From Deltaproteobacteria bacterium (GTDB taxonomy: Bacteria > Desulfobacterota > Desulfomonilia > UBA1062), in the NCBI GenBank assembly GCA_015486075.1, contig WFSG01000014.1, forward strand, positions 1 through 43,129: DNA of 43,129 bases, read 5' to 3'. Numbering within the stretch: the stretch's first letter is position 1; every line of letters begins with the position of its first letter. The translations under genes were made by a program, and so were the position numbers. The notes beneath the pieces are model-generated. The model was given only the letters and a program-made list of their open reading frames with translations, was not told the DNA's origin and searched no databases. Of this stretch, positions 1 to 43,129 are shown one piece after another.

Positions 1-284
1 CCCTAGAGACCATCTTTCCCTACTTACATCGCTTGTACCAACTTAATATCATACATCTGTCCTTAACCTATCTGCAAGAAACCAACCCAACACGCTTCAA
101 CATATAAACTACAACACCTTTACCAAACACCCTACTACCCCATGCCTGCCTATGCCTGAAAACTGGCGTCCACTCGATAAATCTTCTCAAAATCACTAGG
201 ATTCCTAACATAGAGGCTTATACATGTCAATTTGTATCGCTTGCCTCCCAGGGTGCACCTTTTCAGTATGACCATACTAAGCCC
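1..284. other. Non-coding leader upstream of dprA
   Basis: No gene is supported here. The stretch is rich in C and A on the plus strand and lacks an open frame with a ribosome site. A minus-strand frame that enters from inside dprA is an antisense shadow. No tRNA-like cloverleaf or strong hairpin was seen. It may be the 3' flank of a gene lying outside the window. Confidence 0.5.
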
Positions 285-313
285 TTGACATACAATATAC
301 AGTTTTTTATAGC
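285..313 (+). promoter_or_regulatory. Sigma-70 promoter for dprA-topA-trmFO
   Basis: TTGACA at 285-290, a 17-bp spacer, then TATAGC at 308-313. The -35 is a perfect match and the spacing is optimal. Transcription would start near 320, about 14 bases before the dprA ATG, giving a very short leader that still includes the GGAGG ribosome site at 326-330. Confidence 0.65.
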
Positions 314-333
314 TTGCTTTTCCCTGGAGGCTT

Positions 334-1416
334 ATGAACAGAGAATATGCATGGTTATCCCTAACCCTCATACCCCGCATAGGGCCTGTTACCATATCCA
401 GGCTGATAAAGGTATTTGGACATCCTGAGAACGTGCTTAAGGCCGGAAGAGTCGAGCTCGAAGAGCTTTCCTTTTTAAGTAGTGGACAATTAGAGGCTAT
501 CATCCATTCACAGGGTGAGGACAGGGTCACGCCAACACTTAAGGCACTCAATGCCATTGATGCATATGCCATAAGTATAGACCATGAGGACTACCCTTCC
601 ATCCTGAGGGAGATCCATGATCCTCCTTACGTGCTCTATGCAAGGGGCGAGATAACTGACTTCCAGCCTGCTGTCGCTATTGTAGGCACACGCGCGCCCT
701 CTCATTATGGCAGGGAAATGGCATTTACCATATCTAGAGATCTCAGCATGTCCGGCATATCAATCGTTTCAGGCTTGGCAAGAGGAATAGATACCGAGGC
801 ACACAGAGGCGCACTGGAAGGCAAGTCAAAGACCGTGGCAGTACTAGGATGCGGTATAGATACAATATATCCCAAAGAGAACAAGGCGCTATCAGAAAAA
901 ATAGCATTACAAGGATGCATGATAAGCGAATTCCCTCCTGGAACACCACCAGACGCAAAGAATTTCCCAAGGAGAAACAGGATCATATCAGGCCTATCTC
1001 TGGGAATTGTTGTTATAGAAGCTGCCATGCGTTCAGGCGCCATGATTACTGCAAGACTAGCAGGAGAGCAGGGAAGGATGTGCATGGCATTGCCCGGGGT
1101 AGCAACCAACATACGCTCAAAGGGTCCACACAGCCTAATACGCAATGGTGCTACACTGGTTCAGGATGCAAATGACGTACTCCTGGAGATAGCACCCCAG
1201 CTTGCCGATATCACGGGAGCAGATAAGGGGTCACACACAGGTGGCGACCCACTGACACAGATGATGGACGGTAATGAGATGAGCATGGAAGAGATAGCAG
1301 AGGCCACTGGAATGGATATATCGGCCGTTGCTGAAAGGCTAACCATGCTAGAGCTAAGAGGAGAAATAAAGAGAACAGGCGCTAACAGGTTTGTAACGAG
1401 GAGACAGGATGGCTAA
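334..1416 (+). CDS. dprA: DNA processing protein DprA/Smf
   Basis: DprA binds incoming single-stranded DNA and loads RecA during natural transformation; it is cytoplasmic. The 360-residue product has the family layout: a helical N-terminal domain (about 1-75), the extended Rossmann fold with the signature IVSGLARGIDTEAHRGAL and the later FPRRNRIISGLS and EAAMRSGAMITARLA motifs (about 110-285), and a C-terminal winged-helix domain (about 305-357). The ATG follows GGAGG with a short 3-nt spacer. The stop overlaps the topA start by 8 bases (ATGGCTAA), so the two are translationally coupled; dprA-topA-trmFO is a common order in several phyla. Presence of dprA alone does not prove competence, because dprA is widely conserved. 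Assignment is secure. Confidence 0.96.
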   Translation: MNREYAWLSLTLIPRIGPVTISRLIKVFGHPENVLKAGRVELEELSFLSSGQLEAIIHSQGEDRVTPTLKALNAIDAYAISIDHEDYPSILREIHDPPYVLYARGEITDFQPAVAIVGTRAPSHYGREMAFTISRDLSMSGISIVSGLARGIDTEAHRGALEGKSKTVAVLGCGIDTIYPKENKALSEKIALQGCMISEFPPGTPPDAKNFPRRNRIISGLSLGIVVIEAAMRSGAMITARLAGEQGRMCMALPGVATNIRSKGPHSLIRNGATLVQDANDVLLEIAPQLADITGADKGSHTGGDPLTQMMDGNEMSMEEIAEATGMDISAVAERLTMLELRGEIKRTGANRFVTRRQDG

Positions 1417-3748
1417 GTCACTGATGCTGGTTGAATCCCCGGCAAAGGCAAGAACAATCAAACGTTATCTTGGCAAGGGATTTGATGTGGAGGCAACTAT
1501 GGGCCACATAAAAGACCTACCAAAGACCACCATGGGTGTAGATACGGAAAACGGTTTTAAACTTAACTACAGAGTAAAACCAGACAAGAAGGACCTTGTA
1601 AAAAGGATTAGACAACTTGCAAAGACAGCGGACGACGTATATCTGGCATCTGACCCGGACAGGGAGGGTGAGGCCATTGCATGGCACATGGCAGAGGAAC
1701 TGGAGAAGACAGGGAAAAAAGCAAAAAGGGTTACATTCCACGAAATTACAAAAAATGCCATCAAGGAGGCGGTAAAAAGGCCAAGGGAACTTAATGCATA
1801 TCTCTACAATGCCCAGATGGCGCGCAGAGCAATCGACAGGATCGTAGGCTATACCATGAGTCCACTCCTATGGAAGCGTGTTAAGAGGGGTCTATCCGCG
1901 GGTAGGGTGCAATCCGTGGCACTCTCCATGATATGTTCAAGGGAAGAGGAGATAGAGTCCTTTGTTCCAATAGAGTTCTGGACCGTGGATGCAGTGCTCA
2001 CCACGCAAGGTGGTGAAAACATGCTAACCAGGGTCGTGGATCCAAAGGAAATTACCACAGAGGCCCAAGCCAAGGATATCGTGAGGCAAATAGAGACCTC
2101 GCCGAGAATAGTAATATCAGGTGTTGTTAAGAAGGATAAGAGAAGGAACCCTCTCCCGCCATTCATAACGTCTACCCTCCAGCAGGAGGCATCAAGAAGG
2201 CTCAGGTTTTCTTCGAAAAAGACTATGGTCATTGCCCAGCAACTTTACGAGGGCATACAACTAGGTGAAATGGGACCTGAAGGCCTCATAACATACATGC
2301 GTACTGACTCACCAGCCATCTCGGCAAGCGCCATGAATGCAGTAAGGGACTTCATACAGTCAAGTATGGGCAAAGAATACCTGCCAGACAAGCCAAGGAT
2401 GTACAAGGCAAAAAAGACAGCACAGGAGGCGCACGAGGCAATCAGACCAACGAACATCAAAAGGACGCCAGAGCTTGTAAAGCCATACCTCGATACTGAT
2501 CAGCTCAAACTATACGAACTCATATGGAAAAGGTTTGTTGCATCCCAGATGGAGAGTGCTCTATTCGAGCAAACCACAGTGGATATAGACGCATCCGGGG
2601 TAGGCCTAAGGGCCACTGGCTCTGTGCTACGTTTTGATGGGTACATGAAGGTGTACAACTTAGGAGATACAAAGGATAAGCTTCTACCCCAGGGACTCAG
2701 CGAGGGACAGCAACTAGACCTGGTAGAAACCAGACCCGAACAACACTTTACTCAGCCGCCTCCACGCTACACCGAGGCAACCCTTATAAAGGAACTCGAG
2801 GAAAAGGGCATAGGCAGGCCCAGCACCTATGCACCCACTATCTCCACTATACAGGAAAGGGGCTATGTAAGGCTGGAGAAAGGTGTATTTAAACCAACAG
2901 AGCTGGGCAGGGATGTAAATAGGCTGCTGGTGAAGAACTATCCCAACATCATAAATGTGGGTTTCACAGCAAGCATGGAAGACACCTTGGACAAGATAGA
3001 AGAAGGCAAGAAAACTTACGTGGAGAGCATGGAGGTTTTCTACTCCAAGTACATCAAGGAACATACAAAGGCCGAGAAAGAAATGGAGGATCTCAAGACC
3101 TCGCCTAGGCCGTCCGGTATAAAGTGCGATATCTGTGGCAAGGAGATGCTCATCAAGATAGGTCGGAACGGGTATTTTCTTGGTTGTTCCGGTTATCCCG
3201 AGTGCAGGAATACAAAGAATTTCACCAGGGATGAAAAGGGAAATATAGTTGTGGTCGAGCCGCCCAAGCCGGATGAAGACAGCCCTGTGTGTGACAAGTG
3301 CGGCGCACCAATGGTCGTTAAACACGGCAGGTTCGGACCCTTCCTAGCCTGCAGCAACTACCCTAAATGCAAGAATACTAGACCTATTAAAACGCAGGAG
3401 ACCACGGACAAGGTATGCCCCAAGTGCGGCGCACCAATGGTCGTTAAACACGGCAGGTTCGGACCCTTCCTAGCCTGCAGCAACTACCCTAAATGCAAGA
3501 ACATAATGCCATATACACTTGGCCTCAGGTGCCCTATGCCTGCCTGCGACGGAGAGATTATAATAAGGCGTACGAGAAAGGGGAGGACGTTTTATGCCTG
3601 CTCAAACGACAACTGCACCTTCGTGGCATGGAGTAAGCCAGTGGAGAAAAAGTGTCCCCTATGCGGTGCTGACTTCCTCATAAGGAAGGGTAAAAAACTC
3701 GTTTGTCCTAATCCCGAGTGTGGATATGAAGAGCAAGAGGAAGGCTGA
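1409..3748 (+). CDS. topA: DNA topoisomerase I with five C-terminal zinc ribbons
   Basis: Type IA topoisomerase that relaxes negative supercoils through a 5'-phosphotyrosine link. The 779-residue protein starts with a Toprim domain (VESPAKARTIKRYLG; the acidic DPDREGEAIAWH motif near residue 80) and carries the active-site tyrosine in LITYMRTDS, Tyr296. After residue about 570 come five four-cysteine zinc ribbons (first cysteines near nucleotides 3126, 3291, 3417, 3531 and 3651). Ribbons two and three are identical over 27 codons at the DNA level (see the repeat entry). The start ATG overlaps dprA by 8 bases behind GAGGAGA. Its last 23 to 29 bases overlap trmFO. Length and domain order are normal for bacterial TopA; the near-duplicate ribbon is the only oddity. 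Confidence 0.97.
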   Translation: MAKSLMLVESPAKARTIKRYLGKGFDVEATMGHIKDLPKTTMGVDTENGFKLNYRVKPDKKDLVKRIRQLAKTADDVYLASDPDREGEAIAWHMAEELEKTGKKAKRVTFHEITKNAIKEAVKRPRELNAYLYNAQMARRAIDRIVGYTMSPLLWKRVKRGLSAGRVQSVALSMICSREEEIESFVPIEFWTVDAVLTTQGGENMLTRVVDPKEITTEAQAKDIVRQIETSPRIVISGVVKKDKRRNPLPPFITSTLQQEASRRLRFSSKKTMVIAQQLYEGIQLGEMGPEGLITYMRTDSPAISASAMNAVRDFIQSSMGKEYLPDKPRMYKAKKTAQEAHEAIRPTNIKRTPELVKPYLDTDQLKLYELIWKRFVASQMESALFEQTTVDIDASGVGLRATGSVLRFDGYMKVYNLGDTKDKLLPQGLSEGQQLDLVETRPEQHFTQPPPRYTEATLIKELEEKGIGRPSTYAPTISTIQERGYVRLEKGVFKPTELGRDVNRLLVKNYPNIINVGFTASMEDTLDKIEEGKKTYVESMEVFYSKYIKEHTKAEKEMEDLKTSPRPSGIKCDICGKEMLIKIGRNGYFLGCSGYPECRNTKNFTRDEKGNIVVVEPPKPDEDSPVCDKCGAPMVVKHGRFGPFLACSNYPKCKNTRPIKTQETTDKVCPKCGAPMVVKHGRFGPFLACSNYPKCKNIMPYTLGLRCPMPACDGEIIIRRTRKGRTFYACSNDNCTFVAWSKPVEKKCPLCGADFLIRKGKKLVCPNPECGYEEQEEG
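3295..3501 (+). repeat. Perfect 81-bp direct repeat inside topA
   Basis: Positions 3295-3375 and 3421-3501 are identical over 81 bases with an offset of 126 bases (42 codons). The repeat covers most of zinc ribbons two and three, from the CG of the first CxxCG to the final CKN. The identity includes every third codon position, so it reflects a recent duplication or gene conversion and not protein-level selection. Sequence on both sides differs at once. Confidence 0.95.
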
Positions 3749-5054
3749 TGTAAGGATTCTAGGTGGCGGCCTTGCTGGGGTTGAGGCTGCATACCATCTG
3801 GCCCTTTTCGGAATGAAGGTAGATCTCTACGAGATGAGACCATCAAAGATGACTCCAGCCCACAAGACACATCTACTTGGCGAACTTGTGTGCAGTAATT
3901 CATTTAAGGGTACAGATCCATCCACCGCCCATGGTCTTTTAAAAAAGGAAATGAGGGAACTTGATTCCATTGTACTAAAGGTCGCAGAGGAAACCAAGGT
4001 ACCTGCAGGCAAGGCATTAGCAGTAGACAGGGTCAAGTTTGCAGAGAGATTAACAGGCATTATTTATTCCCACGATAATATAAAACTTATAAGGAACGAA
4101 GCGCACGGGCTAAGCAGGGACATACCAACTATAGTTGCAACCGGTCCCCTATCATCGGATTCAATCGTGAAAAGCCTGGGACAGCTAACGGCAAAAAGAG
4201 GACTTTTTTTCTATGACGCAATCTCTCCCATAATAGAAGGCGACAGCATTGACAAGGAAAAGGCCTTTTTGGGATCCAGGTGGTCTGAAAATGACACCGG
4301 CTATCTCAACTGCCCCATGGATAAAAAACAATACCTATCTTTCGTGGAAGAGTTACGCAAGGCGGATAGGCTGAACCCACATCCTTTTGAATCTAAGAGG
4401 TTCTTCGAGGCATGCATGCCAATAGAGGTTCTTGCTCAAAGGGGTATAGACACGCTTCGTTACGGCCCCATGCGGCCTGTAGGGTTAATCGATCCAAGGT
4501 CGGACGAGACCCCTTACGCGGTTGTACAACTAAGGAGAGAGAACCTCAAGGGTAACGCCTATAACATGGTTGGGTTCCAGACCAGGCTTACCTATCCTAG
4601 CCAGCAAAAGGTCTTCAGGATGATACCAGGTCTTGAGTCGGCCCGCTTTTTAAGGTACGGAAGCATACATAGAAACACTTTCATAGATTCCCCAAGGTTA
4701 TTAAGGAAAAACCTTTCTATCAAGGGCACCGAATGTATATTTGTAGCAGGGCAGTTAACAGGTGTTGAGGGTTACATGGAGAGTGCATGCATGGGGATAC
4801 TTGCCGCGATATCGGCTTACCTTTATATCAGGGGACTACCATTTGCACCTCCCCCACCTACCACGGCAATGGGGGCCCTGTTGCATTACATAACAGATCC
4901 CGGGGTCACTCCCTTCCAGCCCATGAACATAAATTTCGGTATAATGGCGGATCCCGGCTTGAAGGGTAAAAAAAGAAAGTTGGCGTTACTGGAACAAGAA
5001 GAGAAAGATTTCAGTGCCTGGGTAAACGGGATAAAAAACAAGATGACCCCCTAG
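3726..5054 (+). CDS. trmFO: Methylenetetrahydrofolate-tRNA (uracil-54-C5)-methyltransferase TrmFO
   Basis: FAD- and folate-dependent enzyme that makes m5U54 in the T-loop of tRNA. The N-terminus has the flavin-binding ILGGGLAGVEAAYHLA; GELVCSNSFKG and FFEACMPIEVLAQRG carry two conserved cysteines (about Cys56 and Cys230) matching the pair studied in the Bacillus enzyme. At about 442 residues the length is normal. The frame also allows a GTG at 3720, two codons upstream; I chose ATG 3726 as the standard start, though neither has a strong ribosome site, consistent with coupling to topA, which it overlaps by 23 bases. TrmFO, and not SAM-dependent TrmA, is typical of Firmicutes, cyanobacteria, and Desulfobacterota-like lineages. 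Third gene of the operon. Confidence 0.95.
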   Translation: MKSKRKADVRILGGGLAGVEAAYHLALFGMKVDLYEMRPSKMTPAHKTHLLGELVCSNSFKGTDPSTAHGLLKKEMRELDSIVLKVAEETKVPAGKALAVDRVKFAERLTGIIYSHDNIKLIRNEAHGLSRDIPTIVATGPLSSDSIVKSLGQLTAKRGLFFYDAISPIIEGDSIDKEKAFLGSRWSENDTGYLNCPMDKKQYLSFVEELRKADRLNPHPFESKRFFEACMPIEVLAQRGIDTLRYGPMRPVGLIDPRSDETPYAVVQLRRENLKGNAYNMVGFQTRLTYPSQQKVFRMIPGLESARFLRYGSIHRNTFIDSPRLLRKNLSIKGTECIFVAGQLTGVEGYMESACMGILAAISAYLYIRGLPFAPPPPTTAMGALLHYITDPGVTPFQPMNINFGIMADPGLKGKKRKLALLEQEEKDFSAWVNGIKNKMTP

Positions 5055-5170
5055 CTACCTCGAGGTCCTCTATAAGCCGCGGTTTACTCATCCCAACCTT
5101 CTGGCGGCCTAAGCCTAACACCACCATACTCTTTTCTCCACATGGCATTAGAGAATCCACCAGTTAGTTA

Positions 5171-5186
5171 GTCCTTTAAACAGGAC
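5171..5186. terminator. Short hairpin between convergent trmFO and ychF
   Basis: GTCCT-TTAAAC-AGGAC, five perfect base pairs with a six-base loop, lying 2 bases beyond the ychF stop codon. There is no T run on either side, so it is at best a weak terminator. The rest of the 134-bp convergent gap shows nothing else. Confidence 0.25.
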
Positions 5187-5188
5187 CC

Positions 5189-6277
5189 CTATCTAAAATG
5201 TATGACCAAAACATCCTTGTGCCTTACCACAAATTCCTTACCCTCTACCAGTACCACGCCTGCTTCCTTCGCACCTGCCATGCCACCATACTTTATAAAG
5301 TCATCAAAGGACACCACCTGTGCCTTTATAAAACCCTTTTGCATGTCAGTATGTATGAGACCGGCCGCATCAAAAAGCGTACATCCATTTTTCAAGGTCC
5401 ATGCCTTCAATTCAGTACCCACTGGTGTGTAAAAGGTAATAAGATCAAGGAGATTGTAGCACGCGTTTATAATATCTTCTGTGGCACTTTTCTCTATTCC
5501 TACTGATCCTAGTATCTCATCCCTGTCAGGAGGATCCAGTTCAGATGCTTCCAGTTCAAACTTTGTACAGACAGGTATAACAGGCACCCCGTGTTCTAAT
5601 CCCCATCTTTGAATATCTTCCAATTCGCTGGATGGATTTGTAAGGTCTTCTTCTCCTACGTTCGCAACTATAAGGTAGGGCTTTGCCGTGAGAAGACCTA
5701 AGCCCTTCATATCACCAGGATCAAACTCAATACCTGAGTCCCTTATACATTTACCTTCTGCAAGCGTGTCTCTTATCGAGCTTAACAGGTCGTATTCCTT
5801 CCTGTAGTCTTTCTTTCCGGCCCTTAAGGCCTTGCCGAGGGAGAGCAAACGCCTTTCCACTATTCCAAGGTCAGCCAGTATGAGCTCTGTGAGCACAATC
5901 TCCGTGTCAGATACGGGATCCACTCTGTTGTAGATATGTGATACATCTGGATCCTCAAAGCATCTTACCACATGAACTATTGCATCCACACCCCTTATAT
6001 GGGATAGGAATTGGTTGCCGAGTCCTTCTCCCCTGGATGCACCTTTTACAAGCCCCGCTATGTCAAAGAACTCAAGTGTGGTATACGTAACTTTCTCCGG
6101 CCTCACTACCTGGGCAAGAGCCTCTAAGTCCTTGTCAGGAACGCTTACCACACCCACGTTGGGATCTATGGTGCAGAATGGGTAGTTCTCGGCTGGAACC
6201 GAGGTGTTTGTAAGCAGGTTAAAAAGGGTTGATTTGCCCGCGTTAGGCAGGCCTACAATTCCGCAGCAGAATCCCAT
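5189..6277 (-). CDS. ychF: YchF/OLA1 family P-loop ATPase/GTPase
   Basis: Universally conserved Obg-related translation factor that binds ribosomes and is linked to stress responses. The 362-residue protein has the P-loop GLPNAGKST (residues 9-17), the switch motif FFDIAGLVKGASRGEGLGNQFL, and a C-terminal TGS domain (about 280-360; YTPVGTELKAWTLKNGCT). The usual NKxD guanine motif is replaced by NVGE, the NxxE form known in this family to favour ATP. The start ATG lies 6 bases after the GAF-gene stop with no obvious strong ribosome site, so it is probably translated from the same transcript as that gene. Length and motifs are standard. Confidence 0.96.
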   Translation of the reverse strand: MGFCCGIVGLPNAGKSTLFNLLTNTSVPAENYPFCTIDPNVGVVSVPDKDLEALAQVVRPEKVTYTTLEFFDIAGLVKGASRGEGLGNQFLSHIRGVDAIVHVVRCFEDPDVSHIYNRVDPVSDTEIVLTELILADLGIVERRLLSLGKALRAGKKDYRKEYDLLSSIRDTLAEGKCIRDSGIEFDPGDMKGLGLLTAKPYLIVANVGEEDLTNPSSELEDIQRWGLEHGVPVIPVCTKFELEASELDPPDRDEILGSVGIEKSATEDIINACYNLLDLITFYTPVGTELKAWTLKNGCTLFDAAGLIHTDMQKGFIKAQVVSFDDFIKYGGMAGAKEAGVVLVEGKEFVVRHKDVLVIHFR

Positions 6278-6283
6278 TTGTGT

Positions 6284-6778
6284 CTACATCTTGCTGAGGT
6301 CAACGTGCCCCAGCACAGCACCGAGCAGCTCGGCAGTTGTTGATGCAACTATCATGTCGTCCTTTGTGAAACTGCCCGAAGACTTGTCTGCCAGGTTTAT
6401 TACGCCTTTAATCTCGTCGTTATGCTTTATAAGGATGCTCACAAAGGACTTTGTGCTGTATTTTTCCTTGTTCTTGAGGCCCATCTCCTCTTCTATATCG
6501 TGTATTATCAGAGATCTGTTGCTCGATACAACAAGGTTCATTATGCTTTCCTGTTGAGAATCCACGTGTATGAATGGATCCTGACCAATGTCCGGGTGGT
6601 TATGTGCCTTTATCTCAAGCTCACCTGATGCAGGATTCCTCACGAACAAAGAACAATACCTTGCCCCAAGCACCCTAGGTAAATGATCAGTGATAGTATC
6701 CAGGATGTCCTTTATATCCTTTGCAGCATTCAATTCTTTTGCGAGTTCATATGCCTTCTCAAGGTATGGAGCACTCAT
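6284..6778 (-). CDS. GAF-domain protein
   Basis: A stand-alone GAF domain of 164 residues. A short helical N-terminus (about 1-25) is followed by a GAF fold (about 20-155) with the pattern YCSLFVRNPASGELEI, QQESIMNLVV and IKGVINLADK, the last being the typical GAF closing strand. GAF domains bind small ligands such as cyclic nucleotides or respond to redox; the ligand here cannot be told. No output domain is attached, so it may act as a partner subunit. The start has a very strong ribosome site, AAAAGGAGGGGTT then ATG. ychF follows 6 bases downstream, making a two-gene operon. Confidence 0.8.
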   Translation of the reverse strand: MSAPYLEKAYELAKELNAAKDIKDILDTITDHLPRVLGARYCSLFVRNPASGELEIKAHNHPDIGQDPFIHVDSQQESIMNLVVSSNRSLIIHDIEEEMGLKNKEKYSTKSFVSILIKHNDEIKGVINLADKSSGSFTKDDMIVASTTAELLGAVLGHVDLSKM

Positions 6779-6873
6779 AACCCCTCCTTTTTTTACCTTG
6801 TGTCAGATGATTATAGTATCGGGATTTAAGGGAGAAAAATATACCCATCCTTTAATACCCTTACCCCTATGAC

Positions 6874-6891
6874 CAAGGCACCCCGGCCTTG
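6874..6891. other. Hairpin in the glpD-GAF gap
   Basis: CAAGGC-ACCCCG-GCCTTG, six perfect GC-rich base pairs with a six-base loop, 47 bases past the glpD stop. On the minus strand, the direction of glpD, no T run follows, so termination is uncertain. The 159-bp gap also contains a TATAAT on the minus strand near 6812-6817 that could be the -10 of the GAF-ychF operon, without a recognisable -35. Confidence 0.3.
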
Positions 6892-6937
6892 TCTCTTTTA
6901 CCAGGTTTATTACTGAGGATGTCGGTCGCTTGCTAAA

Positions 6938-8596
6938 CTATCTATGCATCCTTCCAGTCTCATAGGTATCCAGCACCGCGTCTAATTCCTTGTTCCTCCT
7001 TGCCTTGTCCCATCCAAGCTCATTGGACATTACATCTGCAACACTCTCCAGTACATCTTCGCCAGGATTACCTAGAGTACCGATGCCAGTACGTCTGAAC
7101 ACCACATCAGACAGTCTCAAGGCCATCTCGTGACGTATGGCGTATATGACCTCGGCCATTATATCAGGAAACTCGGGTGTTATAAGATCACTGTAAGATT
7201 TCTTCTCAAAGGCTATGTCCATCACGTCCCTGTACCTTGAACCGTAATTGCGACACAGATTATCTACCGTCTCATCGCTTAACGCATCTGGTCTTCTCTT
7301 TAATGCCCTCTCTACAAAACTTCTGTACCTACCTGTCTGGCCACCGTAGAGAGGTGTGGTATGGGTAAGGCACTCCGGAGCAGGCCTGTTCATCTTTTTG
7401 TAGACTAGATCAACAAGCTTCCTCGCCATGTTCCTTGACGTTGTGTATTTGCCGCCAATACCGCTTATAAAGCCCTTTATACCGTCCTCTTTCTCGTGGT
7501 CATATATTTCGTACTTGCGCGATGCATCGTATACCTCCACCTCTATGCTCGTATCCTTCTCCACTATTGGCCTTAGACCACCATAGAAGAACTTTACATC
7601 CTCCTTTGTCAGGTTCCCGTATGGATATGTTTCGTTTATCTCTTCTATGAAGTTTTCTATGTCCTTGTCCGTGACCCTGAACTCATCTGGTAGACCCTTG
7701 AACACCTCATCTGTAGTTCCTATGAGACTGTGTCCCCTCCATGGTGCTATAAAGAAATGCCTGCCATTAGGGGTCTGCAAGGCAACGGCATGAGAACTAG
7801 TAATGGGCCTAGTAATTATATGTATACCCTTTGAGCGTACGAGCCCATTATGAGCCCTGCCCCTCAGCTTACCCATAATGAGGTCTGCCCAGGGCCCTGC
7901 AAGGTTCATGGTTACGTCGCCCTCTATGTTGTAGATCCTATCAGTAAATACATCCCTTACAATAACGCCCTTTACAGTATCACCACTCTTCAAGAGGTCC
8001 TCTACCTTTGTATAACTGGCAACGTCAGCCCCGTATTCATGAGCCGAGAGCACAAACTCAAGGACGAGCCTCTCCGGGGAGTACATCTGGCAGTCGTAGT
8101 AAAGAACAGCACCCTTCATGTCCTTGGGGTTAATCCCGGGTTCAAGTTCAAGGGTTTGCTCTACACTAAGCTTCTCGTGCGCAGGTATTTTCTTGTCATC
8201 GTCATCCAACCATTTTCTATCATACGAGAGGGTATCATAAAATATCATTGCCGACACAATGGCTGGGAGTCCCCTTACCCCCCAGCCGTACGCGGGAAAT
8301 ATGAAGGGGATCGGGTATACCAGGTGGGGGGCTATTATCTCCATTATCCTTCTTTCCTGAAGCGACTCCCTGACAAGGCCAAGCTCCATGTGTTTTAGAT
8401 ACCTTAGTCCACCGTGTACTAGCTTGGACGTTGCAGAGCTGGTTGCAGAACCAAAATCACCTTTTTCAATGAGGGCGACCTTCAGCCCTCTCAGGCTGGC
8501 ATCCCATGCCACACTAGCGCCTGTAATACCACCCCCTATAATAATAAGGTCATACCTCTTCTTCGACATCTGCTCAACGTCTCTCTCCATTCCCAT
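6938..8596 (-). CDS. glpD: FAD-dependent glycerol-3-phosphate dehydrogenase GlpD
   Basis: Membrane-associated flavoprotein that oxidises sn-glycerol 3-phosphate to dihydroxyacetone phosphate and passes electrons to quinone. The N-terminal YDLIIIGGGITGASVAWDA binds FAD; VHGGLRYL, the RPI segment near the C-terminal half and the GKYTTSRNMA motif are family marks, and a C-terminal helical domain follows. The open frame extends to a TTG at 8623, but AAGGAGG at 8608-8602 lies five bases before the ATG at 8596, so I start there (552 residues). It is the single-subunit type, distinct from the glpABC set at 19223-23150. A divergent promoter region separates it from the dehydrogenase at 8852. Assignment is secure at family level. 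Confidence 0.93.
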   Translation of the reverse strand: MGMERDVEQMSKKRYDLIIIGGGITGASVAWDASLRGLKVALIEKGDFGSATSSATSKLVHGGLRYLKHMELGLVRESLQERRIMEIIAPHLVYPIPFIFPAYGWGVRGLPAIVSAMIFYDTLSYDRKWLDDDDKKIPAHEKLSVEQTLELEPGINPKDMKGAVLYYDCQMYSPERLVLEFVLSAHEYGADVASYTKVEDLLKSGDTVKGVIVRDVFTDRIYNIEGDVTMNLAGPWADLIMGKLRGRAHNGLVRSKGIHIITRPITSSHAVALQTPNGRHFFIAPWRGHSLIGTTDEVFKGLPDEFRVTDKDIENFIEEINETYPYGNLTKEDVKFFYGGLRPIVEKDTSIEVEVYDASRKYEIYDHEKEDGIKGFISGIGGKYTTSRNMARKLVDLVYKKMNRPAPECLTHTTPLYGGQTGRYRSFVERALKRRPDALSDETVDNLCRNYGSRYRDVMDIAFEKKSYSDLITPEFPDIMAEVIYAIRHEMALRLSDVVFRRTGIGTLGNPGEDVLESVADVMSNELGWDKARRNKELDAVLDTYETGRMHR

Positions 8597-8652
8597 CACC
8601 GCCTCCTTGTTAATCTTGGTCAAGCATTTGTGACTCTATTATCCTAGTTTAT

Positions 8653-8661
8653 ATTATACCA
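8653..8661 (-). promoter_or_regulatory. Extended -10 promoter element for glpD
   Basis: On the minus strand the sequence reads TGGTATAAT, a TGn-extended consensus -10, about 57 to 65 bases upstream of the glpD ATG. No consensus -35 lies at 17 bases, as expected for extended -10 promoters. The inverted repeat at 8666-8686 occupies the -35 area. Confidence 0.5.
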
Positions 8662-8665
8662 CCGC

Positions 8666-8686
8666 ACTTATGTATTACCCATAAGT
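8666..8686. promoter_or_regulatory. Inverted repeat overlapping the glpD -35 region
   Basis: ACTTATG-TATTACC-CATAAGT, seven-base perfect arms with a seven-base spacer. It sits 8 to 28 bases upstream of the glpD -10 hexamer and thus covers the -20 to -40 zone. The dyad and location suit a dimeric regulator that controls glpD and perhaps the divergent gene. The regulator is not identifiable from the sequence. Confidence 0.4.
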
Positions 8687-8770
8687 ATTATTACATAAAT
8701 ATTACACTACACAATAGTCTTTATTTGTTTAACTGTTAACGCTCAATCACCAGAAGTACCTTTTCATAAC

Positions 8771-8799
8771 TTGATGCAGAAAGAGTGTTTTGCTATCTT
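8771..8799 (+). promoter_or_regulatory. Putative promoter of the short-chain dehydrogenase
   Basis: TTGATG at 8771-8776, a 17-bp spacer and TATCTT at 8794-8799. Both hexamers are near consensus and the spacing is optimal. It would give a leader of about 45 bases before the ATG at 8852. Confidence 0.45.
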
Positions 8800-8851
8800 A
8801 ACAAGTTATTAGAATACAACAAATCTATGCGAGATTTATGGAGGCACTTAA

Positions 8852-9640
8852 ATGGATCTTGGACTCAAAGGAAAGGTGGCACTTGTAGCCGGAGCGAGCA
8901 AGGGCCTTGGTTTTGCAGTGGCAGAGACACTTGGCAAGGAAGGTGCGAGGGTTGCCATATGCTCTAGAAACAAAGATAACCTTGAGAAGGCCAAAAAAAC
9001 CCTTGAAGATAAAGGCATAGAAGTATTTAGCATCCAGGCCGATGTCAGTGAACCGGACGAGGCGCGTGCATTTGTCACCGCCTCGCAAGAACACCTTGGC
9101 GGTTCAGACATACTCATAAACAATGCGGGTGGTCCCCCAGCCGTGCTTTTCGAGGAAACAGACGAAAAGACATGGGAACATGGTTTCAGGTTGAATCTCC
9201 TTAGCACTATAACCATGACAAGGACAGTCATCCCTTACATGAAACAAAAGGGATGGGGCCGCATAGTGAACATGACATCCATTGCCGTAAAGCAACCCAT
9301 CGACGGTCTCATCATATCAAACAGTATAAGGTCCGGTGTCATAGGCCTTGCAAAGACCTTGAGCAGGGAGCTTGCAGCATACAATATAACGGTAAATAAC
9401 GTGTGCCCAGGTTACTTTCTCACATCAAGAGTATCAGGGCTAGCCGCCAAGATTGCAGAGAAGACGGGTAGTGACCCCTCGGACGTAATAAAGACCTGGG
9501 AGGAAGATATTCCACTAGGTAGGCTGGGAAGGCCAGAGGAGCTAGGTGCCCTTGTTTGTTTTTTATGTTCTTCCAGGGCATCATATATAACAGGAACGTC
9601 CATACAGATAGACGGTGGCATGTACAGGGGGCTATTTTAA
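8852..9640 (+). CDS. Atypical short-chain dehydrogenase/reductase lacking YxxxK
   Basis: Classical-length SDR (262 residues) with the Rossmann signature AGASKGLG (13-20), NNAGG (90-94), the Asn of NLLS (Asn115) and Ser143 in NMTSI. At the place of the catalytic YxxxK the sequence is SNSIR (156-160), so both Tyr and Lys are replaced. A subset of FabG-like SDRs shares an SNxxR-type replacement, so this may be a divergent subfamily and not a dead gene; the reaction cannot be assigned. The C-terminal IDGGMYRG is typical. The ATG follows TGGAGG at a normal distance. It is monocistronic and divergent from glpD. Annotating it as 3-oxoacyl-ACP reductase would be unsafe. Confidence 0.85.
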   Translation: MDLGLKGKVALVAGASKGLGFAVAETLGKEGARVAICSRNKDNLEKAKKTLEDKGIEVFSIQADVSEPDEARAFVTASQEHLGGSDILINNAGGPPAVLFEETDEKTWEHGFRLNLLSTITMTRTVIPYMKQKGWGRIVNMTSIAVKQPIDGLIISNSIRSGVIGLAKTLSRELAAYNITVNNVCPGYFLTSRVSGLAAKIAEKTGSDPSDVIKTWEEDIPLGRLGRPEELGALVCFLCSSRASYITGTSIQIDGGMYRGLF

Positions 9641-9743
9641 CCCCACGAATCTCCGGTAGATTACTTAGATTATCACAGTGCACTGAAGAGTAAATAGTAC
9701 TGTTGCAACCGAATATAAAACAGCTATGTATAGCCTGGGCAAC

Positions 9744-10382
9744 CTAAGCATCACCTGCATGAGACGCTTCGAGATATTCCACAGCAAGCTTGCCAACCCT
9801 TATTGTGGTATCGTAGCCGTCAAGGGCAGAAGATAGCACGCCAATACCCAATGGCAGCAGCCTCCACCTCTTTCTTGGAGGAAACAGTCGATTGAATAAC
9901 TTCTTGGCACCTTTGTTCAAGTACCTTTGAGGCAAGGTATTTGTAAGGTAGTTCCTAGCCACAAAATCTGCATCCACTATCACTGCATCATCCGCTATTC
10001 GGTATGCCTTTCCCAATACGCCGAGTATTACCTCCTTCAGTTTATCTCTCTGTCCTACTACGGGATGATCGAACAGGTATGCCAAGATAAGCACCAAAAG
10101 GATAGACTGGTCAAGCATAAGGAAATTCTCCGCACCAATCAGCCAGAAAGAAATCAAGGTACCTATCCCAGGGAATACAGAAGGGAGGTTAACAACTGCA
10201 TTCTTTATTGCCTGGCCCTGGGCTGTCTCTTCCACTAGGTCCCAGGCAATAACCTTCAGATCCTCGCAATTTCTGATCTTCTTTATAGCCCTGGCCTTTT
10301 TCTCGGCCCGTCTAAGGTTCCCATCTATAAGGCTATCCAAAAGCACTTGGAACCTATCGGCCATTCTGGATATCATGTCCAT
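9744..10382 (-). CDS. Conserved-looking protein of unknown function, membrane-associated
   Basis: I do not recognise this 212-residue protein with confidence. An N-terminal charged helical part (about 1-60) is followed by a hydrophobic stretch with prolines and glycines (about 64-112; AVVNLPSVFPGIGTLISFW then LIGAENFLMLDQSILLVLILAYLF), a mixed helical region, and a basic segment, PPRKRWRLLPLGIGVLSSALDGYD, near 165-190. The pattern of a glycine-rich hydrophobic hairpin between amphipathic helices resembles EcsC-like proteins, but this is a guess. The ATG at 10382 is preceded by AAGGA at about eight bases. It is transcribed divergently from pgk, with a 191-bp gap between them that shows only scattered TATAAT-like words and no promoter I would call. 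Confidence 0.65.
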   Translation of the reverse strand: MDMISRMADRFQVLLDSLIDGNLRRAEKKARAIKKIRNCEDLKVIAWDLVEETAQGQAIKNAVVNLPSVFPGIGTLISFWLIGAENFLMLDQSILLVLILAYLFDHPVVGQRDKLKEVILGVLGKAYRIADDAVIVDADFVARNYLTNTLPQRYLNKGAKKLFNRLFPPRKRWRLLPLGIGVLSSALDGYDTTIRVGKLAVEYLEASHAGDA

Positions 10383-10573
10383 GTGTCTGGTCCTTGTAAA
10401 AAGCGGGGTTTAATCCCATTGACACGCACCATTTTTTAATAATATACAATACCAATAGTTGTAAACACGCAAGGATCTTATAGATTATAATATAAAGTAT
10501 CGTCCAAACGGCCAGACATATTACATGGTTTAAGGATCTAAAGGTATAAACATTCATCCGAGGAGGATCTCTC

Positions 10574-11758
10574 ATGGGAATAAAATCTATAGGGGAACTA
10601 GAGCTTGCAGAAAAAAAGGTTCTAATACGGGTAGACTTTAACGTACCACTCAATAGTTCTGCTGAGATAACAGACGACTCGCGCATAAAAGCTGCACTAC
10701 CAACAATTGAACACGCGATGAAACAAAACGCCAAGGTCATACTCGCTTCTCATCTGGGCAGGCCCAAAGGAAAGGTAATAAACGAGATGAGCCTGGTGCC
10801 AGTTGCTATGAGACTCTCTGAACTACTAGGTACAAGCGTGCACATGGCACCTGACTGCGTTGGGCCAGAGGTAAAAAACATGGTAGACAATCTGGGCCCT
10901 TCAGAGGTGCTGCTCTTGGAAAACCTGAGGTTTCACATTGGAGAGGAGAAGAATGATCCTGAATTCGCAAGAGAACTGGCATCCTTGTGCGATACCTATG
11001 TGAACGATGCGTTTGCAACCGCACACAGAGCACATGCATCAAACGTGGGCATATGCAAACATGTAAAGGACAAGGCAGCGGGTTTCTTGATGCTCAGAGA
11101 GCTAGAGTACATAGAAAAGGCCATTGGAAACCCTGAAAGGCCTTATGCCGCAGTTATAGGAGGAGCCAAGGTCTCTGGAAAACTTGAGGTCCTTGAGAAC
11201 CTAGTGGATAAGGTGGATAAAATGATAATAGGTGGAGGCATGGCTTTTACCTTTGTTAAGGCCCTTGGGCAAGAAGTAGGCAAGTCTCTGGTTGAAGAGG
11301 ACCTTCTGGATACCGCTATGGATATAATGAAGAAGGCAAAATCAAGGGGGGTGAGATTCTACTTACCTGTTGACTGCGTATGTGCAACCGAGCCGGGAAC
11401 AGGAGCCAAGCCTACGATTAAGACAATACAGGAAATACCTCCAACACTTATGGGTCTGGATATTGGTCCTGCAACCTCGACCTTGTTTGAAGAGGCCCTA
11501 AGTGACTGTGCTACCATAGTGTGGAATGGCCCCATGGGGGTCTTTGAGGTAGATGCCTTTGCATCAGGCACCCTAGCAATAAGCAACGCAATAGCATCCT
11601 CAAACGCATTGACTATTGTTGGCGGTGGTGATACAGATGCTGCTCTTGATAAGACTTCTAACCAGGACAAAGTGGACTTTGTGTCAACCGCAGGCGGTGC
11701 TTTCCTGGAGATGCTAGGCGGGAAGAAGCTACCCGGTGTTGAGGCGCTGAGATCGTAA
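10574..11758 (+). CDS. pgk: Phosphoglycerate kinase
   Basis: Interconverts 1,3-bisphosphoglycerate plus ADP and 3-phosphoglycerate plus ATP in glycolysis and gluconeogenesis. The 394-residue protein shows the signature KKVLIRVDFNVPLN near the N-terminus, SHLGRPKG, ENLRFHIGEEKND, the hinge/ATP region GGAKVSGKLEVL, and the C-terminal GGGDTDAAL loop. A strong ribosome site, GAGGAGG, precedes the ATG. tpiA follows after an 89-bp gap and then secG, a frequently seen pgk-tpiA-secG order. Its 3-phosphoglycerate product is also the acceptor for the glycosyltransferase at 17850. Confidence 0.97.
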   Translation: MGIKSIGELELAEKKVLIRVDFNVPLNSSAEITDDSRIKAALPTIEHAMKQNAKVILASHLGRPKGKVINEMSLVPVAMRLSELLGTSVHMAPDCVGPEVKNMVDNLGPSEVLLLENLRFHIGEEKNDPEFARELASLCDTYVNDAFATAHRAHASNVGICKHVKDKAAGFLMLRELEYIEKAIGNPERPYAAVIGGAKVSGKLEVLENLVDKVDKMIIGGGMAFTFVKALGQEVGKSLVEEDLLDTAMDIMKKAKSRGVRFYLPVDCVCATEPGTGAKPTIKTIQEIPPTLMGLDIGPATSTLFEEALSDCATIVWNGPMGVFEVDAFASGTLAISNAIASSNALTIVGGGDTDAALDKTSNQDKVDFVSTAGGAFLEMLGGKKLPGVEALRS

Positions 11759-11847
11759 GAAAGGTAAAAGGTATAATATTAGCGGTATACAGTGTAAATT
11801 ACATGGGACGAGTTGATGATGCAAGGGATTAGGTCATGGAGGAACAT

Positions 11848-12603
11848 ATGAGAAGACCTGTTATTGCAGGTAACTGGAAGATGCATATGGAGCTTGATGA
11901 AGTTACAAACTATGCCTCCAGATTTGGGAAGGCAATATCTGATGTAAAAGATCGGGATATAATCATATGCCCACCATTCATTTACCTACGTACCCTTATA
12001 GAGGCGTTACAGGGCACACCTGTAAGCATAGGGGCACAGATGATGTACTGGGAGGACAAGGGTGCATATACCGGAGAGATAAGTGGACCAATGCTTAGGT
12101 CTATTGGTGTAGAATACGTGATTATAGGCCATTCAGAGAGAAGACAATTCTTCGGCGAAACAGACGCCACTGTTAACAGACGTGTAAAGGCGGCGCTGAG
12201 GAACCATATAAACCCCATACTATGTGTTGGTGAAACTCTTAAGCAGAGGGAGGCTTCAGAGACGTTTGAAGTTATTGATAGGCAGCTAACTCAAGGGCTT
12301 GAAGGACTTGAACTAAAACCCACGGAGTCCATCATAGTCGCTTATGAACCTGTCTGGGCAATAGGTACAGGGAAAACAGCCACACCTGGGATCGCGCAGG
12401 AAGTACACGAGAGGATAAGGAATGTCCTTTCATCTATCTTAGGCGCTAAAGCTTCCGGCGAGATCCGAGTATTATACGGTGGCAGCGTAAAACCAGATAA
12501 TATAGATGAACTCATGAGGCAAAAGGACATTGACGGTGCCTTAGTAGGTGGCGCGAGCCTTGATCCTGATTCCTTCGAGCGTATAGTAAGATACAAGGAG
12601 TAA
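11848..12603 (+). CDS. tpiA: Triosephosphate isomerase
   Basis: Interconverts dihydroxyacetone phosphate and glyceraldehyde 3-phosphate. All catalytic residues are visible: Asn9 and Lys11 in GNWKMH, His95 in IIGHSERR, Glu167 in AYEPVWAIGTG, and the phosphate-binding GGSVKPDN and GALVGGASL loops. An in-frame ATG exists at 11836, but GGAGG at 11838-11842 lies five bases before ATG 11848, and the family usually begins at this point (MRRPVIAGNWK), so I start at 11848 (251 residues). Second gene of the pgk operon; secG follows 5 bases after the stop. It links both glycerol-3-phosphate dehydrogenases in the window to glycolysis. Confidence 0.96.
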   Translation: MRRPVIAGNWKMHMELDEVTNYASRFGKAISDVKDRDIIICPPFIYLRTLIEALQGTPVSIGAQMMYWEDKGAYTGEISGPMLRSIGVEYVIIGHSERRQFFGETDATVNRRVKAALRNHINPILCVGETLKQREASETFEVIDRQLTQGLEGLELKPTESIIVAYEPVWAIGTGKTATPGIAQEVHERIRNVLSSILGAKASGEIRVLYGGSVKPDNIDELMRQKDIDGALVGGASLDPDSFERIVRYKE

Positions 12604-12608
12604 TAACC

Positions 12609-12926
12609 ATGCAGACATTTATCATTACAATATTTGTACTAATCTCAATAGCACTTATCATAGTGGTATTGCTACAATCAGGAAAGGGGGCTGATATAGG
12701 GGCAGTATTTGGTGGTGCTGGAGGCCAGGCGTTGTTCGGAAGCTCTGGACCCGTTGATTTCCTGCAAAAAGCGACCTGGGTGCTTGCCATTATCTTTATG
12801 GTACTAGCCCTTACCCTAGGATACTTTGGGTTCAAGAGGCCTCAGAAAAGCATAATGGATACAGGCCAGGGGACCAAGCCTCCGAGGCCGCCCATAAGCC
12901 AGCCCGTACAAAACCCCGGGAAATAG
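12609..12926 (+). CDS. secG: Protein translocase subunit SecG
   Basis: Small accessory subunit of the SecYEG channel. The 105-residue protein has two membrane segments (about 3-22 and 55-75) separated by the conserved cytoplasmic loop with LLQSGKGADIGAVFGGAGGQALFGSSG, shortened here to its key features: GKGAD, FGG and LFGSSG. A proline-rich polar tail follows, ending in PVQNPGK. It begins 5 bases after tpiA and is the last gene of the pgk-tpiA-secG operon. Confidence 0.93.
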   Translation: MQTFIITIFVLISIALIIVVLLQSGKGADIGAVFGGAGGQALFGSSGPVDFLQKATWVLAIIFMVLALTLGYFGFKRPQKSIMDTGQGTKPPRPPISQPVQNPGK

Positions 12927-13007
12927 AAAGGTGTCCACAAGCAATCATCTGCACCTATCTCCAGGCAAGCCTGCAATCTGTTCCTTATGCCAGGGGCTTG
13001 CAAGAAG

Positions 13008-13045
13008 CAAGAACTAAGCCTTGCAAAACCCTTAGCTCGTTCTTG
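13008..13045. terminator. Imperfect hairpin between secG and ugd
   Basis: CAAGAACTAAG at 13008-13018 pairs with CTTAG and TTCTTG at 13031-13045, interrupted by a four-base bulge. It lies in the 148-bp convergent gap, about 80 bases past secG. There is no T run, so terminator function is uncertain. Confidence 0.25.
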
Positions 13046-13074
13046 GAATTCGAGACATGGCGCCTGACTCTATC

Positions 13075-14406
13075 TTACCCCCTGCCAACTCCGAAATAGG
13101 TAAAGCCCATGGCCCTTATTTCATCTGGGCTGTAAATGTTTCTTCCGTCGAAGATAACGGGCCTTCTCATGAGTTCCTTTACACGCTTCATATCAGGGCT
13201 TTTGAACATGTTCCACTCGGTAACTATTGCCAGGGCATCGGCACCATCTAGCATATCGTAGTGATCCTTAGCATACGCAATGCTATTGCCCAGTATTGCC
13301 TTGGCGTTATCCATACCCTGGGGGTCATAAGCACTAATGTTAAAACCCCTTTCAAGGAGTGCCCTTATGATATCTATGGCAGGTGCATCCCTCACGTCAT
13401 CGGTCTTAGGCTTAAAGGTTAGCCCCCATATTGCTATATTGATCTCCTTGGGATCAAGTCCCTCCTCCTTGAAGAAGGATACTATCTTGCCTGCAAAATA
13501 CTCCTTCTGTCTCTGGTTAGCCCTCAATGTTGCTTCACATATCTCAAGTGTATGGCCCTTGTTCTTGCTCGTCTTCACAAGGGCCTGTATGTCCTTGGGA
13601 AAGCATGACCCTCCGTATCCAACACCAGCGAGCAAGAACCTTGGACCTATCCGGGAATCTGTCCCCATGCCTTCTCTTATCTGGAATATGTCTGCACCTA
13701 CTTTGTCACACAGGATGGAAAGCTCGTTCATAAAGGTTATCTTCGTGGCCAGAAAAGCATTTGATGCATATTTTGCCAGTTCCGCACTCCTTATGTCCAT
13801 TATGAGCACTGGATTGTTACTGGTCCTGACAAATGGTTCGTAAAGAGCCTTCATTATCTCTGCTGTACGAATGTTATCCGTTCCTATGATTACCCTCTCT
13901 GGCCTCATAAAATCCTGTACTGCATTACCTTCCTTTAGAAACTCAGGGTTGGAAACAACATCAAACTCGATATGAGACAGCCCCCTTTCCTCAAGCCGCT
14001 TAAGTATAGTCTCTCTTACCATCTCGCCGGTACCAACGGGAACAGTGGACTTGTCCACTATTATCTTGTAGTCATTCATGCTATCCCCGATCTGGCCGGC
14101 AACCCTGAGTACATACTTCAAGTCCGCGGATCCGTCATCTCCTAGTGGCGTACCCACGGTGATAAAACAGATTAGGCTATTCTGAATACCCGTTGATATA
14201 TCATACGAGAATGATAATCTGCCTTCCTTAACGTTCCTTTCAATGATCTCCTTTAGTCCTGGCTCATATATGGGTACATTACCTTTCTCAAGCATCTTTA
14301 CTTTGTCTTTGTTCTCTTCTATGCATATTACATCGTTCCCCATCTCCGCAAAGCAGGCCCCTGTTACGAGCCCAACATAGCCAGCACCAATCATGCATAT
14401 CTTCAT
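13075..14406 (-). CDS. ugd: UDP-glucose 6-dehydrogenase
   Basis: NAD-dependent oxidation of UDP-glucose to UDP-glucuronate, a precursor of envelope polysaccharides. The N-terminus MKICMIGAGYVGLVTGACFA is the NAD-binding fold; FITVGTPLGDDGSADL, NPEFLKEG, and GVGYGGSCFPKD with catalytic Cys268 follow, and the C-terminal UDP-binding domain has WGLTFKPKTDDVRDAP. Length is 443 residues. The open frame begins 13 codons earlier, but the GGGGGGA ribosome site lies just before ATG 14406 and matches the family start. The same chemistry could serve UDP-ManNAc in relatives, but the motif set favours UDP-glucose. It is monocistronic; the partner glycosyltransferases are not in the window. Confidence 0.92.
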   Translation of the reverse strand: MKICMIGAGYVGLVTGACFAEMGNDVICIEENKDKVKMLEKGNVPIYEPGLKEIIERNVKEGRLSFSYDISTGIQNSLICFITVGTPLGDDGSADLKYVLRVAGQIGDSMNDYKIIVDKSTVPVGTGEMVRETILKRLEERGLSHIEFDVVSNPEFLKEGNAVQDFMRPERVIIGTDNIRTAEIMKALYEPFVRTSNNPVLIMDIRSAELAKYASNAFLATKITFMNELSILCDKVGADIFQIREGMGTDSRIGPRFLLAGVGYGGSCFPKDIQALVKTSKNKGHTLEICEATLRANQRQKEYFAGKIVSFFKEEGLDPKEINIAIWGLTFKPKTDDVRDAPAIDIIRALLERGFNISAYDPQGMDNAKAILGNSIAYAKDHYDMLDGADALAIVTEWNMFKSPDMKRVKELMRRPVIFDGRNIYSPDEIRAMGFTYFGVGRG

Positions 14407-14494
14407 AAGGTCCCCCCAGGCTGAATACTTTGGCTTTATATACATTTAAATGCCAACAGTGACAACTTGTTATGTAGAATAAAAATACATAGTG

Positions 14495-14668
14495 CAAGGT
14501 TAGAGGTATAAGGTTAAAAGTATAGAGTGGAAGATGAAAGGTTTAAGGTACAGGGTACAAGGTAAGATGCAAGGTTTCAGGTGTCGGGTATCCGGCAAAT
14601 AACCTGGCCGCTGAGAGCTAGAAAAAACAGGCGTAAGTTATAGGGTTTAAGGTATAAGGCTTGAGGTA
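14495..14668 (+). repeat. Degenerate heptamer (consensus YAAGGTW) tandem array
   Basis: Two blocks in strict 7-base register: 14495-14590 (about 13 units such as CAAGGTT, TAAGGTT, AAAGGTT, TAAGGTA, CAGGGTA, CAAGGTA, with one 5-base unit at 14565-14569) and 14634-14668 (TAAGTTA, TAGGGTT, TAAGGTA, TAAGGCT, TGAGGTA). The blocks are split by about 43 unrelated bases. Units diverge mostly at the first and last position while AGGT is kept. It is non-coding in all frames of interest. Confidence 0.8.
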
Positions 14669-14811
14669 GAAGACATATTAACAAAGGCACTGAAGGCCCG
14701 ACCGCTGGAACCTAGCAATGGGCCGCTGTTAGAGGTTTCATGTATCAAGGACCAGAGGCCAGGTATAAAATATCAGGTAGAGCCCCACAAGGATCCTAGG
14801 CATAATATCTA

Positions 14812-14841
14812 TTGTAATAACACGACTCAATGAATTATAAT
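14812..14841 (+). promoter_or_regulatory. Putative promoter of the phenylacetate-CoA ligase operon
   Basis: TTGTAA at 14812-14817, an 18-bp spacer, and a perfect TATAAT at 14836-14841. Transcription would begin near 14848, giving a leader of about 94 bases before the GTG start at 14942. Confidence 0.5.
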
Positions 14842-14941
14842 AATTATCTATCCAGTGAAAAACTGGCTGATATACTCGGAAAAACAAGGATAGACAAAAA
14901 TAAAAAAGAATGGTTTCAAGAAAGAAACGAGGAGAGGGTAA

Positions 14942-16231
14942 GTGTACTGGGATAAAGAGATTGAGACAATGTCAAGGGATCAACTCGAGGAACTACAGCT
15001 CAAAAGGCTAAAAGAAACGCTCAAGCAGGCATCAAAAGCACCTTTCTACAAAAGCCTCGGCCTAGAGGACTACGAGGTAAGAACCCTGGATGACATAGAG
15101 AAATTGCCATTTACAACAAAGGAAGACCTGCGCGAGTCATACCCTTACGGGATGGTATCTGTTGATAGGAAAGATCTTGTGAGGCTTCATTCGTCCTCGG
15201 GCACAACCGGCACACCAACCGTGGTATTTCACACGATAAAGGATATTGATGCATGGTCCGAACTTGTTGCAAGATGCCTCTACATGGTTGGGGTAAGAAA
15301 GGGCGACGTATTCCAGAACATGATCGGATATGGCCTGTTCACGGGTGGACTCGGCCTCCATTACGGTGCAGAGCGTGTGGGGTGCCTTACCATCCCATCT
15401 GGACCTGGCAATACGAAAAGACAGCTTAAGTTCCTCAAGGATTTCGATGTAAACTTTGTGCACGTAATACCCAGCTATGCCCTCTACCTCGCCGATACTG
15501 CGGAAAGCATGGGTATTGAACCTTCCAGGGACCTGCCACATCTACGCACGGCACTCATTGGAGCCGAGCCCCACTCTGAAGAAACCAGGAAAAAGATAGA
15601 AAACTTTTTCTCCATAGATGCTTACAATTCCTACGGCCTCTCTGAGATGAACGGACCAGGGGTAGCCTTTGAGTGTCCAGAGAAAAACGGCATGCATATA
15701 TGGGAAGACGCCTACCTGGTAGAGATCGTTAACCCCCATACACTAAGCCATGTGAAACCCGGCGAGACAGGAGAACTCGTACTCACCACGCTATCCAGAG
15801 AAGGCATGCCCATAATAAGGTACAGGACAAAGGATCTCACATCTATAATTGATTCAACTTGTGCATGCGGTCGGACGCATAGGAGGATAACAAGGATATC
15901 TGGCAGGTCTGACGACATGCTCATAGTCAAAGGAGTAAATATATTCCCGGTACAGGTTGAGGCAGTGCTACTGGGCACACCTGGTGTAAGAAGAAACTAC
16001 CAGATAGTACTGGAGTCAAAGGGCCACAACGACCATATGATAGTGAAGGTGGAACTAGATCCTGGCATGTTCGTAGGGGATATAAGGGGCCTAGAAAAGC
16101 TGAAAAAGAGCCTGACCAGGGATCTGAGGGACGAGCTCTTGATAACCCCGGAGATAGAGCTGTGCGAGCCAGGAAGCCTACCTGTATCAGAAGGCAAGGC
16201 TGTCCGGGTAATAGATAAACGGGAGGAATAG
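14942..16231 (+). CDS. paaK: Phenylacetate-CoA ligase family AMP-forming enzyme
   Basis: Adenylate-forming ligase that activates an aryl or related carboxylic acid with ATP and CoA. The 429-residue protein has the PaaK-type P-loop SSSGTTGTPTVV (84-95), GLHYGAERVG, the NSYGLSEMNGPGVAFEC motif, YRTKDLT and a small C-terminal domain with RISGRSDDMLIVKGVNIFP. It starts with GTG, preceded by GAGGAGAGGG at normal spacing. An ACT-domain gene follows after 8 bases, an arrangement common in anaerobes where many PaaK copies occur outside the aerobic paa pathway. No other phenylacetate genes are nearby, so the true substrate could be phenylacetate, indoleacetate, or another 2-oxoacid-derived acid; indolepyruvate-type oxidoreductase products are a known source in anaerobes. 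Confidence 0.9.
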   Translation: MYWDKEIETMSRDQLEELQLKRLKETLKQASKAPFYKSLGLEDYEVRTLDDIEKLPFTTKEDLRESYPYGMVSVDRKDLVRLHSSSGTTGTPTVVFHTIKDIDAWSELVARCLYMVGVRKGDVFQNMIGYGLFTGGLGLHYGAERVGCLTIPSGPGNTKRQLKFLKDFDVNFVHVIPSYALYLADTAESMGIEPSRDLPHLRTALIGAEPHSEETRKKIENFFSIDAYNSYGLSEMNGPGVAFECPEKNGMHIWEDAYLVEIVNPHTLSHVKPGETGELVLTTLSREGMPIIRYRTKDLTSIIDSTCACGRTHRRITRISGRSDDMLIVKGVNIFPVQVEAVLLGTPGVRRNYQIVLESKGHNDHMIVKVELDPGMFVGDIRGLEKLKKSLTRDLRDELLITPEIELCEPGSLPVSEGKAVRVIDKREE

Positions 16232-16239
16232 GTATAGCT

Positions 16240-16668
16240 ATGGCGCATCAACTGTCTTTGTTTGTAGAAAACAAGCCTGGCAAGCTGGATAGGATTCTAG
16301 ACATATTCATGGGCCTGGGCATGGATGTAAAGGCGCTCACAATAGCAAGTTCCGACAAGTTCGGCATTATAAAGCTACTGGTTGACAAGCCTTTCAAGGC
16401 AAAAGAGATGCTTAAACAATCCGGTTTCACAGTAGCCCTTACCGAGGTTGTTGTAGTTGAGGTTAATGGTATACCCGCTGGTTTGAAGGGGATAACAGCC
16501 TTCTTCCTGTCCAAGAACATAAACATAGATAATGCCTTGGGGTTTGGCTTTGGCAAGGATGGCAGCGCCCTGGTAATAATAGAGTCTGAGGCCATTCCTC
16601 AGGTTAAGGACCTTCTGGTAGAAAACGGCTTCAAAGTGCTAAGTGATGAGCAGATCTATGCACTATGA
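16240..16668 (+). CDS. Tandem ACT-domain protein linked to PaaK
   Basis: A 142-residue protein formed of two ACT domains (about 3-70 and 72-140) and nothing else. The first begins QLSLFVENKPGKLDRIL, the typical ligand-binding ACT turn; the second is more degenerate. ACT domains bind amino acids and regulate enzymes. Close downstream linkage to paaK (8-base gap, GGAGGAATAGG ribosome site inside the end of paaK) suggests it senses an aromatic or branched amino acid for control of the ligase. Its stop codon abuts the stop of tatA on the other strand without a spacer. Confidence 0.85.
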   Translation: MAHQLSLFVENKPGKLDRILDIFMGLGMDVKALTIASSDKFGIIKLLVDKPFKAKEMLKQSGFTVALTEVVVVEVNGIPAGLKGITAFFLSKNINIDNALGFGFGKDGSALVIIESEAIPQVKDLLVENGFKVLSDEQIYAL

Positions 16669-16872
16669 CTAGCTATCTTTATCCTCTTTCTCGTTTTTAT
16701 CCTTATGTTCCAAGTTTTGCTTTTTATCCTCAGGCTCATTTACAGCAGACTTGAAATTTCTTATACCCCTGCCAAGGGCTGAACCAACCTCGGGAAGCTT
16801 ACCGGCGCCAAATATAACCAGGACAATAACCAAGATTACAATCAGCTCGGTCATCCCTATACCACCAATCAC
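16669..16872 (-). CDS. tatA: Sec-independent translocase subunit TatA
   Basis: Pore-forming subunit of the twin-arginine pathway for folded, often cofactor-bearing, proteins. The 67-residue product has a short periplasmic start, a membrane helix ([17 protein letters not shown]), the conserved [17 protein letters not shown] amphipathic helix, and a charged cytoplasmic tail rich in Lys, Glu and Asp. The open frame extends upstream to 16929, but AAGGAGG lies six bases before a GTG at 16872, giving [11 protein letters not shown], which fits the family. tatB and tatC are not adjacent, as is common outside enterobacteria. It is monocistronic and divergent from the compatible-solute operon. Confidence 0.93.
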
Positions 16873-17011
16873 CCCTTGCCTCCTTTTTTCTTTTTTCTTA
16901 AAGCTATCACAGGTACACCAACAAGACAACTACCTTGAAGAAATAACTAATTCACTAGTAGAGCATGTATGCCTAGACTTAAGCTTCCATGCTGTGGTAT
17001 ATCATCAAGGC

Positions 17012-17857
17012 ATGTCCCTTGAGAAACAACTTCTTATATTTACCGACCTGGATGGAACCTTGCTTGACTACAACACGTATTCGATAGACGAGGCCAGGGA
17101 TGCACTGGAAGCCACTAGTAGTCTAAATATACCTGTCATTGCCATCACCAGCAAAACGCGTCATGAACTTGAAAATCAACCCTATACCAATGAATTTCTT
17201 GATATATTCGCTACAGAAAACGGAAGTGCCATATACATCTCCAAAAGAAATCCCCTGTGCAACCATGTAAAAGGAAAAGACATGGATAAGTATATCGTGT
17301 TACAAATCGGAGAATCATACAGGGATATACTGGCCAAAATAGACCGTGCGGAAAAAAAGACCGGGTTTAAGGTGAGAAAATTTTCCACCATGAGTGTCCG
17401 GGAGATATCGGAACTTTCGGGCCTTGATCTGAAGTCGGCAGGCCTGGCAAAGAAAAGGGAGTTCTCGGAGCCATTCGTTTACAAAGGGGAAGAAGAAGGC
17501 CTCAAGAGGTTCATAAAGGAACTAAGTCTCATGGGTCTTGAGTGTATAAAGGGGGGACGCTTCTACCACGTGGTAAGCAAGGGAAACAAGGGTCATGCCT
17601 TAAGGATCATCGAGGCTCTTTATAAGGATAACTACAGTGATACAAAATGGAAGACAATGGCATTGGGGGACAGTTACAACGACATACCATTGCTTGATGC
17701 TGTGGATATGCCCGTGCTTTTGCCCCGTACAGATGGAACATACATAGAGATCCCCAGAGAACTGGAGCAAAAAACAATCAAAGCAGACAAGCCAGGTCCA
17801 AGGGGCTGGGCCAGGGTGGTTATGGATCTGCTTAGAAAGGAAGGTTTTTATGGGTGA
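17012..17857 (+). CDS. Glucosyl/mannosyl-3-phosphoglycerate phosphatase (HAD superfamily)
   Basis: Removes phosphate from glucosyl- or mannosyl-3-phosphoglycerate to give the compatible solute. The 281-residue HAD protein has motif I TDLDGTLLDYNTYS (Asp12 nucleophile, Asp14), motif II ITSKTR, a C2-type cap, and motif IV MALGDSYNDIPLL. ATG 17012 was chosen because IFTDLDGTLLD then falls at the usual distance; its ribosome site is weak (AAGG very close to the ATG), and the frame stays open upstream to 16751 across tatA. The stop overlaps the next gene's start by 8 bases (ATGGGTGA), indicating tight coupling with the synthase. The sugar, glucose or mannose, cannot be settled from this protein alone. 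Confidence 0.9.
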   Translation: MSLEKQLLIFTDLDGTLLDYNTYSIDEARDALEATSSLNIPVIAITSKTRHELENQPYTNEFLDIFATENGSAIYISKRNPLCNHVKGKDMDKYIVLQIGESYRDILAKIDRAEKKTGFKVRKFSTMSVREISELSGLDLKSAGLAKKREFSEPFVYKGEEEGLKRFIKELSLMGLECIKGGRFYHVVSKGNKGHALRIIEALYKDNYSDTKWKTMALGDSYNDIPLLDAVDMPVLLPRTDGTYIEIPRELEQKTIKADKPGPRGWARVVMDLLRKEGFYG

Positions 17858-19070
17858 CTTTTTCCAGAACGGTTCAATATCCACGCTTCACCAAGTAGGC
17901 AAGGTGGACCTTGAGTACCTAGAGTCAAAAATAAGTAAGTACACGGCGTGGAGACCGGTTTCTCTTATACTTCCAAGCCTGTATTCCGAACTGGAGGGCG
18001 ATGCACTGCCACGCATTATAAACGAGCTCATGAGCGTGGGCTACATACACCGTATAGTGGTCGGCCTAGACAATGCAAACGAGGAGGAATTCAGACGTGC
18101 CCTTGATTTCTTTGCAATTCTACCGCAGGAAACAAAGGTTGTATGGAACAACAGCCCGGGCATGCAAAAAATATACTCCGAGCTATGGACAGAGGGCCTG
18201 CTCGATGTATCCGCTGGAAAGGGTAGAAACGTATGGATGTGTATTGGCTATATTCTGGCATGTAGGGATACCGAGGTCATAGCCCTTCATGACTGCGACA
18301 TCATGACCTATGAAAGGGTTTTACCTGCCAGGCTTATATATCCCTTGGTGGATCCAAACATGGAGTATGAGTATGCAAAAGGTTATTATGCCAGGGTAAC
18401 GAATAGACTGCACGGAAGGGCAACAAGGCTGTTTGTAACACCATTGGTAAGGGCGCTTAAGAACATAGTAGGACATCTTCCCTACCTCGCCTATCTAGAT
18501 TCCTTCAGGTATCCGCTTGCAGGGGAATTTGCCATGAAGGCGGGCCTGGCAATGGTAAACAGGATACCAGCCAACTGGGGATTGGAAATCGGGCTACTAG
18601 GCGAGGTGTACAGAAACTGCACACCAAGGAGGATATGCCAGGTGGACCTTTCCATAGACTACGAGCACAAGCACCAGGAACTCTCTGACGACGACCCAAC
18701 CAAGGGGCTCCTCAAGATGAGCATTGACATAGCCGCATCGCTTTTCTCCAACATTGCATCAGAGGGTGTATCGTTCTCTGAGGGTATGTTTAGGGCACTC
18801 AAGGTAACTTACCAAAGGATTGCCCAGGACACGGTACGCCTTTACGAGGATGATGCTGCTATAAACGGACTACTCTTCGACAGGCACGCAGAGGTCAAGG
18901 CAGTGGAGACGTTTACAAAGGGACTCGACATAGCAGGTCAGGCGTTCCTCAAGGATCCGCTGGGAGTACCGCCCATACCTAGCTGGGCCAGGGTAACCGC
19001 TGCCATACCATCCATATTCGACGACATCAAGGAAGTGGTAGAGGAGGACAACAGGCAATCACCCTCGTAA
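17850..19070 (+). CDS. Glucosyl-3-phosphoglycerate synthase-like glycosyltransferase (GT81 type)
   Basis: Transfers a hexose from a nucleotide sugar (UDP-glucose or GDP-mannose) to 3-phosphoglycerate. The 406-residue GT-A protein has the donor-binding GKGRNVWMCIGYILA (123-137), the metal-binding ALHDCDI with Asp148 and Asp150, the PLAGEFAM acceptor/catalytic region and NWGLEIGLLGEVY. These are marks of the GpgS/GT81 group, which also includes MpgS enzymes from some bacteria such as Rubrobacter. The start overlaps the phosphatase stop by 8 bases; phosphatase-first order is notable but seen in two-step solute operons. A rho-independent-like hairpin follows. Confidence is high for the family and moderate for glucose over mannose. 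Confidence 0.88.
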   Translation: MGDFFQNGSISTLHQVGKVDLEYLESKISKYTAWRPVSLILPSLYSELEGDALPRIINELMSVGYIHRIVVGLDNANEEEFRRALDFFAILPQETKVVWNNSPGMQKIYSELWTEGLLDVSAGKGRNVWMCIGYILACRDTEVIALHDCDIMTYERVLPARLIYPLVDPNMEYEYAKGYYARVTNRLHGRATRLFVTPLVRALKNIVGHLPYLAYLDSFRYPLAGEFAMKAGLAMVNRIPANWGLEIGLLGEVYRNCTPRRICQVDLSIDYEHKHQELSDDDPTKGLLKMSIDIAASLFSNIASEGVSFSEGMFRALKVTYQRIAQDTVRLYEDDAAINGLLFDRHAEVKAVETFTKGLDIAGQAFLKDPLGVPPIPSWARVTAAIPSIFDDIKEVVEEDNRQSPS

Positions 19071-19078
19071 AGGGCCTT

Positions 19079-19120
19079 GCAAGGTATGAGTTTCTAAAGA
19101 CACCTTGCCACAAATTTTTT
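19079..19120 (+). terminator. Terminator of the compatible-solute operon
   Basis: GCAAGGT at 19079-19085 pairs perfectly with ACCTTGC at 19102-19108, and a six-T run follows at 19115-19120. The hairpin starts 8 bases after the synthase stop. The six-base gap between stem and T run makes it slightly off the classic form. Confidence 0.5.
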
Positions 19121-19222
19121 ATACCAGGAGACCTAGAAGTAAAGTGGAAAGATATGAACGTTTGATTATACTATATGGTCCATGCCAGGAAGTCCTCAAC
19201 ACCTCGGCCGGGGGACCCACCA

Positions 19223-20737
19223 ATGATTAAGACCGACGTGATTATCATTGGTGGCGGAGCCACTGGTTGTGGCATTGCAAGGGACCTTGCCCTGAGAGGC
19301 ATACCTCACTATCTGGTAGAAAAGGGAGATTTTGCAGCAGGGGCCACCGGGGCCTGCCATGGGCTCCTTCATTCAGGTGCCAGATATGCAGTTACAGACC
19401 CAGAGGCCGCAGAGGAATGCATCACCGAGAACATGATACTGAGAAAGATAGCAAGCAAGTGCGTTGAGCAGACAGGTGGACTCTTTGTACGCCTACCCGG
19501 TGACTCCAAGAGGTACAGGGACAGGTTCCTCAAGTGTTGCGATGATGTGGGCATACCGACCGAGGTACTCTCACCTACAAGAGCACTTGAACTCGTGGAG
19601 AACCTGAACCCAACCATAGAAGAGGCCATCATGGTGCCTGATTGTTCCATCGATCCATTCAGGCTGTGCATGCTGAATGCCCTATCCTCAAGGCATAGGG
19701 GTGGGGGTGTGCTCACGCATCACAGGGTAACCCAGATACTTAAGGAAAAGGGGACTTGCGTAGGCGTAAGGGCTGAGGACACGTTCACGGGACAAAAAAA
19801 GGAGATAAGGGCAAGACTTATAGTCAATGCCACTGGTGCATGGGCAGACAGGGTGGCCTCCATGGCCGGATCTAGTGTGCCTATGACGCTTGCAAAGGGT
19901 AGCCTCATAGTGTCTAACCACAGGCTAACGAACATGGTGATAAATAGGCTCAGGCCACCATCTGACGGAGATATCATAGTGCCTAACGAGGCCGTGTGCC
20001 TAGCAGGTACCACGTCTATAAATGTGAAGGATCCTGAAAACATATCTGTCGAGCACCATGAGGTTGACCTAATCACTACCGAGATAGAGCACATGGTACC
20101 AAAGTTCGGGTCCACAAGGATGATAAGGGCATACTGCGGGGTCAGGCCACTCCTAAAGGCAGACATAGGTGATAGCAGGGCAATATCCAGAGGATTCAGG
20201 ATAATAGACCACGAAAATGGAATGCTGAGCATAGTGGGCGGCAAGCTCAGCACGTACAGGCTCATGGCAGAAAAGATGTGCGATCTGATCTGTGACAGGT
20301 TTGGCAAGAAGGCCACCTGTACAACTGCAGAGGTACCCCTTGACGGCCAAGATGAATTAACAGGCTATCCACTTTCCAAGAGGCTCAAGAAAATGGATGA
20401 AATAGTGTGCGAGTGCGAACTGGTCACAAGGCAAAATATTGAAAACGTAATAAACAGGATTGGCCCGAGGCACCTTGAGGACATACAGCATAGGACCAGG
20501 CTCGGCATGGGACCGTGCCAGGGGGGCTATTGCACGTACAGGGCACTCGGCATAATGCAGGAGGGAGGGAGGATAAGCTCTGAAGAATCCATTGACATAC
20601 TAAAATCCTTCCTACAGAGACGTTTCAAGGGAATTAAGCCAACGCTATGGGGTGATCAGCTCAGGGAGGAGCAGCTCATAGAAAGCATATACGTTGGGAT
20701 ATTGAACCTAGGTTCCTTCAGGAGATGGAGAAGGTAG
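19223..20737 (+). CDS. glpA: Anaerobic glycerol-3-phosphate dehydrogenase subunit A
   Basis: FAD-bearing catalytic subunit of the membrane-associated GlpABC complex; oxidises glycerol 3-phosphate to dihydroxyacetone phosphate. The protein (504 residues) begins KTDVIIIGGGATGCGIARDLA, has the GlpD-like substrate domain (HSGARYAV, CGVRPL, GGKLSTYR) and a C-terminal BFD-like cysteine region with VCECELVTRQ and GMGPCQGGYCTYRA that should hold an iron-sulfur cluster. An upstream ATG at 19175 is in frame, but family alignment and GGGGGA at 19210-19215 favour ATG 19223. The end overlaps the largest form of glpB. The shape glpA-glpB-glpC matches the enterobacterial operon order. Confidence 0.94.
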   Translation: MIKTDVIIIGGGATGCGIARDLALRGIPHYLVEKGDFAAGATGACHGLLHSGARYAVTDPEAAEECITENMILRKIASKCVEQTGGLFVRLPGDSKRYRDRFLKCCDDVGIPTEVLSPTRALELVENLNPTIEEAIMVPDCSIDPFRLCMLNALSSRHRGGGVLTHHRVTQILKEKGTCVGVRAEDTFTGQKKEIRARLIVNATGAWADRVASMAGSSVPMTLAKGSLIVSNHRLTNMVINRLRPPSDGDIIVPNEAVCLAGTTSINVKDPENISVEHHEVDLITTEIEHMVPKFGSTRMIRAYCGVRPLLKADIGDSRAISRGFRIIDHENGMLSIVGGKLSTYRLMAEKMCDLICDRFGKKATCTTAEVPLDGQDELTGYPLSKRLKKMDEIVCECELVTRQNIENVINRIGPRHLEDIQHRTRLGMGPCQGGYCTYRALGIMQEGGRISSEESIDILKSFLQRRFKGIKPTLWGDQLREEQLIESIYVGILNLGSFRRWRR

Positions 20738-20739
20738 AT

Positions 20740-21927
20740 ATGTACGATGCAGTCATCATAGGTGGAGGCATATCAGGACTAATGGCATCCTTATGGCTAG
20801 CCACCAAGGGCAGGCGTGTCGCCGTTGTATCAAAAGGCGATCCCATGTGTTGTCTCTCTACAGGATGCATTGATGTCTTAGGCCACACAGACTCCCCGCT
20901 CAAGGATATGAAGAAACTGCCATCAAGCCACCCTTACCGCATGATCGGGCAGGATGCAGTTGAAGAATCCCTTATTTTCTTCAAGGAGATCATGGAAACC
21001 GTGGGGCTAAACTATACAGGCGACCCTTCGAGAAACACCGAGATTCTCACACCTATAGGAACGACCAAGACTACCTGCTTCGTGCCAACTACAATGCAGG
21101 TCTCCTTCGATCTGGAAGAAGAGTACATACACGTAATATCCTTTAAAGGCCTCAAGGATTTCTACCCAAGCTACATAATATCAAGAAAAAAAAATGCCAG
21201 CTTCAGCATATTTGACATGGATGTCTACAATACAATGGGACTAGCTCACGCCTTTGAAGAAAAGGCGTTCCTCGGCAGGTTCATAAGGATGATCAGAGAC
21301 CTGGAGGTACCCAATGCCAAGATAGCAATACCTGCTGTACTGGGATTGAGATCACCCGGAAGGATAACAGAGGAAATCCGCATGGAAACCGAAAGAGATA
21401 TATTCGAGATCCCTACCCTACCACCCTCGATACCTGGACTCAGGTTGTTCAGAGGACTGAAGAAAGCATTTTTCGAGAAAGGCGGTCATATTTATTGGGG
21501 CAAGGAGATCGCAAGCATTGAGAAATCAGGTAACAAGATAGAGGCAATCACGCTTGCCGGTGAAGGCAAACCAACCCGGGTGCACGGAAAGGCATTCCTA
21601 TTGGCAACAGGGTCATTTATAAGTGGGGGACTTTACGCAACCAGGGAATCCAAGGCCTATGAGACCGTATTTGATCTCCCTGTTTACATGCCGGACAAGC
21701 GGCACAAGTGGTTCAACGATGATTTCTTTAAGACCGGGCATCCCATAGAGAGAGCAGGTATACAGGCTACAGAATCTCTCAGGCCAAAAGATAGTGAATA
21801 TGAGAATCTCTTTGTAAGCGGCAGTATACTAGCATTCTCTGAGATAATGAAGTATCAATGTGGCCATGGCCTTGGAATCTCAACGGGTGTTACAGCAGCC
21901 AAACACATGGATGGATATCTCAAATGA
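20740..21927 (+). CDS. glpB: Anaerobic glycerol-3-phosphate dehydrogenase subunit B
   Basis: Flavin-binding subunit thought to pass electrons from GlpA to the GlpC anchor. The N-terminus MYDAVIIGGGISGLMASLWLA is a flavin-binding fold, followed by weakly conserved sequence and the C-terminal NLFVSGSILAFSEIMKYQCGHG, typical of GlpB. The frame also opens at ATG 20725, but that start lies inside glpA and the GGAGAAGG at 20727-20734 sits five bases before ATG 20740, which also matches the family start. Length is 395 residues. Its stop overlaps the glpC start as ATGA. Confidence 0.9.
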   Translation: MYDAVIIGGGISGLMASLWLATKGRRVAVVSKGDPMCCLSTGCIDVLGHTDSPLKDMKKLPSSHPYRMIGQDAVEESLIFFKEIMETVGLNYTGDPSRNTEILTPIGTTKTTCFVPTTMQVSFDLEEEYIHVISFKGLKDFYPSYIISRKKNASFSIFDMDVYNTMGLAHAFEEKAFLGRFIRMIRDLEVPNAKIAIPAVLGLRSPGRITEEIRMETERDIFEIPTLPPSIPGLRLFRGLKKAFFEKGGHIYWGKEIASIEKSGNKIEAITLAGEGKPTRVHGKAFLLATGSFISGGLYATRESKAYETVFDLPVYMPDKRHKWFNDDFFKTGHPIERAGIQATESLRPKDSEYENLFVSGSILAFSEIMKYQCGHGLGISTGVTAAKHMDGYLK

Positions 21928-23150
21928 TGTTCGAGCACTGCATAAGATGCAATATATGCACTGAAAACTGCCCTGTCTTCAGGGTTAACAAGAAATTCCC
22001 TGGACCAAAGCAGGCTGGACCGGATGCTCAGCGTTTCCGTCTGGACGGAGAAGAGTCCGTGGATAGCTGGGTCGAGCTGTGCCTGCAGTGTAAACGCTGC
22101 GAGGTTGCGTGTCCCTACGGGGTAAACGTATCTGAAATCATACTCAAGGCCCAGATAAAGTATAGGCAGGAACACAAGAAACCTATCACTTCTATTATAT
22201 TCGCCAACACCTACTACATGGGATTAATCAACTCGCAGCTTGCGCCCGCGGTAAACAGGATAAGCCAGCTAGGGCTTGGCAAAACAATAGCACGAGCCAT
22301 AGGCATATCCACCAAATTACCGCTACCCCAATACCGTGTGCTAACCCTTTCCAAGAGTCGTTCAAAGGTGGGTAAAGGCGAGAGAAAGGTCGCATTCTTC
22401 TACGGATGCTATCTGAATTTCAACAGGCCAGACCTAGGAAGGACAATCAGGGATCTGTTGGCCAGGATGGGCATTGAGGTTGTACTTCCCAAGCAGGTAT
22501 GTTGCGGCCTGCCTGCCCTGGGTAATGGAGACATAGAAACGGCAAGAAGATTTGCAACAAAGAATGCAACGATTCTATCCGAATATATCGATAAGGGCTA
22601 TTCGGTGGTGTATGCCTGTACGTCCTGTGGGCTTGCGCTCACAAGGGACTATCCCGGTATACTAGATGTACCGAACGGGAAAAAAGTGGCAGAGAATACC
22701 TATAACGTGCATGAGTACATACTGAAATTGATCGAGGAAGGGAATGTAAAACCAAACTTTGGCAAGGTTAACATGAAGATCGCATATCACATACCGTGCC
22801 ACCTTAAGGCTATAGGTATTGGCTACCCAGCGGCCAGCTTATTCTCCATGATACCAGGGCTAACATACCATGTCCTGGATGACAACTGCTGTGGCCTTGC
22901 AGGTAGTTACGGCTTCAAGACAAAGAACGAGGAGACATCAAACGAACTAGGTAGAATTGCATCCGCGTCCATACTTTCACTGGAACCGGATGCACTTGTT
23001 ACGGATTGCGGTGCCTGCAAGATGCAACTGGGACACCTGACTGGATTAAAGACCCTTGACCCAGCCGAGGTTATAAATGCATCCTTCAATGGGCATTATA
23101 AACCAACAGAGGTCTCGACAAGGCAAGCGGTGCCTGAAAGTAAGACTTAA
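21924..23150 (+). CDS. glpC: Anaerobic glycerol-3-phosphate dehydrogenase subunit C
   Basis: Iron-sulfur subunit that anchors GlpAB to the membrane and feeds quinone. The 408-residue protein has two [4Fe-4S] motifs near its start (CIRCNICTENCP and CLQCKRCEVACPYG) and two CCG domains later (VCCGLPALGNGD with YACTSCG, and NCCGLAGSYG with DCGACKMQL), the heterodisulfide-reductase-type layout. The open frame extends 22 codons into glpB but the ATGA overlap at 21924 is the natural start; an ATG directly after it at 21927 is equally possible. Transketolase follows after 69 bases. A TTGACA at 23154-23159 in that gap has no good -10. Confidence 0.93.
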   Translation: MMFEHCIRCNICTENCPVFRVNKKFPGPKQAGPDAQRFRLDGEESVDSWVELCLQCKRCEVACPYGVNVSEIILKAQIKYRQEHKKPITSIIFANTYYMGLINSQLAPAVNRISQLGLGKTIARAIGISTKLPLPQYRVLTLSKSRSKVGKGERKVAFFYGCYLNFNRPDLGRTIRDLLARMGIEVVLPKQVCCGLPALGNGDIETARRFATKNATILSEYIDKGYSVVYACTSCGLALTRDYPGILDVPNGKKVAENTYNVHEYILKLIEEGNVKPNFGKVNMKIAYHIPCHLKAIGIGYPAASLFSMIPGLTYHVLDDNCCGLAGSYGFKTKNEETSNELGRIASASILSLEPDALVTDCGACKMQLGHLTGLKTLDPAEVINASFNGHYKPTEVSTRQAVPESKT

Positions 23151-23219
23151 TTCTTGACACAGCGGGTCATAATAATCGATGAATAGGTACATGTGTAAGA
23201 ACAACTCAGGGAGTATCTT

Positions 23220-25094
23220 ATGATTAAAGAACTGACAAAGGATCTACTAAAAAAAATAAAGGAGAATGCAGATAGGTCAAGAGGGGATATACTGGCAATG
23301 ACTTACCTTGCAGGTTCAGGCCATCCCGGTGGTTCGCTCTCTTCCATAGACATATACTCCGTGCTATACAACGTGGTGGACATGGACCAGGACAAGGTCA
23401 TAGTATCCCACGGACACACATCCCCTGGTGTTTACTCGGCCCTTGCCAGGGCTGGCATGTTTGATCCACTCGCTCCTATAAAAGGATTCAGAAGGGTTGG
23501 AAGCGTTTTCGAGGGTCACGTGGAGCCATCCGTACCCGGTGTGGTATGGGGTACTGGTAATCTTGGCCAGGGGTTGAGCGTTGCTGCTGGTTACGCCATC
23601 GCCGCGAGGCTAAGGAAGATAGATATGGACTGCTTCGTTGTCATGGGTGACGGTGAGCAGCAGAAAGGGCAAGTATCCGAGGCAAGGAGATTCATAAAGA
23701 AATACTCGCTCAACAACATCACGGTTATAATTGACAACAACAGGCTTCAGATATCCGGGGACAGGGAAAAAATCATGCCACAGAATCTAGAGGCCGAGTA
23801 CAAGGATGCGGGTTTCAGGGTAATAGAGATCGACGGTCATAACCACGAGGAGATCTACAGGGCAATAAAGACTGCAACAGGTGATGGAGAAAGCCCTTAC
23901 GCTATTATTGCCAACACCATAATGGGGAAGGGTATAAGTTTCATGGAAGGAAAGGCCACGTACCATGGAAGAGCATTAAAAGAAGATGAAATGGAGCTGG
24001 CATTAAAGCAAGCATCGCTGGACTGGCCCCTTGAGGATCTGAAGGCATTAAGGGAAGAACCAACAACAAAGGAGTTCCAGTGGAAGGGCTGGGACTATCC
24101 AAGGGTAAGGCCTGGAGAACCAAGAACGTATGACAAGGATGTACTCACTGATAACAGATCCGCCTTTGGCGCTGCACTGGTTGACGTAGCAAAGGTAAAC
24201 CAGGGTGTACCCTTTGCCGTCTTCGACTGCGACTTAGCTGGTTCTGTTAAGACCGGCACATACTCAAGCGAATTCCCGGATAGGTTTTTCGAGGCAGGTA
24301 TATCAGAGCATAACACAGCTGTCATGGCAGGGGTTGTATCAACACAGCAGGTTGTAAGCATATTCGCCGATTTCGGCATGTTTGGAATAGACGAAACCTA
24401 TAACCAACAAAGGCTGAACGCAATAAACAGGGCACATCTGAAACTGATATGCACCCACCTTGGCGTGGACGTGGGGGAGGACGGCAAGACCCATCAATGT
24501 ATAGACTACTTGGGACTCATGAGAAATCTCCCTGGTTTCAAGGTAGTAATACCCATTGATCCTAACGAGACCGATTTGGCCACCAGGTGGGCACTCTCAT
24601 CTCCAGGAAACTGCCTCATTGGCATGGGCCGCTCAAAGGTACCCGTGGTAACAGACCATAAAGGAAACTTATTCTTCAAGGACAAGGAATTCATTTACGG
24701 CAAGGCATACCACCTAAGGCACGGCGACAAGGCTACTCTCTTCAGCCTTGGTGCAATGAGTAGCCCTGCCATAAAGGCCTGGGAAATACTACTGTCAAGA
24801 GGTATAGATATAGATGTGATAGGTATATCCTGCCCCTTCGAGATAGATCCGTCATTGCTTGTAAAGGCACAAATGAAAGGTGTGGCCTTTGTTGTAGAGG
24901 ATCACCTTGAGATAACAGGTCTTGCATCCAGTATAGCCTATACAGCCTCCACGAATAGTATATCTATAGAACTGGTCCCAATGGGTGTAAGGGGGTTCCC
25001 TCCATCAGGACCTTCCGCTGCATGCATGAAGTACTATGGCCTTGACCCGGAAGGTATTGCGGACAGGATCTCCGAGGTACTTAATAAAAGGTAG
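23220..25094 (+). CDS. tkt: Transketolase
   Basis: Thiamine-diphosphate enzyme of the non-oxidative pentose phosphate pathway that moves two-carbon ketol units. In one 624-residue chain it has the N-terminal cofactor domain (SGHPGGSLSSID; MGDGEQQKGQ through IIDNNRLQ, the GDG-x25-NN motif), the pyrimidine-binding domain with the catalytic glutamate in AGISEHNTAVMAG, and a C-terminal domain. The tight N-terminal domain resembles the short or split transketolases of archaea and anaerobes. The ATG follows GGGAG at about nine bases. Placement between glpABC and a sugar kinase suggests pentose or polyol metabolism. A relative acting on another ketose cannot be excluded. Confidence 0.9.
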   Translation: MIKELTKDLLKKIKENADRSRGDILAMTYLAGSGHPGGSLSSIDIYSVLYNVVDMDQDKVIVSHGHTSPGVYSALARAGMFDPLAPIKGFRRVGSVFEGHVEPSVPGVVWGTGNLGQGLSVAAGYAIAARLRKIDMDCFVVMGDGEQQKGQVSEARRFIKKYSLNNITVIIDNNRLQISGDREKIMPQNLEAEYKDAGFRVIEIDGHNHEEIYRAIKTATGDGESPYAIIANTIMGKGISFMEGKATYHGRALKEDEMELALKQASLDWPLEDLKALREEPTTKEFQWKGWDYPRVRPGEPRTYDKDVLTDNRSAFGAALVDVAKVNQGVPFAVFDCDLAGSVKTGTYSSEFPDRFFEAGISEHNTAVMAGVVSTQQVVSIFADFGMFGIDETYNQQRLNAINRAHLKLICTHLGVDVGEDGKTHQCIDYLGLMRNLPGFKVVIPIDPNETDLATRWALSSPGNCLIGMGRSKVPVVTDHKGNLFFKDKEFIYGKAYHLRHGDKATLFSLGAMSSPAIKAWEILLSRGIDIDVIGISCPFEIDPSLLVKAQMKGVAFVVEDHLEITGLASSIAYTASTNSISIELVPMGVRGFPPSGPSAACMKYYGLDPEGIADRISEVLNKR

Positions 25095-25107
25095 GAAAGG
25101 AGATTGC

Positions 25108-25443
25108 ATGAGACGTCTCGTAATTATCTTGTGTATAGCTGGCATCGGGTTCTATACGCTGGCTTTACCTAGCAATGCAAGGGCAGATGGTTCCTCACTG
25201 CAGATCATATTCGAGGATACCTTGTGGGGAATGGGAATAGGTGCCCTTGTGGGTGCAGCTAGCCTAGCGTTTGTGAATGAGCCAAGTGACCATATGGACA
25301 GAATACTCCAAGGCGCAAGCATAGGCATTATCGGAGGGGTCTGCTTTGGCTTTTACGAGGTATCACCCATGTTTTACTCCATGAAAGACCCACATACTGG
25401 GAAACGGATATATGTAATGGGCGTCAATATACAATTAAAGTAA
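25108..25443 (+). CDS. Small exported protein with glycine-rich membrane segments
   Basis: No known function is recognised. The 111-residue product has a signal peptide (RRLVIILCIAGIGFYTLAL, likely cut after the Ala-Arg-Ala near residue 26), then two small-residue hydrophobic stretches (about 38-56, GMGIGALVGAASLAF, and 68-84, GASIGIIGGVCFGFYE), like glycine-zipper proteins, and a strand-rich tail with YVMGVNIQLK. It could be a periplasmic or outer-membrane-associated lipid-facing protein. The start has GGAAAGGAG at seven bases. It begins 13 bases after the transketolase and is probably co-transcribed, but no functional link is evident. Confidence 0.75.
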   Translation: MRRLVIILCIAGIGFYTLALPSNARADGSSLQIIFEDTLWGMGIGALVGAASLAFVNEPSDHMDRILQGASIGIIGGVCFGFYEVSPMFYSMKDPHTGKRIYVMGVNIQLK

Positions 25444-25538
25444 TGCACCTGTAAGATTGAGGCCATAACATCCTTAGATAATTGAAGTTTAATTACTCTT
25501 GTCTAATTGTTTGCCCGTGAGAATGAATTGCCTATATG

Positions 25539-25562
25539 CTTGAAAGACTTGATGCTTTCAAG
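25539..25562. promoter_or_regulatory. Perfect 8-bp inverted repeat in the gap before the saccharopine-dehydrogenase-like gene
   Basis: CTTGAAAG-ACTTGATG-CTTTCAAG, perfect arms with an eight-base loop, in a 220-bp gap (25444-25663). There is no T run after it, so it may be an operator or RNA hairpin and not a terminator. A TATACT near 25603 might be a -10 but lacks a -35. Nothing else is seen in the gap. Confidence 0.4.
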
Positions 25563-25663
25563 TAGCTGTTGTAAGGGAAAGATCGGTCAGGTTTTTCCAA
25601 GTATACTAAGCGGATCCTTTGCCAGGGCATGTACATCAAACACTAGTTAAAGGGGAGGTACTT

Positions 25664-26902
25664 ATGGCAAGTATCGTTGTTCTAGGGGGTTGCGGTACAG
25701 TGGGTAGCACTGCTGTAAAGACTCTCGCCAAAGGAGACTGGTTCAGCAAAATTATAATAGGTGACATAAATACCACCAAAGCGATGGAGATCATAGAGGA
25801 GACACATTCTCATAAGCTAAGTGCCAAAAAGGTGGATGTTACAGATCCACGAAGTATAAAGGATGTCATAGCCGGATCTGACGTCGTACTAAACTGCACT
25901 GGCCCATTTTACAAGTATGTAAAGACCATACTTAATACAGTTATAGATATGGGGATAGACTACGTGGATATCTGCGATGACGTTGACGTCACAATGGACA
26001 TACTGGACATGGACGAGGCAGCAAAGGCCTCTGGTATCACTGCCTTGATCGGCATGGGTAGTTCTCCCGGCACAACGAACCTGCTTGCAAGGTTTGCATC
26101 GGATAACCTGCTGGACTCTACCGAGTCTATTGACATATACCATGCACACGGGGGCGAACCTGTCGAGGGTGAAGGTGTGATCGGACACAGGTTCCATTGT
26201 ATGTCCATCGATATCCCCATGTTCCTGGACTCTGAACTCAAGACCGTAAGGTTCTTTGATCAAGATGGCATAGCACTACAGGAAGAGGTCGATTTCTACA
26301 AGCTAGGCAAAGGCATACGTGTCTACCCATACCCCCACCCAGAGCAGGTAACCATACCCAGATACATAAAGACCAAGAGGGTTACTAACAAAGGCACGGT
26401 CTTGCCTGCCGAGTACTATGACCTGATAAAGGACATGTGCAGGCTTGGACTCTCCTCCAGGGAACCAGTCTATGTAAAGGGACAGGAGGTAGTACCATAT
26501 GACTTTGCCATTGCCTACATACTTAGGCAACGGGAGGTAATACTTAAGGAAACCAATTTCGGTCCACAGAAAGGTTGCGTAAAAGTCGTTGTCAAAGGAG
26601 AAAAGAACTCAGAGTATCAGGAGTACGTGTTTTCGATCGCGTCTGAAGGACAGGCATTAGGAGAGGGCACAGGCATACCAGCGGCAATGGGTGCAATCCT
26701 TTTAAGCCAAGGGAAGATAAAGAAAAAGGGGATACTACCACCAGAAGCATGCTTAGACCCAATGGATTTCTTCTCGCTCCTTCCAAAGGTTATTACCTTG
26801 GGCGAGGCAGGGGGAAAGACCTTTGAAGGTGTGCTGGTTGAAAATATAGACAAAGAAGGCAACGTAACAATAATAGATACATCAGAATTCATAGGTGGCT
26901 AG
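25664..26902 (+). CDS. Saccharopine dehydrogenase-like NAD(P)-dependent oxidoreductase
   Basis: Member of the LYS9/saccharopine dehydrogenase NADP-binding family (412 residues). The N-terminus MASIVVLGGCGTVGSTAVKTL is a Rossmann fold; LNCTGPFYKYVKTI and GMGSSPGTTNLLARFA are typical of the family's second segment. It does not have the start expected of carboxynorspermidine dehydrogenase. The true substrate is unknown; relatives act in lysine, polyamine or opine-like metabolism. The open frame begins at 25619, but GGGGAGG lies before ATG 25664. It overlaps or abuts the FGGY kinase (TAG at 26900-26902, kinase ATG at 26904), so the two proteins are likely to act in one pathway. Confidence 0.85.
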   Translation: MASIVVLGGCGTVGSTAVKTLAKGDWFSKIIIGDINTTKAMEIIEETHSHKLSAKKVDVTDPRSIKDVIAGSDVVLNCTGPFYKYVKTILNTVIDMGIDYVDICDDVDVTMDILDMDEAAKASGITALIGMGSSPGTTNLLARFASDNLLDSTESIDIYHAHGGEPVEGEGVIGHRFHCMSIDIPMFLDSELKTVRFFDQDGIALQEEVDFYKLGKGIRVYPYPHPEQVTIPRYIKTKRVTNKGTVLPAEYYDLIKDMCRLGLSSREPVYVKGQEVVPYDFAIAYILRQREVILKETNFGPQKGCVKVVVKGEKNSEYQEYVFSIASEGQALGEGTGIPAAMGAILLSQGKIKKKGILPPEACLDPMDFFSLLPKVITLGEAGGKTFEGVLVENIDKEGNVTIIDTSEFIGG

Positions 26903-26903
26903 T

Positions 26904-28499
26904 ATGCAATTTGCAAGGGATCAGCAGAAATACGTACTTGCCATAGATCACGGTACATCAGGCGTGAAGTCTGCAATTGTGTCTGTCTACGGAGAGGTGT
27001 TGGATTCTGAATATGAGTACACGCCTGTACATTTTCTTCCAGATGGAGGTGCTGAGCAGGATCCGTCAGACTGGTGGGATGCCCTTGTCAAGACTTCAAA
27101 AAGGCTAGTCAGAAAGGAAATTGTAGACACATCAGACATAGTTGCCGTGGCAGTATCAAGCACCATGTCCAGCACGGTTGCCGTGGATTCCAGGGGAGAG
27201 CCCCTTATGAATTCCCTAACGTGGATGGATTCAAGGGGTGCACCTTACGTAAAGAAACTGGTTAAAGGCTTTCCCAGTGTACTAGGATACGGGCTTCCCA
27301 AGGTCATAAGGTGGATACGCAAGACAGGTGGTGGCCCGACATTATCTGGCAAGGACGACATAGCACACATACTATACGTAAAGAACGAGCTACCCGAAAT
27401 ATACGAAAAAACTTACATGTTCCTCGAGAGCAAGGATTACTTGAACTTGAGACTAACAGGCAAGTTTGCTGCATCCTACGATTCCACCATACTTTTCTGG
27501 TTAACAGACACAAGAAACATAAATAGCATCCATTACGATGATGACCTTATAAAGGCATCTGGCATAGACAAGAATAAGCTCCCCCCTCTCAGGCCGTCCA
27601 TTTCAATACTGGGTAATATATCGAGAGAGGTGGCCTCTGTCATCGGCCTGAGCCAAGAAGTAAAGGTGGTCATGGGAGCGGCTGACCATGAGGCGGCACT
27701 CCTTGGATCTGGAGCAGTAAGGGACTTCGAGGGCCATATATACATTGGTACGTCGTCATGGGTAGAATGTATAGTACCGTTCAAGAAGACGGATGTATTG
27801 CATTCCATAGCATCGCTACCAGCTGCCATACCCGGTAAGTACCAGTGCATAAACGAGCAGGACATTGCCGGCGGGGCCCTAACCTTCTTGGTAAACAATA
27901 TACTCTATCCCAAGGACGTCATAAGGGACGATACACCACCTGGAGATGTCTACAGGAAGCTTGACGAGGCGGCATCCATAGTGCCACCAGGCAGTAACGG
28001 CCTTATCTTCACCCCCTGGCTGAACGGGGAGAGAACACCTGTAGATGATAGCACCCTTAGGGCTGGCCTGTATAACGTCTCAATGACCACCAGCATGAGG
28101 CATATAATAAGGGCATTCATGGAGGGAGTGGCATACAACACGCGCTGGAGCCATGGATATGTGGAAAGATTCATATCTAGAAGAATGGACCCTATTAATA
28201 TCATTGGAGGAGGTGCAAAGTCTGACTTGTGGTGTCAGATATTCGCCGACGTCCTAAACAGGGAGATAAGACAGGTAAAGGACCCTGTTAAGGCAAATGC
28301 ACGAGGTGCTGCATTCATCGCATCGGTGGGACTCGGCTTTATCAAGTTCGAGGATATACCAGACCTAATCCAATACTCGGGTACATTCAGGCCCAAGCCA
28401 GAAAACAGGGAAATATATGACCGCCTCTTCAAGGAGTTTATAAACATTTACAAGAACAACCGTGCCATGTACAAACGCATGAACTCAAGGAGAGCATAG
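26904..28499 (+). CDS. FGGY-family carbohydrate kinase
   Basis: ATP-dependent kinase of the FGGY sugar/polyol group, 531 residues, at the long end for xylulokinases. The N-terminal AIDHGTSGVKSAIVSVYG is the phosphate loop; GAADHEAALLGSGA holds the catalytic aspartate; the C-terminal half has INIIGGGAKSDLWCQIFADVL, typical of xylulose/gluconate-type kinases. Substrate is not readable: xylulose, glycerol, dihydroxyacetone or another polyol are all possible. A GTG at 26895 is in frame inside the previous gene, but AGGTGG at 26893-26898 sits five bases before ATG 26904. Context with transketolase upstream favours a ketopentose; context with glpABC favours glycerol or a related triose. Confidence 0.87.
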   Translation: MQFARDQQKYVLAIDHGTSGVKSAIVSVYGEVLDSEYEYTPVHFLPDGGAEQDPSDWWDALVKTSKRLVRKEIVDTSDIVAVAVSSTMSSTVAVDSRGEPLMNSLTWMDSRGAPYVKKLVKGFPSVLGYGLPKVIRWIRKTGGGPTLSGKDDIAHILYVKNELPEIYEKTYMFLESKDYLNLRLTGKFAASYDSTILFWLTDTRNINSIHYDDDLIKASGIDKNKLPPLRPSISILGNISREVASVIGLSQEVKVVMGAADHEAALLGSGAVRDFEGHIYIGTSSWVECIVPFKKTDVLHSIASLPAAIPGKYQCINEQDIAGGALTFLVNNILYPKDVIRDDTPPGDVYRKLDEAASIVPPGSNGLIFTPWLNGERTPVDDSTLRAGLYNVSMTTSMRHIIRAFMEGVAYNTRWSHGYVERFISRRMDPINIIGGGAKSDLWCQIFADVLNREIRQVKDPVKANARGAAFIASVGLGFIKFEDIPDLIQYSGTFRPKPENREIYDRLFKEFINIYKNNRAMYKRMNSRRA

Positions 28500-28504
28500 T
28501 CAAT

Positions 28505-28530
28505 AAACAAACACTAATGTGTCTGTGTTT
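28505..28530. terminator. Hairpin between convergent kinase and phosphomutase genes
   Basis: AAACA and AACAC (28505-28514) face GTGT and TGTTT (28519-28530) around a TAAT loop, with a small CTG bulge. It fills the 33-bp gap between the two stop codons and could end transcripts from both sides. Confidence 0.35.
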
Positions 28531-28532
28531 CC

Positions 28533-29894
28533 TCAGGCAATCTCCTGCATGATCTGGTCCAGCCTTTTCCTAGTATCGCTCTCTATCTGCTCCAGGGTAG
28601 TCTCATCTTTTGCCTCGAAGCGAAGTACTATCACGGGCTGCGTATTGGACGGCCTTACCAGACCCCAAGCATTGTCCTTCTCGAACCGTACACCGTCTAT
28701 GTCTATAAACCTTGGGTATACTTTCTCTGCGTATGTCTTGAAACGCTCTACAACCTCGAACTTTACCTCGTCTGGACATTCTATTCTGATCTCGGGCGTA
28801 TTGGCCATCCTTGGCAGGCTTTCGAACACCGAGAGTGGATCATCCACGTTAGATAATACCTCTATAAGCCTAGCTCCAGCATATATAGCATCGTCAAACC
28901 CGTACCACCTGTCGTTAAAAAATATATGTCCACTCATCTCGCCGGCCAGTGCTGCATTCTCTTCCATCAGTTTTGCCTTCATGAGTGAGTGTCCAACCTT
29001 ACCCATGATTGGAATGCCCCCGGCCTTTTCGACCTCGTCGAAGAGTACCTTTGAACACTTGACCTCACCTACTATCTTTTCTCCTGCTTTCTCGCTTAGT
29101 ATTGCCTTAGCAAGTATAGTCGTAATCTGATCTCCATATATGGTATCGCCCTTTGAGTCGATCACACCAATACGATCAGCATCACCATCAAACCCAATGC
29201 CCAGGTCTGCACTTTGCTCTAGCACGGTATCCCTCAGCATGGCAACGCCTTCCTCTATAGTAGGGTCAGGATGATGGTTAGGAAAATGCCCATCAGGTTC
29301 CATGCATATACCCATTACATCCATGCCAAGAGCCTTGTATACTGCCATGGCAGGCGCACCGCCAACGCCGTTCCCAGGATCCAGTACAATCCTGAGGTTT
29401 CTTCTGCACGGCCTGATACGTGATATTATGTCATCCACGTATTCTGGAACGATATCATATTTACTAGCTGACACCTTCTTCTGGCCGGGAAAATCACGTC
29501 TTTCCATTATTTCTCGTATCTTCTGGATCTCCTTGCCGTATATGGTCGTTTTCCCAAGCGCTATCTTGAACCCGTTGTTATCAGGAGGATTATGAGAGCC
29601 TGTTATGCAAACCCCTCCCCCAACGTCAAGTCTGAAAAGCGAAAAATACATGGTAGGCGTGGGTACCATGCCTATGTCAACAACATGAATACCTGATGAC
29701 GCAATGCCATGCTTCATTATCTCTTTGAAACCAGGTGAAGAAAGCCTAGCATCCATACCCAGCACGACTTTATCCACACCGTGTGCAAACCAGTAAGTAG
29801 ACAATGCCCTGGAAAGGTCACTGACAAAGGTCTCTGTCAGGTCCTTACCCACAATCCCACGTATATCGTATTCCCTGAAGACCTCTGGATTCAT
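28533..29894 (-). CDS. Phosphomannomutase/phosphoglucomutase
   Basis: Alpha-D-phosphohexomutase of the AlgC/ManB type, 453 residues; interconverts hexose 6- and 1-phosphates for nucleotide-sugar synthesis. The N-terminus EYDIRGIVG, the phosphoserine loop CITGSHNPPDNNG (Ser100), the metal loop GFDGDADRIG (Asp236, Asp238, Asp240), the sugar loop GEMSGHIFF and the C-terminal phosphate loop RPSNTQPVIVLRFEA are all present. The frame is open to 29984 but AGGAGG lies just before ATG 29894. It could supply glucose 1-phosphate or mannose 1-phosphate for the ugd product and for the donor of the glycerate solute. Specificity between glucose and mannose cannot be read. Confidence 0.93.
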   Translation of the reverse strand: MNPEVFREYDIRGIVGKDLTETFVSDLSRALSTYWFAHGVDKVVLGMDARLSSPGFKEIMKHGIASSGIHVVDIGMVPTPTMYFSLFRLDVGGGVCITGSHNPPDNNGFKIALGKTTIYGKEIQKIREIMERRDFPGQKKVSASKYDIVPEYVDDIISRIRPCRRNLRIVLDPGNGVGGAPAMAVYKALGMDVMGICMEPDGHFPNHHPDPTIEEGVAMLRDTVLEQSADLGIGFDGDADRIGVIDSKGDTIYGDQITTILAKAILSEKAGEKIVGEVKCSKVLFDEVEKAGGIPIMGKVGHSLMKAKLMEENAALAGEMSGHIFFNDRWYGFDDAIYAGARLIEVLSNVDDPLSVFESLPRMANTPEIRIECPDEVKFEVVERFKTYAEKVYPRFIDIDGVRFEKDNAWGLVRPSNTQPVIVLRFEAKDETTLEQIESDTRKRLDQIMQEIA

Positions 29895-29966
29895 CTTAAC
29901 CTCCTGGCATGTAATCTGATAATCCAGGGTATTGTATTTCAAAGCAGGATAAATAGCAATGGCCTT

Positions 29967-29979
29967 CCATATTATATGG
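29967..29979. promoter_or_regulatory. Perfect palindrome in the phosphomutase/SH3 divergent gap
   Basis: CCATAT-T-ATATGG, six-base arms around one base, in the 155-bp divergent region. On the minus strand its core reads TATAAT, so it could be both the -10 of the phosphomutase gene and an operator. No consensus -35 is present. Confidence 0.35.
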
Positions 29980-30049
29980 CACACTTGCGGTGCATGGTCT
30001 ATGTGTGTTATCTGGTTCTAGTATCTAAAAAATATACCGGGGCCATACT

Positions 30050-30748
30050 ATGGAAAAAAGACCTAGTTGTCAAAGTAATTACTACATATTAATCCATTTT
30101 ATTATGCTAGTCCTATTGTTTCTGCCTGCATCTCCAGCGCATGCAAAGGGACTCTATGTAAGAGACTGGATCACCATATCGCTGAGATCATCCCCAGATG
30201 TTAATTCTCAGATCATCGGTCTAGCAAACACGAACGATTACCTGGAGGTACTGGAGGAGCAGACTGACTGGGTAAAGGTAAAAACGCAAGATGGAAAGGT
30301 AGGATGGGTACAGACAAGGTACCTAACTGACAAAACACCCAAAACATTCATAATAAATCAGCTAAACGAAAAGGTCAGTACCCTTTCAGAGAAGATCCAA
30401 GGGCTTCTCAAGGAGAACAAGCAACTTAGAAAGACAAATCAGGGGCTTCAATACAAGGTAAGCGTGCTTACGAACCAGATAAGAAAACTTAAGCAGTCCT
30501 ACGATAACCTAAGGAATTCATCGTCCAAATACCTAGAGCTCAAGTCAGCATATGACAAGCTTATTGATGAACAGAAATCAAAAGCAGAAGAATTCAACAG
30601 GCTTAAAAGCGAGAACAAGAAGCTGAAAACATCTGACAGGCTTATTTTCACGATCATCGGTGGATGCTTTATTATCATAGGCCTGATAATAGGTATGCTC
30701 TTACAGTCTTTAAGGCTGAGACAGAAAAAAACAGGTTACAAATTCTAG
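30050..30748 (+). CDS. Exported SH3b/coiled-coil protein with C-terminal membrane anchor (TIGR04211-like)
   Basis: Envelope protein of unknown role. The 232-residue product has a signal peptide (hydrophobic core about 12-28, AHA-K cleavage near 32), a bacterial SH3 domain (about 35-93; RDWITISLRSSPD, WVKVKTQDGKVGWVQTRYL), a long coiled coil (about 100-195) with heptads of Leu/Ile, and a membrane helix (198-218) followed by a basic tail (RLRQKK). This order is that of the TIGR04211 family. No strong ribosome site precedes ATG 30050 (GGGG at ten bases). Threonine dehydratase follows after 13 bases, probably co-transcribed, without evident functional relation. Confidence 0.85.
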   Translation: MEKRPSCQSNYYILIHFIMLVLLFLPASPAHAKGLYVRDWITISLRSSPDVNSQIIGLANTNDYLEVLEEQTDWVKVKTQDGKVGWVQTRYLTDKTPKTFIINQLNEKVSTLSEKIQGLLKENKQLRKTNQGLQYKVSVLTNQIRKLKQSYDNLRNSSSKYLELKSAYDKLIDEQKSKAEEFNRLKSENKKLKTSDRLIFTIIGGCFIIIGLIIGMLLQSLRLRQKKTGYKF

Positions 30749-30761
30749 GAGAAGAACTATC

Positions 30762-31742
30762 ATGCTGAGAAAGTATGAAGAATTGAGCAAAAGGGTAAAT
30801 ATCCAGGGTATAATAGAGGCACAAAGGCCTGTTTACAGGAATATAAAGAAAACAAACCTCATTTACTACTCAGAGCTGAGTAGGCTAACGGGTGCACAAA
30901 CATACGTGAAGCACGAGAATCACAACCCAACTGGCTCCTTCAAAATCAGGGGTGCCTTGAACTTCTTCGAACATATAAACCCAGAGGAAATGGAGGCAGG
31001 GGTCCTGGTGGCTACCAGGGGTAACCATGGCCTGGCCATGTCATGGGCAGCCCAGAGATACAGAATCCCATGCACCGTAGTGGTACCAGAAGACAATAGC
31101 CCAGAGATAAACCGAATAATAGAAAGCTTTGGAGCACAGATCATAGAACATGGCCATGATTTTTACGAGGCCCAGTTTTACTGTGATGAACTGGTTGAAA
31201 GCGCAGGTTACTATTACGTGGAGCAGGGTAATGAGCCGTCCATACTCAATGGCCTCGGTACAATGGGCCTAGAGATATTCGAGGACCTGCCTGACCTGGA
31301 CGTAATCATCTGTCCAATAGGAGGGGGTGCAGGTTGTGCATCCCTTGCAACAGTTGCAAAGACCATCAACCCTAAGGTCGAGATAATAGGGGTACAGGCC
31401 GAGAAAGCCCCGGCATTTTACAGGTCATGGAAACAGGGTGAATGGGTGGTACTCGATAGTGCCGAGACCATTGCCGAGGGCCTTGCAGCAAGGAGCGTGT
31501 TCCAGTTGCCTTATGTAATCCTCAAAGACAAGATAACCGACACCGTTCTTCTCTCCGAGGAGGAGATACTGGACGGGGTAAGGCTAGCATTGGAGATGAC
31601 ACACAGTCTTGCCGAATGTGCAGGGGCAGTTCCAATAGAGGCCTCTGTTAAGATAAGGGACAGGCTGGCAGGTAAAAAGGTAGTACTCGTGATGACAGGG
31701 GGAAACCTTGACAAGAAACACCTAAAGGCAGCGCTTGGTTAG
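30762..31742 (+). CDS. Threonine dehydratase (serine/threonine ammonia-lyase)
   Basis: PLP enzyme of fold type II that deaminates threonine to 2-oxobutyrate, or serine to pyruvate. The 326-residue protein has the Schiff-base lysine in HNPTGSFKIRGALN (Lys61), the NHGLAMSWAA loop, and the phosphate-cradle GGGAGCASLATVA. It lacks the C-terminal ACT-like regulatory domain, so it belongs to the short, catabolic type (TdcB-like) and not the full biosynthetic IlvA. The ATG has AGGAGAAG nearby. 2-Oxobutyrate could be taken up by the oxidoreductase encoded convergently just downstream. Confidence 0.88.
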   Translation: MLRKYEELSKRVNIQGIIEAQRPVYRNIKKTNLIYYSELSRLTGAQTYVKHENHNPTGSFKIRGALNFFEHINPEEMEAGVLVATRGNHGLAMSWAAQRYRIPCTVVVPEDNSPEINRIIESFGAQIIEHGHDFYEAQFYCDELVESAGYYYVEQGNEPSILNGLGTMGLEIFEDLPDLDVIICPIGGGAGCASLATVAKTINPKVEIIGVQAEKAPAFYRSWKQGEWVVLDSAETIAEGLAARSVFQLPYVILKDKITDTVLLSEEEILDGVRLALEMTHSLAECAGAVPIEASVKIRDRLAGKKVVLVMTGGNLDKKHLKAALG

Positions 31743-31769
31743 CATTGGACTAGGTCGGTTTGACTACTG

Positions 31770-32675
31770 TTATTCCTTGAACATCTCGAAATAAGCACCC
31801 CACCTCTTGTTAATTCGCCGCTGAACATCTTCAATGTCAGCATCTTTCATTCCTCTAAAACGGTCCTGCATCTTGAGGTACTCGCTTACTGGTACAAGTT
31901 TTCTCTTCTCAAGTAGTTTTCTTGATGCACCGGTAAGCCTGAACTCTCTGTTCTCTATCTCGTACAGGTCGTACATGCCTGTCTCAACAGCGAGCTTCCC
32001 CACCTTCACCGTGTACTTTGGATCGTAACCCCACCCAGGCGGGCAGGGCGCAAGTATATGTATATACTTTGTACCCCTTATAGCCTTTGCCTTTTCTATT
32101 TTCGTATAGAGGTCAAGCGGATAAGCAGAGCATGTCGTTGCCACGTATGGTATCTCATGGGCACTCATTATGGCCGGTACATTTTTTTTGTCCTGTGTCT
32201 TTCCGAACACTGGCGTATTGGTGGTAAGAGCACCCCTAGGTGTTGTACCTGAGCGCTGAACTCCGGTATTCATGTACCCCTCATTGTCGTAGCAGATATA
32301 AATGAAATCCTCACCCCTCTCTGCAGCACCAGAGAGTGACTGTAGGCCTATGTCGCTAGTCCCCCCGTCGCCTGCCCAGCCCGCAACCGTTATGCCTTGC
32401 TTGCCTAGTGACCTTAAAGCAGCGAGAACACCGGTTGCAGCTGCTGCCGTGGAAGCGAAAGTCACGTTCAGCGATGGCATCTTTGTGGCTGCCACTGGAT
32501 ACAGCCCCTGGAGTACGGTCAGACAGCTGGGAGGCACAACAACTATGGTATCTTTGCCAAGGGCCTTGAGTCCTATCCTGTATGCTATACTCAGGCCGCA
32601 ACCAGAGCAGGCCCTGTTTCCAGGATGCACAAGTTCTTCTTCTGGGAGTGTAAGTATGGTTGGTTTTGATGGCAT
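31770..32675 (-). CDS. porB: 2-oxoacid (pyruvate-type):ferredoxin oxidoreductase, beta subunit
   Basis: Thiamine-diphosphate-binding subunit of the four-subunit enzyme that converts pyruvate and CoA to acetyl-CoA, CO2 and reduced ferredoxin. The 301-residue chain has GNRACSGCGLSIAYR with Cys23 and Cys26 for the proximal cluster, the TPP motif WAGDGGTSDIGLQSL with YDNEGYMNTGVQRSG, and a further Cys in VATTCSAYP. It is the last gene of the gamma-delta-alpha-beta operon, starting 9 bases after alpha. Pyruvate is the most likely substrate from the ACxGC and NTGxQxSG context, but branched 2-oxoacids are possible in this family. Confidence 0.92.
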   Translation of the reverse strand: MPSKPTILTLPEEELVHPGNRACSGCGLSIAYRIGLKALGKDTIVVVPPSCLTVLQGLYPVAATKMPSLNVTFASTAAAATGVLAALRSLGKQGITVAGWAGDGGTSDIGLQSLSGAAERGEDFIYICYDNEGYMNTGVQRSGTTPRGALTTNTPVFGKTQDKKNVPAIMSAHEIPYVATTCSAYPLDLYTKIEKAKAIRGTKYIHILAPCPPGWGYDPKYTVKVGKLAVETGMYDLYEIENREFRLTGASRKLLEKRKLVPVSEYLKMQDRFRGMKDADIEDVQRRINKRWGAYFEMFKE

Positions 32676-32684
32676 CTCTTTCCC

Positions 32685-33893
32685 CTATATCTTGAGGCCT
32701 ATCCAGCCAGGCTGGTCTTTAATCCTCTTCCCAGTGCAAATGGGCCTGATTGCATCCATCAGATCAATCGTTCTTATGGTCCTGCCACCTAGGCCAAGTA
32801 TGTAGTTGTGCACATAAGGAAAACCTGGACTAGGCCCATCTAGTCCTTGAGTGTAAAGGCACGAGCATATGTCTGAATAAAGTGGTCCCACATACCCGTA
32901 ACTTATTGCCTTTTCCATTACGATGATACCATCTCTATCCTTCAGAGCATCCGCTACAATCCCACATGGAAAGGGCCTATACAGCTTGATCCCAATTATT
33001 CCAAGCTTTATGCCTTCATCCCTTAGGATATCGGCAACCACCCTAAGGTGCAGACTCAACGAACCCATTGCAACCGCTATGTATGTGGCATCGTCGCACT
33101 TGTACATGTCCATGTATGCTGTCCCTGAAACAGAGAATATCTCGTTAAAACGTTGCTCAGCCTCACCCACGACCTCTATTGCGCGTATCATGCCTTCGTG
33201 TAGAAGATATCTAAGCTCCATGTAGCCGTGCGCCAGCTCACCCCTTATGTTATTCCTCGGTTCAGGAAGGGTTACTGTATTGAGGTTAGCAGGCATACTA
33301 GGATCGAGTGCGTAATTAGGCCTAAACGGAGGAAGAAAGGCATCAACCTTTTCCTGATCAGGCACTTCAAAAGGCATGTGCGTATGAGAGAGTATGTAAC
33401 CGTCGTAGCAGACCATCACGGGTATGGACGTTTGCTCTGCCACGTAGTAAGCCTTTATAACGGTATTTATGATCTCTTGGTGATCTGCTGCATACAGCTG
33501 TATCCAACCTGTATCCCTCTGCGAGAGCGAGTCCTGCTGGTCGTTCCATACCGTCCAAGGTGCGCCCACTCCGCGGTTTGCAACACACATGACTATAGGC
33601 AGCCTTGCCCCTGCTGCCCAGTGCAACTGCTCGTGCATGTATAAAAGGCCGTTCGCGCTAGTTGCCGTAAATGCCCTTGCACCCGTACTAGATGCTGCAA
33701 TGCAAACACCTAGCGCACTGTGTTCGCTCTCCACCGGGATGTATTCCGCATTCATCTCGCCACTCTCCACTAGCTCAGAGAGCTTCTCTGTCAGTGGGGT
33801 CTGTGGTGTTATTGGATAGGCTGCAATCACGTTTGCCCTGCAGAGTTTAACGCCCAGGGCAGCGGCCACGTTACCTGATTCTATTATGCTCAC
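32685..33893 (-). CDS. porA: 2-oxoacid:ferredoxin oxidoreductase, alpha subunit
   Basis: Alpha subunit holding the pyrimidine part of the TPP site and the domain that binds substrate. YPITPQTPLTEKLSEL, EYIPVESEHSALGVC, the TSANGLLYMHEQLHWAAG stretch, and RPFP in the later Rossmann-like domain are family marks. The frame is open to 33968 inside the delta gene; I start at GTG 33893 because GAGGAG lies eight bases upstream and ESGNVAAALGVKL is the normal first segment. That gives 402 residues. The start lies 2 bases past the delta stop, a tight coupling. Confidence 0.93.
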   Translation of the reverse strand: MSIIESGNVAAALGVKLCRANVIAAYPITPQTPLTEKLSELVESGEMNAEYIPVESEHSALGVCIAASSTGARAFTATSANGLLYMHEQLHWAAGARLPIVMCVANRGVGAPWTVWNDQQDSLSQRDTGWIQLYAADHQEIINTVIKAYYVAEQTSIPVMVCYDGYILSHTHMPFEVPDQEKVDAFLPPFRPNYALDPSMPANLNTVTLPEPRNNIRGELAHGYMELRYLLHEGMIRAIEVVGEAEQRFNEIFSVSGTAYMDMYKCDDATYIAVAMGSLSLHLRVVADILRDEGIKLGIIGIKLYRPFPCGIVADALKDRDGIIVMEKAISYGYVGPLYSDICSCLYTQGLDGPSPGFPYVHNYILGLGGRTIRTIDLMDAIRPICTGKRIKDQPGWIGLKI

Positions 33894-33895
33894 TC

Positions 33896-34201
33896 CTATT
33901 TCTCCTCGAGTGCAAACTTGGATTCTTCCACCATGGTAATCGCCTTGGTAGGACATTCCTCTGCGCATATGCCACAGCCCTTGCAGTATTCATAATCTAT
34001 ACTTGGTGGTATAGTCCTCGTTATCACGCCGTCCGGGCAGTACAACCAACAGATGAAACACGCGGCTACTTTTCTCCTGCTCGGAATACAGGCCTCCAGG
34101 TCTATCACTGGGCGCAGGACCCTCCAAGAACCCGTCCTACCGCCGTCTCCAGGACCTGGCTCACTGTGCGATGTTATCTGTCCACATTCCCGGGATCCCA
34201 C
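33896..34201 (-). CDS. porD: 2-oxoacid:ferredoxin oxidoreductase, delta (ferredoxin) subunit
   Basis: Small 8-iron-type ferredoxin subunit that receives electrons from the catalytic core. The second motif, CKGCGICAEECP, is canonical. The first is irregular: normally C-x2-C-x2-C-x3-C, here ACFICWLYCP has Val where the first Cys should be, and the nearest upstream Cys (LEAC) is nine residues away (C-x9-C-x2-C-x3-C). It may still provide the ligand in a loop. The start is GTG 34201, six bases after AGGAGG, overlapping the end of the gamma gene by 28 bases. The 101-residue size is normal. Confidence 0.88.
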   Translation of the reverse strand: MGSRECGQITSHSEPGPGDGGRTGSWRVLRPVIDLEACIPSRRKVAACFICWLYCPDGVITRTIPPSIDYEYCKGCGICAEECPTKAITMVEESKFALEEK

Positions 34202-34767
34202 ACACCACCTCCTAAACGCGTATTATCGAAGGTAAGAAGAGCTGCCTTGACATTCTCATGCGGTCTTCGCCCTTCGAATTCTTCTCTTATGACCCTTGAA
34301 AGCATATCCGTGTCAAAGATAGCCGTTGCCCTTGCCAATGCCCCTATTATACCCGTGTTCACCACGCCGTAGGGGAGTCCCGCCTGACTTGCAATAGAAT
34401 TAACATCCGCGGTTGCCACGTGTATGCCATCACGAGTATATGCCTCGGGCATGAACGGGGTGTTTATTACCAGTAATCCCCCATCTCTAAGCCCGGCTCC
34501 CACGTCTACCTCCCCCAGTAAAAGATGGTCAAGTACAACAACAATATCAGGTTCCTCAATAACCGACAGGTCATATATCTTGTGCCTCGCTATCTTAAGG
34601 GAGGTGATGACCGGCGCACCCCTTCTCTCTGTTCCAAAGGTGGGTATCATTACGACCCCGGGATATCCAGATTCAAAGGCCGCCCTAGCTACTATTTTTG
34701 CCGCGGTAATGGCGCCTTGGCCACCCCTACCGTGCCATCTAATCTCTATAATGTCTTGCTCCTGCAT
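34174..34767 (-). CDS. porC: 2-oxoacid:ferredoxin oxidoreductase, gamma subunit
   Basis: Gamma subunit of the complex, 197 residues. The N-terminus IEIRWHGRGGQGAITAAKI is the family signature, followed by PTFGTERRGAPV and the strand-helix pattern of a Rossmann-like domain. First gene of the operon, in the order gamma-delta-alpha-beta that is common for archaeal-type pyruvate:ferredoxin oxidoreductase. The ATG follows GAGGG at seven bases. A Lrp/AsnC-type regulator gene lies 62 bases upstream on the same strand. Confidence 0.94.
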   Translation of the reverse strand: MQEQDIIEIRWHGRGGQGAITAAKIVARAAFESGYPGVVMIPTFGTERRGAPVITSLKIARHKIYDLSVIEEPDIVVVLDHLLLGEVDVGAGLRDGGLLVINTPFMPEAYTRDGIHVATADVNSIASQAGLPYGVVNTGIIGALARATAIFDTDMLSRVIREEFEGRRPHENVKAALLTFDNTRLGGGVWDPGNVDR

Positions 34768-34829
34768 ACTTTAGCCCTCGGTGTAGTGGGTAGTAAATTT
34801 TTTGAAAGCCTTGGCATATTTACCTAGCC

Positions 34830-35285
34830 CTAGTCAAGCCTTACCCACTTGTTAAAACTCTTTAGTATAATAAATGTCTCTGTCTTTCCAATACCATGTA
34901 TGGTGGCCAGCTCATCCTTGAGGAAGTTAATTATGCCCTTATTCGACGAAACCAGTATCTCAACTATATAATCGTACCTGCCAGAAACTATGGAAACACT
35001 GTGCACGCTGGGTAACCCGGATATCTCCAGCCCTATCCTGTCCAAGCTCTCTACCTCTTTGACTTCAAGGGCAACGTAAGCAACTAGCTTGTCTTCAAAA
35101 GTATCGTGGTCTATGAGTGCATTTACTCTCAACTTCCCAGACTTTGCCAAGCTCCTTAGCCTCTTTCTTACGGTGGCCTCGGCAACACCAAGCCTCGTTG
35201 CCATGGATTTCGCTGTCATTCGCCCGTCTTCTGAGAGCAACTTTATTATCTTCCAATCCGTTGCATCAAAAAACTTTTTTGCCAT
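34830..35285 (-). CDS. Lrp/AsnC-family transcriptional regulator
   Basis: Feast/famine regulator with an N-terminal helix-turn-helix (about 5-58; WKIIKLLSEDGRMTAKSMA, VAEATVRKRLRSL) and a C-terminal RAM/ACT-like ligand domain (about 65-145; VALEVKEV, SVSIVSGRYDYIVEI). Ligands are usually amino acids such as leucine, alanine or lysine. A GTG at 35291 is two codons upstream; GGGTGAG at five bases favours ATG 35285 (151 residues). It sits directly upstream of the oxidoreductase operon on the same strand and may be co-transcribed with it and sense a related metabolite, which is inference from position. A divergent diguanylate cyclase gene starts 111 bases away. Confidence 0.9.
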   Translation of the reverse strand: MAKKFFDATDWKIIKLLSEDGRMTAKSMATRLGVAEATVRKRLRSLAKSGKLRVNALIDHDTFEDKLVAYVALEVKEVESLDRIGLEISGLPSVHSVSIVSGRYDYIVEILVSSNKGIINFLKDELATIHGIGKTETFIILKSFNKWVRLD

Positions 35286-35396
35286 TACCACTCACCCAGG
35301 GTAACCCATTATAGACCAAGCAAAGCAATGAATCAAGGCACATAGTTTGCATTACTACCTGCATGAACAGATCACTTATCCTAACGTGGAGGGTAT

Positions 35397-36377
35397 ATGA
35401 TTGTTAAAGATACAAGCACAGAGAGTGCTAAGACTCTCCATTACTGGGGAGACTGGACCGATTCCAAGCCACTTGCCCTCTTCACAGAGAGTATCGTTAC
35501 CATGTTGACTAGACCATCTGCACACCAGGCATTTGTAGATCTCATATCCCTTATGGGTCAGACGTTCCCCATCTCTGCACCAGCGATGTATGTAAGCCTC
35601 CAGGAACTAGGCACAAGCATATACACCGTTCTTGACCCAAAAGATGGGGGCAATGAGGACACTACTAGAATCCTTGGAAAAATGAAAAACAAGGGAAACT
35701 ATTCCTACTTTAAGGTAAAGGTTGGTGGACATCCACCTGTGCTTAAGGACAGGGTGGACGTCGCTATAATACAAAAAAACAAGGCTTCTGTGTTACTAAG
35801 CATCAACTCTGGTAACCATGAATATATCTTCAGACAATGGGTCAAAATATTGGCGCCTGCCATGATAAAGGTCATTGACAACGAACAACTCAAGAATATG
35901 GCCTTCAGAGACAGCCTTACCGGTCTTCTCAACCACCGAGCATTCGAGCAGATGCTCGGTATAGAATGCGACAGGATTCTCAGATATGGTGATACGTTCT
36001 CGCTAATAATGCTAGATATAGACTGGTTCAAAGTTGTAAATGACCGTTACGGGCATCAGGCAGGGGATAGGGTACTAAGGCAAATTGCCGAGAAGATAAG
36101 GGAGAGCGTAAGGAAGAGTGACATGGTCTTCCGTTACGGGGGTGAAGAATTCATGGTTATAATGCCGCATACACGCATATCCAATGCATTGAAGCTGGCT
36201 GGAAGAATCAAGAAAAACATTGAACGCATGGCAATAATACCGGGTCACAAGATAACCCTGAGCCAGGGCGTTACTCAATATAAGGATGGACTTTCTCCCT
36301 CAGATCTCGTAAGAAAAGCAGATATAGCTCTCTACGAAGCAAAGCACAAGGGGAAGAACAGGATAGAGGTGGAATAA
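35397..36377 (+). CDS. Diguanylate cyclase (GGDEF domain)
   Basis: Makes cyclic di-GMP from two GTP. The 326-residue protein has an N-terminal domain of about 160 residues, partly GAF-like and without membrane helices, and a C-terminal GGDEF domain (about 165-326). The active loop is GGEEF (248-252), a functional variant, with metal-binding aspartates in MLDIDWFK (Asp207, Asp209) and a complete product-inhibition I-site, RKSD (239-242), five residues before the loop. So it is probably active and feedback-limited. The gene has GGAGGG upstream. The downstream PilZ-type gene starts 6 bases after the stop, so synthesis and reading of the messenger are in one operon. Confidence 0.92.
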   Translation: MIVKDTSTESAKTLHYWGDWTDSKPLALFTESIVTMLTRPSAHQAFVDLISLMGQTFPISAPAMYVSLQELGTSIYTVLDPKDGGNEDTTRILGKMKNKGNYSYFKVKVGGHPPVLKDRVDVAIIQKNKASVLLSINSGNHEYIFRQWVKILAPAMIKVIDNEQLKNMAFRDSLTGLLNHRAFEQMLGIECDRILRYGDTFSLIMLDIDWFKVVNDRYGHQAGDRVLRQIAEKIRESVRKSDMVFRYGGEEFMVIMPHTRISNALKLAGRIKKNIERMAIIPGHKITLSQGVTQYKDGLSPSDLVRKADIALYEAKHKGKNRIEVE

Positions 36378-36383
36378 AGCGAT

Positions 36384-37211
36384 ATGAAGATTGACAAGAT
36401 ACTTGACATTAATTCCGAGCTTACCCTGCATACCCCGGATGGGACTGTAATAAAGGGAAAGATAACCGATATATCAGACGACGAATTTTTTTTCACACCT
36501 GAGAGTGCCCTCAACATATCACCGGAACAGATGGTAAAGGTATCTGACGGCCATGATGCATGCCATGCAAAGGTCATGGATAGGTTAGATAATGGCTTCA
36601 GGCTCAGGATGGACTTCACGGTAACTCCAGACAAGGAGAGAAGGCAGGATGTCCGGATATACGATAAGATATACTATAGCGTTAAATTTTTGGCGCATGC
36701 GGCAGACAAGGGAAAGGTGATATCCGAAGCACTCCTGAAAATACGTGCAAACAGGCTTATAATTGACTCTTTTTTAAAGGGCAAGTACGGTTACCCTGGT
36801 ATTGAAGATATACCAAGAACAAGTGAGACACCCTTCAACCAGGCGTTGTGGGAGGTAAACAGAAAACTTGACCTGCTTATCCACATCTTTCTTGCAGAAG
36901 ACTTCGTGCCACTCATTAAAACCACTCCAAAGGACACTAACATAAGTGCATCCGGTATAAAGTTCATCCACGACACCCCATTGGAGACTGGTGATCTTGT
37001 CGAGGTGGACATGATCCTGCCTATGATGCCCCTGTTGTTTTTAAGGGTATTGGCCGAGGTAATAAGGATAAAGGAACTTGCATCCGATGCTGAAACCATG
37101 AATTATGCCATAGCTGCACGCTTTGTGCAACTTGACCCCGAAAGCCGTGAGGACATCATCCGTTACCTCTTCAAGAGACAAAGAGAGATACTGAGGGACA
37201 GGAAACATTAG
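36384..37211 (+). CDS. PilZ-type c-di-GMP receptor with a long insertion
   Basis: A 275-residue protein. The N-terminal 80 residues form a strand-rich domain like the YcgR N-terminal domain (SELTLHTPDGTVIKGKITDI). A PilZ-type domain follows, with RxxxR in RRQDVR (Arg87, Arg91) and NxSxxG in NISASG (Asn186, Ser188, Gly191). These two motifs normally lie about 20 to 30 residues apart but here 95 residues, mostly predicted helix, separate them (about 100-182). Similar helical insertions occur in some tetrameric PilZ proteins. The insert includes NRKLDLLIHIF. Position directly behind a diguanylate cyclase supports c-di-GMP binding. The stop overlaps the hydrolase reading frame described next. Confidence 0.8.
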   Translation: MKIDKILDINSELTLHTPDGTVIKGKITDISDDEFFFTPESALNISPEQMVKVSDGHDACHAKVMDRLDNGFRLRMDFTVTPDKERRQDVRIYDKIYYSVKFLAHAADKGKVISEALLKIRANRLIIDSFLKGKYGYPGIEDIPRTSETPFNQALWEVNRKLDLLIHIFLAEDFVPLIKTTPKDTNISASGIKFIHDTPLETGDLVEVDMILPMMPLLFLRVLAEVIRIKELASDAETMNYAIAARFVQLDPESREDIIRYLFKRQREILRDRKH

Positions 37212-37946
37212 GATCACCTACCTAGGTCATGCTTCTTTATCGATTGAGGCCCATGGTACACGCATATTGGTTGACCCCATGTTCAGCATGCGTGCCTTTC
37301 TCATAAAAAGGGCATACCCCCCACCTGTGAAGACATCCGACATAAAAGGCTATAACGCAGTCCTCCTGACGCATGCACACTATGACCACATGGACATACC
37401 AACACTAATGGATCTAGAGGATAACATCCAGGTTATCACGGCCTGGAACACCTCGGATGTGATAAGAAAGGCATGCAAGAAAAGGATCATCGAGATGAGG
37501 CCATGGCAGAAGGCTAGTATACCCGGGGCAACTATTACTGCCACGCCCGCAAGACACTGGGGTGCAAGGAACATGTACGACATATGGAGGGTTATGTGGG
37601 CTATGTGATAGAAACGGACTGTGCCACTGTCTACGTGGCAGGTGACACGGGCTACGGCGGGCACTTCAAGGCCATATCAGGACGGTTCAACATAGACGTG
37701 GCATGTCTGCCCATCGGATGCTACAGACCGTTCTGGTTCAGGTTAAACCATCTCTCCCCATCCGATGCCATAAGGGCCTTTAAGGATCTAAAGGCAGACA
37801 TGATGGTCCCGGTGCACTGGGGCACATTCCGCCTGAGCCTGGAGAGGCTCGGAGAACCAGTAAGGGACCTAAAGAGAATAATGGATGGTCTTCCCATCAA
37901 GATACTTAAGCCAGGACAAGGCCTTACTTACTCCAGGCAGGACTGA
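37207..37946 (+). pseudogene. UlaG-like metallo-beta-lactamase-fold hydrolase broken by a -1 frameshift
   Basis: Two adjacent frames together make one MBL-fold protein of about 246 residues. The first (37207-37599) reads IRITYLGHASLSIEAHG, VDPMF, LLTHAHYDHMD and TPARHWG; the second (from about 37599 to 37946) reads GYVIET, VYVAGDTGYGGHF, LPIGCYRPFW and VPVHWGTF. All metal ligands (HxHxDH, the later His, Asp, His) are kept. They join perfectly if one G is added to GGG at 37598-37600, giving MWGYVIE; so the sequence lacks one base. The first frame has no ATG, GTG or TTG before its first strand, only an ATT at 37207 that overlaps the PilZ-gene stop. This could be a genuine pseudogene, a sequencing error, or less likely programmed frameshifting. 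Related proteins are metal-dependent hydrolases of diverse substrates. Confidence 0.8.
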
Positions 37947-37990
37947 ACTGAATCATGGTATTTATGGCTAGTTATCCACAGCCCCGGGTA

Positions 37991-38018
37991 TTGACACGCG
38001 AGAATGCACCACTATTCT
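37991..38018 (+). promoter_or_regulatory. Promoter of the acyl-CoA synthetase gene
   Basis: A perfect TTGACA at 37991-37996, 16-bp spacer, and TATTCT at 38013-38018. Transcription would start near 38025, leaving a leader of about 110 bases with a good ribosome site (AAAGGAGAG). A consensus DnaA-box word, TTATCCACA, lies just upstream at 37972-37980. Confidence 0.5.
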
Positions 38019-38137
38019 ATGAATAAACTAGTCTATAGGGTAAAAAGTCCTCAATAGGCCATATCCTAATGGCTGACAGGCCTTTTGCAGGACTATGATA
38101 TATTGCAGATATAAAATATTAATGAAAGGAGAGTGTT

Positions 38138-39676
38138 ATGGACTTAGGATCTTTGGTGGCCAGGAATGCAAGGATGACACCTGACAAGGAAGGACTGGTG
38201 TTCGAGGGAAAAAGGTATACCTGGAAAGAGGTGAATGAAAAGGTCAATGCCATTTCAAACACATTGATTGGCCTTGGACTTAAAAAAGGGGACAAGGTAG
38301 CAATGTGGATGATGAATTCTGACATGTTTGTCTTTGCCTTTTACGGGATTACAAAGGCAGGGGGAGTTGCGGTACCTGTTAATTTCAGGCTGGCCCCACC
38401 CGAGGCAGAATACATCTTTAACAACTGCGATGCAGTGAGTGTCATCTTTGACGACATATTTGCGCAGGCCATGAGTGACATGAAGCCGAGGCTTAAACAC
38501 ATACGTGGCTTTTTCTCGGCAGGACCCGGTAGGTTCGAGGGAATCGATCCATTAGAAGAGGTCCTCGAGACAGGTAAAACAGGCGAGCCAGGTGTTGAAG
38601 TGGATGAGTTCGACGAAAGTGAGATATTATATACCTCCGGCACAACAGGAAGGCCAAAGGGGGCACTCTTTGTTCACCATGCCCACATGGTATTAACTAC
38701 GTCCATGACATCTCTCATAGGTATAAACCCAGAGGACAGGATCATACACGCGGCTCCTCTTTTCCACTCAGCACAGCTTAACCTCTACCTAAACCCCGGT
38801 ACCTATGTTGGGGCCACGCACATAGTCAACAAGGAATTCTGGCCTCCAGAGAACGTCTTGAAGCTGATGGAGCAGGAAAAGGCAACACTTTTCTTTGGAG
38901 CACCCATAATGTACACCATGCTCATGGGCGCCAAGGATTTCGAAAACTACGATCTAAGCTCGGTTCGCTACTATGGCTACGGTGCAGCTCCCATGTCCAG
39001 GGAGGGCGTCAGGCAGATGATAGATAAGTTCAAAACCACCAGTTTCTTCTGCCTGTGCGGTTTTACAGAGGCTGGTCCCGGCGGGGTGGCCCTCCTGCCA
39101 AAGGACCAGATAAGGAAGGCAGGCGCAGGGGGAAAATACGTTGTGAACATGGAGTGCCGCTTGGTGGATGACAACGAGAATACCGTGACAGAACCAGGCG
39201 TGGTAGGTGAATTTGTCATCAAGGGCGAGATGGCAATGAAGGAGTATTACAAGAATCCCGAGGCAACAGCAGAAACCATAAAGAACGGATGGGTCCATTC
39301 CGGTGACCTTGCTATCATGGACGACGAAGGCTACATCACCCTCGTAGACAGGAAAAAGGACATGATCATAACAGGCGGTGAAAATGTCTACTCCAAGGAG
39401 GTGGAAGATGCCATGGCCGAGAATCCCAAGATAGCCGAGGGTGTGGTTATTGGCATACCACATCCCACCTGGGGGGAGACCGTGATGGCAGTGGTAAGCC
39501 TGAAGCCAGGGGAGAGCATGGACCTCAACGAACTTAGGGAATTCCTGAAGCCCAGGCTTGCAGATTACAAGATACCTAGGCTACTGGAGATAGTTGATGC
39601 ACTACCAAGGAACGTGTCCGGTAAGGTCCTGAAATACAAGCTGAGAGACATGTATAAAGACAGGGCTAAGGCCTGA
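38138..39676 (+). CDS. Acyl-CoA synthetase (AMP-forming)
   Basis: Activates a carboxylic acid, probably a medium or long fatty acid, to its CoA thioester. The 512-residue protein has the P-loop YTSGTTGRPKG (165-175), the YGYGAAPMSREGVRQMI region, GFTEAGPGGV, the hinge VDRKKDMIITGGENVYSKEVE and the C-terminal adenylation lysine near 496 in NVSGKVLKYKLR. The ATG follows AAAGGAGAG. It is monocistronic, with its own promoter, and convergent to the zinc peptidase. Chain-length preference cannot be read from the sequence. Confidence 0.9.
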   Translation: MDLGSLVARNARMTPDKEGLVFEGKRYTWKEVNEKVNAISNTLIGLGLKKGDKVAMWMMNSDMFVFAFYGITKAGGVAVPVNFRLAPPEAEYIFNNCDAVSVIFDDIFAQAMSDMKPRLKHIRGFFSAGPGRFEGIDPLEEVLETGKTGEPGVEVDEFDESEILYTSGTTGRPKGALFVHHAHMVLTTSMTSLIGINPEDRIIHAAPLFHSAQLNLYLNPGTYVGATHIVNKEFWPPENVLKLMEQEKATLFFGAPIMYTMLMGAKDFENYDLSSVRYYGYGAAPMSREGVRQMIDKFKTTSFFCLCGFTEAGPGGVALLPKDQIRKAGAGGKYVVNMECRLVDDNENTVTEPGVVGEFVIKGEMAMKEYYKNPEATAETIKNGWVHSGDLAIMDDEGYITLVDRKKDMIITGGENVYSKEVEDAMAENPKIAEGVVIGIPHPTWGETVMAVVSLKPGESMDLNELREFLKPRLADYKIPRLLEIVDALPRNVSGKVLKYKLRDMYKDRAKA

Positions 39677-39701
39677 TAATAAGCAAAGCCTGGGCCGTTA
39701 A

Positions 39702-39744
39702 GGGGGTGGTGTGATGCCACAGTATGCTAATTATCACTACCCCC
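39702..39744. terminator. Hairpin between convergent acyl-CoA synthetase and zinc peptidase genes
   Basis: GGGGGTGGTG at 39702-39711 pairs with CACTACCCCC at 39735-39744 with one G-T wobble, around a 23-base loop. It covers the end of the peptidase gene. There is no T tract, so it is a possible bidirectional terminator only. Confidence 0.3.
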
Positions 39745-40422
39745 AAGGAGGCCTGCCCTGAGCATGAAGTATAGCAGCTGCAGTATAGCAGCAGCTGCTG
39801 CTGCAACATAGGTCATTGCAGCTGCAGAGAGTACTTTCCTTGCACCCCGAACCTCTGTGTCGGTCAGTATGCCTGTTGCCGGCAACACCTTGAGGGCCCT
39901 TGCAGACGCATCGAACTCAACGGGGAGGGTCACAAGCTGGAACAGCACTGCAAGGCTGAAGAACACAACGCCAGCCATGATAAGAGACCTGGACATGAAT
40001 ATAAAGCCTATTATCAACAGAGGCCATGCAAGGTTAGAACCAAGCATGGTGATTGGGACCAATGCAGTCCTTAACCTGAGAGGTGCATAACCAGTGGCAT
40101 GCTGAATGGCGTGACCTGACTCGTGCGCTGCCACGCCAACCGAGGCAATGGATGTTCCCCTGTACACGCCCTCTGATAGCCTTAATACCTTAGAACTCGG
40201 ATCATAGTGATCTGTCAGGAAACCCCTTGCCGGCTCTATTGCCACGTCTTCTATACCCTGGGATGTAAGTATTATGCGCGCAGCCTCCGCCCCTGTTATT
40301 CCACGCATGGTGGGAATCTTGGAGTACCTGGCATATGCGCTTTTCACCTTTATCTGAGCATATAGGCTCAAGATAAAGGCAGGTAATATCATTATTATAT
40401 AAAGCGGATCTATGAAGAACAT
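39727..40422 (-). CDS. Membrane zinc metallopeptidase (YugP-like, Zn_peptidase_2)
   Basis: A 231-residue membrane protein. It starts with a membrane helix (about 5-22), has a cytoplasmic or periplasmic segment with DHYDPSSKVLRLSEGVY, then the zinc site AAHESGHAIQH (His100, Glu101, His104), two further membrane helices (about 118-160) and EFDASARAL, which likely supplies the third ligand. A C-terminal helix lies near 200-220. This matches the Zn_peptidase_2/YugP family, whose substrate is not known in most bacteria. The ATG has a strong GAGGAGAGGG site. Confidence 0.9.
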   Translation of the reverse strand: MFFIDPLYIIMILPAFILSLYAQIKVKSAYARYSKIPTMRGITGAEAARIILTSQGIEDVAIEPARGFLTDHYDPSSKVLRLSEGVYRGTSIASVGVAAHESGHAIQHATGYAPLRLRTALVPITMLGSNLAWPLLIIGFIFMSRSLIMAGVVFFSLAVLFQLVTLPVEFDASARALKVLPATGILTDTEVRGARKVLSAAAMTYVAAAAAAILQLLYFMLRAGLLGGSDN

Positions 40423-40556
40423 GGTTCCCTCTCCTCGTTATACTTTAGTGTACTCTATTGTTGAGATAGTACCGCTACAAAGATAAGTCAAGAAGGCAAA
40501 AGTCTGATAGGAAATCTGGCTGTGTCTAGCTGAAACATTGGAGATATAGTAACCTA

Positions 40557-41243
40557 TTAAATGCCGAGCAAGGCAACTGCAGCAATGGCAGAGGTCACTG
40601 ACCTGAGCGTTGTCCTACCCATGTTGACAGGTATAAATCCAGTCCCAGCCAGCATGTTTATCTCGTCTACCGTGAACCCACCTTCAGGACCTATAACAAT
40701 GCCAATGTCTTTATGCTTAACATCAGAAAGGTTCAGATCGCACTCCAAGTGTCCGAAGTACCTGTGATGCCAGCTTCGAGATGCAAACCCTATGAAATCA
40801 GACATTCGTAGTGCATCGTGAAGTGACGGGATACTATTTCGCTCACACTGTTTTACTGCCTCCATGATGATTGCCTGCCACCTCTCGAATCTCTTGCTTG
40901 ATATGACCGATATATTGGACCTTCTTGCCATCACTGGAACTATCTCTGATACCCCTAGTTCAGTTGCAAAGCGAATTATTGTATCCATGTCCTTGAGTGC
41001 TACTACGCCTATGCCTAGCCGGACCGTCCTTGTTGACCTGTCCACGAGGGGTGTCTCACCTTCTATGTCAACAACAATGTTATCATGGCCAATGGATCCT
41101 ATTACGCCCACGTATCCTCTTGCGTGGTCTCGTACGAGTATCCTCTCTCCCACGCCCATCCTCAGAGGACCCCTTATGTGCTTAGCGTCCTTACCTCTTA
41201 TTATGGCCCTGTTACCATGGATCTCTGCAAAGAACCTGGGCAT
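40557..41243 (-). CDS. rsmE: 16S rRNA m3U1498 methyltransferase RsmE
   Basis: SPOUT-class enzyme that methylates U1498 of 16S rRNA. The 228-residue protein has an N-terminal PUA-like domain (MPRFFAEIHG, HIRGPLRMGVGERILVRD) and the knotted SPOUT domain with ATELGVSEIVPVMARRS, EAVKQCERNSIPSL, and GPEGGFTVDEI (185-195). The C-terminal knot normally reads LRTETA; here it is LRSVTSA (213-219), with the conserved Glu replaced by Val, which is unusual and may affect activity. The start ATG is assumed from family alignment; its ribosome site is distant. It is co-directional with the M28 peptidase, 143 bases downstream of that gene. Confidence 0.9.
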   Translation of the reverse strand: MPRFFAEIHGNRAIIRGKDAKHIRGPLRMGVGERILVRDHARGYVGVIGSIGHDNIVVDIEGETPLVDRSTRTVRLGIGVVALKDMDTIIRFATELGVSEIVPVMARRSNISVISSKRFERWQAIIMEAVKQCERNSIPSLHDALRMSDFIGFASRSWHHRYFGHLECDLNLSDVKHKDIGIVIGPEGGFTVDEINMLAGTGFIPVNMGRTTLRSVTSAIAAVALLGI

Positions 41244-41386
41244 TGTTATGTGAATCTCCCTGCAATCTTCTCTAAGATCGTGACGCGTGAAACCTACTAC
41301 ATAGAGGCCTATAATATCGCATAAAACCAGGCATTAAGAAACAGGCAATCAATAGGTATATAGGATTTATCATCCAAGAGTAACCA

Positions 41387-42541
41387 CTAATCACTACTGG
41401 AAGATTTCTCCTCTGTTTCCCCTACAGCCTCTTCCAGCAGACGAACCATTTTTTCTAAGACATCAGGATCCAGATTTTCGGGGCGATCTGTATCATTATG
41501 CCACATGGGAGGCCACATGTCTGCTTCCTGGTTGGAGATAGAGGCTGCCTTCAGGCCATGGAAACATAGTGCGGCAGCATCGGTTCCACCTGCCGGGGTA
41601 ACGTATGCCATGGCATCAATACCTGCCCTTTCGGCAGCCTTCAGGATGAGATTCACTGATTCTGGAGATAGTGTCGCACCGTAGTATGGTTCCTTTGTAA
41701 GTACTGTTGTCTTTACACCTGAACCCACTAGGTCCAGGTTTATAATGAGTGCATCCTTTAGTTCGTCTTTGTACTTCTTCGCAAAATGGAATGATCCTTT
41801 GAAGCCCCTTTCCTCTGCACCAAAGGAAACGAGCCAGACCTGTGTATACCTGGGCCTGTTTTCCGATAAAAACCTTCCGGTACCTATGATAGATGCAACT
41901 GCTGCAAGGTTGTCGTTGGCGCCAAGACTGGGAGCATAAGGGGTGAACAGCTTGCAGAACCACCATAAATAAATGCCTGCAAGTCCAAATAGTATCCATA
42001 GGAGATCAATGTACGTAAAGCCCTTCCAGAGCTGTAATACGTGATACGAAGCAACCATAGATCCCGCGAACAAAAAACTGATGAATGAATAAACTATTAC
42101 CTGGGTTACCAGTATCAGCCGTAAATATCTTTTGCCCTTGAAATCCTCGTCCCATATGCGATAGCAATTGGGAGAGTCATGATGGGCTGACAGGACCAGT
42201 ATGGATCTCATGTTTTCCAAAGGATTGATCTTGCCTATAACATTAGTCACCGTGCCCTTTACCGCGAAGAGCGGGTCCAGGAACTTGATCATGAATATAT
42301 TATCAAGGAAATACCATGCTGAACCAAATGCAAACGCACCAAAGGCAAGCCACCTTGAGCTGGGGTATAGTACAAGGGATAGCACGTAGAATCCAAGAAT
42401 GATGTGTGGTGAGTTCTCGAAGTATCTCGGGTAGGCCTCGAACGAATCTATGTATGACTCGTTACAGACCTTTTCAAACTCCCCTCTAATCCTCTCCGCA
42501 GCCCTGAGTGGAAGCGTGTCACCAAATGTCTTCCACAACAA
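41387..42541 (-). CDS. M28-family zinc aminopeptidase with membrane segments, apparently N-terminally truncated
   Basis: The 384-residue product carries the M28 zinc site: SAHHDSPN, the bridging Asp in GANDNLAAVA, GAEERGFKGS, LDLVG and a late His in MWHNDTDRP. Between these are membrane helices (about 48-88, 146-196), placing the protein in the membrane. Homologues begin with about 20 residues before the FGxRxxxxxxE motif, but here the frame reaches it (FGDTLPLRAAE) right after a TTG at 42541 with no ribosome site, and a TAG closes the frame at 42569-42571. So the true start is probably lost or displaced at the boundary with the next gene. Product family is sure; the intactness is doubtful. 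Confidence 0.8.
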   Translation of the reverse strand: MLWKTFGDTLPLRAAERIRGEFEKVCNESYIDSFEAYPRYFENSPHIILGFYVLSLVLYPSSRWLAFGAFAFGSAWYFLDNIFMIKFLDPLFAVKGTVTNVIGKINPLENMRSILVLSAHHDSPNCYRIWDEDFKGKRYLRLILVTQVIVYSFISFLFAGSMVASYHVLQLWKGFTYIDLLWILFGLAGIYLWWFCKLFTPYAPSLGANDNLAAVASIIGTGRFLSENRPRYTQVWLVSFGAEERGFKGSFHFAKKYKDELKDALIINLDLVGSGVKTTVLTKEPYYGATLSPESVNLILKAAERAGIDAMAYVTPAGGTDAAALCFHGLKAASISNQEADMWPPMWHNDTDRPENLDPDVLEKMVRLLEEAVGETEEKSSSSD

Positions 42542-42542
42542 G

Positions 42543-42977
42543 GTGAACGCTGCTTCGTTTGCCAGGTCCTACTCAGACGAAGTCGGCAAGTTCTACAAGG
42601 GATCTCTGTCAAGGAGAGACATAGAGAACTTTAAGCATAGTCTATCCGGGCAAATAAGCTTGGGTCTTATGGCCTACGGATCGGGAGGTGGCGCAAAAGC
42701 TCAAAAAGAACATGGTTTCGATAAGCTCCTTGAAGGGACATCTTCCAAGGACACAGTAAACTCTATGGTGTACAGTATCGCAACCAACAGCAACCTCACG
42801 GACAGGCAGAAGGAGTCTGCGCTCAGAACGTTGAGCAATACGCTCATTGAGAACAACGACGTCAGCCAGCCAAAAGACCTGCCTGATGCGGCCCGTGTGC
42901 AGCACAAAGGCAGAAATCCTGATGGTGAGATCGTGACACCGGAAACTGCTGACAGGCAGGACAAGGAAGGCAACTAG
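42543..42977 (+). CDS. Unassigned hydrophilic protein, probable 3' part of a gene
   Basis: No family is recognised. The frame is open from within the M28 gene to 42977, and the protein-like sequence starts near 42543 (GTG, no ribosome site) with NAASFARSYSDEVGKFYKG, a helical polar stretch, the glycine patch YGSGGGAKAQ, then NSNLTDRQKESALRTL and a charged proline-bearing tail. It resembles the C-terminal hydrophilic tail of a large protein, for example of conjugative TraG type, but this is only an impression. Another start, ATG 42669, would leave a 102-residue product. The lack of any spacer to the divergent M28 gene suggests a junction. Confidence 0.45.
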   Translation: MNAASFARSYSDEVGKFYKGSLSRRDIENFKHSLSGQISLGLMAYGSGGGAKAQKEHGFDKLLEGTSSKDTVNSMVYSIATNSNLTDRQKESALRTLSNTLIENNDVSQPKDLPDAARVQHKGRNPDGEIVTPETADRQDKEGN

Positions 42978-43001
42978 AGAGATAGCTCAGGATACTGGAA
43001 G

Positions 43002-43017
43002 CCCGTTGTTTTACGGG
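43002..43017. terminator. Small hairpin between convergent terminal genes
   Basis: CCCG-TTGTTTTA-CGGG, four GC pairs with an eight-base loop, lying between the plus-strand stop (42977) and the minus-strand stop (43011). On both strands a T-rich patch is close. It may end the two convergent transcripts. Confidence 0.3.
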
Positions 43018-43129
43018 AGTTGTTCTTCCTCTTCATAGAGATCTGTAGCCTTATTACCTGGTAAACCTACGCCAATATCGCCTAGAATTATATCATGGTC
43101 ATTATCATCCTCATAAAGCAAATCAGAAC
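43011..43129 (-). CDS. Acidic C-terminal tail of a gene running off the window
   Basis: A minus-strand frame enters from the window end and stops at TAA 43011-43013. It encodes 38 residues rich in Asp and Glu (EDDNDHDIILGDIG, LYEEEEQLP). Such tails occur in many proteins, including coupling and partition proteins, but nothing here identifies it. Included because the frame is open to the edge and reads as a natural C-terminus. Confidence 0.4.
   Translation of the reverse strand, partial: SDLLYEDDNDHDIILGDIGVGLPGNKATDLYEEEEQLP

Follow-up and report, generated by a model that had tools for sequence, protein, structure and literature searches.

Closest described systems

Frameshifts confined to a single genome have been surveyed in 1,106 prokaryotic genomes, in which most of the homology-validated singletons are attributed to sequencing errors, the alternative being indel mutations (PMC3711429). 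Likewise, the resequencing of M. smegmatis revealed that a significant share of its interrupted coding sequences were errors (PMC1852416). The frameshift considered here, in an MBL-fold hydrolase gene of a deltaproteobacterium, is ordinary in kind. As in the singletons detected by GeneTack (PMC3711429) and in the interrupted coding sequences, or ICDS (PMC1852416), one indel is validated by homology and by Pfam and is not found in relatives, so that it differs in nothing from a typical case. The frameshift is itself of little weight: whether real or an artefact, it interrupts a single gene of a single draft genome. More interest would rather attach to the codon at which the gene appears to begin, an AUU at which initiation is putative. 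Known non-canonical starts placed under the control of IF3 are those of infC, which begins with AUU in E. coli, and of sigR, which begins with GTC (PMC5472188).

Judged by sequence and by predicted fold, the hydrolase is placed closest to NAPE-PLD and to the UPF0173 hydrolases, and not to UlaG. Indeed, the nearest solved relative of the intact orthologue by sequence is human NAPE-PLD (E 2.5e-31), and its predicted fold (mean pLDDT 77.7, pTM 0.85) finds its best matches in NAPE-PLD (TM 0.76-0.80), followed by UPF0173 hydrolases. The motifs HxHxDH, HWx, AGDTGY, PIGxYxPxWF and HWGxF are shared with NAPE-PLD (PDB 4qn9 and 8p90), whereas the latter counts 393 residues against 246 here and shows 26-27% identity in the fold alignment, a likeness by sequence and fold only. 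Proteins of the UPF0173/PRK00685 family (e.g. TM_1162, 3x2z) are of the same length class and fold, and the model NF001911 matches over the full length, but with 99.8 bits against an NCBIfam cut-off of 144 and with about 26% identity. The first-pass annotation had called the gene UlaG-like. This is a loose label: the MBL superfamily is shared with UlaG (the L-ascorbate-6-phosphate lactonase), together with a partial match, but the PRK11709 model gives 32.3 bits, far under its NCBIfam cut-off of 306, and membership was rejected. The same genome also carries a separate, shorter and more distant MBL-fold relative (G000:C48:18498-18734, in a 215-codon open frame).

The locus and its gene order

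The window, i.e. the whole stretch of 43,129 nucleotides that was analysed, is contig C14 of genome G000 (2.30 Mb in 49 contigs). It was compared with G001, a deltaproteobacterium of the same genus (MAG B14_Guay9, QMLJ01000037.1), and with G003 and G005, which belong to two further genera of the same family. The features of the locus are the following.

35397..36377, + strand: GGDEF diguanylate cyclase gene, intact, order as in G001
36384..37211, + strand: PilZ-domain gene directly upstream of the MBL gene, intact (PilZ E 2e-9; 90% identity to G001)
37207..37211, + strand: ATTAG, the putative AUU start of the MBL gene, with a one-base overlap with the PilZ TAG stop
37207..37608, + strand: MBL-fold hydrolase gene, N-terminal part, frame 1 (Lactamase_B_2 E 1.2e-18; 77% identity to G001)
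37586..37592, + strand: frame transition GGAGGGT, from protein and DNA alignments with G001, G003 and G005
37590..37946, + strand: MBL-fold hydrolase gene, C-terminal part, frame 3 (Lactamase_B_2 E 6.6e-13; 73% identity to G001)
38138..39676, + strand: acyl-CoA ligase gene, downstream, intact, order as in G001

In G001, a single MBL gene of 246 codons stands in the same order as in G000, GGDEF - PilZ - MBL - acyl-CoA ligase. Orthologues at more than 55% identity occur in only 4 of the 24 genomes of the order, so the gene is accessory and dispensable there. No further close orthologue was found in a phylum-wide search of 395 genomes, and a scan of genome contigs matched only G001 and a distant homologue from Zoogloeaceae.

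Two reading frames of one gene

The open frames of positions 36601-39000 were read. Frame 1 of the MBL gene, open from after an in-frame TGA at 37192, encodes THAHYDH and RHWG and is then closed by a TGA stop (37606-37608). From about 37590 onwards, AGDTGYG and VPVHWG are read in frame 3, up to a TGA stop at 37944-37946. The original description of a frame that carries HxHxDH and HWG and stops, relayed by the next frame with AGDTGYG and VHWG, is thus visible in both translations, and the frame change is genuine in the sequence as given.

The Lactamase_B_2 profile is matched at its positions 1-116 by the N part and 126-200 by the C part, with 67.9 and 49.2 bits, respectively, against a cut-off of 27. 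These ranges being consecutive in two frames, the two parts are consecutive parts of one MBL-fold domain; a single G001 protein also matches both G000 frames, which are adjacent. The ligand set is present and split, the N frame holding HxHxDH and the second-strand His, and the C frame the bridging Asp (AGDTGYG) and the last His (VPVHWG). In the predicted fold, the break falls after residue 128, within a loop of low confidence that joins strands 108-114 and 130-136.

Position of the missing base

In protein alignments, the undivided orthologues of G001, G003 and G005 all read W-R-G-Y-[VL]-G-Y at the break, and the DNA alignment places a single gap in G000 immediately behind TGGAG, within the G run at 37589-37591; the transition therefore lies in this run, which has one base more in G005. 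The register passes from the frame-1 codon 37588-37590 (R) to the frame-3 codon 37590-37592 (G). Homology of the N part to its relatives extends to R128 (37588-37590), beyond which only a short unrelated tail follows.

The missing base had initially been assigned to the GGG at 37598-37600, where an additional G was expected to restore MWGYVIE. The orthologue alignments move the site about ten bases upstream, and MWGYVIE is not the family sequence, as it leaves V-M-W where the orthologues have G-Y-[VL]. The site at 37598-37600 was rejected, since the orthologues read WRGYVGY and not WRVMWGY. The MBL gene is in this respect a caution that indel sites should be placed by homologues, not by an expected motif.

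The idea that homologues might be naturally split at this place fails for all three of the orthologues that were found, in G001, G003 and G005. The break is a singleton, carried by one of four orthologues; its homologues are undivided, and both frames are spanned by a protein match as well as by a Pfam match, which validates the frame change.

Recent deletion or assembly error

The best explanation, given a little better than an even chance, is that of a very recent loss of a single base. One G would have been lost from the run at 37589-37591 in the G000 lineage, splitting an accessory gene for a NAPE-PLD/UPF0173-like MBL-fold hydrolase into an N frame and a C frame. The deletion would then be located in the organism, not only in the assembly. 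The shortened products would be inactive, because neither bears the full metal site: a product cut short at the break would lack the bridging Asp as well as the last His, and a C product started at GTG 37596 would be without four or more of the metal ligands.

Compared with G001, the N part shows a dN of 0.137 and a dS of 1.26 and the C part a dN of 0.172 and a dS of 1.6, i.e. a ratio of about 0.11 for each (Nei-Gojobori; rough values, as dS is near saturation). Lineage-specific amino-acid changes, with G005 and G003 as outgroups, amount to 13 in G000 and 16 in G001 and are not raised in the former. These substitution patterns point to purifying selection on both parts with no sign of relaxation, and the break, if real, would by this measure be of very recent date. 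The ratio of about 0.11 and the absence of excess change on the G000 branch led to the rejection of an old pseudogene. The early proposal, by which the gene has decayed recently or the assembly lacks a base, is borne out by a break confined to one genome, a complete set of ligands and selection that is not relaxed.

An assembly or sequencing error is nearly as likely as a recent deletion, its chance being somewhat short of even. The gene would be intact in the organism, and the contig would lack one base of a short G run. A singleton break with every ligand kept is in favour of such an error, as is selection that has stayed purifying on both sides until now, since the absence of relaxation fits an error equally well. 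It is also what the literature leads one to expect for homology-validated singletons (PMC3711429; PMC1852416).

Frame changes were surveyed by comparing a sample of 1.04 Mb of G000 with 0.56 Mb of G001. The homologous gene stretches without overlap numbered 226 (72,291 aa, or some 217 kb of coding sequence), and two frame changes were flagged in G000. Only that of the MBL gene is true. The other (L114 10598-11025) is not a gene: it is an antisense open frame that straddles a boundary between genes, upstream of a hisA-like gene. In the reverse direction, G001 displays one true frame change in 232 stretches, besides a false one at a gene boundary. This true single frame change of G001 is located near the C-terminus of a disulfide-reductase-like gene (L069, about 3454-3466, G001:C24).

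With one true frame change in 226 stretches, the G000 assembly is therefore not full of indels, and an error-ridden assembly was rejected. A rate of 1/226, the same as the 1/232 of the other draft genome, speaks for an error at the MBL gene, whereas the lack of a second such case in the coding sequence compared speaks against it. The frame-change rate in G000 is the low background of draft genomes and neither proves nor excludes an error at this gene. Short-read assemblies rarely lose one base of a three- or four-base run, which counts against an error if the platform was a short-read one. A genuine deletion is placed slightly ahead of an error because no other such fault occurs in the 217 kb and because the gene is dispensable in its order.

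Recoding is very improbable as an explanation. Programmed or tolerated -1 frameshifting, or slippage, would give a full-length protein, and a GGAGG motif does lie at the site (37586-37590), with all ligands kept across the two frames. Against this, the frame-0 codons at the break are ATA TGG AGG GTT ATG TGG GCT, no X XXY YYZ slippery heptamer occurs at 37585-37603, no more than three bases make up the G run, and the 80 bases downstream of the break fold no better than shuffles (z = 0.30). The frame change is moreover absent from all three orthologues, and no frame site is seen at the break in G001, G003 or G005. Programmed frameshifting was rejected on the missing heptamer, the z value and the lack of conservation, and the -1 event at TGG-GGC suggested at the outset is without support.

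No better a chance is given to half-proteins translated separately and then assembled into an active enzyme, with the C half starting at ATG 37584 or GTG 37596: the break does fall at the junction of two halves of the predicted fold, and GGAGGG stands about 4-5 bases ahead of the in-frame GTG 37596, but no relative is split, this GTG is not conserved (GTT in G001, CTG in G005), the N part ends in a short unrelated tail, and the W-R-G codons produce this arrangement incidentally. At 37586-37598, GGAGGG followed by the in-frame GTG (37596) forms a fortuitous ribosome-binding site for the C frame, absent in relatives.

A putative AUU start overlapping the PilZ stop

A rare AUU codon seems to serve as the start of the MBL gene and of its relatives. 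In G000, no ATG, GTG or TTG is found between the in-frame stop at 37192 and the ILVDP of the MBL frame. In G000, G001 and G005, this frame opens only four codons ahead of an ATT, which overlaps the TAG of the PilZ gene as ATTAG. This ATT is the only possible initiator common to the three genomes and aligns with the Met of related proteins; none of the three offers a canonical start, and the AUU is conserved together with an SD-like sequence. G003 likewise has an ATT at the aligned position, preceded at seven bases by GGAGGG; there, the PilZ gene is not upstream, and GTG and TTG codons are available upstream. The 246 residues first counted for the restored protein are obtained only with a start at ATT 37207, a non-canonical start that was not mentioned with the count.

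Inspection by eye of 138 G001/G000 pairs whose 5' end is complete revealed no other clear case. To our knowledge, conserved AUU starts outside infC have rarely been documented. It may be proposed, tentatively and at somewhat under an even chance, that the gene is translated from an AUU start which overlaps the PilZ stop and is kept across at least two genera; this would hold expression low and tie it to PilZ translation and to the level of IF3, as for infC and sigR. The frameshift would then be a lone recent break in a weakly expressed accessory gene. Gene callers limited to ATG, GTG and TTG would mis-start this family of hydrolases.

The infC gene of G000 (L054 14819-15376, G000:C11) has no ATG, GTG or TTG before its conserved N-terminus, and probably starts at an ATA located after GGAGGTTGCT.
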